A stretch of DNA of 45,485 bases from Clostridia bacterium. GTDB lineage: Bacteria; Bacillota; Clostridia; Oscillospirales; Acutalibacteraceae. The stretch's first letter is position 1. Each line of letters opens with the position of its first letter. The stretch spans positions 1 through 45,485 of the forward strand of contig JAFODQ010000023.1 of NCBI GenBank assembly GCA_017380615.1, in the 5' to 3' direction. Below are positions 1 through 45,485 of this stretch, in pieces. The notes under the pieces were generated by a model. The model worked only from the letters and a program-made list of their open reading frames with translations, did no database searches and had not been told where the DNA came from. The position numbers and the translations under genes are program-made.

Positions 1-213
1 TCCTCTGTTATCACTCCATTTAAAGAGCTAAAAGGATTTGAGAGGATAACCCTTGAGGCAGGGGAATCCAAAACCGTTGAATTCACTCTTGATTTTGATT
101 CATTCAAGCTTCTTGACAAAAAATATGAATGGGTTGTTGAAAAAGGTGATTTTGAAATTATGGTAGGCTCATCATCACAGGACATCAAGGCTTCGGCAAT
201 AATAAATATATAA
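1..213 (+). CDS. C-terminus of a glycoside hydrolase family 3 protein (partial)
   Basis: Frame 1 is open from the window edge to a TAA at 211-213 and gives 70 residues. The pattern LKGFERITLEAGESKTVEFTL, then a Val-Glu-Lys-Gly-Asp-Phe-Glu-Ile-Met-Val-Gly-Ser-Ser run, is typical of the fibronectin-III-like domain that closes GH3 beta-glucosidases and beta-xylosidases. The catalytic domains lie outside the window, so substrate cannot be judged. A strong hairpin follows two bases after the stop. The family call rests on the C-terminal module only. Confidence 0.75.
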   Translation, partial: SSVITPFKELKGFERITLEAGESKTVEFTLDFDSFKLLDKKYEWVVEKGDFEIMVGSSSQDIKASAIINI

Positions 214-215
214 AA

Positions 216-249
216 AACAGAGCGATTCACGAAAATGAATCGCTCTGTT
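216..249. terminator. Bidirectional intrinsic terminator
   Basis: A perfect 14-bp inverted repeat (216-229 and 236-249) with a six-base loop sits between two convergent genes. Read on the minus strand the stem is followed by six T, so it ends the thiN-HAD transcript well. Read on the plus strand the T run is shorter. Confidence 0.85.
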
Positions 250-256
250 TGTTATT

Positions 257-922
257 CTATTCAAAGTGTTTATAAATTTCGGAATAATCTTTAATAAAAT
301 AATCGCAATAGGAAGCAATTTCTTCCTCTGAAGCTGGCTCAGAAACATCTTTGATTCCAACAAGGTTGTAGTCTGCATTGTGTGCAGTTCTGATTGCGTA
401 AAAAGCATCCTCGAAAACAAAGGTTTTTTCTTTTGGTGTGCCAAGGTGTTCAAGAGCTTTGTCGTAAATGATAGGTGAATCTTTGCCTGCACCAACACCA
501 TTACAAGTGAAAATTTCAGAAAAGAAATGAAGAAGACCATTTCTTTCAAGTGCTTTTTCTACCATATATTTATCTGTTGCAGTTGCAACACACATCTTAA
601 CACCTTTCGCTTTGAGATAATCAAGGAATTCGTGCACACCATCTTTTTTGATTACATCGTTAAAATAGAAGCCCTCAACAAGCATGTTTATATCATTAAC
701 AATGCTTTCGATTGTTGCTGTTTTATCAAAGTGCTCAATGTAATATTCAGCTGCCTGCTGAAGACTCATCTCAGTAAATTGTTTGTCGGCACCTGCAGGA
801 AGCTGAATGTTTTTCATCTCAAGGAATTTGTATCCGATTTCGCTCCAGATAAACATTGAATCAAGTATTGTGCCATCGAGATCAAAGATTGCACCTTCAA
901 TATTTTTAATGTTTTTTGCCAT
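257..922 (-). CDS. HAD-superfamily phosphatase, beta-phosphoglucomutase-like
   Basis: A 221-residue protein. HAD motif I, DLDGT, is at residues 14-18, followed by a helical cap domain. Motif II is near the ATATD run around residue 115, and motif IV appears as FVFEDAFYAI. These residues support Mg-dependent phosphoryl transfer from a small phosphorylated substrate, and the cap type matches the PgmB/YqaB/GPH group. The exact substrate is not readable. The start ATG is preceded by GGAAGAGG that overlaps the end of thiN, so the two genes are probably cotranscribed and coupled. A role in clearing a phosphorylated by-product is possible but is only inference. Confidence 0.85.
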   Translation of the reverse strand: MAKNIKNIEGAIFDLDGTILDSMFIWSEIGYKFLEMKNIQLPAGADKQFTEMSLQQAAEYYIEHFDKTATIESIVNDINMLVEGFYFNDVIKKDGVHEFLDYLKAKGVKMCVATATDKYMVEKALERNGLLHFFSEIFTCNGVGAGKDSPIIYDKALEHLGTPKEKTFVFEDAFYAIRTAHNADYNLVGIKDVSEPASEEEIASYCDYFIKDYSEIYKHFE

Positions 923-926
923 GATT

Positions 927-1544
927 TCAAACCTCTTCCTTTGTTATTACAAGAACCCTTCCCATATGGGCTGTTATTGTTGCTTCTTCGCCGATGAAGT
1001 GATTGCTTACACCAAGAGGATAACTCTGTGAGAGTTTTTCCTCCGTAATGTTATACTGTAAACCATTTATGGAAACTGTTGCTTTTTCTGAATAAGAAAA
1101 AACAGAAATATAGCCTTTTTGTTTTTTATCAAAATGAATTGTTTCGTTCTCAAGAAGGGTGATGGTTGTGTCGTTATCAATAAACCAACAGCTTCCGCCA
1201 TTGTCTTTTATGTATGCTGCAGATTGTATCGATGCAAAGGTGTGATCCAGGCGATCGCCTCCGATACAACCATAAATGATGAAATCCTTGTATCCTTTTT
1301 TTAGACCTGCTTTAATGGCAAGCAGAAGGTCCGTGTCATCCTTCATGACGGGATATTTGATTACGTTATCACCTTTAGGTGTGTATTTCAGGGAATCGAA
1401 ATCACCTAAAACAATATCAGGAGCGATACGAAGCTTGCGTAGTGTTTCATAACCTCTGTCGGCTGCGATAATTAAATCTCCTTCACCGGGTTCAGGAGAT
1501 AGGGTATGCACAGCTAAAGAACCGAAAATATAACATATGTTCAT
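927..1544 (-). CDS. thiN: Thiamine pyrophosphokinase
   Basis: This enzyme transfers pyrophosphate from ATP to thiamine, giving thiamine diphosphate, the cofactor that the transketolase in this same window needs. The 205-residue protein has the family landmarks: DRG at 29-31, GDFDS at 47-51, KDDTD at 68-72 and GGDRLDH at 95-101, followed by a beta-rich C-terminal thiamine-binding domain. Length is normal. The start is set by a GGTGAT ribosome binding site just upstream. Its promoter lies at 1560-1588, and the HAD gene follows four bases after its stop. Confidence 0.93.
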   Translation of the reverse strand: MNICYIFGSLAVHTLSPEPGEGDLIIAADRGYETLRKLRIAPDIVLGDFDSLKYTPKGDNVIKYPVMKDDTDLLLAIKAGLKKGYKDFIIYGCIGGDRLDHTFASIQSAAYIKDNGGSCWFIDNDTTITLLENETIHFDKKQKGYISVFSYSEKATVSINGLQYNITEEKLSQSYPLGVSNHFIGEEATITAHMGRVLVITKEEV

Positions 1545-1559
1545 TTAATCACCAAATAT

Positions 1560-1588
1560 ATAATACATAATATGTTTTTTAAAATCAA
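1560..1588 (-). promoter_or_regulatory. Sigma-A-type promoter for thiN
   Basis: Read on the minus strand: TTGATT, 17 bases, TATTAT. It lies between the terminator of the upstream unit and the thiN start, leaving a 5' leader of under 20 bases. No THI-box riboswitch is visible. Confidence 0.6.
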
Positions 1589-1591
1589 TAG

Positions 1592-1619
1592 AAAAAGCAC
1601 TGGTATTAATCAGTGCTTT
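1592..1619 (-). terminator. Intrinsic terminator of the NUDIX/small-export unit
   Basis: A 9-bp perfect stem (1594-1602 with 1611-1619) with an 8-base loop, followed on the minus strand by a run of five T. It begins six bases after the stop of the export gene. Confidence 0.8.
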
Positions 1620-1624
1620 GAAAA

Positions 1625-2116
1625 TTAAAATATTCCGTATGTTACAAGGGACATTATAAGTCCTGCAATTAACACACCGATTGTGATAATCGGCAAACAT
1701 TTTTTAAAACGCAAATCCATAAGTGCAGCGATTAACGCGCCTGTCCATCCACCGGTACCGGGAAACGGAATTGCAACAAAAAGAAGTAAGCCCCACTCCT
1801 TGAATTTAAGCATTGTGTCTTGTTTTTTGTTTGCACGGGCTTCCATTTTGTCAACAATCTTACCGAGAAGTTTTGATTTTCTCATCAGCTTGAAAATCTT
1901 TCTTATAAAAAGAAGAATGAACGGAATCGGTATCATATTTCCAAGAAAGCAAACAATAAACGCCTGAATAAAAGGAACCTCAAGAATGAAAGCTGCAATC
2001 ATACCACCACGCAATTCAAGAACGGGAAAAAGAGAAACGATAAACGGGATGAGGGCTGTGGGAATATTGTTGCTTTCAAGAAATTCAACAAAAACTTCTA
2101 CTATCTGATTAACCAT
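1625..2116 (-). CDS. Small multidrug export family membrane protein (COG2426-like)
   Basis: About 163 residues with several hydrophobic segments and the signature stretch FPVLELRGGMIAA near the N-terminus, plus a second half with PFPGTGGWTGALIAA. This matches the putative small multidrug export family (Pfam Sm_multidrug_ex), whose transport role is poorly tested. I chose the ATG at 2114-2116: it starts one base past the NUDIX stop and is preceded by GCGAGG, whereas a longer frame would overlap the NUDIX gene by about 30 bases. Cotranscribed with the NUDIX gene. Confidence 0.8.
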   Translation of the reverse strand: MVNQIVEVFVEFLESNNIPTALIPFIVSLFPVLELRGGMIAAFILEVPFIQAFIVCFLGNMIPIPFILLFIRKIFKLMRKSKLLGKIVDKMEARANKKQDTMLKFKEWGLLLFVAIPFPGTGGWTGALIAALMDLRFKKCLPIITIGVLIAGLIMSLVTYGIF

Positions 2117-2117
2117 A

Positions 2118-2858
2118 TCAAACCTCGCTGATGTAGTTGTTTTCAATGAGGAAATCTCTTGCTTCTTTCAGAATTGCTTTGTCATTCTCAAACTTGAGAT
2201 ATTTGTATGCGCCATCGAAGGGTAGCCAGATGTAATCTTCAATTTCCTCGTGTTGGATTTTAGTTTGTTCATCCTTGGTTGTACCGACAAAGATGAAAAC
2301 TGTTTTCTGGATTTTGTTCTGAATTGTGTATTGTGATTTCGACATGAAGCCGGGGAAGATATCAAGATGGATACCGGTTTCTTCGAGAACCTCTCTTTTC
2401 GCGGTCTGCTTAAGGCTTTCTCCGTCTTCAATGTGTCCCTTGGGAAAGCTCCAGTTGGCGCTTCTTCTGTTTTTGATGAGAAGATATCTGGTTACACCAC
2501 CAATATTTCTGTAAACAATTGCGCCACACGATTTCTCGTAATAACAATCAAGTGTGAAATCTCTGCCTTCTGTTATGAATTCAATCAGATGCAGAATTTC
2601 CCAGTTGATGAATCTTTTGGATTTTGGTGCCGCAATAAGCTTTTGTTCGCCATTGTCGCGAAATCGTAATATGGCTATAACTCTGCCGTCAAAATGTTTT
2701 ACGGGATTATCAATACCTAAAATAAGTACACCACTTATGGGTGAGGATACACGGAATTTGCCGATAGCTTCCCCGTGGTTAAGCTTGTAGGTACCGCCGC
2801 AGGGCATTGGTGAACCGACGGCATCGGTTACACAAACCCTTATTAATTTACCTAACAT
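2118..2858 (-). CDS. NUDIX hydrolase with inorganic-pyrophosphatase-like N-terminal domain
   Basis: A 246-residue two-part protein. Residues 1 to about 95 resemble the short Firmicute inorganic-pyrophosphatase-like proteins (MLGKLIRVCVTDAVGS, ILGIDNPVKHFDGRVIAI, IAAPKS), but the acidic metal ligands are not obvious, so this half may be non-catalytic. Residues from about 110 form a NUDIX domain with a complete box: G-x5-E-x7-REVLEETG, starting GHIEDGE. NUDIX enzymes cleave nucleoside diphosphates linked to another group, so the diadenosine tetraphosphate type is likely but unproven. Good GTGAGGT ribosome binding site. First gene of a two-gene unit. Confidence 0.87.
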   Translation of the reverse strand: MLGKLIRVCVTDAVGSPMPCGGTYKLNHGEAIGKFRVSSPISGVLILGIDNPVKHFDGRVIAILRFRDNGEQKLIAAPKSKRFINWEILHLIEFITEGRDFTLDCYYEKSCGAIVYRNIGGVTRYLLIKNRRSANWSFPKGHIEDGESLKQTAKREVLEETGIHLDIFPGFMSKSQYTIQNKIQKTVFIFVGTTKDEQTKIQHEEIEDYIWLPFDGAYKYLKFENDKAILKEARDFLIENNYISEV

Positions 2859-2896
2859 GAAGTTAACCTCACAAAATAAAAAGAAACTCTGGACTT

Positions 2897-2925
2897 ATTA
2901 TATATCTTATTTTAATTTGTTTCAA
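2897..2925 (-). promoter_or_regulatory. Promoter for the NUDIX/export unit
   Basis: Minus strand TTGAAA, 17 bases, TATAAT: a perfect -10 and a near-perfect -35. It lies about 40 bases before the NUDIX start. Confidence 0.8.
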
Positions 2926-3021
2926 TAGCCAATAAAACTCTCTTTTTAAAAATTTTCTATTAAAATGGTTGCAAAATGGTACAATTTGCATATATTCTTC
3001 ATTATAAATACATGTTTTTTC

Positions 3022-3050
3022 TTGAAAACGGTATTTTTGTGTGATAAAAT
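3022..3050 (+). promoter_or_regulatory. Candidate promoter for the dockerin/transglutaminase gene
   Basis: TTGAAA, 17 bases, TAAAAT with TG one base upstream of the -10. The resulting leader would be only about 12 bases, barely covering the AAGGAG ribosome site. An alternative is TTGCAA (2969-2974), 16 bases, TATATT (2991-2996). That one begins inside a small inverted repeat, TGCAAA...TTTGCA. Confidence 0.5.
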
Positions 3051-3069
3051 TCAATTAAGGAGTGATATG

Positions 3070-4482
3070 ATGAAAAAGATAATTTCTGTGATTATTTCTT
3101 TTGTCCTTATACTAAGCTGTTGCAGTGTTTTGGCTGGTGCTGCCTATGAAGAATCCTTGATCTTTACATGTGATATAAGTGATTCATTTATTGTGGATGT
3201 AAAGGGTGAGCACCTTTCTTCAAAAGCACCATCTTATCTCTATCAATATGACACACAAACATATTCTTTGGGCTATTCTTGCTATGATTATCTTGATGAA
3301 GCGCAGAAATATGTTTACGATTCTATTGTTGCAAATGTAGGTAAGCTATCATTTACAATTTCTTTTCCAAATAAATTATTTGCTTATTCAAATTTCAATA
3401 ATGCGTATTTCACTGAGATTATGCATGCTGTCTCTGCTGACCGCCCCGATGTTTTTTATTATGCGGGTTATTCAATACCGGGAGGTACATTATATTCTGG
3501 AAGCGAGTACCTGAAGACAATTGATTATAGTGTTCAGCCTTATGACAGCTACTATACAAATTCTAACGTTGGTGTGTATTATAATGCCCTTATGGCTGCT
3601 GTTTCGGATGTTCCTGTTGATTTGAGTAACAGATATAATTTCGTTAAATCTGTTCACGATTATCTTGCAAGAACAGTTTATTATCCGGATTTGAATTCAA
3701 GTGATTATGTAATGAGTGCACACGATGCATACGGCGCTCTTGTTGAGGGTAGAGCTGTATGTCAGGGTTATTCGGATGCTGTTAAAATTTTGTGCGATTA
3801 TTACAAAATCCCATGTGTTTGCATTTCTGGCACATCAGACGGATACGGTCATATGTGGAATGCTGTGCAGATGGATGATGGTAAATGGTATCTCATGGAC
3901 CTTACATGGGATGACCAGGAATCAATTACTTTTTATGAGTTTTTCCTTGTTGGCACACTTACAAAAAACCAAAGCTTCGGAAGGAACGAGTTTTGTGTAG
4001 ATCATGTCAATGATGCTGATCTTCCAATGCCTCTTCCGATTTTAGATTACTCAAAAACTGCTTATATAGCACAAAATCACAACACCCTCTTTGATGCCAC
4101 ATATAATTCTGCTGCTGATTTCAGCAGGAATCTTCTTTGTGTTTCTGTGTTTGATGCAGGCAAATCAAATGTGTATTACAATGGAATTTATGTTCCGGTA
4201 ACATCCTTTGAAAATGGCACTGCATTCACAGCGCCAACGGGGGCTGGAGCATCCAATGAAGATTGGACAATGGTTATTCTTGCGGATAGCAATGGTGATG
4301 GCAAGTGTAATGCTACCGATTATTCTGCTTGTGTTAACCTTATGTTATCTGAAGATAACTCAGCACAATCGGTTTCCGAGCTGGCTTGTGATGTCAATCT
4401 TGATGGTTATGTAGATGTTCTGGATTGTCTTGTTATAGCAAAAGCAAGCACGGGTGTCGATACTCATTTCGAACTGAATTGA
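3070..4482 (+). CDS. Secreted transglutaminase-like protein with type I dockerin
   Basis: A 470-residue protein. Residues 1-25 form a signal peptide; a lipobox-like ILSC at 14-17 leaves a lipoprotein as a minor option. The middle holds a transglutaminase/cysteine-protease-like fold with the apparent triad C231 (in EGRAVCQGY), H261 (YGHMWN) and D277 (LMDLTWDD). The C-terminus has two dockerin calcium-binding repeats, DSNGDGKCNATD at 406-417 and DVNLDGYVDVLD at 441-452, so the protein should bind a cohesin on a scaffoldin or the cell surface. Substrate is unknown; protein cross-linking or peptide cleavage are options. The start at 3070 gives seven bases from AAGGAG; ATG at 3067 is equally in frame. 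It is a single gene ended by the shared terminator. Confidence 0.88.
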   Translation: MKKIISVIISFVLILSCCSVLAGAAYEESLIFTCDISDSFIVDVKGEHLSSKAPSYLYQYDTQTYSLGYSCYDYLDEAQKYVYDSIVANVGKLSFTISFPNKLFAYSNFNNAYFTEIMHAVSADRPDVFYYAGYSIPGGTLYSGSEYLKTIDYSVQPYDSYYTNSNVGVYYNALMAAVSDVPVDLSNRYNFVKSVHDYLARTVYYPDLNSSDYVMSAHDAYGALVEGRAVCQGYSDAVKILCDYYKIPCVCISGTSDGYGHMWNAVQMDDGKWYLMDLTWDDQESITFYEFFLVGTLTKNQSFGRNEFCVDHVNDADLPMPLPILDYSKTAYIAQNHNTLFDATYNSAADFSRNLLCVSVFDAGKSNVYYNGIYVPVTSFENGTAFTAPTGAGASNEDWTMVILADSNGDGKCNATDYSACVNLMLSEDNSAQSVSELACDVNLDGYVDVLDCLVIAKASTGVDTHFELN

Positions 4483-4494
4483 ATGTAAAAAATA

Positions 4495-4522
4495 AAAGAC
4501 GGTTTCATTTGAAACCGTCTTT
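4495..4522. terminator. Bidirectional intrinsic terminator
   Basis: A 28-base near-palindrome (aaagacggtttca and its complement) with A runs before and T runs after. It separates the convergent dockerin and thyX-like genes and can end both. Confidence 0.85.
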
Positions 4523-4533
4523 CTTTTTTGCTA

Positions 4534-5916
4534 TTAAAGAGCGCCGAAGAAATCCTTCATTTCTGCAGCTCTGCCACAGGTCATAGGGCCTTCTGTGCAT
4601 TTATCAACAAAACAGCTTGGACCATAGAAGTCAAAGATATTTTTGTCAATATTACGCAATTTCTTAAGCATGTCAATTGCGAAATCTCTGATTTCCCACT
4701 GTGCTCTTGTGCAGGAGCGCAGCTTCATAAATAAAAGAAGCTCTCTTGCATTGATTGTTGTAACAATATCAATTGTGTTGCCGCTAAGCTGGATGTATGC
4801 ACAAAGCTTTTCGCTGATTCCAATTTCTTTAAGCTCGTTGTAAAGAGCATTGGTTTTAACAAAAGCTTCACAGAATCTTTCTTTAAGCTCAGGCTTATCC
4901 GCAATTGTCTGAGGGAGGATGTGTCTTGTTCTGTCTGTGAGTGTAAGAGCAGGAATGCCAATGGATTGCATTCTGTGTCTTGCAAAGTGAGTAAGGCAAG
5001 AAAGTGAAACATTGTTAATTCTGAAAGTGAAGGTTGCAGCTTCAAGAGGTCTTTGTCTCTTGGATGAAATAACAGCTTTAATAATTTCACGGCGCTGTGC
5101 TTCATCTTTGATGATTTTATCAATCTGTGCTGTTGGTAGATTACAGTTTTCTACGAGAGCAAAACGAGCAATAGCCTCAGATGCATCGGGGGTGTAGCTC
5201 AATAATTCAACAGCATCCTGTGTTTTAACTAGCTCTTTGTCAGCTGTGTAGTTGAACTGCGGCACATCCTGTTTGCCAGGTCTTCTTGTTTCAAAATCTG
5301 TGAAAATACCGGGAGTGAGCTCTCTCGCTTGTTCGAGAAGGCTTTCACCCAGTGTTTTAAGCTCGGTGAAACTGCTTCCTCTGCCATAAATCATTGCATA
5401 AAGCATATTGATAAGCTCACGGGCATTGAGTGTGCAATAGAAGTTGCTGTAGAGGGAATAGGGGAGAAGGAAACGAGCATCCTCTTTAGGGATACCGGCA
5501 TCAATAAATGCTTCATACTCCTTGTAAAGGTAATCCATGTGATTAATGTATTTGTCGTGGATGGCCTTTGATTCAAAGTGTGGCACATAATAGCCGAGCT
5601 TTGCGAAATCAACATATCGCCTTGATTTAACAGTAAATGAAGCAAGACGGAATTCGATAACAAACTGCTCAACAAGGACAGAAACATTCTGGAATGCGAG
5701 GTTGAAAACAGTGTGCTCAAGTGTTGATGTGTGACCTGAACGGGTAACCTTTGATATTAAGTTTGCATTTTTTGCAGCATCCTTGGAAAGCTCAAGTATT
5801 TCAAGTGCTGTACCGGGTTGGGTTGATATTCTGCCCGATGCCGCAGGTATTCTTTCACCGGTATCTGTAAGACCGATAATAATTGCCTTTGAGTTAATGT
5901 TGAATTCGTTGTCCAT
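4534..5916 (-). CDS. thyX: Tandem ThyX-like (FAD-dependent thymidylate synthase family) protein
   Basis: 460 residues, twice the usual ThyX length of about 220-250. Two ThyX-like copies are visible. Copy 1 has HTSTLEH at 62-68, then QF and EFRLASFTVKSRRY at 88-101: against the RHRxxSxNxxSxR signature it keeps the last Arg of RHR, both Ser and the final Arg but not RH or Asn. Copy 2 has RHRMQS at 313-318 but loses the N..S.R part, and keeps the canonical C-terminal NARELLLFMKLR and AQWEIR segments. The tail has a Cys pattern, GPSC..(5)..C..(6)..C. ThyX makes dTMP from dUMP using methylene-tetrahydrofolate and FAD. Here activity is plausible but unproven. Start is set by a GGGGGT site. Confidence 0.8.
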   Translation of the reverse strand: MDNEFNINSKAIIIGLTDTGERIPAASGRISTQPGTALEILELSKDAAKNANLISKVTRSGHTSTLEHTVFNLAFQNVSVLVEQFVIEFRLASFTVKSRRYVDFAKLGYYVPHFESKAIHDKYINHMDYLYKEYEAFIDAGIPKEDARFLLPYSLYSNFYCTLNARELINMLYAMIYGRGSSFTELKTLGESLLEQARELTPGIFTDFETRRPGKQDVPQFNYTADKELVKTQDAVELLSYTPDASEAIARFALVENCNLPTAQIDKIIKDEAQRREIIKAVISSKRQRPLEAATFTFRINNVSLSCLTHFARHRMQSIGIPALTLTDRTRHILPQTIADKPELKERFCEAFVKTNALYNELKEIGISEKLCAYIQLSGNTIDIVTTINARELLLFMKLRSCTRAQWEIRDFAIDMLKKLRNIDKNIFDFYGPSCFVDKCTEGPMTCGRAAEMKDFFGAL

Positions 5917-5952
5917 TTAATTACCCCCACTGAATTCAATAAGTTTTAATGT

Positions 5953-5981
5953 ATAATATCACAATTAAAACAATATTTCAA
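5953..5981 (-). promoter_or_regulatory. Promoter for the thyX-like gene
   Basis: Minus strand TTGAAA, 17 bases, TATTAT, with TGTGA directly before the -10 (extended -10). Leader of about 30 bases. Confidence 0.78.
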
Positions 5982-6052
5982 TATGATAATTTTTTCTCAT
6001 GGGAATTATCAAATTTATTTACTATAATTAATAATAAATTAACTTAATAACC

Positions 6053-6081
6053 TTGAAAACATAAAGCTTATGTGGTATGAT
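6053..6081 (+). promoter_or_regulatory. Promoter of the long lipase-miaB-mutSL run
   Basis: TTGAAA, 17 bases, TATGAT. The remaining 237-base divergent region between the thyX-like gene and this unit holds only the two promoters and AT-rich sequence. Confidence 0.65.
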
Positions 6082-6154
6082 TATTGTAATTATGGGTGAG
6101 TATTATCTTTTAGAAAAGAAATGTGTTTCATCCACTCTCAAAGGAGGAAAAATT

Positions 6155-7087
6155 ATGGCTATTGTAAAGAAGGAAGCATACTTCAATTCATCAACAGGCG
6201 TTAATAAAATCCGTACCCTCATCTGGTATGATGATGAGGTTGAAGCTGTTGGTGTTTTTCAGATAGCACATGGCGTGTGTGAGCACATTGGCAGATATGA
6301 GGATTTTGCAATATTCCTTGCATCAAAGGGTTATGTTGTTTGTGGTAATGATCATATTGGTCACGGTAAATCTGTTAATTGTGAAGAGGATTTAGGATTC
6401 ACCGCCGAGAAGGATGGCTACAGAAGATTTGTTGACGATATGCACATTCTTTATAACATAATGCACCGTCGTTATCCCGAGCTTCCATATTTCCTCTTTG
6501 GTCACAGTATGGGCTCTCTTTGTGCTCGTGTGTATGCAGGCACCTTTGGTAATGAGCTTTCAGGTCTTATTCTCTGCGGAACGGCACAGGTTCCGCTTGA
6601 TTTGAATTTCTTTATAGACATTCTTGATAAGGCAACTGAAAAATTCGGACCTCGCAAGGTTAACCACACAATGGCATCAATGCTTAACAAGGTTTCCTCT
6701 CTTCAGATTAGTGATCGCACATCCGATCTTGATTGGTTGAGCATCAATAAAGAGAATGTTCAGGAATATATTGCAGACCCGCTTTGTGGTCAGGAGCTTT
6801 CTCTTGCAGGTATAAGAGACCTTGCTTCAATAGCCATTCTCGCTTGCGATAAAATGTGGCCGATCTCGGTATCATATGATTTACCGATTATGATTATTTC
6901 CGGTGCAAATGATCCCGTTGGAATGAATGGTAAGGGTCCGATCGGTTGTGCAGATTCTCTTACAGAAGCAGGTCATGATCCCTATGTTATCATTTATCCT
7001 TGCTGTCGCCACGAAATCCTTAATGAGGATTGCAAGGAGAAGGTTTATAATGACATTCTCGGTTTCATAACAGATTCCATCAAATAA
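6155..7087 (+). CDS. Alpha/beta hydrolase, monoacylglycerol lipase/lysophospholipase-like
   Basis: A 310-residue cytoplasmic hydrolase. The nucleophile motif GHSMG is at 116-120 (Ser118). The oxyanion-side AHG is near residue 39, the acid is in SGANDPVG and the base in CRHEILNE toward the end. This pattern is that of the Hydrolase_4/monoglyceride lipase family, which frees fatty acid from monoacylglycerol or lysophospholipid. The start ATG follows AAAGGAGG with a good gap; an upstream in-frame ATG at 6077 overlaps the -10 and is rejected. Followed by miaB after 17 bases, so probably the first gene of the long operon. Confidence 0.87.
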   Translation: MAIVKKEAYFNSSTGVNKIRTLIWYDDEVEAVGVFQIAHGVCEHIGRYEDFAIFLASKGYVVCGNDHIGHGKSVNCEEDLGFTAEKDGYRRFVDDMHILYNIMHRRYPELPYFLFGHSMGSLCARVYAGTFGNELSGLILCGTAQVPLDLNFFIDILDKATEKFGPRKVNHTMASMLNKVSSLQISDRTSDLDWLSINKENVQEYIADPLCGQELSLAGIRDLASIAILACDKMWPISVSYDLPIMIISGANDPVGMNGKGPIGCADSLTEAGHDPYVIIYPCCRHEILNEDCKEKVYNDILGFITDSIK

Positions 7088-7104
7088 TTTCCAGGAGTTT
7101 AGTT

Positions 7105-8325
7105 TTGCAGAAAAATATATTTGTAAGCCAAGAAGAGCTTAAGTCACAAAAAGCTTTTTCTGAAAAGGTTAAAGCAATCATTGATTTACGATTTGGTTCA
7201 GATTCACCTAAAGCCTTTGTTCACACTTATGGCTGTCAGGGTAATGTTGCTGATAGTGAGCATATTAAGGGAATGATCATCGAAATGGGTTACTCTCTTT
7301 GTGATGAAATTGAACAAGCCGATTTAATTCTTTATAACACATGTGCAATCCGTGAGCATGCCGAAGACAGAGTTTTTGGTAATGTGGGTGCAATTAAAAA
7401 ATTGAAGAAGGAAAATCCCGATCTTGTTATTGCTCTTTGTGGATGTATGATGCAGCAGCAACATGTTGCTGATAAAATAAAAAACAGCTATCCCTTTGTT
7501 AATCTTGTTTTTGGTACTCATGTTACCCACAGATTGCCTGAATTGATGTACAAGCTGTTCAATGGCAAAAAACGTGTTTTCTGCATCGAGGAAAGCGAGG
7601 GTGTTATTGCTGAAGGTTTACCTTCATCCAGAGACAGCGGGGAAAATGCCTGGTTACCAATTATGTATGGCTGCAACAATTTCTGTTCTTATTGTATTGT
7701 TCCTCATGTAAGGGGCAGAGAGAGAAGCAGGAAGCCTGATATAATTCTCGATGAAGCTAAAGCTCTTGTGACAGAGGGGTATAAGAAAATCACACTTCTC
7801 GGTCAGAATGTTAATTCTTACGGCAAAAATTGCGATTTCGATGTTTCTTTTCCGGAGCTTATAAGAAGAATTGACGCAATTGAAGGTGATTTTGAGTTTG
7901 ACTTTATGACCTCTCATCCGAGAGATTGCAGCTTTGAGCTTATTGATGTTCTTGCTCAAAGCAAACACTTTTGTGGGCATTTGCATCTACCTGTTCAGTC
8001 CGGCAACAACCGTATTCTCAAAGAAATGAACAGGCACTATACAAGGGAGCGCTATCTTGAGCTTATTAATTACGCTAAGGATAAAATCCCCGGTGTGGAT
8101 ATCACAACTGATATCATAGTCGGTTTCCCAGGTGAGACCTACGAAGAATTTCTTGATACGGTATCTCTTGTAAAAGAAGTGAGATATGGTTCAATGTTCA
8201 CATTTATTTATTCTCCCAGAAAAGGCACGCCTGCCGCCTTAATGGAAGATCCTGTTTCAAAGGCGGAAAAAACCAAATGGTTTATGGAGCTTCTCAAGGT
8301 TCAGGAGGATATACAAAACAGTTAA
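7105..8325 (+). CDS. miaB: tRNA-2-methylthio-N6-dimethylallyladenosine synthase, lacking the TRAM domain
   Basis: Radical-SAM enzyme that adds a methylthio group to the i6A37 made by MiaA, encoded further down this operon. The N-terminal UPF0004 domain carries the auxiliary cluster cysteines (HTYGCQGN, NTCAIREHA, LCGCM), and the radical-SAM domain has the CxxxCxxC set in CNNFCSYCIVPHVRGRE. It starts with TTG seven bases after AGGAG. The protein stops at 406 residues, right after ELLKVQEDIQ, where other MiaB proteins continue with a TRAM RNA-binding domain of about 65 residues. Only 48 bases separate its stop from the next start and no TRAM remnant is seen. Confidence 0.9.
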   Translation: MQKNIFVSQEELKSQKAFSEKVKAIIDLRFGSDSPKAFVHTYGCQGNVADSEHIKGMIIEMGYSLCDEIEQADLILYNTCAIREHAEDRVFGNVGAIKKLKKENPDLVIALCGCMMQQQHVADKIKNSYPFVNLVFGTHVTHRLPELMYKLFNGKKRVFCIEESEGVIAEGLPSSRDSGENAWLPIMYGCNNFCSYCIVPHVRGRERSRKPDIILDEAKALVTEGYKKITLLGQNVNSYGKNCDFDVSFPELIRRIDAIEGDFEFDFMTSHPRDCSFELIDVLAQSKHFCGHLHLPVQSGNNRILKEMNRHYTRERYLELINYAKDKIPGVDITTDIIVGFPGETYEEFLDTVSLVKEVRYGSMFTFIYSPRKGTPAALMEDPVSKAEKTKWFMELLKVQEDIQNS

Positions 8326-8373
8326 CAATTTTCATTGTTGAAATTAAAATATATTTTAAAAGGAGTACACAAA

Positions 8374-8787
8374 ATGACAATTATTGAACTCACAAGACAG
8401 CTTGGCGCTGCAATTCAGGAGGATGCTCGTTACAAAGAGTATGACGCAGCAAGAAAGGCAAATGAAGCAGATGAAGAGCTTAACAATCTCATTGGCAAAA
8501 TTAACCTTATCCAGCTCAACTATCAGCAGGAAGCAAGTAAGGGTGAAGAAGCTGATGCAACAAAGATGGAAGGCTTTGCAAAAGAGTTTGAGGAAGCTTA
8601 TCGTGAGATTATGCTTAACGGTAATATGGTTAAGTTTGAAGCTGCAAAAACAGCTGTTGACGACATGATGAATGAAATCATGGGTATTCTTGCTCTTTGT
8701 GTTGATGGTCAGGATCCTGCGACATGCACACCTCCTGAGGAGCATCACTGCAGTGGTAGCTGTGATAGCTGCGGCGGTTGCCACTAA
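8374..8787 (+). CDS. YlbF/YmcA (RicA/RicF)-family protein with Cys-rich tail
   Basis: A 137-residue mostly helical protein of the Com_YlbF family. Residues 1-105 fit the two-helix YmcA/YlbF fold. The C-terminus has six cysteines (109, 118, 126, 130, 133, 136) with His 124, 125 and 137, including a C-x3-C-x2-C-x2-C arrangement that suits a metal or iron-sulfur cluster. In Bacillus subtilis ymcA (ricA) lies next to miaB (ymcB), and RicA-RicF-RicT form an Fe-S complex linked to RNase Y, so the order here supports a Ric-type role. Which paralogue it is cannot be told. AAAAGGAG site eight bases before ATG. Confidence 0.82.
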   Translation: MTIIELTRQLGAAIQEDARYKEYDAARKANEADEELNNLIGKINLIQLNYQQEASKGEEADATKMEGFAKEFEEAYREIMLNGNMVKFEAAKTAVDDMMNEIMGILALCVDGQDPATCTPPEEHHCSGSCDSCGGCH

Positions 8788-8809
8788 GTTAAATAAGTAA
8801 ATTAATGGC

Positions 8810-8842
8810 GTGAAGATATTCCTTTTACGGAATATTCTTCAC
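8810..8842 (+). other. Stem-loop in the mutS leader
   Basis: GTGAAGATATTCC (8810-8822) pairs with GGAATATTCTTCAC (8829-8842) around a six-base loop with one bulged base. There is no T run after it, so it does not look like a terminator. It sits between the Cys-rich gene and the mutS ribosome site and could be an RNA processing or stability element. Confidence 0.6.
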
Positions 8843-8866
8843 TGCCTTGAATCCCGAGGTAAAAAA

Positions 8867-11485
8867 ATGGCTAAACTTTCACCAATGATGGAACAATATT
8901 TCCAAATAAAACAAAACTATCCTGAAACACTTCTTTTTTTCAGGCTGGGTGACTTTTATGAAATGTTCTTTGATGATGCTAAAATTGCATCCAAAGAGCT
9001 TGAGCTTGTTCTCACCGGCCGTGATTGTGGTCAGGAGGAGCGCGCCCCGATGTGTGGCGTTCCATTCCATAGCGCAGAGTCATATATCGCAAAGCTTGTA
9101 AGCAGAGGCTATAAGGTAGCCATATGCGAGCAGGTTGAGGACCCTGCAACTGCCAAGGGTATCGTCAAAAGAGATGTTGTAAGAATTGTTACTCCCGGTA
9201 CGGTTATTGAAAGCAATATGCTTGATGAGAGTAAGAATAATTACCTTGCATCTGTGTTTATTACTGAAAAATCATGTGGTATCAGTTTTATTGATATATC
9301 CACAGGTGATGTTCACCTTGATTCTGTTGGTGAACAGGAATCGATTTCTCATGTCATCAACAGATTGGGCACATATTCTCCTTCGGAAATTATTCTCAAT
9401 AAATATGCTGCTTCATTCAAATCTCTCACAGATTTTATTAAAAACAGACTTGATGTTGATTATCAGGTTGTTTCTGAAAAAAACTATAAGTCTGATGATT
9501 TGTTAGAGCTTGTTTTATCACATATCTCCCGTGACGAAGAAAAGATTGCTCAGTTCAAAAAGAATGAAGCTTTGCTTTATTCCTTTGGCATTGCGCTTGA
9601 TTATCTCAGAGGTGTGCAGAAGACCGAGCTCGAAAACATCAATGATGTTGATTTTTATAATGAAAATAGCTTCCTTACTCTTGATTTAACAGCAAGAAGA
9701 AATCTTGAGCTTACTGAAACACAAATCAGAAGAGAGAAAAGGGGAAGTCTTCTTTGGGTGATTGATCACACAAAAACTGCCATGGGTAAAAGACTTATCC
9801 GTTCGTGGGTTGAGCAGCCTCTCGTTAACTATTCAATGATTATTCACAGACAAAATTCTGTGGAGGAGCTTTCAAGTGACACGATTCTCCTTGATTCTTT
9901 AATGGAACAGCTTTCGGAAATGTTTGATCTTGAAAGAATAATGACCCGGATTGTTTATGGCTCAGCAAATGCCAAGGAGCTTAAGACTTTGAGTCTTACC
10001 ATCGACAGACTCGTTGAGATTAAAAAGCTTCTTTCGGGTGTGAATGCCAAGATGCTTTCCGGTATCTTTGATGATATTGACTTATTAGAAGATGTTAATT
10101 CTCTTATAAGTGATGCAATATGCGATGAACCACCTTTAACTGTACGCGAGGGCGGAATGATCAGAGATGGATACAATTCTGAGCTTGATTCCCTTCGTGA
10201 TATTGTTAATAACGGTAAGGGTTATCTTACTGCTGTTGAACAATCTGAGCAGGAGAAGACAGGTATCAAAAAACTTAAAATCGGCTATAACAGAGTATTT
10301 GGTTATTATATTGAGGTTACAAATTCCTTCAAAGACCTTGTACCTGAACATTATATAAGAAAGCAGACTCTTTCCAATTGTGAAAGGTATATTACACAAG
10401 AGTTGAAAGAGCTTGAATCAAAGGTTCTTGGTGCTCAGGAACGAATAGTTCGTCTTGAGTTTGAACTGTTTTCAGCAATTCGTGAACAAATTGCTGCACA
10501 GCTTGAACGTGTGAGAAAAACAGCAAGGGCTATCGCAAACCTTGATGCTCTTTGCTCACTTTCATACACTGCTGTTAACAATAACTATACAAGACCTGTT
10601 GTTGATACATCAGATGACTTGATTATTGAAAACGGACGACATCCCGTTGTTGAATTGATGCTTCAGGGTGCGCCCTTTGTTCCAAATGATACGCATCTTG
10701 ATTGTGATGAAAACAGACTTGCTATTATAACGGGACCTAATATGGCAGGTAAATCTACATATATGCGTCAGGTGGCTGTTATTGTTCTTATGGCACAGAT
10801 AGGCAGCTTTGTTCCTGCCCAGAGTGCAAAGATAGGCATTGTTGACAGAATCTTCACCCGTGTTGGTGCTTCGGATGATCTTTCTGCAGGTCAATCAACC
10901 TTTATGCTTGAAATGACAGAGGTTGCTGATATTCTCAATAATGCAACATCAAAAAGCCTTATCGTTTTTGATGAAATCGGTAGAGGCACCTCGACCTATG
11001 ATGGTATGAGCATTGCTCGTGCCGTGCTTGAATATACTGCAGATAAAAAGAAAATTGGCGCAAAGACCTTGTTTGCCACTCATTATCATGAGCTTACAGA
11101 GCTCGAGGACACTATTCCCGGTGTTAACAACTATAACACCTCTGTCAAAAAGAGGGGAGATGACATAACCTTCCTTCGCAGAATTGTCAAAGGTTCTGCT
11201 GATGGCAGCTATGGCGTTGAGGTAGCTAAGCTTGCTGGTGTTCCTAAGCCTGTTGTTGAGAATGCAAAGAAAATTCTTAAGACTCTTGAAACACAAGCTC
11301 CTGTTCAGGCAACAAGAGCTGTTGAAGACCATGTGGAAGAGGAAGAAGAGCTTCAGCTTTCTTTTACATCCGGCGCCAAGGAAAGCATTGTGGAAAAGCT
11401 TAAATGTATCGATGTGAATACATTGACACCAATTGAAGCAATGCAGGTTCTGTTTGAACTTCAGAAAGATGCAAAAAATCTTTAA
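8867..11485 (+). CDS. mutS: DNA mismatch repair protein MutS
   Basis: 872 residues, normal for MutS1. The mismatch-reading Phe-x-Glu motif is at F30-Y31-E32 (GDFYEMF). The lever/clamp region is central. The ATPase has Walker A GPNMAGKST at 623-631, Walker B with DE at 702-703 followed by IGRGTSTYDG, and the ATHYHEL signature. It recognises mispairs and recruits MutL, which is the next gene. ATG is chosen because it follows CCGAGGT and matches the usual MAKLSPMM start; the upstream GTG frame covers the hairpin. No mutH-like gene is present, as expected outside enterics. Confidence 0.97.
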   Translation: MAKLSPMMEQYFQIKQNYPETLLFFRLGDFYEMFFDDAKIASKELELVLTGRDCGQEERAPMCGVPFHSAESYIAKLVSRGYKVAICEQVEDPATAKGIVKRDVVRIVTPGTVIESNMLDESKNNYLASVFITEKSCGISFIDISTGDVHLDSVGEQESISHVINRLGTYSPSEIILNKYAASFKSLTDFIKNRLDVDYQVVSEKNYKSDDLLELVLSHISRDEEKIAQFKKNEALLYSFGIALDYLRGVQKTELENINDVDFYNENSFLTLDLTARRNLELTETQIRREKRGSLLWVIDHTKTAMGKRLIRSWVEQPLVNYSMIIHRQNSVEELSSDTILLDSLMEQLSEMFDLERIMTRIVYGSANAKELKTLSLTIDRLVEIKKLLSGVNAKMLSGIFDDIDLLEDVNSLISDAICDEPPLTVREGGMIRDGYNSELDSLRDIVNNGKGYLTAVEQSEQEKTGIKKLKIGYNRVFGYYIEVTNSFKDLVPEHYIRKQTLSNCERYITQELKELESKVLGAQERIVRLEFELFSAIREQIAAQLERVRKTARAIANLDALCSLSYTAVNNNYTRPVVDTSDDLIIENGRHPVVELMLQGAPFVPNDTHLDCDENRLAIITGPNMAGKSTYMRQVAVIVLMAQIGSFVPAQSAKIGIVDRIFTRVGASDDLSAGQSTFMLEMTEVADILNNATSKSLIVFDEIGRGTSTYDGMSIARAVLEYTADKKKIGAKTLFATHYHELTELEDTIPGVNNYNTSVKKRGDDITFLRRIVKGSADGSYGVEVAKLAGVPKPVVENAKKILKTLETQAPVQATRAVEDHVEEEEELQLSFTSGAKESIVEKLKCIDVNTLTPIEAMQVLFELQKDAKNL

Positions 11486-11518
11486 TTTATTTTAATTTTT
11501 GTGAAGGAGGTGTCAACC

Positions 11519-13492
11519 TTGCCGAGAATAAATGTTTTACCCAAGAATATAGCAGACCTGATTGCAGCCGGTGAGGTTGTTGAAAGACCTTCTTCGGTCA
11601 TAAAAGAATTTGTTGAAAATTCAATTGATGCAAATTCAAGAAAAATTACCGTTGAAATCAAGAATGGTGGTAAAACCTACATCCGTGTAACGGACGATGG
11701 CTGTGGTATTGAAAGTGAAGATGTAAGAAAAGCATTTATCAGCCATGCCACAAGCAAGATATCATCTGCTTCTGATCTCGATGCAATTTCCACTTTGGGC
11801 TTCAGAGGAGAAGCGCTTGCATCTGTTTGTGCTGTTTCAAAAGTTGAAATGATGACAGCTGTTGAGGGAGCTGAATGTGGAACAAGATATGTTATCGCCG
11901 GAGGCGAGGAGATATCTTTTGAAGAGATTGGCTCTCCTGTGGGTACCACTCTTGTTGTCAGAGATTTATTTTATAATATTCCTGCTCGTCTTAAATTTCT
12001 TAAAAAGGATGTTCAGGAGGGCAACTATATAGCTTCAATTCTTGAACGAATTGCAATCTCCAATCCTCACATTGCTTTTAAGTTTATCCGTGATGGTAAA
12101 CTCAATTTTCAAACTCCGGGTGACGGGGATTTGAAGTCAGCTATATATGCTGTTTTCGGTAAGGAATTCACATCACAGCTTATTCCTGCTTATTCAGATA
12201 TGAACGGAATAAAGGTAAATGGGTTTGTTACAAAGCCTGTTGCAGGCAGAAGCAGTCGCTCAATGCAGACATTTTTTGTTAACGGAAGATATGTGAAGAG
12301 TGTTGTTTTCCTCAGTGCTCTTGAGGCTGCGTATAAAAATTCAATTATGGTAGGTAAATATCCGGCTTGTGTGCTTTTCGTCGAATTACCTTTCGAAGCT
12401 GTTGATGTTAATGTGCATCCGGCTAAAACTGAAGTAAGATTTTTTGAAGAGAAAAAGCTTTTTGATGCCATATATAATTGCACTTTGTCAGCAATAAATG
12501 ACGATAAAACCCGTGTTCAGGCCTCATTTACACCTGCAAAGGCATTTATTGATGCTCCTGTGAAAGGTGAGCAGCTTAAAATTGATGCTGTGTCTGTTCC
12601 CTCGTCTGTGAAAATAGAGTCAAAACAAGAATTTGTTGTCAAGGAGTACGGTGCTCCCATAACAGGTGTTGAGAATAGGGTTAACTCTTCAGCAGATGGT
12701 AAAACCTTCGATTTTCTTAAGGATGATTATATGACTCCTAAGGTTGAGGTTGTAACACCCGGCAAATCTGAGGCAAGCATCAAAATAGTTGAAGAGGAAA
12801 CAACTAAAAAAGAAGCAATTGTTGAAACAGTTGCCCAACAAGAATGTCTTGTTGTTGAAGTCCCCGTCAGACAAGCTGAAGTCGTAGAGACTTCGGTTGA
12901 GTGCGAATCTGAAAAAGCTTCTAAAATCGATTTCAGATATATCGGAGAAATATTCAATACTTATCTTATGGCAGAGGTTGAAGGCAAGCTCATTTTGATT
13001 GACAAACATGCAGCCCATGAAAGAATTCTCTTCGAAAAGTTCAAGAAGCAGGGGGCGGGAGAATCACAGATGATGCTGATGCCGGTTGCCGTCACATTGT
13101 CTGCAGACGAATATTCTGCTGTTATTGATAATCTTTATTTGCTTCAGCAGGCGGGCTATGAGGTTGATGATTTCGGTGACCGTACAGTTAAGGTCAGTGC
13201 TTGTCCACCGCCGCTTGTTGACGAAAATATTATTGATATCATAACAGAAATTGCAGGGTATCTCTCAAATAACATTAAAACACTTATGCCTGAGAAGCTT
13301 GATTGGATTTACCATTCAATGGCTTGTAGGGCTGCAGTTAAGGCGGGTAACTTCACATCCTCCTATGAGGCTGAAAAGTTTGTGGAGGTATTGCTTTCGG
13401 ACGATAGCATCCGTTACTGTCCACACGGAAGACCTGTTCTTATAGAAATCACACAGCGTGAGCTGGAAAAACAATTTGGACGAATTGTCTAG
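11519..13492 (+). CDS. mutL: DNA mismatch repair endonuclease MutL
   Basis: 657 residues. The N-terminal GHKL ATPase shows KEFVENSIDA (catalytic Glu30), DDGCGI from residue 59 and GFRGEAL at 94-100. A low-complexity Glu/Val-rich linker of roughly 150 residues follows. The C-terminal domain has the endonuclease motif DKHAAHERILFE at 495-506 (a D[Q/K]HA-x2-E-x4-E form), ACRAAVK and CPHGRP from residue 634, so this is the nicking type of MutL. I chose a TTG start seven bases after AAGGAGGT, giving the typical MPRINVLP; an upstream GTG overlaps the ribosome site. Confidence 0.96.
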   Translation: MPRINVLPKNIADLIAAGEVVERPSSVIKEFVENSIDANSRKITVEIKNGGKTYIRVTDDGCGIESEDVRKAFISHATSKISSASDLDAISTLGFRGEALASVCAVSKVEMMTAVEGAECGTRYVIAGGEEISFEEIGSPVGTTLVVRDLFYNIPARLKFLKKDVQEGNYIASILERIAISNPHIAFKFIRDGKLNFQTPGDGDLKSAIYAVFGKEFTSQLIPAYSDMNGIKVNGFVTKPVAGRSSRSMQTFFVNGRYVKSVVFLSALEAAYKNSIMVGKYPACVLFVELPFEAVDVNVHPAKTEVRFFEEKKLFDAIYNCTLSAINDDKTRVQASFTPAKAFIDAPVKGEQLKIDAVSVPSSVKIESKQEFVVKEYGAPITGVENRVNSSADGKTFDFLKDDYMTPKVEVVTPGKSEASIKIVEEETTKKEAIVETVAQQECLVVEVPVRQAEVVETSVECESEKASKIDFRYIGEIFNTYLMAEVEGKLILIDKHAAHERILFEKFKKQGAGESQMMLMPVAVTLSADEYSAVIDNLYLLQQAGYEVDDFGDRTVKVSACPPPLVDENIIDIITEIAGYLSNNIKTLMPEKLDWIYHSMACRAAVKAGNFTSSYEAEKFVEVLLSDDSIRYCPHGRPVLIEITQRELEKQFGRIV

Positions 13493-13503
13493 GGAGAAGC
13501 ACG

Positions 13504-14454
13504 TTGAAAAAGAAAGCAATTGTTGTTATTGGTCCCACGGCATCGGGAAAAACATCACTTGGTGTTTATATCTGCAAAAAATTCAATGGTGAGGTTGTTT
13601 CCTGCGATTCAATGCAGATTTATAAAGAAATGGGTATTTCTACGGCAAAACCAACACCGGATGAAATGGACGGTATAAAACATCATCTTATTGATTTCCT
13701 TTCAGTAAGTGAAAAGTACAGTGTTTCAGATTATTGTTCAGACGCAAGAAAGGCATTTGATGCTGTTGTGTCCGGGGGTAAATTACCTGTTTTTGTTGGT
13801 GGCACAGGATTATATATCGATTCTTTTCTTTCAAATACAAAGTTTTTAGATGATGCTTCTTCTGATGATGTGAGATTTGCTCTTCAAAAAGATCTTTCAG
13901 AAAAGGGCATTGATGTGTTGTACAGTGAGCTTTTAAGGGTTGACCCGAAGGCTGCTGAAAAAATACACAAAAATAACACGAAGCGTGTTTTGCGCGCACT
14001 TGAGGTTTATAGATCAACAGGAAAAACACTTTCTCAGCAAGAAGAGCTTTCCCACATTGAAGAGTCTGATATAGAACCTTTGTATATCGGAATAACATAT
14101 AAAAACAGGGAGCTGCTTTACGAAAGGATTAACCGTAGGGTTGATCTGATGGTTGAAGCTGGTCTTGTTGAAGAGGCGAGGGAGTTATATTCATTGCCTT
14201 ATTCCGAAACAGCTGTTGCTTCAATCGGCTGTAAAGAGATAAAGCCATTTCTTGATGGAGAAAAAATATTAGAAGAATGTATTGATAAGCTTAAACAAAA
14301 CACAAGAAATTATGCTAAAAGACAGTTAACGTGGTTTAGACGTAACGAAAAAATCAACTGGGTTTATCCTGATGAGTGTTCATCTGAGGAGATTTATAAA
14401 ACTGTTGATAAAATGATTATAGATTATCTGGCAGGTGAGGAACTTGAAAGCTAA
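13504..14454 (+). CDS. miaA: tRNA dimethylallyltransferase
   Basis: 316 residues. It transfers the dimethylallyl group to A37 of tRNAs reading U-starting codons, making the substrate of MiaB. The P-loop GPTASGKTS is at 10-18, DSMQIY follows in the second motif, and the AKRQLTWFRR segment near the C-terminus is a family hallmark. It starts with TTG after GGGAG, 11 bases after the mutL stop. The 3' end overlaps the next gene by about 11 bases. Confidence 0.96.
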   Translation: MKKKAIVVIGPTASGKTSLGVYICKKFNGEVVSCDSMQIYKEMGISTAKPTPDEMDGIKHHLIDFLSVSEKYSVSDYCSDARKAFDAVVSGGKLPVFVGGTGLYIDSFLSNTKFLDDASSDDVRFALQKDLSEKGIDVLYSELLRVDPKAAEKIHKNNTKRVLRALEVYRSTGKTLSQQEELSHIEESDIEPLYIGITYKNRELLYERINRRVDLMVEAGLVEEARELYSLPYSETAVASIGCKEIKPFLDGEKILEECIDKLKQNTRNYAKRQLTWFRRNEKINWVYPDECSSEEIYKTVDKMIIDYLAGEELES

Positions 14455-15673
14455 AAAGAAAAACAACTTTAATATCAAGGCTGTTGCCATAATTTTGGCT
14501 ATCATTCTTCTTTGCCTCTACCTCATATATCAGTTTGTTCTTTTTTCAAAAGCAGAGATGGAAACTCAGCCTGCTCTGAGAGAGACGGTTTACACATCTA
14601 TTGATACAAAAGCATTTGTTGTCAGGGATGAAAAATTTATCACAAATAATGCATCAGGTACTAAGGTGTCATTTGCCGCGGATGGAGAAAGAGTTGCATC
14701 GGGGGATACTGTTTCCATTGTGTTTGATTCCTCGGATGCTGCTTCATCTTTCTTGAAAATCAATGAGCTTGAAAAACGAATCAAACACTTCGAAGAGCTT
14801 TCGGGTCAGGCTAATTTTCAGGCGGTAAACATTAATTCCCTTAATGCAAAAATCAACGGCGAACTGACTGACTTCCTTGAGGATAGGGATAATGGTCATT
14901 TTCGTTCCGCTGTTGCTTCCGCTGAAGGGTTCAGAGATTCTGTGACAGGTAAACAGATTGCAACGGGCACAGCGCTTGATTTTTCCAAGCAGCTTGCTGA
15001 TTTGAAAAACGAACTTGCTGCATTAAAAAATGTAAAATATTCATACACACAGGTCAAAAGTGAGGTTGCAGGATACTATATAAATGGTGCAGATGGCTAT
15101 GAATCAACCATTGACTTTGCGAAAATTAATGAGCTTGATGTTAAAGATGTTGAAACAGCTCTTGCTTCACAACCTCAATCGGTTTCTCAGAATATAGTCG
15201 GAAGAGTTGTTGGCTCGTTTGAGTGGTACATAGTTTGTGCTGTTCCGACAGACGATACGGTGAACCTGTCTGCTGACAAAGAATTGTATGTAAATATTCC
15301 GAATGAAGGGATTGAAAAGCTGCCCGTTTCACTTTATAAGATAGGTGAGCGAACAGGCGATAAAACCTTGCTTATTCTTTCATGTAACATAATGAATGAA
15401 TCTCTTGCTGATTTAAGAATTGAGGAAATTCAGCTTGTTACTCAGGAATATTCAGGTTATAAAATAAGTAATTCAGCCATAAGAACCGTTGATGGTGTTA
15501 AAGGAGTTTATATCATCAGAGGTAACCTTTTAGGCTTTAGAAAAATTCATATTGTTTATTCTAATGATACCTTCTCCATTGTTGACAATCCTGAAGGTGA
15601 AACAGATTACATCAAGCAATATGATGAGGTTGTTACCAAGGGGGTTGAGCTGTATGATAACAAACTCGTCTGA
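14444..15673 (+). CDS. HlyD-like membrane-anchored protein
   Basis: About 409 residues. A Lys-rich N-terminus leads into one transmembrane helix (roughly residues 12-35), then an extracytoplasmic part with a lipoyl/barrel-sandwich-like N-terminal half (VVRDEKFITNNASGTKVSF, GERVASGDTV), a helical region and a beta-rich C-terminus. This resembles membrane-fusion/HlyD-type proteins common beside yggS-sepF in Clostridia. No transporter partner is adjacent, and its function is unknown. Start is uncertain: TTG at 14444 uses the AGGTGA just before it, GTG at 14435 is the alternative. It overlaps miaA and yggS, so translation is probably coupled. Confidence 0.72.
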   Translation: MKAKKKNNFNIKAVAIILAIILLCLYLIYQFVLFSKAEMETQPALRETVYTSIDTKAFVVRDEKFITNNASGTKVSFAADGERVASGDTVSIVFDSSDAASSFLKINELEKRIKHFEELSGQANFQAVNINSLNAKINGELTDFLEDRDNGHFRSAVASAEGFRDSVTGKQIATGTALDFSKQLADLKNELAALKNVKYSYTQVKSEVAGYYINGADGYESTIDFAKINELDVKDVETALASQPQSVSQNIVGRVVGSFEWYIVCAVPTDDTVNLSADKELYVNIPNEGIEKLPVSLYKIGERTGDKTLLILSCNIMNESLADLRIEEIQLVTQEYSGYKISNSAIRTVDGVKGVYIIRGNLLGFRKIHIVYSNDTFSIVDNPEGETDYIKQYDEVVTKGVELYDNKLV

Positions 15674-16382
15674 AGGTAGCTTCGGTTTCATTAGCGATAA
15701 CATAAAATATATCAGAAGTGAAATTGATGATGCTGCCTCAAAATCCGGCAGAAGTGTTGATGATATACGCCTTATGGCTGTAACGAAAACAGTTTCTGTG
15801 GAAGCAATTAACTTTGCTATAGAGCATTGTGGGATCGATTTAATCGGTGAAAATAAGGTTCAGGAGTTTTTATCAAAAAAAGATTTGCTGAAGCTTGATA
15901 ATGTTGAAAAGCATCTTATCGGGCACCTGCAAACCAATAAGGTCAGAAAGATTTTGGGTCAGGTTGATATGATTCAGTCTGTGGACAGTCTCCATCTTGC
16001 TCAGATTATATCTAAAGAGTCTGATAAAATGGGTATTTCAACGGATGTTTTGCTTGAAATAAACATCGGAGATGAAGAAAATAAGACGGGTTTTGATAAA
16101 TCTGAATTCTTTGAATCTCTTTGTGCTATTTCAGAATTGCCCTCAATAAGGGTAAAAGGTATGATGACAATACCACCCATTTGTGATTCCAATCTTCAGT
16201 TGGAAAAATATTTTGCTTCGATGAATGAGTATTATCATCAGATTAAAGAAAAATCCTTTGATAATTTTGATTTTGAAATTTTATCAATGGGAATGTCCGG
16301 GGATTATAAAGAAGCAATAATTCACGGTTCAAATCTTGTCAGAGTAGGCTCCGCGATTTTCGGTGCCAGAATATATAAATAA
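15654..16382 (+). CDS. YggS-family pyridoxal-phosphate homeostasis protein
   Basis: 242 residues, single-domain PLP-binding TIM barrel related to alanine racemase N-termini. The PLP lysine is in LMAVTKTVS, and IGENKVQEF, HLIGHLQTNK, MGMSGDYKEAI and VRVGSAIFGAR are all family segments. These proteins buffer intracellular PLP rather than catalyse a known reaction. The ATG at 15654 follows AAGGGGGT by eight bases and overlaps the previous gene by 20 bases. It sits just before sepF, as ylmE does in Bacillus. Confidence 0.93.
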   Translation: MITNSSEGSFGFISDNIKYIRSEIDDAASKSGRSVDDIRLMAVTKTVSVEAINFAIEHCGIDLIGENKVQEFLSKKDLLKLDNVEKHLIGHLQTNKVRKILGQVDMIQSVDSLHLAQIISKESDKMGISTDVLLEINIGDEENKTGFDKSEFFESLCAISELPSIRVKGMMTIPPICDSNLQLEKYFASMNEYYHQIKEKSFDNFDFEILSMGMSGDYKEAIIHGSNLVRVGSAIFGARIYK

Positions 16383-16399
16383 TTTTTGGAGGTATTTTT

Positions 16400-16864
16400 A
16401 TGGCTTTAGGTGATTTTTTTAAAAGATTCATGAATTCTCAGGATGACTACGAGGATGAAATTGAAGAGGCTCAGGAGGCTGAAGAGCAGACAAGCTTTGC
16501 AGCTGATTATGATGAATATGAAGCTCCCAAGCCACGAGTAAGAAAGACATCAAACCAGTCTAATAGAGTTGTTGATATCCGTACAACTGCTATGCTTCAG
16601 GTGGTTCTTGTTAAGCCTGATAAATTCGAGGATGCACGTGCAATTGCTGACCACCTTAACGAGAAGAGAACTGTTGTTCTTAACCTTGAGGCTGCAAGCA
16701 AGGATGTTGCAAGAAGACTTATCGACCTTCTTAATGGCGTTGCCTATGCTAACGGCGGTCAGCTTAAAAAGGTTTCAACAAACACTTATATAATTACACC
16801 ATATAATGTAAATGTTTCGGGTGACCTTCTTGATGAGCTTGAAAATACAGGTGTATTTTTCTGA
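16400..16864 (+). CDS. sepF: Cell division protein SepF
   Basis: 154 residues. It has a short membrane-targeting N-terminal helix (ALGDFFKRFM), an acidic linker, and the SepF core with VVLVKPDKFEDARAIADHL, LNLE and IDLLNGVAYANGG, then ITPYNV. SepF tethers and bundles FtsZ at the division site. Start follows TGGAGG. Position between yggS and divIVA is the usual Firmicute order, though ylmG and ylmH, often found between sepF and divIVA, are missing here. Confidence 0.95.
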   Translation: MALGDFFKRFMNSQDDYEDEIEEAQEAEEQTSFAADYDEYEAPKPRVRKTSNQSNRVVDIRTTAMLQVVLVKPDKFEDARAIADHLNEKRTVVLNLEAASKDVARRLIDLLNGVAYANGGQLKKVSTNTYIITPYNVNVSGDLLDELENTGVFF

Positions 16865-16894
16865 TAATCTTTTTGTTGAAAGTGGGGATTTAAT

Positions 16895-18139
16895 ATGATG
16901 ACACCGGCACAGCTTAAGGCGTACGAGTTTAAAACTGCTGGAAGAAACGCTTATAAGGCTGAAGATGTGGATATGTTCTTGAGCGAGGTTGTTATAAGCT
17001 ATGAGAAGATGTTCCGTGAAAACAGTGAGCTCATCAAAAGAGTGAGTATGCTTGCTGATAGATTAGAGCAATATAAGAGTGATGAGGTTGATATCAAGCA
17101 AGCTGTTCTTAGTGCACAGAAGGCTGCAAATCTTATTGTTAAGGAGGCAGAGGACAGCGTTGCTGATGCAAAAACAGAGGCAGAAGCGATTCTGGCTGCA
17201 GCAAAAGGTGAAGCAGAAATAATAAAATCTGATGCTGAAAAGCAGGCAATAGCTGATTCTGAGCTTCTCTTGTCTGTTACAAAGGATAAAGCCGAGGAAA
17301 TTATTGCTAAAGCAAAAGAAAAGGCTCAGGGTATTCTTATTGCTGCAAATGATTCTGCCAGTGATACCATGGGGGCTGCAAACAGAACTGTAACAAGTGA
17401 ATCTTTGTATTATGATATGCTCAAAAAAGAGGTTTCTGAGTTCAAGACATCCATCCTCGCACAGTATAAGGAGCATATCGAGCTCATATCCAAGCTCCCG
17501 GAATTGGCTGCTGAAGAGGCTGCAAAAATAGAAAATGAAGAGCTTCCTCAGGTGAAGGTTGAAGAGCTGAGTGTCGAGGAAGAAGAAACACCGGTTGTTT
17601 TTGAAGAGAGCTCAGAGGATGTTCTTGAATATGTTAACACTGTCGAAGAGGAGTTTGATGAGGAGATCGAAGGTGAAACAGTTATAAAGACTGAGCTTCC
17701 TTATGATTTCTTTTCTGAAGATACATCTCTTGAGTTTGTTGAAGAGGAAGCAGAAGTTGAAAACACAGCTGTTTCTGTTGATGTGTTTGGGGCTTCCGAA
17801 GAAATCGAGGATTCTGTTCAGGATATTCCGGTTTCAAAAAAGATAACTGTTGATGCAAACAGAGCCGAAGAGGCATCCGAGGTTGTTTCAATCACTGAAA
17901 TGGTAGAGGGGTTTGAAGAGTCTGTGGCTGAAGAGCAGGAAGAAACCTTCGAGGAAGCGGTTCCATCAAATATTGTGGAAGAGACTTCAGAGGAAGAAGA
18001 GGATGATGACTTCGGTTATGAGGAAGATGATGATTCATCATCGTTTTTTGATTTGTTTGAAAAAATAGATACAAAGTCTGATGGCGGAGATGATGATACC
18101 AAGCCCAAGCGTCGTGGTCTTTTCCGCAGAAAAAAATAA
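16895..18139 (+). CDS. DivIVA-like protein with long acidic tail
   Basis: 414 residues. Residues 1-60 match the DivIVA N-terminal membrane-curvature domain (MTPAQLKAYEFKTAGRNAYKAEDVDMFL), followed by a coiled coil to about residue 215 rich in Ala/Glu/Lys. The tail to about 400 is extremely rich in Glu and Val and ends in a basic patch, KPKRRGLFRRKK. The N-terminus suggests septal or polar targeting. The long acidic tail is unlike the short Bacillus DivIVA and may recruit partners. ATG at 16895 or 16898 both fit the GGGG site. No gene symbol is given because paralogues (GpsB, SepIVA types) are possible. Confidence 0.85.
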   Translation: MMTPAQLKAYEFKTAGRNAYKAEDVDMFLSEVVISYEKMFRENSELIKRVSMLADRLEQYKSDEVDIKQAVLSAQKAANLIVKEAEDSVADAKTEAEAILAAAKGEAEIIKSDAEKQAIADSELLLSVTKDKAEEIIAKAKEKAQGILIAANDSASDTMGAANRTVTSESLYYDMLKKEVSEFKTSILAQYKEHIELISKLPELAAEEAAKIENEELPQVKVEELSVEEEETPVVFEESSEDVLEYVNTVEEEFDEEIEGETVIKTELPYDFFSEDTSLEFVEEEAEVENTAVSVDVFGASEEIEDSVQDIPVSKKITVDANRAEEASEVVSITEMVEGFEESVAEEQEETFEEAVPSNIVEETSEEEEDDDFGYEEDDDSSSFFDLFEKIDTKSDGGDDDTKPKRRGLFRRKK

Positions 18140-18157
18140 AAATTCAAGAGGTATATT

Positions 18158-18664
18158 ATGACAGCAATTATATACGCATTGGTTTGTCTGGTGCTTATTG
18201 CAATAGACCAGGGGATAAAGCTTATTGTAGCTCAATATCTTGAGCCAGTTGAGTATGTTAATGTTATCGATAATGTTTTGAGATTCCGTTATGTGGAAAA
18301 CACGGGAGCGGTTTTTGGCTCCTTTGCCGACCACACGCTGGCACTTACAATTTTTTCGATTGTTCTTGTTGTCTTTGTTATAGTTTATCTTGCAAAAAAT
18401 AAGAATCAATCAAAGTTTATTGATATGTGTCTTTTGTTGCTTTTGTCTGGTGGACTTGGAAACATTATAGACAGAATAAGGCTTCATTATGTTATAGATT
18501 ATATTGAGCCTCTGTTTGTTAATTTTGCTGTTTTTAATTTTGCTGATTGTCTTGTAACTGTGGGTGCTTTTGCTCTCATTATACGCCTGATTTACGAGAT
18601 TGTTGTTGATTATAAGAACGAAAAAAAACAAAAAGTTACGGAGATGGCTGATGGAACAGATTGA
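18158..18664 (+). CDS. lspA: Lipoprotein signal peptidase (signal peptidase II)
   Basis: 168 residues with four transmembrane helices. It cleaves lipoprotein signal peptides after lipid attachment. Family motifs: IDQGIK near residue 16, VENTGAVFG at 46-54, GNIIDR at 101-106, and the two catalytic aspartates in YVIDYI (D114) and FNFAD (D130). The start follows AAGAGG. The C-terminus overlaps the next gene by 14 bases, so translation is likely coupled to the pseudouridine synthase, a common pairing. Confidence 0.95.
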   Translation: MTAIIYALVCLVLIAIDQGIKLIVAQYLEPVEYVNVIDNVLRFRYVENTGAVFGSFADHTLALTIFSIVLVVFVIVYLAKNKNQSKFIDMCLLLLLSGGLGNIIDRIRLHYVIDYIEPLFVNFAVFNFADCLVTVGAFALIIRLIYEIVVDYKNEKKQKVTEMADGTD

Positions 18665-19565
18665 ACTTATTGTTACAGCTGAATGTAACGGCGAAAGACT
18701 TGATAAGGTTGTTCCACGGTTGTTTTCGAATCTCTCAAGAAGTGCTGTTCAGCAGCTTATTGCGGATGAAAGTGTTTTTGTGAATGGAGCATTGAGTAAC
18801 AAGAAAACAAGTGTCAAGGAAAATGATGTTATCATTTTGGAAATTCCCGAGCCAAAGAATCTTTCTGTCGAGGCAGAAGATATTCCGCTGGATATCGTCT
18901 ATGAGGATGAGCATCTTCTGGTTGTTAATAAGCCGAAGGGGATGGTTGTTCACCCTGCTGCAGGAAACTATAATGGCACACTTGTTAATGCATTGCTGCA
19001 TCATTGCGGGGATTCTCTTTCGGGGATAAATGGTGTTATTCGACCGGGAATTGTCCATAGAATCGACAAGGATACGAGTGGTCTTCTCGTTGTTGCTAAA
19101 ACAGATGCGGCTCATAAGGGCCTTGCTGAACAAATCAAGGAACATTCATTTACAAGAATCTATAACACGGTTGTTGTGGGTAATATCAGAGATGATGAGG
19201 GCACAATTGATGCGCCGATTGGCAGACATCCCAAAGACAGAAAGAAACAGGCTGTCACTGATAAAAATTCGCGCAATGCTGTTACCCATTTTCGTGTTTT
19301 GCAAAGGATGAAGGGCTTTACATTTCTTGAGGTTAAGCTTGAAACCGGTAGAACTCACCAGATAAGAGTTCACATGGCCTATAGAGGCACGCCTGTTGCG
19401 GGTGATGTTGTGTATGGTGATCCAAAGAAAACCTATGGCTTGCAGGGACAGTGTCTTAATGCTACAACAATCGGCTTTGTTCATCCTATTACCGGAGAAT
19501 ATCTTGAATTTTCAAGTGAATTACCGGAATACTTTAAAGATTTTCTCAGGAGATATGCACAGTAA
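18651..19565 (+). CDS. RluA/RluD-family pseudouridine synthase
   Basis: 304 residues. An N-terminal S4 RNA-binding domain (residues about 5-70: GERLDKVVPRLF, SRSAVQQLI) is followed by the catalytic domain. The signature HRIDKDTSGLLVVAKT holds the catalytic Asp139, and GRTHQIRVH and the DPKKTYGLQGQCLNA region also match. It converts uridine to pseudouridine in rRNA, probably 23S. RluD versus other RluA-type members cannot be told from sequence alone. The start is set by GGAG seven bases upstream, inside lspA. Its TAA shares an A with the next ATG. Confidence 0.92.
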   Translation: MEQIELIVTAECNGERLDKVVPRLFSNLSRSAVQQLIADESVFVNGALSNKKTSVKENDVIILEIPEPKNLSVEAEDIPLDIVYEDEHLLVVNKPKGMVVHPAAGNYNGTLVNALLHHCGDSLSGINGVIRPGIVHRIDKDTSGLLVVAKTDAAHKGLAEQIKEHSFTRIYNTVVVGNIRDDEGTIDAPIGRHPKDRKKQAVTDKNSRNAVTHFRVLQRMKGFTFLEVKLETGRTHQIRVHMAYRGTPVAGDVVYGDPKKTYGLQGQCLNATTIGFVHPITGEYLEFSSELPEYFKDFLRRYAQ

Positions 19566-20386
19566 TGGCTACATATTCTGATTGGTTGCTTGTTTCTGAT
19601 ATTGACGGAACACTAAATAATAAAAAACGAAAACTTCCATCCAACAATAAAAAGGCGATAACGAATTTTGTTAATGCTGGTGGTCATTTCACGCTTTGCT
19701 CGGGACGTAATTTAAAATCCCTGGAAAAGCATTATCTAAATCTAGGAATTAGTACACCTGCAATATATATGAATGGTGCGGGTATATATGATTTCAAAAC
19801 AAAAAGCCATATATATTTCAAACCTATTACACATCATGGTGAGTCAATTATTTTTGATGTATTGAAGAAGCATAAGACTGCGCAGCTTACGGTTTTTGAT
19901 GCAACAACAGTTTATCGGTATAAACACACTTGTTTATATGGTCTTGTTGTTTCGTTGCTTGATAATATTGACAGAAAGCTTTGTAAAACAAGAGAAGAGC
20001 TGCCCACAGGCAGGTGGGGTAAGGCGACTATTTTTGCATCAAAGCGGGTTTGTAGGGATATTGAGAGGCTTTTAAAAGACGAGGTAAACAGTAAATATGT
20101 TGATTGCTTTTACACATCGCCATATTCTATTGAAATTGTCTGTGCCGGAGTTAACAAGGGTTCTGCTGTTAAATACCTTGCAGAGTACCTTTCCATCGAT
20201 AGTGGAAAGGTTGCAGCAATAGGTGATTATTTTAACGATGAAGCAATGCTTCGTTCTGTGGCACATCCTGTTTGCTGTGGTCAGGCACCGGAGGAAATTA
20301 AAGCTTTGTGTGAATACATTACATGCCATTGTAATGATGGTGCTGTTAATGATTTTATAAATTATATAAATAAAACCTATTTATAA
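19565..20386 (+). CDS. Cof-type HAD hydrolase (sugar phosphatase-like)
   Basis: 273 residues. Motif I DIDGTL at about residues 12-17, motif II CSGR near 40, and motif IV GDYFND near 218, with a large type IIB cap in between. These enzymes dephosphorylate sugar phosphates, flavin or other cofactors; the substrate here is not predictable. ATG overlaps the previous stop by one base. The gene leads into the transketolase pair, so a sugar phosphate substrate would fit the context but is inference. Confidence 0.87.
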   Translation: MATYSDWLLVSDIDGTLNNKKRKLPSNNKKAITNFVNAGGHFTLCSGRNLKSLEKHYLNLGISTPAIYMNGAGIYDFKTKSHIYFKPITHHGESIIFDVLKKHKTAQLTVFDATTVYRYKHTCLYGLVVSLLDNIDRKLCKTREELPTGRWGKATIFASKRVCRDIERLLKDEVNSKYVDCFYTSPYSIEIVCAGVNKGSAVKYLAEYLSIDSGKVAAIGDYFNDEAMLRSVAHPVCCGQAPEEIKALCEYITCHCNDGAVNDFINYINKTYL

Positions 20387-20400
20387 ACGGAGGTAATTTT

Positions 20401-21243
20401 ATGCAAAAACTTTCCAGAATTGAATTAGCAAAGGTTGCCTGTGAAGTGCGAAAGGGTATTATTGAAGGTACCTTTAATGCAAAATCAGGACACCCTGGTG
20501 GTTCATTGTCAATTGCTGAAATAGTTTCATATCTCTATTTCAACGAAATGAACATTGATCCTGCTAATCCCAAGGATGAAAACAGAGACAGATTTGTTCT
20601 TTCTAAAGGACATGCTGCTCCAGCGCTCTATTCAGTAATGGCACAGCGAGGCTATTTCGATGTTGAGGAGCTCAAAACACTGAGGAAGATCGATTCAAGA
20701 CTTCAGGGTCATCCGAGTATGCATTGGCTTCCGGGCGTTGATATCAGCTCCGGGTCTTTGGGTCAGGGGATTTCAGCTGCATGTGGTATGGCTCTTGGCG
20801 CAAAACTCAAAAATGCTGATTTCCGTGTTTACACCGTTTTAGGTGATGGTGAAATCGAAGAGGGTCAGGTTTGGGAAGCTGCAATGTATGCTGCTGCAAA
20901 AAAGCTTGATAATCTTGTTGCTTTTGTTGATAACAATAATCTCCAGATTGATGGAACAGTTGAGGAGGTTAACTCTCCGTATCCAATTCCAGAGAAGTTT
21001 GCCGCATTCGGTTGGAATGTTATTGAAATTGATGGTCATAGCTTCGATGACATCGAAGACGCTCTTAATTCAGCTCGTGATTGTAAAGGTATGCCAACAG
21101 CGATTATTGCTAAAACAACAAAGGGCAAGGGTGTATCTTTTATGGAAAATCAGGTTAATTGGCATGGTTCTGCTCCTAATGCAGAACAGTATGAAACTGC
21201 AATGAACGAGCTTAATGCTGTTCTTAATGGATTGGAGGGCTAA
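20401..21243 (+). CDS. Transketolase, N-terminal (TPP-binding) subunit
   Basis: 280 residues, corresponding to the first domain of fused transketolases. It shows GHPGGSLS, KGHAAPALYSVMA, the TPP motif GDGEIEEGQVWEA with DNN about 27 residues later, and KGKGVSFME. With the next gene it moves two-carbon units between pentose phosphates and triose/hexose phosphates. Split subunits are normal in many Clostridia. The start follows CGGAGG. The partner starts two bases after its stop. Confidence 0.95.
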   Translation: MQKLSRIELAKVACEVRKGIIEGTFNAKSGHPGGSLSIAEIVSYLYFNEMNIDPANPKDENRDRFVLSKGHAAPALYSVMAQRGYFDVEELKTLRKIDSRLQGHPSMHWLPGVDISSGSLGQGISAACGMALGAKLKNADFRVYTVLGDGEIEEGQVWEAAMYAAAKKLDNLVAFVDNNNLQIDGTVEEVNSPYPIPEKFAAFGWNVIEIDGHSFDDIEDALNSARDCKGMPTAIIAKTTKGKGVSFMENQVNWHGSAPNAEQYETAMNELNAVLNGLEG

Positions 21244-21245
21244 TT

Positions 21246-22193
21246 ATGGCAGATGTAATTAAAGTTGCAACCAGAGATGGTTATGGTAAAGCTCTCGTTG
21301 AGCTTGGTGAAAAGAATCCTGATGTTCTTGTTCTTGATGCTGACCTTGCTGCAGCAACAAAAACCGGCGGCTTCAAAAAAGCTTTCCCTGACAGATTCTT
21401 TGATACAGGTATTGCTGAAAGCAATATGATGGGTGTTGCTGCAGGTCTTGCAACAACAGGCTATACAGTATTTGCTTCAAGCTTTGCAATGTTTTCAGCA
21501 GGCAGAGCTTTCGAACAGGTAAGAAACACAATTGCGTATCCTCACCTTAATGTTAAAATTGGCGCAACACATGCCGGTATTTCCGTTGGTGAAGATGGTG
21601 CAAGCCACCAGTGCTGTGAAGATATCGCTTTAATGCGTTCAATTCCTGGTATGGTTATTATTAACCCGGCTGATGATGTTGAAGCAAGGGCAGCTGTCTT
21701 TGCTGCTGCTGAATTTGACGGACCTGTTTATATGCGATTCGGAAGACTTGCTGTTCCGAGAATTTTTGATGAAAGCTATAATTTTGAAATTGGTAAGGCA
21801 GTTACTCTTAAAGAGGGTTCTGATGTTACAATTATCGCAACGGGTCTTATGGTAAGTGAAGCGATTGAAGCTGCAAATCAGCTTGAGGCTGAAGGTATTT
21901 CTGTTGAGCTTATCAATATGCACACAATCAAGCCTCTTGACAAGGAAGCTGTTGTTAAGGCAGCAAAGAAGACGGGTTGCATTGTGACTGCAGAAGAGCA
22001 CAATGTAATAGGTGGTCTCGGTGAAGCTGTTTGTGAAGCTGTTTGTGATGAATATCCCGTGCCTGTTGTTAAGGTTGGTGTTGAAGATACATTCGGCAAA
22101 TCAGGCCCTGCTGTTGACCTTCTTCATATATTTGGACTTGATGCGAAAAACATTGTAGAAAAGGCTAAAATTGCTATTTCTAAGAAGAAATAA
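21246..22193 (+). CDS. Transketolase, C-terminal subunit
   Basis: 315 residues containing the pyrimidine-binding domain (DADLAAATKTGGF, DTGIAESNMMGVAAGLA with the catalytic Glu in GIAESN) and the C-terminal domain (VTAEEHNVIGGLGEAV). It completes the active site with the TPP-binding subunit. It depends on thiamine diphosphate, which ThiN in this window would supply. It is the last gene of the long plus-strand run. Confidence 0.95.
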   Translation: MADVIKVATRDGYGKALVELGEKNPDVLVLDADLAAATKTGGFKKAFPDRFFDTGIAESNMMGVAAGLATTGYTVFASSFAMFSAGRAFEQVRNTIAYPHLNVKIGATHAGISVGEDGASHQCCEDIALMRSIPGMVIINPADDVEARAAVFAAAEFDGPVYMRFGRLAVPRIFDESYNFEIGKAVTLKEGSDVTIIATGLMVSEAIEAANQLEAEGISVELINMHTIKPLDKEAVVKAAKKTGCIVTAEEHNVIGGLGEAVCEAVCDEYPVPVVKVGVEDTFGKSGPAVDLLHIFGLDAKNIVEKAKIAISKKK

Positions 22194-22214
22194 TCATTTT
22201 TAACCAAAAAATAA

Positions 22215-22263
22215 ATTTTATTATTTTATTTTTATTGAAAATAATAAAATCTTGTGATATAAT
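22215..22263 (+). promoter_or_regulatory. Promoter overlapping an AT-only palindrome
   Basis: TTGAAA (22235-22240), 17 bases, TATAAT (22258-22263) with TG one base before the -10: a near-consensus promoter for the next gene. The -35 lies in a 13-bp perfect inverted repeat of A/T only (22215-22227 with 22238-22250). The palindrome could be a weak terminator of the transketolase transcript or an operator. Confidence 0.75.
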
Positions 22264-22301
22264 TAGCTAATGATAATATCCAAAGATAGGTAGGAGATTT
22301 T

Positions 22302-23108
22302 ATGGCAAACTGTCCAAAATGTGGATATAAATTAAGAATGATTGATATTAAAGCAGAGTGCCCAAAATGTGGCGTTAACCTCATTTATTTCAATCATCAG
22401 GAGCGTTTGGCTGAAGATGCAGATAAAGCTGAAGAGGAATATATCAGACTTCAACCGAAGATAGACAGAGTTAAATTTGCGTTCATTGGCACAAAGCTTT
22501 CTATCGCAAGGCTTATTCTTTTGTTTGTTCCGATCGGAATGCTTTTCCTTCCTTTGGCACACATTAAGGTTGATATGCCTTTCAATTCAATTGATACGAA
22601 TGTCTCAGTCCTTAATCTTGCAATGGATGTTATTGCAAAATTTGAGTTTTCAATTTTGAATGCTGCACCATTGGCTGCAATAATTTTTTATGCTTTGTCA
22701 ATACTCGGCGTTCTTGTTGCTGCAGTTTTTGCTATTCTTAACATTCCATTTGTTTCTGTTTCATGCTCACCAAAGGGCTTCAAGAGAAATGTCAGACTTT
22801 CAATTGGTGGCATTGTTGGTATGTTAATCAGCATAATTTCTTTCTTTATTTTCAATGCACAGCTTGAGTCAATGTATGGTGCAATGTATTCAGGTAACAT
22901 TGGTATTGGTGCCTTCCTTGCTATTGTTGCTTTTCTTGGAATAATTGCAATAAATATTGTTATCAAGAAAAAAGATATTCCCGTTAAGTACAAGGATCTC
23001 TCTGAGTACATTGAACGTGTTGAAAAACGCAAGGAAGAAATCAAGGCAATGGAAGAGCAGGCTGAAAAGTTAAGACGCGAATATGCTGAAAGCTCCTCAA
23101 ATGCTTAA
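22302..23108 (+). CDS. Zinc-ribbon membrane protein of unknown function
   Basis: 268 residues that I do not recognise as a named family. The N-terminus has a zinc ribbon (NCPKCGYKL with CPKCGVNL 15 residues later). A charged helical stretch follows, then about four hydrophobic segments (roughly 70-90, 118-150, 163-190, 200-222). It ends in a strongly charged coiled-coil-like tail (KDLSEYIERVEKRKEEIKAM). Zinc ribbon plus membrane segments suggests a small regulatory or assembly membrane protein, but no function can be assigned. Start follows GTAGGAG. It has its own promoter and strong terminator, so it is monocistronic. Confidence 0.8.
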   Translation: MANCPKCGYKLRMIDIKAECPKCGVNLIYFNHQERLAEDADKAEEEYIRLQPKIDRVKFAFIGTKLSIARLILLFVPIGMLFLPLAHIKVDMPFNSIDTNVSVLNLAMDVIAKFEFSILNAAPLAAIIFYALSILGVLVAAVFAILNIPFVSVSCSPKGFKRNVRLSIGGIVGMLISIISFFIFNAQLESMYGAMYSGNIGIGAFLAIVAFLGIIAINIVIKKKDIPVKYKDLSEYIERVEKRKEEIKAMEEQAEKLRREYAESSSNA

Positions 23109-23121
23109 TCAATCATAAAGC

Positions 23122-23158
23122 AAAAAGCTCATTTACTGAAAAGTAAATGAGCTTTTTT
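23122..23158. terminator. Bidirectional terminator with GAAA loop
   Basis: A perfect 16-bp stem (23122-23137 with 23142-23157) around a GAAA tetraloop, with A run on one side and T run on the other. It ends the zinc-ribbon gene and, on the other strand, the 6S RNA transcript. Confidence 0.9.
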
Positions 23159-23160
23159 AC

Positions 23161-23347
23161 ATCCCCGCGTGTGCCGGATGCGATAATAGTAACCTGCTTT
23201 CGGCAGGTGGGTGCTCTCTCCGTGGATTCACGCTCCCTTCGTCCACCAAGGAGGTGGGAGGTCTGCAATAGGCCATGGAAGTCCAAGCTCCCTTTTTATT
23301 GACATAGGGTTAGTATTATTCGCAGTTATCGAACACCGCAGGAATAT
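23161..23347 (-). ncRNA. ssrS: 6S RNA (RNA polymerase-binding regulatory RNA)
   Basis: A GC-richer, structured stretch without a reading frame between two genes. On the minus strand it begins near ATATTCCTGCGGTGTTCG and ends CCGGCACACGCGGGGAT. These ends pair to form the closing stem expected of 6S RNA, with the TGCGGTGTTCG element typical of its 5' end. The 3' half has GAGCACCCACCTGC with GCAGGT, a small hairpin found in many 6S RNAs. Length of about 185 nt is normal. A promoter at 23353-23382 places +1 at about 23347, and a terminator follows. 6S RNA holds housekeeping RNA polymerase inactive in stationary phase. The exact ends are estimated. Confidence 0.85.
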
Positions 23348-23352
23348 GGAAT

Positions 23353-23382
23353 GTTATAATTATTCTTCGTCATCGAACTCAA
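23353..23382 (-). promoter_or_regulatory. Promoter for the 6S RNA, inside the 3' end of the DUF1292 gene
   Basis: Minus strand TTGAGT, 18 bases, TATAAC, lying within or just after the last codons of the DUF1292 gene. The predicted +1 coincides with the start of the RNA's closing stem. Confidence 0.55.
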
Positions 23383-23686
23383 ATAAATCTTCGAGTCTTT
23401 CTTCAAAAATCTTTCCGATTTTGTTGAAAAGCTTTTCGTCCTCAATTGGTTCAAGATATATTTCTCCGTCTTCATCCTCGTTGACGGAGAGAATAATTAA
23501 CTCGCCGTCATCGTCAATGATGTCTTCAGCTTCTTCGTAAACAGGCAGAAGAGCAACAAATCTTCCGTCGTCAGTTTCAATTCTGTCAAGCTCTTCAAAT
23601 GTATGTGTAACACCTTCTTCGTCAACCACAGAAATTAAATCAGGGTTGTAGTTTTCACTGCTTACTTTTTCAAAATTTTTATCCAT
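23360..23686 (-). CDS. DUF1292 family acidic protein
   Basis: 108 residues, very acidic (many Glu/Asp, ending EFDDEE). The pattern VVDEEGVTHTFEELDRIETDDGRFVALLPV and ILSVNEDEDGEIYLEPIEDE is that of the DUF1292 (YrzB-like) family, whose function is unknown. In Bacillus the homologue lies near yrrK-yrrL. The chosen ATG follows TGAGGT by eight bases; an upstream in-frame ATG would place the ribosome site inside the coding region. It has its own promoter, and the 6S promoter overlaps its 3' end. Confidence 0.85.
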   Translation of the reverse strand: MDKNFEKVSSENYNPDLISVVDEEGVTHTFEELDRIETDDGRFVALLPVYEEAEDIIDDDGELIILSVNEDEDGEIYLEPIEDEKLFNKIGKIFEERLEDLFEFDDEE

Positions 23687-23719
23687 AATATTATACCTCA
23701 CTGGTTATTCTTTTATTAT

Positions 23720-23748
23720 ATTTTATCTTTATATTCTGTATAAGTCAA
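23720..23748 (-). promoter_or_regulatory. Promoter for the DUF1292 gene
   Basis: Minus strand TTGACT, 17 bases, TAAAAT, three bases after the end of the epimerase-like gene. Confidence 0.65.
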
Positions 23749-23751
23749 CTA

Positions 23752-24603
23752 TTATTCCGTAATTTCAATGCTCCAATTAAATGAAGCGTTGTCATTGGCT
23801 GACAATTTCATTATAGCTCTTTTCTCCGATAAATCAGCCTTTTTATCGTAGTTGTCGTTTATACCCCACCAAGGCTCAATGCAAACATAGGGCGCGTTAG
23901 GTTTAGCCCAGATGCCAAGAATAGGGGAGTTGAAATTGAATTTTACAACACGATTGTGATTGTTGCTCTTGAGTGAAACAGCCTTTGAAGAATAATCGCT
24001 TAAGATTAATGCATCATCACAAAAAAGATTTTCGGTAAGAGTTATCTTATTTTCGTTCATTTCCACAGGGAATCTTTCTTCAATAAGAATTGATTCGTTG
24101 TCAATTCTTTCTGTAACAAGAGCTGTATCGCTTTCAAACTCAAGATAATCGCCGATTTCACAGTTGAAGCCTGGATGAGCACCAAAGGAATAATACATAT
24201 CGTTGTTATTGTTGTTTATAACAGTGTGAGTTACACTAAGCCCGGTAGCAGTTAACTGAAATTTAACCTGAAGTTCAAATTCATAAGGGTAAGATTCAAG
24301 TGAATCACAATCACTTTTCTGAGAGAATGTGAGAGAATCTGCTGTTTTATCAATAAGGTTAAATGTTTTTTTCCTTACGATACCGTGCTTTGGCATTGTA
24401 TATTCTTTGCCGTTTAATCTATACTTGTCATCAAGTAATCTGCCGATTATTGGAAAAAGAATAGGGGATTGTCCATACCAAATGGATTCGTCTCCTGTCC
24501 ATATAAACTCAAAACCTGTTTTCTTTGATTTGAGAGAGGTGAGCTCTGCACCCATTTCCTTTACACCAACAATAAAATTGTCATTTTCTGCATAGTAAAT
24601 CAT
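23752..24603 (-). CDS. Aldose 1-epimerase family protein (LacX/YeaD-like)
   Basis: 283 residues of the galactose mutarotase-like beta-sandwich fold. Visible landmarks are ILFPIIGRL, KHGIVRK, SFGAHPGFNC (His) and CIEPWWGIND (catalytic Glu). The divergent form is closest to the LacX-type subgroup, which may act on hexoses or hexose phosphates; the exact sugar is unknown. The ATG at 24601-24603 is chosen since the first ATG, nine bases earlier, directly abuts the AGAGGA site. A promoter and 5' hairpin lie upstream. Confidence 0.87.
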   Translation of the reverse strand: MIYYAENDNFIVGVKEMGAELTSLKSKKTGFEFIWTGDESIWYGQSPILFPIIGRLLDDKYRLNGKEYTMPKHGIVRKKTFNLIDKTADSLTFSQKSDCDSLESYPYEFELQVKFQLTATGLSVTHTVINNNNNDMYYSFGAHPGFNCEIGDYLEFESDTALVTERIDNESILIEERFPVEMNENKITLTENLFCDDALILSDYSSKAVSLKSNNHNRVVKFNFNSPILGIWAKPNAPYVCIEPWWGINDNYDKKADLSEKRAIMKLSANDNASFNWSIEITE

Positions 24604-24623
24604 TAAAATCATTCCTCTGTAAT

Positions 24624-24652
24624 AAAGGCATCACGCTATTGCGTAATGCCTT
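24624..24652 (-). other. Hairpin in the epimerase leader
   Basis: AAAGGCAT-C-ACGC / GCGT-A-ATGCCTTT with a four-base loop (one mismatch). It lies downstream of the promoter at 24667-24695 and directly before the ribosome site. On the minus strand only three T follow, so it is a weak terminator or attenuator at best. Confidence 0.6.
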
Positions 24653-24666
24653 TTTAAATTTATTCA

Positions 24667-24695
24667 ATTATATATTAAATAATGAGCTGTGTCAA
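24667..24695 (-). promoter_or_regulatory. Consensus promoter for the epimerase-like gene
   Basis: Minus strand TTGACA, 17 bases, TATAAT: a perfect match to the housekeeping consensus, starting right after the uraA stop. Confidence 0.8.
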
Positions 24696-26126
24696 TTATT
24701 CAGCGGTATTTGTTTTCTTGAGATTTACAATAATGTTCACAATAATACCAAGAATGAGAGCACAAGCAATAGATGTGATTGTTACCTTACCAAAGCTAAG
24801 TGTGAGACCACCGATACCGGCAATTAAAATTACTGAAACAACAAAAAGATTTTTGTTATCTTCCAGATTAACCTTCTGAATCATCTTCAGACCGGATACG
24901 GCAATGAAGCCGTAAAGAGCCATACAAACACCACCCATTACGCATGCAGGGATAGTGTTAACAAGTGCAACAAATGGGGAGATAAATGAAATAAGTATGG
25001 CCAAAATTGCAGCTGTCAGAATAGTGTACACTGAAGCGTTTTTAGTTATAGCAACACAACCGACAGATTCACCGTATGTTGTGTTAGGGCAACCACCAAA
25101 GAATGCACCAACCATCGAGCCAACACCATCGCCGAGGAGTGTTCTTGAAAGACCGGGCTCAACAAGAAGATCCTTTTCGATGATAGAGGAAATATTTTTG
25201 TGGTCTGCGATATGTTCTGCGAAAACAACAAAAGCAACAGGGACATAAGCAACTAAAATTGAAATAACGTATGTCGCACTGATATCATTGATACCCTTGA
25301 CTGCAGTAAGGAAGGTGAATTCGGGAACAGAAAGGAATGTTTTTATTGTTATTCCGTTAACAAAAAGGTCGGTGAGTGGAGCAAAGTTGATAACGATAAG
25401 CTCGGGATTATTTGTCTTTAAACCAATGAGTGTAAATACTGTTGCAACTGCGTATCCGGCACCAATACCGATAATAAATGGAATAAGTTTACCAATTTTC
25501 TTACCGTAAACCGACGAAACGCAAACAGTAAGAATTGTAACAAGTCCACATAAGAGGGCGATGTAAGGTGAAGCAGTTGGCACGAAGTTGGTTTGTTCAA
25601 CAAGCTCCCACACACCCGCGTCACTTAATTGTGCAACATAGGATATCTCGGGAACTTTATTGCCACCACTTAAAAGGTCACCAATTGCGTTGGTTGCAAG
25701 AGAAAGACCGATAATTGAAACAGTTGGTCCGATAACAACAGCAGGCATAAGCTTGTTGATCCAATTAACACCGGCGAATTTGACAATGATTGCAATGATT
25801 ACATAAACGAGACCTGCAAAAATTGTACCAAGGATAAGACCTAAGTAGCCTAACTGAATGGAAATTGCCCCTGCGAATGCAGCAGCCATTGAACCAAGAA
25901 AAGCAAATGAAGAGCCGAGGAATACAGGACTTTTCATTTTTGTGAATGCGAGATAAACCAAGGTTCCGCATCCTGCACCAAAGAGTGCGGCTGCTGAGCT
26001 CATGCCGTTTCCGACAATTACCGGAACAACGAGTGTTGCTGCCATTATGGCAAGTAATTGCTGGATAGCAAAAACGATTAATTGCCCGAACTTAGGCTTG
26101 TCCTTGACATCGTAAATAAGTTTCAT
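24696..26126 (-). CDS. uraA: Uracil permease (NCS2/UraA family)
   Basis: 476 residues, about 14 transmembrane segments. It has the NCS2 landmarks: QQLLAIMAATLVVP in TM1, FAEHIADHKN with the substrate-binding Glu in TM8, and GGCPNTTYGESVG in TM10. It imports uracil with protons. It follows pyrR with a 50-base gap holding only a tiny hairpin and a GGGGGTAAG ribosome site, so the two are cotranscribed, as in Bacillus pyr loci. Xanthine transport is unlikely given the pyrR linkage. Confidence 0.93.
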   Translation of the reverse strand: MKLIYDVKDKPKFGQLIVFAIQQLLAIMAATLVVPVIVGNGMSSAAALFGAGCGTLVYLAFTKMKSPVFLGSSFAFLGSMAAAFAGAISIQLGYLGLILGTIFAGLVYVIIAIIVKFAGVNWINKLMPAVVIGPTVSIIGLSLATNAIGDLLSGGNKVPEISYVAQLSDAGVWELVEQTNFVPTASPYIALLCGLVTILTVCVSSVYGKKIGKLIPFIIGIGAGYAVATVFTLIGLKTNNPELIVINFAPLTDLFVNGITIKTFLSVPEFTFLTAVKGINDISATYVISILVAYVPVAFVVFAEHIADHKNISSIIEKDLLVEPGLSRTLLGDGVGSMVGAFFGGCPNTTYGESVGCVAITKNASVYTILTAAILAILISFISPFVALVNTIPACVMGGVCMALYGFIAVSGLKMIQKVNLEDNKNLFVVSVILIAGIGGLTLSFGKVTITSIACALILGIIVNIIVNLKKTNTAE

Positions 26127-26176
26127 AAACTTACCCCCAAAAAATTTTTTGTATTATCAGCCCAAGGCTGTTGTTA

Positions 26177-26787
<611 letters not shown>

Positions 26788-26885
26788 TTCATTTACACTC
26801 AAGATTATATTAATATTTTTAGTGGGTTTTGTAAACTGTTTTTTTGTAAGAAATGTGTGTTGTTAATTTGTGTTATTTGACGAAA

Positions 26886-27557
26886 TCAAAGCATATAAAC
26901 GCCGGATTCCAGCTCAACCAACTCTCTGTCATTGGTTTTGATATACCTATATACAGGCTCGTCAAATGTCTTGTAATCAGCAACAGTATAATCCTTGAGA
27001 TTAACAGTACGGATTTTTCGCGATTGGTAATTGCAAACATATAAAGTGTTGTCATAAACAGAAATCGAAACAGGGTTGAGGAATGCTGTTGATGAATCTC
27101 CGCCTATTCGTAACACAATTTTTTCTGTGGAGGGGGAGTATCTGACAATACAATTGTTATCAGGAACAACACACCAGATATATTTTCCTTCGGGAGCTGC
27201 CCCGCTGACAGCGCACTCTTTATATTGCAGGTCGCCCGTCCAATACAACACACCCTTATCATTGAATAAACCGATTTCTCCGCTTGAATACACAACGGCT
27301 ACATGTCTGTTCGGAAGGATTGCAGCATCACAATACAAAAAGTCATTTAATTGTTCTGCGATTTTTTCATAATTCTCTCCGAATTTGTTTAGCAGGTAAG
27401 CACCTCGTGTGCTTGCAGTCGGTCTCTCCAGTTTTACATCATAGGTAAAAAAGGAGATTTTTGTGTTGCCACTTGGAAGTGTGTCTTTTCTTGCAACGAT
27501 TATCCCTTTGTTGAATGGGATAATGTCAACAATATCAATATCCATCAGCTTTTTCAT
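26886..27557 (-). CDS. Protein of unknown function, beta-propeller-like, coupled to rex
   Basis: 223 residues, not assigned to a known family. Repeated short segments (HVAVVYSSGEIGLFNDKGV, KYIWCVVPDNNCIVRYSPS, TLYVCNYQSRKIRTVNLKD) recall NHL/WD-type propeller blades. There is no signal peptide, so it should be cytoplasmic. Its ATG overlaps the rex stop by four bases (ATGA) and uses the GAGGAAAT inside rex, so it is translationally coupled. A role linked to redox sensing is guessed only from position. There is no clear terminator after it before the pyrR leader. Confidence 0.75.
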   Translation of the reverse strand: MKKLMDIDIVDIIPFNKGIIVARKDTLPSGNTKISFFTYDVKLERPTASTRGAYLLNKFGENYEKIAEQLNDFLYCDAAILPNRHVAVVYSSGEIGLFNDKGVLYWTGDLQYKECAVSGAAPEGKYIWCVVPDNNCIVRYSPSTEKIVLRIGGDSSTAFLNPVSISVYDNTLYVCNYQSRKIRTVNLKDYTVADYKTFDEPVYRYIKTNDRELVELESGVYML

Positions 27558-28210
27558 TTTATTTCCTCACCATTATCTGAAAAAGTGTTAATCTGATAGC
27601 AGAGTGTCATAAGAGAATCTCCAAGGTGAACATTTTCAACAGCTATATCCTTGTATTTCCTTATAAGGTCATATTGTGTGAAGTTCCAGAAGCCCTTGAT
27701 TCCCAAAGAAATAAGCTTGTCTGCATTTTCTTCAGCATATTCACTTGGAATGCAAAGAATCGCAACAACGGGCTTTTCCTTTTTGCAGAATTCATCAAGC
27801 TCCGAAGAGTTCATAACAATTCTTCCGCCGATGTCTGTGCCTACCACATTGGGGTTGTTATCAAAAATACCTATCAAATCAAAGCCCCTGTTTTCAAAGT
27901 GAAGGTGGGTAGCGATCGCATGACCGAGGTTACCGGCACCAATCATAATAGCTTTTGATCGTTTATCTATTCCGAGAATGGCTCCGATTTCGTTGTAGAG
28001 CTGTTCGATGTTATAGCCGTACCCCTGCTGGCCGAAGCCACCAAAGCAGTTAAGGTCCTGTCGGATTTGTGAGGCTGTTAAACCCATTCTCATGGAAAGT
28101 TCTTTTGAAGATATTCTGACAACACCCATATTCTTGAGTTCTTCAAGATACCTGTGATAGCGTGGTAAACGCTTGATAACAGGTACTGATACTTGGTTGT
28201 TATTACGCAT
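27554..28210 (-). CDS. rex: Redox-sensing transcriptional repressor Rex
   Basis: 218 residues. The N-terminal winged helix (VRISSKELSMRMGLTASQIR, residues 31-50) is followed by QDLNCFGGFGQQGYGYN and a Rossmann NADH-binding domain with GAGNLG at 91-96. Rex senses the NADH/NAD ratio and represses fermentation and other redox genes. Here it follows aconitase and isocitrate dehydrogenase, whose NADH or NADPH output would link logically. No convincing Rex box was found at the aconitase promoter. Confidence 0.94.
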   Translation of the reverse strand: MRNNNQVSVPVIKRLPRYHRYLEELKNMGVVRISSKELSMRMGLTASQIRQDLNCFGGFGQQGYGYNIEQLYNEIGAILGIDKRSKAIMIGAGNLGHAIATHLHFENRGFDLIGIFDNNPNVVGTDIGGRIVMNSSELDEFCKKEKPVVAILCIPSEYAEENADKLISLGIKGFWNFTQYDLIRKYKDIAVENVHLGDSLMTLCYQINTFSDNGEEIK

Positions 28211-28226
28211 GGATGAACCTTCCTTA

Positions 28227-29393
28227 TTAGTCTAATGTTTTAAGAGTTTCCATAACATAATTACCGAATTCTTCGCATGTGCAACCATTATCACGGCCTG
28301 TGATAACAAGCTTCTTTTCGGTAATCATACAAATATCAAGAGCTTTTTCAAGCTTGTCTGCTTCTTCCTGTTTGCCGATGTGTGAGAGAAGAAGAACTGT
28401 TGCACGAAGCATTGAACACGGATCAGCGTACTGACCTCTGCCTTCCTTGATCATTCGTGGAGCAGAGCCATGAATGGCTTCAAACATTGCGTATTGTTTA
28501 CCGATATTGGCGCTGCCGGCGGTGCCAACACCACCCTGGAATTCTGCGGCTTCGTCTGTGATAATGTCACCGTAGAGGTTCGGGAGAACAAATACCTTAA
28601 AGTCTGTTCTTCTTTTTTTATCGATAAGCTTAGCTGTTGTGATGTCTATGTACCACTCATCAGTGATGATTTCTGGATAATCCTTTGCAATCTCCTTGCA
28701 GAGATTGAGAAATTTACCGTCTGTTGTTTTGATAATGTTAGCTTTTGTGATGATTGATACACGCTCTTTTTTGTTATTGCGTGCATATTCATATGCAAGC
28801 TTTGCGATACGCTCTGTACCTTCAGTTGTTGTAACAACAAAGTCCATTGCAAGCTCTCCGTCAACATCAACGCCTTTGGAGCCTACTGCGTATGCACCTT
28901 CTGTGTTCTCACGGAAGAATGTCCAGTCAATGCCTTCCTCAGGAATTTTAACAGGTCTGACATTTGCAAAAAGATCAAGAGCCTTACGCATTGCAACATT
29001 AGCACTTTCAATATTAGGAAGACCATCGCCCTGCTGAGGAGTAGTTGTCGGGCCCTTAAGAATAACATCACATGCTTTGAGCTCTTCCATAACATCATCA
29101 GGAATAGCTTTCATAACCTTTGCACGGTTTTCAATTGTAAGACCATCAATATACTTGAATTCAATTTTACCTGCCTTTACATCGTCTTCAAGTATGAATT
29201 TAAGAACGTTTGCTGCTTCTCTTGTAATGATGGGGCCGATACCATCACCACCGCAAACACCAACAACAATTTTATCAAGAGCCTTAAAGTCTTTGAATTC
29301 CTTTGTTGATTTGATTTTTTGGTTACGAGCATCCTGCTCGATGAGAAGCTGTCTGAATTTGTTAAGTGCATTTTCAATCTGTACTTCAGTCAT
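28227..29393 (-). CDS. icd: Isocitrate dehydrogenase (isocitrate/isopropylmalate family)
   Basis: 388 residues. Motifs are GDGIGPIITREAANVL, the substrate loop PNIESANVAMRKALDLFANVRPVK, FRENTEGAYAVG, NLYGDIITDEAAEFQGG and HGSAPRM. Its place straight after aconitase favours isocitrate dehydrogenase over isopropylmalate dehydrogenase. Cofactor (NAD or NADP) is not decided. It would give 2-oxoglutarate for glutamate synthesis in a partial TCA branch. The first base of its start codon region overlaps the aconitase stop by one base. Confidence 0.88.
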   Translation of the reverse strand: MTEVQIENALNKFRQLLIEQDARNQKIKSTKEFKDFKALDKIVVGVCGGDGIGPIITREAANVLKFILEDDVKAGKIEFKYIDGLTIENRAKVMKAIPDDVMEELKACDVILKGPTTTPQQGDGLPNIESANVAMRKALDLFANVRPVKIPEEGIDWTFFRENTEGAYAVGSKGVDVDGELAMDFVVTTTEGTERIAKLAYEYARNNKKERVSIITKANIIKTTDGKFLNLCKEIAKDYPEIITDEWYIDITTAKLIDKKRRTDFKVFVLPNLYGDIITDEAAEFQGGVGTAGSANIGKQYAMFEAIHGSAPRMIKEGRGQYADPCSMLRATVLLLSHIGKQEEADKLEKALDICMITEKKLVITGRDNGCTCEEFGNYVMETLKTLD

Positions 29394-31327
29394 TAGTTAT
29401 TCTCCTTTGTGTAATCAAGTAAGCCGCCTGCTGTGAGGATGTCAACCTGTCTTTCGGATACATCGCAGATAAGCTTATATTCTTCGTTTTTAGTTTCGTT
29501 TTTGAGTGTTATTTCCTTGCCGGACTTAAGCTCTGCCTTGATTGCAGGGAGTGAGAGCTTGTCACCGACAGAAATTTTGTCATAATCATCAGGATTGATA
29601 AAGTTAAGTGGGAGGATGCTTGCGTTTACAAGGTTCGCCTTGTGGATACGAGCGAAAGATTTTGTGATGACAGCCTTAACTCCAAGGTAAAGAGGAACAA
29701 GTGCTGCATGCTCACGGGATGAACCTTGTCCGTAGTTGTTGCCACCTATAATTATGCAAGACTCTGCGTCTTGGCAATGTTCAGCAAACTTTTCGTCGCA
29801 TTGACGGAAGCAGAACTGTGAAAGATAAGGGATATTTGAGCGGTAGGGGAGAATCTTTGCACCGGCAGGCATAATGTGGTCTGTGGTGATGTTGTCCTCA
29901 ACCTTGAGCACAGCTGTTGCTTCGATGGAATCAGCGAGAGGGCTTGTTTTGGGGAATGGCTTGATATTAGGACCGTAATAAACCTCAACATTATCTGCTT
30001 CCTCTTTTGTTTCAGCGGGTAACTCGATCATATTATCGTTGATAATGAATTTGCTTGGAAGGTTTACTGAAATATCGTCAGTGGATTTTGTTGCATCTGT
30101 AAGAACGCCTGTGATTGCTGATACAGCTGCTGTTTCGGGGCTGACAAGATAAACCTGACCGTCAGCTGTACCACTTCTGCCTTCAAAGTTTCGGTTAAAG
30201 GTTCTGAGTGAAACGCCAGCTGATTTTGGTGACTGACCCATACCGATACAAGGACCGCAAGCACTTTCGAGAATTCGTGCACCTGCATCAATCATATCAG
30301 CCAGACAGCCGTTAAGCGCAAGCATATTAAGAACCTGTTTTGAACCTGGAGCAATACCAAGAGAAACAGCAGGGTGAACCTTTTTGCCTTTGAGGATTTT
30401 TGCAACCTTCATCATATCAAGAAGTGAAGAATTGGTGCATGAACCGATAAGCACCTGATCGATTTTGATTTCGCCGATTTCCTCAACCGACTTAACGTTA
30501 TCAGGCATGTGAGGCATTGCTGCAAGAGGCTTAAGAGCTGATAAATCAATGTCAATGACGCGTGAATATTCAGCATCCTCATCAGGAAGAAGCTCAACCC
30601 AATCTTCCTCACGGCTCTGAGCCTTCATGAAATTGTATGTAATTTCATCTGAGGGGAATATTGATGTTGTAGCACCGAGCTCAGCACCCATGTTTGTGAT
30701 TGTTGCTCTTTCAGGAACAGAAAGTGTTTTTACGCCTTCGCCACCATATTCAACAACTTTACCAACGCCACCTTTGACGCTTAAAATTCTCAAAACCTCA
30801 AGGATAATATCCTTTGCCGCAACATAAGGGGAGAGCTTGCCGGTAAGATTTACTTTGATTACTTCAGGAACAGTAATGTAGTAAGCACCACCACCCATCG
30901 CAACAGCTACATCTAAACCACCGGCGCCCATTGCGAGCATACCAAGACCGCCGCCTGTGGGAGTGTGGCTGTCTGAACCAATCAGAGTCTTGCCGGGGAT
31001 ACCGAATCTTTCAAGATGAACCTGGTGACAGATACCGTTACCCGGGCGTGAATAACGCACGCCTCTTTTTTTGCAGACTGACTGAATGAATTTGTGGTCA
31101 TCTGCATTTTCAAAGCCTGTCTGAAGAGTGTTGTGGTCGATATAAGCAACCGAAAGCTCAGTTTTTACTCTGTCAATATCCATTGCCTCAAGCTCAAGAT
31201 ATGCCATTGTGCCCGTTGCATCCTGGGTGAGAGTCTGATCAATTCTGATACCGACTTCATTACCAGGAGCATATTCACCATCAACAAGGTGGCTTTTAAT
31301 TATTTTTTCACATAAAGTATTTCCCAT
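29393..31327 (-). CDS. acn: Aconitate hydratase
   Basis: 644 residues, the short aconitase form. It has the [4Fe-4S] ligands Cys297 (GSCTNSS), Cys357 and Cys360 (ACGPCIGMGQ), SDSHTPTGGGLGMLAMGAGGLD, and the C-terminal swivel domain with GGNNYGQGSSREHAA. It isomerises citrate to isocitrate for the next gene. ATG at 31327 follows CGGAGG; a longer frame overlaps the promoter. First gene of acn-icd-rex-unknown. No citrate synthase is in this window. Confidence 0.95.
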   Translation of the reverse strand: MGNTLCEKIIKSHLVDGEYAPGNEVGIRIDQTLTQDATGTMAYLELEAMDIDRVKTELSVAYIDHNTLQTGFENADDHKFIQSVCKKRGVRYSRPGNGICHQVHLERFGIPGKTLIGSDSHTPTGGGLGMLAMGAGGLDVAVAMGGGAYYITVPEVIKVNLTGKLSPYVAAKDIILEVLRILSVKGGVGKVVEYGGEGVKTLSVPERATITNMGAELGATTSIFPSDEITYNFMKAQSREEDWVELLPDEDAEYSRVIDIDLSALKPLAAMPHMPDNVKSVEEIGEIKIDQVLIGSCTNSSLLDMMKVAKILKGKKVHPAVSLGIAPGSKQVLNMLALNGCLADMIDAGARILESACGPCIGMGQSPKSAGVSLRTFNRNFEGRSGTADGQVYLVSPETAAVSAITGVLTDATKSTDDISVNLPSKFIINDNMIELPAETKEEADNVEVYYGPNIKPFPKTSPLADSIEATAVLKVEDNITTDHIMPAGAKILPYRSNIPYLSQFCFRQCDEKFAEHCQDAESCIIIGGNNYGQGSSREHAALVPLYLGVKAVITKSFARIHKANLVNASILPLNFINPDDYDKISVGDKLSLPAIKAELKSGKEITLKNETKNEEYKLICDVSERQVDILTAGGLLDYTKENN

Positions 31328-31367
31328 GTTTTTGCCTCCGAGACTTGTACAAATTTTTAACAAACTT

Positions 31368-31396
31368 ATTTTAATATGTAACAATCTTTTTGTCAA
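31368..31396 (-). promoter_or_regulatory. Promoter for the acn-icd-rex unit
   Basis: Minus strand TTGACA, 17 bases, TAAAAT. A separate 13-base palindrome, TTATGTAACATAA (31417-31429), lies about 20 bases upstream of the -35 and could be an operator for an unknown regulator. Confidence 0.75.
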
Positions 31397-31447
31397 TGCT
31401 TAAGTCAGAAATATTGTTATGTAACATAATAAAATATGTATAAGTAA

Positions 31448-31479
31448 ATATTGAACTTTTTTGTTCAATATGCTATTAT
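31448..31479 (+). promoter_or_regulatory. Promoter with inverted repeat over the -35 for tepA-uppP-ftsK
   Basis: TTGAAC (31451-31456), 17 bases, TATTAT (31474-31479). A perfect 9-bp inverted repeat, ATATTGAAC-TTTTTT-GTTCAATAT (31448-31471), covers the -35 and spacer and is placed like an operator. GAAC and GTTC are six bases apart, not four, so it is not a standard LexA box. Confidence 0.65.
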
Positions 31480-31532
31480 AAAAAAATAGGATAATTGTGG
31501 TTATCAAGGTTATAATATTTCAGGTGGTTTTT

Positions 31533-32258
31533 TTGTTTAATTACTTGAACAATTTTTATGATTTTGAAGCACATAATCCTTTGTCCCAAAAATCCGATGA
31601 GGATTATTGTGAACCTGAAGTGGATTCTCAAGCTCAGGATGGTGGTGTTACTGTAAATGTTAATGGAAGGTTTGTGCACTGCCTTACAATAATCGGTCAG
31701 ATAGAAGGGCATTACACAAATCCTCCTAACACTAAATCAACTAAATATGAGCATATAATTCCTCGTGTTGTTGCTGTCGAGGAGGATGAAAGTATTTCGG
31801 GTTTGCTTATTATTCTTAACACGGTTGGTGGGGATATTGAGGCTGGACTTGCTATTGCTGAGCTTGTTTCATCTATGAGCAAGAAGACAGCTAGTCTCGT
31901 TCTTGGGGGCAGTCATTCCATAGGAATACCTCTTGCTGTTTGTGCTGACAGATCATTTATCGTTCCCACAGCGTCTATGACTGTTCATCCCGTCAGAATG
32001 AATGGAACGGTCATCGGTGTTCCACAGACACTTATTTACTTGAAAAAGATGGAGCAAAGAGTTATTGATTTTGTTTCAAGAAATTCTAAAATTGCTCCGC
32101 AAAGATTTAAAGAACTTATGCTCAATAATGAAGAGCTTGTGTCTGATTTCGGCACCGTGCTGGATGGTCATCAGGCTGTGCGTGAAGGTTTAATTGATGA
32201 AATTGGTGGGCTAGCCGAGGTTATGCGGTTTTTGTCTGAAGATGAAGGAGCTGAATGA
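31533..32258 (+). CDS. TepA-like ClpP-fold serine protease
   Basis: 241 residues, matching the length of Bacillus TepA/YmfB. It has a ClpP/crotonase fold with LLIILNTVGGDIEAGLAIAE, the nucleophile region GGSHSIGIPLAV and MTVHPVRMNG holding the likely His. The family has been linked to protein secretion and to degrading small acid-soluble spore proteins; its role here is inferred. A TTG start five bases after AGGTGG is chosen because it gives an N-terminus like the family; the GTG at 31497 lacks a good site. Neighbour of spoIIIE/ftsK, as in Bacillus. Confidence 0.82.
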   Translation: MFNYLNNFYDFEAHNPLSQKSDEDYCEPEVDSQAQDGGVTVNVNGRFVHCLTIIGQIEGHYTNPPNTKSTKYEHIIPRVVAVEEDESISGLLIILNTVGGDIEAGLAIAELVSSMSKKTASLVLGGSHSIGIPLAVCADRSFIVPTASMTVHPVRMNGTVIGVPQTLIYLKKMEQRVIDFVSRNSKIAPQRFKELMLNNEELVSDFGTVLDGHQAVREGLIDEIGGLAEVMRFLSEDEGAE

Positions 32259-32261
32259 TTA

Positions 32262-33137
32262 ATGAATATTATTAAAGCGATAATTTTAGGTATTGTTCAG
32301 GGAGTTACCGAATTCTTGCCCATTTCAAGCAGTGGTCATATGTCGTTGTTCACTCACTTTAGCGGAGTTAATCCGGAGGTTGCAGGAGTTTTTTCTGCAA
32401 TGCTACATATTGGCACTCTTGTTGCAATTCTTATTATGTTTTACAGACCGATATATGAACTGTTTGAAGAGTTTTTTAAAATTGTTAAAGATATTACGAA
32501 AAGAAACTTTTCCTTCAAGTTTAAAGATATGAGTGAAACAAGAAGAATGTTTTTAATGTTCGTTATCTCGTGCATTCCGTTACTTATTATGCTTATTCCT
32601 GTTGGAAACGGAAAAAATGTTATGGATCTTGTTGATGTTTTCTCAACAGATTCAAGTATCAAGGCAGAAGGTATATGCTTTATGCTAACAGGATTCTTGC
32701 TTCTTTGTGGTGCATTTAAAACCGAAAGGAATAAGCGATTTAAAAAAATGTCACCAATTACAGCTGTGTGTGTTGGCTTTGCGCAGCTTGTTGCAGCTTG
32801 CTTTCCGGGTATTTCGCGTTCCGGTTCAACAATTTCAACTGCATTGCTTTTGGGGTGTTCGCCCGGAAATGCTGTTCGCTATTCGTTCATTCTTTGTGTT
32901 CCGGCTGTTATGGCAAGTGGATTAGTCCAGTTTAGGGATGTGTTTGAAAGTGAACAGATTATACCGGTGTTTCCGCTTTTAATTGGTGTGATAACATCTG
33001 CTGTTGTTGGTGTTTTGGCTATTAAGCTTTTGCAGATTATTATTAAGAAAAAATTGTTTAAGTATTTCGGCTACTACTGTCTTGGGCTCGGTTTTATTGT
33101 GACTATAATCGGCGCAGTTGAAGTCTTTATTAAATAA
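32262..33137 (+). CDS. uppP: Undecaprenyl-diphosphate phosphatase
   Basis: 291 residues with about eight membrane segments. Motif 1 is GVTEFLPISSSGH near residue 15 and motif 2 PGISRSGST near 185. It recycles undecaprenyl diphosphate for cell wall synthesis and gives mild bacitracin resistance. The ribosome site GAAGGAG lies in the end of tepA. Inserted between tepA and ftsK and four bases after the tepA stop, so cotranscribed. Confidence 0.95.
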   Translation: MNIIKAIILGIVQGVTEFLPISSSGHMSLFTHFSGVNPEVAGVFSAMLHIGTLVAILIMFYRPIYELFEEFFKIVKDITKRNFSFKFKDMSETRRMFLMFVISCIPLLIMLIPVGNGKNVMDLVDVFSTDSSIKAEGICFMLTGFLLLCGAFKTERNKRFKKMSPITAVCVGFAQLVAACFPGISRSGSTISTALLLGCSPGNAVRYSFILCVPAVMASGLVQFRDVFESEQIIPVFPLLIGVITSAVVGVLAIKLLQIIIKKKLFKYFGYYCLGLGFIVTIIGAVEVFIK

Positions 33138-33150
33138 AAGGAGATAAGAT

Positions 33151-35835
33151 ATGGCTCAAAGTAAATCAGGTGGACCTCGTAATAATAGAAATGCGTCCAC
33201 TAAAAAGAAAAAATCTAATAACAAAAAAAGACCACCATTATTCTCTGCACACAACAAGCCGTTGCTTGCGATAATATTCATTTTTGTTGCATTACTTATG
33301 GCGGCTATTGTCATTATTGATGCTGAAAGCTTGTGGGGAATGCTTCGTAACTTCCTTTTCGGTGTGTTCGGAATTAACGCATTTATAGCTCCTGTGTTTA
33401 TGATTTTCACTTGTATTGTTGCGCTTATCGAAAGGGATACAAGGAATTACAAAATTATTGTTACAGAGTGTTTTGTTCTATTTACCTTATTTATTTCACT
33501 TTTACATATTTTCACCACAGATGCATCACTTACATATGGTGAACAAATTAAATCGGCGTACGAGATATTTAAGAATTATTCTGGACAAGGTATGCACTTC
33601 GGATTCGGTGTTTTTGGTGCGTTGTTTGGTAGTATTCCGCTTCTTTTAACAGGTTCAAATAAGTTAGCGGCGGGTATATTTGTTGCTTTGATTTTTCTTG
33701 CGTTGCTTCTTATTTTCTTTGGATCGAGCATAATAAGACTGATTATGTCTTTGAGAAAACCTGCGGAGGCTGTTTCTGAATATGCCGGTGACAAAGCCGA
33801 CGAAATCAAAGAGACATGCGAAGAGGTCGCTACTGAGATTGATGAAAAAAAGAAGAGAAAAGAAAAATCCAAGCAAGCAGAGCGTAGAAGAAAAGAATCA
33901 AAACATGAGGTCGAACTCGATATTCCTCTTGATGACGATGTAGAGGTGGAGGATGTCGGTGTTGATCCAATATTAAACAGCGACGAGGATGAAGAGGAAG
34001 CTCCTGGTCTTGAAGATGTTCTTGCAATAATTGAAGAGAAGACAGGCCCGATAGAAAGACAAAATTACGAAGAGGTTGTCGAGACTGAAGAAGAGGCTGT
34101 TGAGACTGAAGAAGAGCTTGTTGTTGATGAAGAGACGGGTGAGGTAATTGAAGAAGAGTCTCAGGGGGAGACAGAGGTGATCGAGGAAGAGGAAACTACT
34201 GTTGAAGCTCCTGTTGCCGTGTACGAGCTTCCTTCTGTTGAACTTCTTGATGAACCGAAGCGTTCTTCTAAGGCTGGTAATGGCAATGAACTTCGTGAGA
34301 AGGGGGAAACAATTGTAAAAACACTCCAGAGCTTTGGAGTTGGAACAAAAATTGTTGAGATATGTCAGAGCCCCTCTGTTACAAGATTTGAACTTCAGCC
34401 TGAGCCTGGTGTTAAAATCAGCAAGATAACTGCACTTGCTGATGATATTGCTATGAATCTGGCTGCATCGGGTGTTAGAATTGAAGCGCCGATACCAAAC
34501 AAGAATGCTGTTGGTATTGAGGTACCTAATGCCGAAAAGGCTATGGTTACCCTCAGGGAAATTCTTGAGACAGATTCATTCAAAAACTCTAAATCTAAAA
34601 TCAATGTTGCACTTGGTAGAGATATTCAGGGTGAATCAACCTGTGCTGACCTTGCCAAGATGCCCCATTTGTTAGTTGCGGGTACAACTGGTTCGGGTAA
34701 ATCTGTTTGTCTTAACACAATGATAATGAGTCTTCTCTTTAATTCGAAGCCTGATGAAGTTAAGCTTATCATGATCGATCCAAAAAAGGTTGAGTTTACT
34801 GTTTACAAGTCTATACCTCATCTGCTTATTCCTGTTGTTGCCGATCCACGCAAGGCTGCCGGTGCGTTATCATGGGCTGTGGCTGAAATGGATAAGAGAT
34901 ATGCCCTTTTTGCTGATAATGGTGTAAGAAACCTTCAGGGCTACAACACATACGCAGTTTCTCACAATTTGCCAAAGCTCCCACAGATTGTGATTATCAT
35001 TGATGAGCTTTCTGATTTGATGATGGCAGCATCCAATGAGGTGGAGGATTCTATTTGTCGTCTCGCTCAAAAAGCTCGTGCTGCAGGCATGCATCTTATT
35101 GTTGCAACACAAAGGCCATCTGTTGATGTTATCACAGGTCTTATTAAGGCGAATATCCCAAGTCGAATCGCTTTTGCTGTTAAATCGCAGATTGACTCAA
35201 GAACAATCATTGATGTTCAGGGTGCCGAAAAGCTTCTCGGTAACGGTGATATGCTTTATTGTCCTGTTGGGCTTTCAAAGCCCGTCCGTGTTCAGGGTTG
35301 TTATGTTTCAGATGATGAGATTGAACGCGTTATTGAATTTGTAACATCTCAAGGTGATGTTAAATACGATGATTCTGTTATGCAGGAAATCGAAATTAAA
35401 TCTGCCCAGACCGGTGGTAAAAAGAAGGGTGGAGTGGCTGATTTCGATGATGAATCGGCTCCTGCAGGTGGTTTTGATGATGAAATGACACCGAAGGCGG
35501 CTGAGGTTGTTATTGAGGCTGGTATGGCATCCACAACTCTCTTGCAGCGTAAGCTTAAATTAGGGTATGCGAGAGCTGCCAGAATTATTGATGAGCTTTC
35601 AGAAAAAGGGATAATAGGACCATTTGAAGGTGCTAAACCACGCAAGGTACTCATAACAAAGGACCAGTGGTACGAGATGCTCGCAAATTCAACATCCCAG
35701 GCTCCGAAGCAATTGAGTGTTGATGATATAGCACCCGCCAATAATACAGAAATGCAGGAAGAGACTCCGAAAGCTCTCCCTTCTGATCACAATTATTTTG
35801 GTTCTGCTGTTAATAATGATTTAGAGGATGAATAA
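33151..35835 (+). CDS. ftsK: DNA translocase FtsK/SpoIIIE
   Basis: 894 residues. An Arg/Lys-rich N-terminus leads to four membrane helices (about residues 30-200). A very acidic Glu/Val linker of roughly 130 residues follows, then the translocase motor with Walker A GTTGSGKS at 511-518 and Walker B IIIDEL (D618, E619). The C-terminal gamma domain (ARAARIIDELSEKGIIGPFEGAKPRKV, split here for length) binds the DNA orientation sequence. It pumps chromosomal DNA through the closing septum. Whether it is the sporulation type cannot be settled, though the tepA neighbourhood matches spoIIIE. Confidence 0.95.
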   Translation: MAQSKSGGPRNNRNASTKKKKSNNKKRPPLFSAHNKPLLAIIFIFVALLMAAIVIIDAESLWGMLRNFLFGVFGINAFIAPVFMIFTCIVALIERDTRNYKIIVTECFVLFTLFISLLHIFTTDASLTYGEQIKSAYEIFKNYSGQGMHFGFGVFGALFGSIPLLLTGSNKLAAGIFVALIFLALLLIFFGSSIIRLIMSLRKPAEAVSEYAGDKADEIKETCEEVATEIDEKKKRKEKSKQAERRRKESKHEVELDIPLDDDVEVEDVGVDPILNSDEDEEEAPGLEDVLAIIEEKTGPIERQNYEEVVETEEEAVETEEELVVDEETGEVIEEESQGETEVIEEEETTVEAPVAVYELPSVELLDEPKRSSKAGNGNELREKGETIVKTLQSFGVGTKIVEICQSPSVTRFELQPEPGVKISKITALADDIAMNLAASGVRIEAPIPNKNAVGIEVPNAEKAMVTLREILETDSFKNSKSKINVALGRDIQGESTCADLAKMPHLLVAGTTGSGKSVCLNTMIMSLLFNSKPDEVKLIMIDPKKVEFTVYKSIPHLLIPVVADPRKAAGALSWAVAEMDKRYALFADNGVRNLQGYNTYAVSHNLPKLPQIVIIIDELSDLMMAASNEVEDSICRLAQKARAAGMHLIVATQRPSVDVITGLIKANIPSRIAFAVKSQIDSRTIIDVQGAEKLLGNGDMLYCPVGLSKPVRVQGCYVSDDEIERVIEFVTSQGDVKYDDSVMQEIEIKSAQTGGKKKGGVADFDDESAPAGGFDDEMTPKAAEVVIEAGMASTTLLQRKLKLGYARAARIIDELSEKGIIGPFEGAKPRKVLITKDQWYEMLANSTSQAPKQLSVDDIAPANNTEMQEETPKALPSDHNYFGSAVNNDLEDE

Positions 35836-36074
35836 TGGATATTTTTGTTGAATACTTAGATGGGAATTTTGCTGTTTGCAGACTTCCCGATAAAGCAGGG
35901 AATCTTATTAGATTACCTTTAAGAGATTTACCTTCCGGCACAAGAGAGCTTACAGTTGTTTCTATGAGGGATAATGGATCTTTTTATTTAAATGAGTATG
36001 CCAGAGAAACACGAATGAAGAAAATCGGACAGTATCTTAAATACCAAAAATATTGTTTTGATTTTTCAAAATAA
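35835..36074 (+). CDS. Small DUF3006-like protein
   Basis: 79 residues, MDIFVEYLDGNFAVCRLPDKAGN at the start then a short beta-rich body. It resembles the DUF3006 group found beside ftsK or other secreted-enzyme genes; the function is unknown. Its ATG overlaps the ftsK TAA by one base, so it is translationally coupled. The conserved FAVC.LPD and LPSG pieces are the only landmarks I can see. Confidence 0.65.
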   Translation: MDIFVEYLDGNFAVCRLPDKAGNLIRLPLRDLPSGTRELTVVSMRDNGSFYLNEYARETRMKKIGQYLKYQKYCFDFSK

Positions 36075-36088
36075 TTTACAAAAAAGTA

Positions 36089-36117
36089 TTGCATTTTTTG
36101 TTGAAAGGTGATATACT
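36089..36117 (+). promoter_or_regulatory. Promoter for rpsB-tsf
   Basis: TTGCAT, 17 bases, TATACT with TG one base before the -10. It leaves a leader of about 100 bases before rpsB. Confidence 0.7.
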
Positions 36118-36123
36118 TTCCAA

Positions 36124-36210
36124 GTTATAAAACTCACGTGTGGCAGATTATCGGTGCCGTGTGCGCGAAAGCGTGGTGTCGGTGAGTCGAAGCCTTGCGG
36201 TGGTTTAACA
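36124..36210 (+). promoter_or_regulatory. Structured rpsB (S2) leader
   Basis: A GC-rich leader in an AT-rich background. ACTCAC (36132-36137) pairs with GTGAGT (36182-36187) to close it. Inside, GGCA pairs with TGCC around GATTATCGG, and CGC-GAAA-GCG makes a tetraloop hairpin. No reading frame is present. The position suggests autoregulation by ribosomal protein S2 binding its own leader, as known for rpsB-tsf leaders in other bacteria. Confidence 0.7.
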
Positions 36211-36227
36211 AAAAGGAGGACAAAATT

Positions 36228-36962
36228 ATGTCAGTAGTTTCAATGAAACAGTTACTCGAAGCAGGTGTTCATTTCGGACACCAGACCAGAAGATGGAACC
36301 CTAAGATGGCTCCTTACATCTTCACAGAAAGAAATGGTATTTATATCATTGACCTTCAGAAGACAGTTAAGAAGCTTGAAGAGGCTTACAGCTTCATCAA
36401 CAAGATCGCTCAGGATGGCGGCGATGTTCTTTTCGTAGGTACAAAGAAGCAGGCTCAGGATTCTGTTAAGGAAGAAGCAGAGCGTTGCGGTATGTCTTAT
36501 GTTAATGCTCGTTGGCTTGGCGGTATGCTTACAAACTTCCAGACAATCCAGAAGAGAATCAGAAGACTTGCTCAGCTTAATGCTATGGAAGCTGATGGCA
36601 CATTTGATCTTCTTCCAAAGAAGGAAGTTATCAAGCTCAATCTTGAAAGAGAAAAGCTTGAAAAGTTCATGGGTGGTATCACAGAAATGAAGAAGATGCC
36701 AGCAGCAATGTTCATTGTTGACCCAAGAAAAGAAAGAATTGCAGTTCTCGAAGCAAAGAAGCTCGGTATTCCGATTGTTGCTATCGTTGATACAAACTGT
36801 GATCCTGATGAAATTGATTATGTAATCCCAGGTAACGACGATGCTATTCGTGCAGTTAAGCTTATTGCAGGTGCAATGGCTGATGCTATCATTGCTGGTC
36901 GTCAGGGTGAGCAGAATGTTGCAGAAGCAGCTGAAGAAGTTGCTGAAGATGCAGCAGAATAA
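36228..36962 (+). CDS. rpsB: 30S ribosomal protein S2
   Basis: 244 residues. [36 protein letters not shown] and [15 protein letters not shown] are family hallmarks. It is needed for 30S assembly and mRNA binding with S1. Start is set by AAAAGGAGG. The usual partner tsf follows after 31 bases. Codon use is strongly biased, as expected for a highly expressed gene. Confidence 0.98.
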
Positions 36963-36993
36963 TTAAACTCATACTCGTTAGGAGGATAAATCT

Positions 36994-38091
36994 ATGGCAT
37001 TCACAGCTCAGGATGTTAAGAACTTGAGAGAAAAGACAGGCGTTGGTATGATGGAGTGTAAGAAGGCACTCACAGAAGCTGACGGTGATATGGATAAAGC
37101 TTTTGAAATTCTTCGTGAAAGAGGACTTGCAGCTTCTGCAAAGAAGGCAAGCAGAATTGCAGCTGAAGGTGCAATTATAGCTTTCACAGATGAAGATAGC
37201 AAAACAACAGTTCTTCTTGAAATTAACTCTGAAACAGACTTTGTTGGTAAAAACGACAAATTCCAGGAGTTTGGTCTTAATGTTGCAAAGACAATTGCTG
37301 CAAACAAGCCTGCTTCTGTTGAGGAGCTTGCTTCACTTCAGCTCGTTGGTTCAGACAGAACAGTTGAGGAGAGTCTTCATGATCTCATCCTTGTTATTGG
37401 TGAGAATCTTAAAATTCGTCGTTATGAGATTATCGAAGGTGATGTTGTAACATACATTCACGGTGGCGGCGCTGTTGGTGTTGCTGTTAAGTTCGAGACA
37501 AATCTCAATGATAAAGCAGAGTTTGTTGCAATGGGTAAGAATATTGCTATGCAGATTGCGGCAATGAGCCCTGAATATCTTGGCAAAGACAGCATTTCAG
37601 CTGATGAGCTTGCAAAGATGAAGTCTATCACAATCGATAGCTCACTCAACAAGCCTGATTCACTTCCAAAGCCAATTCTCAACAAGCTTATTGAAAAGGC
37701 ATGTAGCGAGAAGCTTTGGAGCGATGAGGATATTGCTGCATACGAGGAGCAGAAGAAGAGCCCATATCTTTTCAACTTCCTTTCAAAGGAAGCTGTTGCT
37801 ACTCTTGCTGAGCTTGCAATTGCCGGCAAAGAAGAATTCATCAACGACAAAATCTTCGCAGGTGCAGTTGAGGGTCGTATCAAGAAGCAGATTAAAGAAA
37901 TCTGTCTCCTTGAGCAGGCATTTGTTCGTTCAGATCTCTTTGATGGTACTGTTGCAGGTTATGTTGCACAGGTTGCAAAAACAACAGGCGCTGACATCAA
38001 TGTTGTAAGCTTTGTTCGTCTTGTAAAAGGCGAAGGTCTCGAGAAAAGAGAAGACAATTTTGCTGACGAAGTTGCCAGCATGATGAAATAA
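36994..38091 (+). CDS. tsf: Elongation factor Ts with a central insertion
   Basis: 365 residues against about 300 in related bacteria. The N-terminal UBA-like domain (VKNLREKTGVGMMECKKAL) and TDFV at 81-84, which contacts EF-Tu, are intact. After AAMSPEYL (about 189-196) and the following helix, about 60 extra residues (roughly 225-290, including KLWSDEDIAAYEEQKKSPYL and NFLSKEAVATLAELAIAGKE) precede the normal ending VEGRIKKQIKEICLLEQAFV. The reading frame is continuous, so the insertion is real, not a frameshift. EF-Ts recycles EF-Tu-GDP. Start follows AGGAGG. Confidence 0.95.
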   Translation: MAFTAQDVKNLREKTGVGMMECKKALTEADGDMDKAFEILRERGLAASAKKASRIAAEGAIIAFTDEDSKTTVLLEINSETDFVGKNDKFQEFGLNVAKTIAANKPASVEELASLQLVGSDRTVEESLHDLILVIGENLKIRRYEIIEGDVVTYIHGGGAVGVAVKFETNLNDKAEFVAMGKNIAMQIAAMSPEYLGKDSISADELAKMKSITIDSSLNKPDSLPKPILNKLIEKACSEKLWSDEDIAAYEEQKKSPYLFNFLSKEAVATLAELAIAGKEEFINDKIFAGAVEGRIKKQIKEICLLEQAFVRSDLFDGTVAGYVAQVAKTTGADINVVSFVRLVKGEGLEKREDNFADEVASMMK

Positions 38092-38105
38092 GATTTCAAA
38101 TGAGG

Positions 38106-38138
38106 GCGGCTTTCTCAGAAAGTCGCTCCATACTTTTT
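38106..38138 (+). terminator. Weak terminator after tsf
   Basis: GCGGCTTTC (38106-38114) pairs with GAAAGTCGC (38118-38126) with one G-U pair, a small loop, and a T5 run eight bases later. The gap between stem and T run makes it weaker than others here. Confidence 0.5.
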
Positions 38139-38164
38139 GGTGTATAATAATACCAAGTTTGGTA
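38137..38164 (+). promoter_or_regulatory. Candidate promoter -10 flanked by TTGGT/ACCAA half-sites
   Basis: TATAAT at 38143-38148 lies between TTGGT (38137-38141) and ACCAA (38152-38156), followed by another TTGGT (38159-38163). TACCAA-GT-TTGGTA is a perfect palindrome (38151-38164). No good -35 is seen 17 bases upstream. This arrangement suggests a repressor operator on the promoter of the CofE-like gene. Confidence 0.55.
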
Positions 38165-38190
38165 AACTATGATAAAGTGGTGAGATTATT

Positions 38191-39381
38191 ATGGAAAGAA
38201 AAGTCGGTACTGTATCAAGAGGTATTCGTTGTCCTATTATCCGAGAGGGAGATAATCTTGTTGAAATCACAGTGAACAGTGTTATTGAAGCAGCAGAGAG
38301 CGAGGGCTTTGAGCTCCGTGATCGCGATGTTGTTTCACTTACAGAGTCCATTGTTGCAAGAGCACAGGGTAACTATGCCAAGGTTGAAGATATTGCTGCA
38401 GATGTTAAAGCTAAATTGGGTGGAGGCACAATTGGTGTTATTTTCCCAATATTGTCAAGAAACCGTTTTGCAATTTGTCTTAAGGGTATTGCAATGGGTG
38501 CAAAGAAAGTCGTTCTTATGCTCAGCTATCCAAGCGATGAGGTAGGCAACTCACTCTTGACTTATGATCAGCTTGATGATGCTGGCATTAACCCGTATTC
38601 AGATGTTTTATCATTAGAGAAATACAGAGAGCTTTTCGGTGAGAATAAGCATGAATTTACAGGTGTTGATTATGTTGCTTATTATTCAGATATAATCACA
38701 TCTGCGGGTGCTGAGGTTGAGATTGTTTTCGCAAACCAGGCAAAGACAATTCTTGATTATACTGATTGTGTTCTTACTTGCGATATTCACACAAGAGCAA
38801 GAACAAAGAGGATCCTTAAATCTGCAGGTGCAAAGGTTGTTTGTGGACTTGATGATATTCTCACAGAACCAGTTAACGGTAGTGGATGTAATGAGAAATA
38901 TGGTCTTCTTGGTTCAAATAAATCAACAGAAGATACAATAAAGCTTTTCCCAAGAGAGTGTAAAGACCTTGTTCTTGATATTCAGGATGAGCTTCTCAAG
39001 AGAACAGGTAAGCACATTGAGGTTATGGTTTATGGCGATGGTGCTTTTAAAGATCCTCAGGGTAAGATCTGGGAGCTTGCTGATCCCGTTGTTTCTCCTG
39101 CACACACAGATGGTCTTATAGGTACTCCCAACGAGCTTAAGTTGAAATATCTTGCTGATAATGATTTTGCAGGTCTTTCAGGTGCTGAGCTTAAAGAAGC
39201 AATTTCTAAGAGCATCAAAGAAAAATCAAGTAATCTTGTTGGTAATATGGCTTCTCAGGGTACAACTCCAAGACAGCTTACAGACCTTATTGGTTCACTT
39301 TGTGATCTTACAAGTGGTTCAGGTGATAAAGGTACACCAATCATTCTTGTTCAGGGCTATTTTGATAACTATACAGACTAA
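38191..39381 (+). CDS. Coenzyme F420-0:L-glutamate ligase (CofE)-like protein
   Basis: 396 residues, longer than archaeal CofE (about 250). The N-terminal half has PIIREGDNLVEITVNSV, LRDRDVVSLTESIVARAQGN and an extended LVLDIQDEL..TGKHIEVMVYGDGAFKDP region that match the F420 gamma-glutamyl ligase family. F420 is not expected in this kind of Firmicute, so the true substrate may be another glutamate- or amino-acid-accepting molecule. It lies between tsf and guaA with its own candidate operator. Start follows GTGGTGAG. Confidence 0.78.
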   Translation: MERKVGTVSRGIRCPIIREGDNLVEITVNSVIEAAESEGFELRDRDVVSLTESIVARAQGNYAKVEDIAADVKAKLGGGTIGVIFPILSRNRFAICLKGIAMGAKKVVLMLSYPSDEVGNSLLTYDQLDDAGINPYSDVLSLEKYRELFGENKHEFTGVDYVAYYSDIITSAGAEVEIVFANQAKTILDYTDCVLTCDIHTRARTKRILKSAGAKVVCGLDDILTEPVNGSGCNEKYGLLGSNKSTEDTIKLFPRECKDLVLDIQDELLKRTGKHIEVMVYGDGAFKDPQGKIWELADPVVSPAHTDGLIGTPNELKLKYLADNDFAGLSGAELKEAISKSIKEKSSNLVGNMASQGTTPRQLTDLIGSLCDLTSGSGDKGTPIILVQGYFDNYTD

Positions 39382-39402
39382 TTTAACGGAGGTTGATATT
39401 CA

Positions 39403-40383
39403 ATGGAACTTATTAAGCGTCCCGATGATATGAAGAGAATTAACACTATTGAGCTTGCAAATGCTTTTATTGATGAGCAGGTTGCTGCTGTTCGTGCACA
39501 GGTTGGGGATAAAAAAGTTCTTCTTGCTCTTTCGGGCGGTGTTGATTCCTCTGTTGTTGCTGCTCTTCTTATTAAGGCAATTGGTAAACAGCTTATTTGT
39601 GTGCATGTTAACCACGGTCTCATGAGAAAAGGTGAGAGCGAGCAGGTTATTGATGTTTTTGGTAAGCAGCTTGATGCTAACCTTATCTACATTGATGCAA
39701 CTGATCGATTCCTTGATAAACTTGTTGATGTTTCTGATCCTGAAAAGAAACGAAAAATCATCGGCAATGAATTTATCGAGGTATTCAATGAAGAAGCACT
39801 TAAGCTTGAAGGTATTTCATTCCTTGCACAGGGAACAATTTACCCCGATATTCTTGAAAGTGATGGCGTTAAAGCTCACCACAATGTTGGTGGCCTTCCT
39901 GAGGATATGAAGCTTGAGCTTTGTGAGCCGGTTGCTCTTCTTTACAAGGATGAGGTTCGTGTTGTTGGCTCAGCTCTTGGTCTTCCTGATGAAATGGTTT
40001 ATCGTCAGCCATTCCCGGGTCCTGGTCTTGGTGTTCGTTGCCTTGGTGCTATCACACGAGATAGACTTCACGCTCTCAGAGAAGCGGATGCTATTCTCAG
40101 AGAAGAGTTTGATAATGCCGGTCTTGCAGGTAAGGTATGGCAGTATTTTATTGCTGTTCCTGATGTTAAGAGTGTTGGCGTAAAAGATTCAAAACGTTAT
40201 GAAGGTTGGCCGGCAATCATCAGAGCAGTTAACACAACTGATGCTATGAGTGCTACAATTGAAGAGATTCCTTATGCTCTTCTTCATAAGATAACCGACC
40301 GTATAACTCATGAGGTTGAAGGTATCAACCGTGTTCTCTACGATTTAACACCGAAGCCAATCGGTACAATTGAGTGGGAATAA
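39403..40383 (+). CDS. guaA: GMP synthase, ATP-pyrophosphatase subunit only
   Basis: 326 residues. The PP-loop LSGGVDSS (from Ser44) and the C-terminal GMP synthase dimerisation domain (KPIGTIEWE ending) are complete, with FPGPGLGVRCLG in between. The N-terminal glutamine amidotransferase domain normal in bacterial GuaA (about 510 residues) is absent; it begins right at the PP-ATPase. It would use ammonia or a separate glutaminase subunit, as in archaea. No such gene is nearby. The ribosome site CGGAGGT lies 10 bases upstream. The 3' end of guaA is a known landing site for integrative elements. Confidence 0.93.
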   Translation: MELIKRPDDMKRINTIELANAFIDEQVAAVRAQVGDKKVLLALSGGVDSSVVAALLIKAIGKQLICVHVNHGLMRKGESEQVIDVFGKQLDANLIYIDATDRFLDKLVDVSDPEKKRKIIGNEFIEVFNEEALKLEGISFLAQGTIYPDILESDGVKAHHNVGGLPEDMKLELCEPVALLYKDEVRVVGSALGLPDEMVYRQPFPGPGLGVRCLGAITRDRLHALREADAILREEFDNAGLAGKVWQYFIAVPDVKSVGVKDSKRYEGWPAIIRAVNTTDAMSATIEEIPYALLHKITDRITHEVEGINRVLYDLTPKPIGTIEWE

Positions 40384-40466
40384 TCAACGAAAAGTCCACA
40401 AAGCCTTATATATCAAGGGTTTTGGGGCTTTCAGAAAGCCTCGTGATACAAAAATGATACTGTATA
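40384..40466. other. Possible integration/recombination region at the guaA 3' end
   Basis: Non-coding. It has nested inverted repeats (AAAGCC at 40400-40405 with GGCTTT at 40426-40431, and GGCTTT-CAG-AAAGCC at 40426-40440), then two direct copies of TGATAC 11 bases apart (40444-40449 and 40455-40460). Such arm-like direct repeats are typical beside tyrosine-recombinase attachment sites. No integrase gene is present in the window, so the call rests on pattern and on the known use of guaA as a target. Confidence 0.35.
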
Positions 40467-40496
40467 TGGCTTTCTTAAATTAATTTTATGTAAATG

Positions 40497-40543
40497 AAAA
40501 CCTCTTTCGAATGAACACTTGGTTCATTCGAGAGAGGTTTTTT
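40497..40543 (+). terminator. Strong intrinsic terminator
   Basis: A 17-bp stem (40499-40515 with 40523-40539, one G-U pair) with a seven-base loop and a T run after it. It would end the guaA transcript. From here to 40745 there is no gene, only the promoter at 40652. Confidence 0.85.
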
Positions 40544-40651
40544 GTGTCTCCGGGCATTGGAATTCCGATTAAAGAGTCTGCCTGCCATGGTATTGTGTCC
40601 GCATGTAAGTTATTATGGATGCATTTCTTTTTTATTTTGTATAGAGCCATA

Positions 40652-40680
40652 TTGCAAAAGAATGCCGTGTAAGGTATAAT
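40652..40680 (+). promoter_or_regulatory. Promoter for the hexosamine kinase gene
   Basis: TTGCAA, 17 bases, TATAAT, giving a leader of about 60 bases with a small inverted repeat (AGAATT...AATTCT) inside. Confidence 0.65.
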
Positions 40681-40745
40681 GTATCGTAAGAGAATTTTTG
40701 AACGAATTCTTATATAAAGAAGTGTTATCGGAGATATAAATAAAC

Positions 40746-41879
40746 ATGAACAATCTTCAGAATGTGATAAATCATTTTTTAATTCAGGGCAATGTCACTA
40801 ATATTGAGCAAATAAATAAAGGGTATATTAACCAAACATATAAAGTTGAGACAATATCAGCTGATAACAATGTTCATAAATATATACTCCAACGAATCAA
40901 TACGAATGTTTTCCCTGATATTGATACACTAATGAATAATTTTAAGGTTACAACAGCTCATCTGGTTGATAATCTTAAAATGCCGGGATATCACATTAAA
41001 GGGAGTGTCCAGACACTTCGCCTGACAAAAGAAGGGAAGCTGTTTTTCGTGGATTCTTCAGGCGTGTGGCGTGTTATGACATTCTTTGATAATGTTTATT
41101 CTCTGGATATTACGGATAATCCAAGCGTTTTTTACTATGCAGGCGTTGCTTTTGGTGAGTTTATTCAAGCAATGTGTTCTGTGGAGCTATCGAAGATTAA
41201 AGAGGTTATTCCCAATTTTCATAATACGAAAAGTAGATATCATGATTTAGAAAAAGCTATTTTATGTGATGAGTATAATCGTGTTTCTGGTGTTATAAAT
41301 GAAATTGAGTTCGTTCGTGACAGAATTGATTTGTTCGGTAAAATAACAGAAGCGTTAGAAAACGGCACAATACCTACAAGAATTTGTCATAATGATTGTA
41401 ATTTAAATAATATTCTATTTGATAATGAAACAAATTTACCTGTTGCGATCATTGATCTTGATACTGTTATGCCGTCATCACCTTTATATGATTTTGGCGA
41501 CAGCATGAGAAGTGGCACTAATACCGCGAGAGACGATGAAAAAGATTTGAGTAAGGTTTCTTGTGACTTAAATCTTTATAAGGCTTATGCACAAGGGTAT
41601 CTTGAAGCATGCGGAGAGATTCTTACTAAAGAAGAGCTGGAGCTGTTACCATATGCATCATTAGTCATAACAGCTGAGGATGGTATTCGTTTTTTGATGG
41701 ATTATATTAACGGCGATGTATATTACACAACTCAATATCCAGGTCAAAACCTCGACAGAGCGAGAACTCAGTTTAAGCTTCTTGAAGATATGGAAAATAA
41801 ATTAAACGAAATAATGAGTATTTTACAGGATATTTACGATGAGATGGGTCTGGATACAAATCTTTTACAGATATTTTAA
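40746..41879 (+). CDS. N-acetylhexosamine 1-kinase-like phosphotransferase (NahK type)
   Basis: 377 residues of the aminoglycoside-phosphotransferase/choline-kinase fold. The catalytic loop is CHNDCNLNNILFD (His215, Asp217, Asn222) and the metal-binding DLDTVMP follows at 237-243. The N-terminal GYINQTYKV and the DFGDSMRSG segment match NahK-like proteins, which phosphorylate N-acetylglucosamine or N-acetylgalactosamine at C1. The next gene is a uridylyltransferase, which strengthens this reading. The substrate is inferred. The GGAG site is about 12 bases upstream, rather far. Confidence 0.78.
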   Translation: MNNLQNVINHFLIQGNVTNIEQINKGYINQTYKVETISADNNVHKYILQRINTNVFPDIDTLMNNFKVTTAHLVDNLKMPGYHIKGSVQTLRLTKEGKLFFVDSSGVWRVMTFFDNVYSLDITDNPSVFYYAGVAFGEFIQAMCSVELSKIKEVIPNFHNTKSRYHDLEKAILCDEYNRVSGVINEIEFVRDRIDLFGKITEALENGTIPTRICHNDCNLNNILFDNETNLPVAIIDLDTVMPSSPLYDFGDSMRSGTNTARDDEKDLSKVSCDLNLYKAYAQGYLEACGEILTKEELELLPYASLVITAEDGIRFLMDYINGDVYYTTQYPGQNLDRARTQFKLLEDMENKLNEIMSILQDIYDEMGLDTNLLQIF

Positions 41880-41896
41880 AGTTTATGGAGCATAAA

Positions 41897-42661
41897 ATGA
41901 ATTCAATCAGAGCGATTATTCCTGCTGCCGGAAAGGGTAGCAGACTTCAAAGTGTAAGCGGAGATACACCTAAGGCGATGTTTTCTGTGGATAATAGACC
42001 AATGTTGGAATATGTTTTAGAGAACATATCGTTCATTGAAAAAAACAATACATATATAGTTGTTGGTTGTGGGAAGGAAAAAATCATTGAGTATTTCGGT
42101 GATAATTATCATTATGTTGAGCAAAAGCAACAGTTGGGCACCGGTCACGCCATTATGGAGTGCGCTGATGCGTTCAGGGGGTTCGAAGGAACTGTTCTTG
42201 TTACTTTTGGAGACATGCCTCTGTTTCGTTATGAGGAAATGAAAAAAATGTGCCAACAACATATAGAGACCGGTGCCGATTGCACTCTTATGACTGCTGA
42301 AAATCCTTTTTTGAAACTTTGGGCGCGTGTTATCCGTGATGAAAAAGGAAATTTCGCACGAATTGTTGAGGGCAAGGATTGTACCCCCGAGCAGGCCCGG
42401 ATTAAAGAACTATTTTCTGGGGTTATGGTATTCAATAGTAAGTCGCTCTTTAGTGTGCTTCCAGAAATAGGATGCTCTAATGCACAAAAAGAATACTATT
42501 TAACCGAGGCTCCTGAATTAATGGTTAAAAAGGGTATGAAGGTGAGCACTTTTTTCACAAGAGATGGAGACGACCTTCGTGGAATAAACACACCTGAGGA
42601 TTTGGAGATTTGCGAGAAAATTCTTAAAAATAGATATATTTATACATTAGAATCTATATGA
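41897..42661 (+). CDS. Nucleotidyltransferase, probably UDP-N-acetylhexosamine pyrophosphorylase
   Basis: 254 residues. The nucleotide-binding IIPAAGKGSRL with PKAM follows at the N-terminus, and QQLGTGHAIMEC and TFGDMPLF match the uridylyltransferase half of GlmU; the acetyltransferase half is absent. It would join UTP to GlcNAc-1-P or GalNAc-1-P made by the kinase in front. The ATG at 41897 follows GGAG by six bases; the ATG at 41885 has no site. Overlapping context with the kinase (17 bases) implies cotranscription. Confidence 0.85.
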   Translation: MNSIRAIIPAAGKGSRLQSVSGDTPKAMFSVDNRPMLEYVLENISFIEKNNTYIVVGCGKEKIIEYFGDNYHYVEQKQQLGTGHAIMECADAFRGFEGTVLVTFGDMPLFRYEEMKKMCQQHIETGADCTLMTAENPFLKLWARVIRDEKGNFARIVEGKDCTPEQARIKELFSGVMVFNSKSLFSVLPEIGCSNAQKEYYLTEAPELMVKKGMKVSTFFTRDGDDLRGINTPEDLEICEKILKNRYIYTLESI

Positions 42662-42676
42662 AGTTTTATACTTTCC

Positions 42677-42705
42677 TTGAAAATAAGTTTTATATAGTTT
42701 ATAAT
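42677..42705 (+). promoter_or_regulatory. Promoter for the TIR-domain gene
   Basis: TTGAAA, 17 bases, TATAAT: a near-perfect housekeeping promoter in the 92-base gap. Confidence 0.8.
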
Positions 42706-42753
42706 CAATAATAAAGGGTATTAAAGGATTGATTTGGACAAAGGGGGATGTGT

Positions 42754-43725
42754 ATGGCTACCGCATATGAAGGTGACAAGCCTTATATTTTTGTGAGCTA
42801 TTCACATAAAGATAAACGTGAGGTTATGCGTTATATTGACGCATTGGAGGAAAAAGGCTTTCTTGTTTGGTTTGACGGAGGCATAGAGGCCGGTAGTGAG
42901 TGGCCTGAATATATTGCACAGCATCTTGTGGATTCTTCGTGCGTTTTGGCTTTTGTAACATCTGACTTTGTTGAATCTTCTAACTGTAGGCGTGAGCTTA
43001 CTTTTGCTCAGGATCAAGAAAAAGAGCAGCTTGTTGTTTTTTTGAGACCGGAAGATGAATTAAATCTTACTCCAGGACTTAAAATGCAGCTTGGTCATAG
43101 CCAAACTATAAGGCGAGATAATTTTGATTATGAAGATGATTGCATAGAGGCTTTGTGTGCAGCTAAAATAATTGCTGATTGTGTACCTGCTTCTGAATCT
43201 ATAAACCCACACAAGAAACAACCCGAAGAGCCCGTTCTTGAACAGAACAAAGCTTTAAACAAACGATCAAAACGCACCGGATGGATTACTTCGTTCCTTG
43301 AGATGATGTATATTCCATTGAGCTTATGGTTTTCGAATTATTTGTTTGAAAGGGACTTGAGTGTTTGGTGGATGATTATTCTTATGGCGTTACCACACAT
43401 ATTTATCGCTTTATTTAACAAATATGTCTTCTACAAGCCGTTAGCAAAGAAGCTAACACAAGAGCGAGCTAATAAAGATAAATTTGATGATGCTGTTATA
43501 AATGTTATGCTCTTCTTTATTTTATCAACTCTCATTTCAATTGTTGCGTGCGCAGTTACAATTCCTGTTGATAAAGGCTTCTTTATACGTTTGTTAATGA
43601 TGGTTGGTTATAATGTTATTCCGACTCTTGTTGCGGGAGGCATAATATTATACTACGATTCTGTTGATACAGACGATATAGACGATATAATTTATTCTGA
43701 GAATTTATCAGATGATAATCAATGA
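42754..43725 (+). CDS. TIR-domain protein with C-terminal membrane segments
   Basis: 323 residues. Residues 8-140 form a TIR domain: YIFVSYSHKDKREVM at 11-25, a BB-loop-like VWFDGGIEAGSEWPEYI, and SSNCRRELTFA, where Glu81 aligns with the NAD-cleaving Glu of TIR enzymes. A Lys/Pro/Gln-rich linker leads to about four membrane helices (about 190-300) and an acidic tail. TIR domains act in bacterial immunity by degrading NAD or signalling, and membrane-tethered forms exist. A defence role is inferred; no partner gene is adjacent. The ATG at 42754 follows GGGGG with a six-base gap. Confidence 0.85.
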   Translation: MATAYEGDKPYIFVSYSHKDKREVMRYIDALEEKGFLVWFDGGIEAGSEWPEYIAQHLVDSSCVLAFVTSDFVESSNCRRELTFAQDQEKEQLVVFLRPEDELNLTPGLKMQLGHSQTIRRDNFDYEDDCIEALCAAKIIADCVPASESINPHKKQPEEPVLEQNKALNKRSKRTGWITSFLEMMYIPLSLWFSNYLFERDLSVWWMIILMALPHIFIALFNKYVFYKPLAKKLTQERANKDKFDDAVINVMLFFILSTLISIVACAVTIPVDKGFFIRLLMMVGYNVIPTLVAGGIILYYDSVDTDDIDDIIYSENLSDDNQ

Positions 43726-43729
43726 TTTT

Positions 43730-43768
43730 AAGCCTTTTGCAACTTTTGTTGCAAAAGGCTTTTGTTTT
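43730..43768 (+). terminator. Terminator of the TIR gene
   Basis: Perfect 14-bp stem (43730-43743 with 43748-43761), TTTT loop, T-rich tail. The stem overlaps the -35 of the next promoter. Confidence 0.85.
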
Positions 43769-43778
43769 ATGATAAAAT
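43749..43778 (+). promoter_or_regulatory. Candidate promoter for the beta-propeller gene
   Basis: TTGCAA, 18 bases, TAAAAT. The -35 is inside the terminator stem, so DNA of the two elements is shared. Confidence 0.45.
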
Positions 43779-43805
43779 ATTAAAAATTGGTTTTGGAGAT
43801 TTATA

Positions 43806-44768
43806 ATGAAAAATATTTTGTTTGATGATTTTAATAAACTTGAATTTAATCTTTATAAGAAGAATCCAATTATAAAAAATCCGTTAAGCAGTTTTGTAAT
43901 CGCTGATCCCAGTGTTTTGACGCCGGAGGAATCCCACGACGGATTATGGCATCTGTTTTGTCACACATTTTTTGGTGTGTACATGTATGACAGCGAAGAT
44001 GGTGTTAAGTTTAAAAAAATTAAAAAGATTGTTAAACACGCAATGAGACCAAATATAAATTTTATTGACGGGAAATATTATCTTTTCTATGAAAAAACAA
44101 AATCACCAATAGAAAACGCTTTGTCTACCATTGGTTTAAAGTGGAAATCTGAAATATATTGCACGGAATCCTCTGATCTGAAAAGCTGGTCGAAGCCATA
44201 TCTCGTTTTGGGCAACACAAGAGATTATGAGGTAGATGAACATGGACAAGCTTTGTCAAACCCATTCTTAATTAAGATAAATGATAAAAACAGGCTCTAT
44301 TATTCCTGTGGACAGACATTTATAAAAGATTGTGGTTTTTGTGAGCCGAGATACATCTCCTTTGCAGAAAGTGAAAAGATTAGCAGCGAATATGTTTCTC
44401 TTGAAGAGCCCATTATTAAGCCTGATAAGTCCCTGGAACACCTTAATTTGTGTTCAGGGTGTCTCAAGGTTTATAGACTTAAGGATTGCTATATAGGTCT
44501 TCAAAACGGCTTGTATGAAAAGAATGGAAAAAGCCATTCAGCCATTATGTTGCTTAAATCTGAAGATGGTGTTAATTTTGAGTATGTTAAACAGTTTCTT
44601 GTACCACAATTATGTGGCGAGAGCAAGTGGATGGCTCAATATGTTTACGCATGCTGCCTTACATACCATAACAACAAATTCAGGTTATATTTCAATGCCA
44701 GAAATGTTTCAAATAATCTTCTTGGCAGAGAGAGCATTGGTGTGTTTGAGTGCGAAATAAAACAATAG
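43806..44768 (+). CDS. Five-bladed beta-propeller glycosidase-like protein
   Basis: 320 residues without a signal peptide. IADPSVL, LWHLFCH, YMYDSEDGVKF, RPNINFIDGKYYLFYEK, WKSEIYCTESSDLKSW and RLYFNARNVS repeat the blade pattern of GH43/GH32/GH130-type enzymes. The early Asp in ADPS is a likely catalytic or substrate-contact residue. A cytoplasmic location would suit an oligosaccharide phosphorylase or hydrolase working on imported sugar, but the family cannot be fixed. Start follows TTGGAG. Its stop is just outside the IS200 element. Confidence 0.75.
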   Translation: MKNILFDDFNKLEFNLYKKNPIIKNPLSSFVIADPSVLTPEESHDGLWHLFCHTFFGVYMYDSEDGVKFKKIKKIVKHAMRPNINFIDGKYYLFYEKTKSPIENALSTIGLKWKSEIYCTESSDLKSWSKPYLVLGNTRDYEVDEHGQALSNPFLIKINDKNRLYYSCGQTFIKDCGFCEPRYISFAESEKISSEYVSLEEPIIKPDKSLEHLNLCSGCLKVYRLKDCYIGLQNGLYEKNGKSHSAIMLLKSEDGVNFEYVKQFLVPQLCGESKWMAQYVYACCLTYHNNKFRLYFNARNVSNNLLGRESIGVFECEIKQ

Positions 44769-44779
44769 TGAATAAACAT

Positions 44780-44803
44780 CCACCCGCCAAGCGGGTGGTT
44801 TTT
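44780..44803. terminator. Hairpin at the 3' side of the IS200 element
   Basis: An 8-bp GC-rich perfect stem with a 3-base loop, then a T5 run. It serves as right-end structure of the element and would also stop transcripts coming from the beta-propeller gene. Confidence 0.75.
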
Positions 44804-44878
44804 CATATGCGGGCATAGCCCTATGCTCTTCGCGTATGCGTAAACGCATAAGTACGGTCTGCCAGTTGCGTAAGATTG

Positions 44879-45340
44879 TTACTTGCTACCCGTAAACGGG
44901 CCGTATCCACTCATTGTCAATTGGTCACCCATTTGGTCTTCTTTCAGTTGGTTCTGTATATACTCTGCAATTCGGCTTTCATTCTTCCCTACTGTATCTA
45001 CATAGTACCCTTTACACCAAAATTCTCTATTTCGGTATTTGTATTTCAATTCGCCGAATTGCTCATACAGCATTGTACTACTCTTTCCTTTGAGGTAACC
45101 CATAAAGCTTGATACAGCCATTTTCGGTGGTATCTCAACCAACATATGTATATGGTCGGGACACACTTCTGCCTCTAATATTTTGACACCTTTCCACTCG
45201 CAAAGTTGTCTCAAAATTTTACCTATCTCTCTTTTCTTTTGACTGTAAAACACTTTTCGCCTATACTTTGGTGCAAACACTATATGATATTTGCAATTCC
45301 ATTTTGTATGTGATAAACTGTTTATGTCATTCAATCCCAT
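44879..45340 (-). CDS. tnpA: IS200/IS605-family Y1 transposase TnpA
   Basis: 153 residues, full length. LSHTKWNCKYHIVFAPKYRRK at the N-terminus, the HUH metal site at H63-I64-H65 (CPDHIHMLVEIP) and GYYVDTVG with the nucleophile Tyr (112 or 113) are intact. It cuts single-stranded DNA at the element ends. The start ATG is 12 bases from GAAGGAGT, which is longer than usual. A repeat upstream can hide this site (45352-45412). No disruption is seen, so the gene may be active. Confidence 0.93.
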   Translation of the reverse strand: MGLNDINSLSHTKWNCKYHIVFAPKYRRKVFYSQKKREIGKILRQLCEWKGVKILEAEVCPDHIHMLVEIPPKMAVSSFMGYLKGKSSTMLYEQFGELKYKYRNREFWCKGYYVDTVGKNESRIAEYIQNQLKEDQMGDQLTMSGYGPFTGSK

Positions 45341-45351
45341 TTTGAATGCAC

Positions 45352-45412
45352 ACTCCTTCGTACTTTTTTGTTGCAGTTGGCAGACCGCAACTTCATTATA
45401 TCACGAAGGAGT
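45352..45412 (-). promoter_or_regulatory. tnpA leader: ribosome-site-hiding repeat and -10
   Basis: ACTCCTTCGT (45352-45361 on the plus strand) contains the ribosome site GAAGGAGT on the minus strand; its inverse copy is at 45403-45412. TGATATAAT on the minus strand, an extended -10, lies between them at 45395-45400. Transcripts begun at this -10 lack the outer arm, while readthrough from outside would carry both and fold over the ribosome site. GTTGC...GCAAC forms an inner hairpin. Confidence 0.6.
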
Positions 45413-45450
45413 TTTCTTTTTATTCTTGTTTCATCTATATAATTTAACTG

Positions 45451-45473
45451 AACCACGCGTCTAACGCGTGGTT
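45451..45473. repeat. Hairpin at the 5' side of the IS200 element
   Basis: A perfect 10-bp inverted repeat with a 3-base loop followed by TTT. In IS200 elements such a hairpin marks the left end and blocks transcription entering the element. Confidence 0.75.
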
Positions 45474-45485
45474 TTACTATACAAA

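Follow-up and report, generated by a model that had tools for sequence, protein, structure and literature searches.

Ordinary flavin-dependent thymidylate synthases (ThyX) consist of one domain with a length of about 200-260 amino acids. Some bacteria depend on ThyX for growth, and the enzyme is a drug target. Dissecting its mechanism is difficult, since each subunit serves several active sites simultaneously. In the published description of the Mycobacterium tuberculosis enzyme, the active site is built from three subunits. Subunit A contributes the RHR motif and R199, subunit B contributes S71 and R190, and subunit C contributes R87, S105, R107 and the lid residue Y108 (PMC6514825). The symmetry of the ThyX tetramer was given as 222, and an inhibitor partly overlapping the dUMP pocket of the PBCV-1 ThyX was found to contact Q75 and R182 of one monomer as well as S88 and Q89 of the other (PMC3498832). 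R174 was described to activate dUMP, and the mutants S88A, R90A and Y91A showed a slower consumption of the flavin carbinolamine (PMC8316439). The reduced flavin was reported to be contacted by R78 and hydrogen-bonded by S88 (PMC11940539). For the comparison below, the M. tuberculosis residues were transferred to the numbering of Thermotoga maritima ThyX (Tm) by means of spacing and alignments, resulting in positions 78-80 and 174 for role A, 55 and 165 for role B and 70, 88, 90 and 91 for role C.

A ThyX with a domain duplication was mentioned in 2009 for the Chloroflexi, where it was stated to be uncharacterised and the only thymidylate synthase except in Dehalococcoides (PMC3224940). Since a duplicated ThyX is mentioned in this source, the double ThyX as such is already known.

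The analyzed window is a stretch of 45,485 nucleotides from a bacterium of the Clostridia (contig JAFODQ010000023.1). It contains an open reading frame on the minus strand, coding for 460 amino acids with two Thy1/ThyX domains in one chain (Table 1). The Pfam family Thy1 was matched twice by the whole protein (6.1e-73, 245.1 bits; cut-off 24.8), and the NCBIfam model TIGR02170 (thyX) was passed with 182.7 bits at a cut-off of 87.9. With 460 amino acids and two domains the protein exceeds the size of a single-domain ThyX; the solved ThyX chains matched by the window query comprise 216-270 residues, and none is longer than 270. The window copies are 16% identical to each other in the alignment with 40 tandems and singles described below, and the identity to the compared T. 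maritima ThyX fragment is 29% for copy 1 and 25% for copy 2. The gene is solitary in the window. Its neighbours, a transglutaminase/dockerin ORF on one side and an alpha/beta hydrolase ORF on the other, are located on the opposite strand.

Table 1. Features of the tandem thyX gene and further features in the window. Positions refer to the window; Tm, T. maritima ThyX numbering; counts refer to 40 distinct gut-type tandems.
Feature	Position	Strand	Basis or conservation
Tandem (double) thyX gene, 460 aa	4534..5916	-	ORF and translation, two Pfam Thy1 stretches, TIGR02170 thyX
GGGGGT, ribosome-binding-like stretch, 6 bases ahead of ATG (5916)	5923..5928	-	sequence read
Copy 1, Thy1 domain, residues 16-202	5311..5871	-	Thy1 match
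Copy 1 GHTS, residues 61-64 (Tm H53, T55), folate/FAD-phosphate loop	5725..5736	-	H 40/40, S 40/40
Copy 1 EFR, residues 88-90, replaces RHR	5647..5655	-	E 40/40, F 39/40 (S in one)
Copy 1 SRRY, residues 98-101 (Tm S88, R90, Y91), dUMP-binding and lid	5614..5625	-	S, R, Y 40/40
Copy 1 R148 (Tm R147)	5473..5475	-	R 40/40 in copy 1, 0/40 in copy 2
Copy 2, Thy1 domain, residues 237-423	4648..5208	-	Thy1 match
Copy 2 KRQR, residues 286-289, Arg at Tm 53 and 55 (ThyX: His, Ser/Thr)	5050..5061	-	R 39/40 (N in one), R 40/40
Copy 2 RHR, residues 313-315, FAD-binding motif	4972..4980	-	40/40
Copy 2 R400 (Tm R174, dUMP activation)	4717..4719	-	40/40 in copy 2, M/I/A in copy 1; role as described in PMC8316439
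Copy 2 AQWEIR, residues 405-410	4687..4704	-	Q, W, E 40/40
C-terminal Cys cluster C435, C440, C447	4576..4614	-	tail listing, singles and tandems
6S RNA (RF00013)	23158-23347	-	72.9 bits
F420-0:gamma-glutamyl ligase ORF	38191-39381		PF01996
GMP synthase C-terminal (ATP-pyrophosphatase) ORF, 326 aa, directly after the ligase ORF	39403-40383		glutaminase match absent
TIR-domain ORF, domain N-terminal, then stretches hydrophobic by eye	42748-43725		PF13676
IS200-type Y1 transposase ORF	44879-45340	-	PF01797

For the analysis of the catalytic residues, both copies of 40 distinct gut-type tandems were aligned with 57 single ThyX proteins and a fragment of T. maritima ThyX. The tandem fragments of two genomes (G003 and G016) and the tandem of a phage-labelled record (L128) were left out of the 40; the latter shows the same split by eye. 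In copy 1, the residues H53, S/T55, E58, H59, S88, R90, Y91, E144, R147 and R165 were kept in all 40 sequences, with a Ser on position 55 throughout. R78 is replaced by a Glu in 40/40 and H79 by a Phe (39) or a Ser (1), and on the position of R174 a Met (37), an Ile (2) or an Ala (1) was identified. In copy 2, R78, H79, R80, N163, R174, Q180, W181 and E182 were kept in all 40 sequences, as was R165, which is accordingly present in both gut-type copies. H53 of copy 2 is replaced by an Arg (39) or an Asn (1) and S55 by an Arg (40/40). R90, Y91 and R147 were found in none of the 40, and S88 remains a Ser in 22 of them.

The alignment-free count in the same 40 tandems gave RHR in 0/40 of copy 1 and 40/40 of copy 2, and S.RY in 40/40 and 0/40, respectively. 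The whole motif RHRxxSx(4)SxRY within one domain was identified in 111 of 128 singles and in no copy of the 40 gut-type and 19 distant tandems. All motif residues are present somewhere in the chain in 40/40, with RHR in copy 2 and S88, R90 and Y91 in copy 1. Since the split is held in 40/40 distinct gut-type tandems, it is not due to chance; the complementary split between the copies is real and conserved. The counterpart of M. tuberculosis R87 (Tm position 70 by our alignment) is missing from both tandem copies, and T. maritima has an Ile on this position.

These results largely agree with the first-pass annotation of the locus, which had been made from the sequence alone. It had described a ThyX-like protein with two copies and about twice the ThyX length, as is now confirmed by the two Pfam Thy1 matches in 460 amino acids. 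The extent given for the copies (about residues 50-210 and 280-420) was too narrow compared to the Thy1 matches. The motifs had been read correctly in both copies: in copy 1, EFR is found in place of RHR and the later S..S.R part is retained (residues 88-90, S93, S98 and R100), and in copy 2, RHRxxS and AQWEIR are retained (residues 313-315, S318 and 405-410) and N..S.R is lost, S.RY being absent. The Asn of the motif used there (Tm N85) was found to be a Thr or Ile in copy 1, and 31 of 33 singles in one alignment have a Ser on this position. The C-terminal Cys cluster had been considered an additional novelty. It does exist, but ordinary single ThyX proteins of the same order bear the same GPxC..C.EG..CG tail as copy 2, so that this part of the annotation is rejected.

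For the distribution of the tandems, 345 genomes of the order were searched using the window protein as a query (E up to 1e-20), resulting in six tandems including the window's own. Among these are the tandems of G447 (family f26) and of G329 (family f2), the latter with 418 amino acids and a shortened copy 2. Within the order, the open gut tandems are spread over three families and several genera. In a plasmid collection, long relatives were found in Miltoncostaea oceani (WP_217924789.1; 526 aa) and Parabacteroides distasonis (WP_009276148.1; 539 aa). In the matched stretch, both are about 23% identical to the window protein, and neither reaches the TIGR02170 cut-off. They are annotated as FAD-dependent thymidylate synthase; since the annotation simply names a thymidylate synthase, the split is easily missed. 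With the P. distasonis protein as a query (E up to 1e-12), 16 of 398 Bacillota genomes from 8 genera were matched, with open frames of 472-699 amino acids. These 16, the two named proteins and one protein from a viral contig (L210) were analyzed as 19 distant tandems.

In all 19 distant tandems, RHR and R174 were found in copy 2 and S55, S88, R90, Y91 and R147 in copy 1, and the RH of RHR was found in 0/19 of copy 1. For R174 in copy 1 of this class, the loss is not clear from the alignment, and an R174-like residue is possible. R165 was identified in copy 1 of 10 proteins, in copy 2 of 3 and in neither copy of 6. The alignment-free count revealed some strays in the 19 proteins, namely RHR in one copy 1 as well as S.RY in three and GH.S in five of copy 2, all of them off the motif positions. 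Four distant tandems of family f40 (L222, L223, L225 and L226; open frames of 658-699 aa) are rich in Ala, Pro and Gly over long stretches, both in the N-terminal part and in the region separating the copies.

Further candidates were found to be single ThyX proteins. Unfused copy-2-like genes in the families f19 and f2 were rejected, as the motifs of those inspected are complete, which identifies them as ordinary singles. Of 248 loci in a scan of viral contigs with the tandem alignment, 80 were kept, each matched over single-ThyX length; together with L129, these loci yielded 71 distinct single ThyX. Three short ThyX proteins (L087, L090 and L092; frames of 212-251 aa) have HPQ for QWE with RHR and S.RY intact, and look like a separate ThyX sub-family. 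A phage origin of the tandem was rejected as well. It was considered for the record MT835736.1 (L128), which is labelled as a bacteriophage and whose tandem is 53% identical to P0001. In this record, the tandem thyX is located divergent to a thymidylate kinase (Pfam) and the other neighbours appear chromosome-like by eye, so that MT835736.1 is probably a bacterial contig.

The comparison with the published structures supports the view that the residue sets kept and lost by the copies correspond to different subunit roles of one ThyX site. Because the kept residues match the published subunit roles, copy 2 would take role A and copy 1 the roles B and C. On the basis of sequence and genome context, the protein is very likely a functional flavin-dependent thymidylate synthase in which the active site is shared out between two fused ThyX domains. 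The four identical subunits of ordinary ThyX form four sites, each of which is built from three subunits. In the tandem, copy 2 would supply role A with RHR and the dUMP-activating Arg (Tm R174), and copy 1 would supply role C, the loop holding and covering the dUMP (Tm S88, R90 and Y91). Role B, which helps to hold the FAD phosphates, is most likely provided by copy 1 in the gut type. The double ThyX is predicted to be catalytically active as a pseudo-tetramer of two chains with two live and two dead sites. In a 222 tetramer with copy 2 as A and copy 1 as B and C, the fourth position D would be occupied by copy 2. In the dead sites, the Glu of copy 1 (78) would face the Arg of copy 2 (53 and 55), possibly as a salt bridge at the place of the FAD. 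We infer that four identical sites would be impossible in the tandem. Two residues speak against this reading, namely the role-C Arg at Tm 70, which both copies lack (T. maritima likewise has an Ile there), and S88, which is still a Ser in copy 2 of 22 of the 40 tandems.

The composite enzyme might also be arranged differently, with role B taken by copy 2 of the other chain and a site formed by copy 2, copy 1 and copy 2. This would be consistent with the role-B residue R165, which both gut-type copies have and which the Parabacteroides-like proteins have in copy 2 only; with six Bacillota having it in neither copy, the assignment of role B is not universal. His 53 and Ser 55, being intact in copy 1 and replaced by Arg (53 once by Asn) in the gut copy 2, argue against this arrangement and render it rather unlikely.

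A search of the window's genome for thyA and a single thyX had been suggested in the first-pass annotation; in this genome, which is 90.9% complete, neither a Thy1 outside the tandem nor a ThyA match was found. In a family sample of 150 genomes, Thy1 was detected in 108, ThyA in 26, both in one (G096) and neither in 17. For the 20 tandem genomes of this sample, ThyA was found in 0/20 and a further single ThyX in two (G123 and G150), leaving 18 with no other ThyX or ThyA. In the other 130 family genomes, 17 have neither (Fisher p 8e-12, relatedness uncorrected). The search in 21 further genomes of the window's genus revealed no ThyA (0/21), a full tandem in 17, fragments in two (G003 and G016) and nothing in two. 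No Thy1 or ThyA was found in G004 (81% complete) and G020 (98% complete) of the same genus, and G020 has no Pfam thymidine kinase match either. In the genus g121, two genomes (G452 and G470) contain the tandem without ThyA and two others (G141 and G417) ThyA without Thy1. G447 has the tandem and a weak ThyA-family match. In 16/16 of the distant Bacillota genomes ThyA was not found, and the only Thy1 matches were the two in the tandem ORF. For the Pfam thymidine kinase family, 31 of 33 tandem or allied genomes gave no match. Since genomes without any ThyA or ThyX match occur (17 of 150 and G020), a lone ThyA/ThyX candidate is not a proof of function.

A thymidylate-kinase-like ORF adjoins the tandem in at least 11 of 40 loci, always in divergent orientation and with gaps of 76-819 bases between the open frames. 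The 40 loci comprise L128 and 39 distinct tandem loci other than the window; as some of them have only about 1.5 kb of flank, the number is a lower bound. Among the window ORFs, inspected by eye, no such ORF was found beside the window's own tandem. In the single thyX loci of the family, it was identified in 28 of 30 (L037-L066). One neighbour kinase was tested by Pfam, with Thymidylate_kin as the best match and an additional match to dNK (deoxynucleoside kinase), so that some thymidine salvage is possible. The genome context supports the predicted function of the tandem as a synthase.

The first-pass annotation had also offered a derived non-synthase paralogue as an alternative. Such a paralogue would no longer make dTMP but would act on another pyrimidine or only bind a flavin. 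It would fit to the absence of the full signature motif from every single copy, to the further single ThyX in two of 20 tandem genomes and to the 17 of 150 genomes without any ThyA or ThyX match whatsoever. It is made improbable by the genome surveys, in which 18/20 family and 16/16 distant genomes have no ThyA/ThyX candidate besides the tandem, and in which the tandem stands in genus g121 where congeners have ThyA; in addition, the two copies taken together show no variation in the catalytic residues of the roles A and C.

For 15 sequences of the genus, the dN/dS ratio was determined to be about 0.03-0.12 in both copies, using those 14 of 105 pairs in which copy 1 shows the least synonymous change (for one of the 14 pairs, the value of copy 2 was not computable). 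Purifying selection thus acts on both copies. Gene decay or an artefact of the assembly, for which no supporting point was found, can practically be dismissed in view of these ratios and of 40 distinct open tandems in several genera and three families. The initial suggestion of a fused pair with split duties and fewer, asymmetric sites is supported: the residues fit the subunit roles, both copies are under purifying selection and the tandem is the only ThyA/ThyX-type synthase found in its genome.

With regard to one or two fusion events, the phylogenetic trees grouped the gut and distant copies by position, also when the catalytic columns and the tail were removed, with a support of 96/89 for copy 2. 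None of the alternatives was rejected by the AU tests, namely a clade of the gut copies 1 and 2 (p 0.642), gut copy 2 with the Cys-tailed singles (p 0.415) and both gut copies with the Cys-tailed singles (p 0.231); long branches are present. The Cys tail is shared by gut copy 2 and the Cys-tailed singles and is not found in the distant copy 2. It is conceivable, though doubtful, that the double ThyX originated at least twice, the gut type being derived from a Cys-tailed ThyX and the others from a different ThyX. Complementary halves would then have been lost both times in the same order (FAD/RHR in copy 1, dUMP/lid in copy 2), the dead sites of the gut type would be closed by a Glu/Arg salt bridge at the place of the FAD, and half-site flavin thymidylate synthases would be widespread.

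If the proposed division of the active site is true, the FAD-side and dUMP-side duties are located on different domains, and each could be altered alone in a defined site. A symmetric homotetramer would have become an obligate asymmetric one which still carries the thymidylate supply of the lineage. Among the open-licence full-text matches listed, neither the complementary split nor the gut-Clostridia family was found to be described, nor was a role of this family as the sole synthase. The word search in PMC9931769, PMC10733785, PMC9012536, PMC5954106 and PMC4913046 revealed no duplicated or split ThyX.

Compared to T. maritima TM0449 (ThyX, PF02511, TIGR02170), the window protein contains the same domain twice, and the residues of the roles A and C are spread over the copies. 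Unlike in ordinary ThyX, the tandem copies are fused and diverged, and the signature motif is split. The Cys-tailed single ThyX proteins of gut Clostridia and viral contigs have the tail in common with copy 2 but consist of one domain with the whole motif. The proteins of Parabacteroides distasonis, Miltoncostaea oceani and the 16 Bacillota show the same polarity as the gut type, with S88, R90, Y91 and R147 in copy 1 and RHR in copy 2. The double ThyX of the Chloroflexi, compared by its description, has two Thy1 domains in one chain like the window protein; a split active site is not mentioned in the passages on it (PMC3224940). A similar outcome has been described for two unrelated enzymes. 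The relatives of the monomeric dUTPase of herpesviruses are trimers. This dUTPase has about double length, reportedly due to a gene duplication, and forms one catalytic site from the five conserved motifs (PMC8961515). The deoxyhypusine synthase of trypanosomatids is a heterotetramer of a catalytically impaired and an inactive copy (PMC3663545). Its copies are encoded by separate genes and not fused as in the tandem ThyX.
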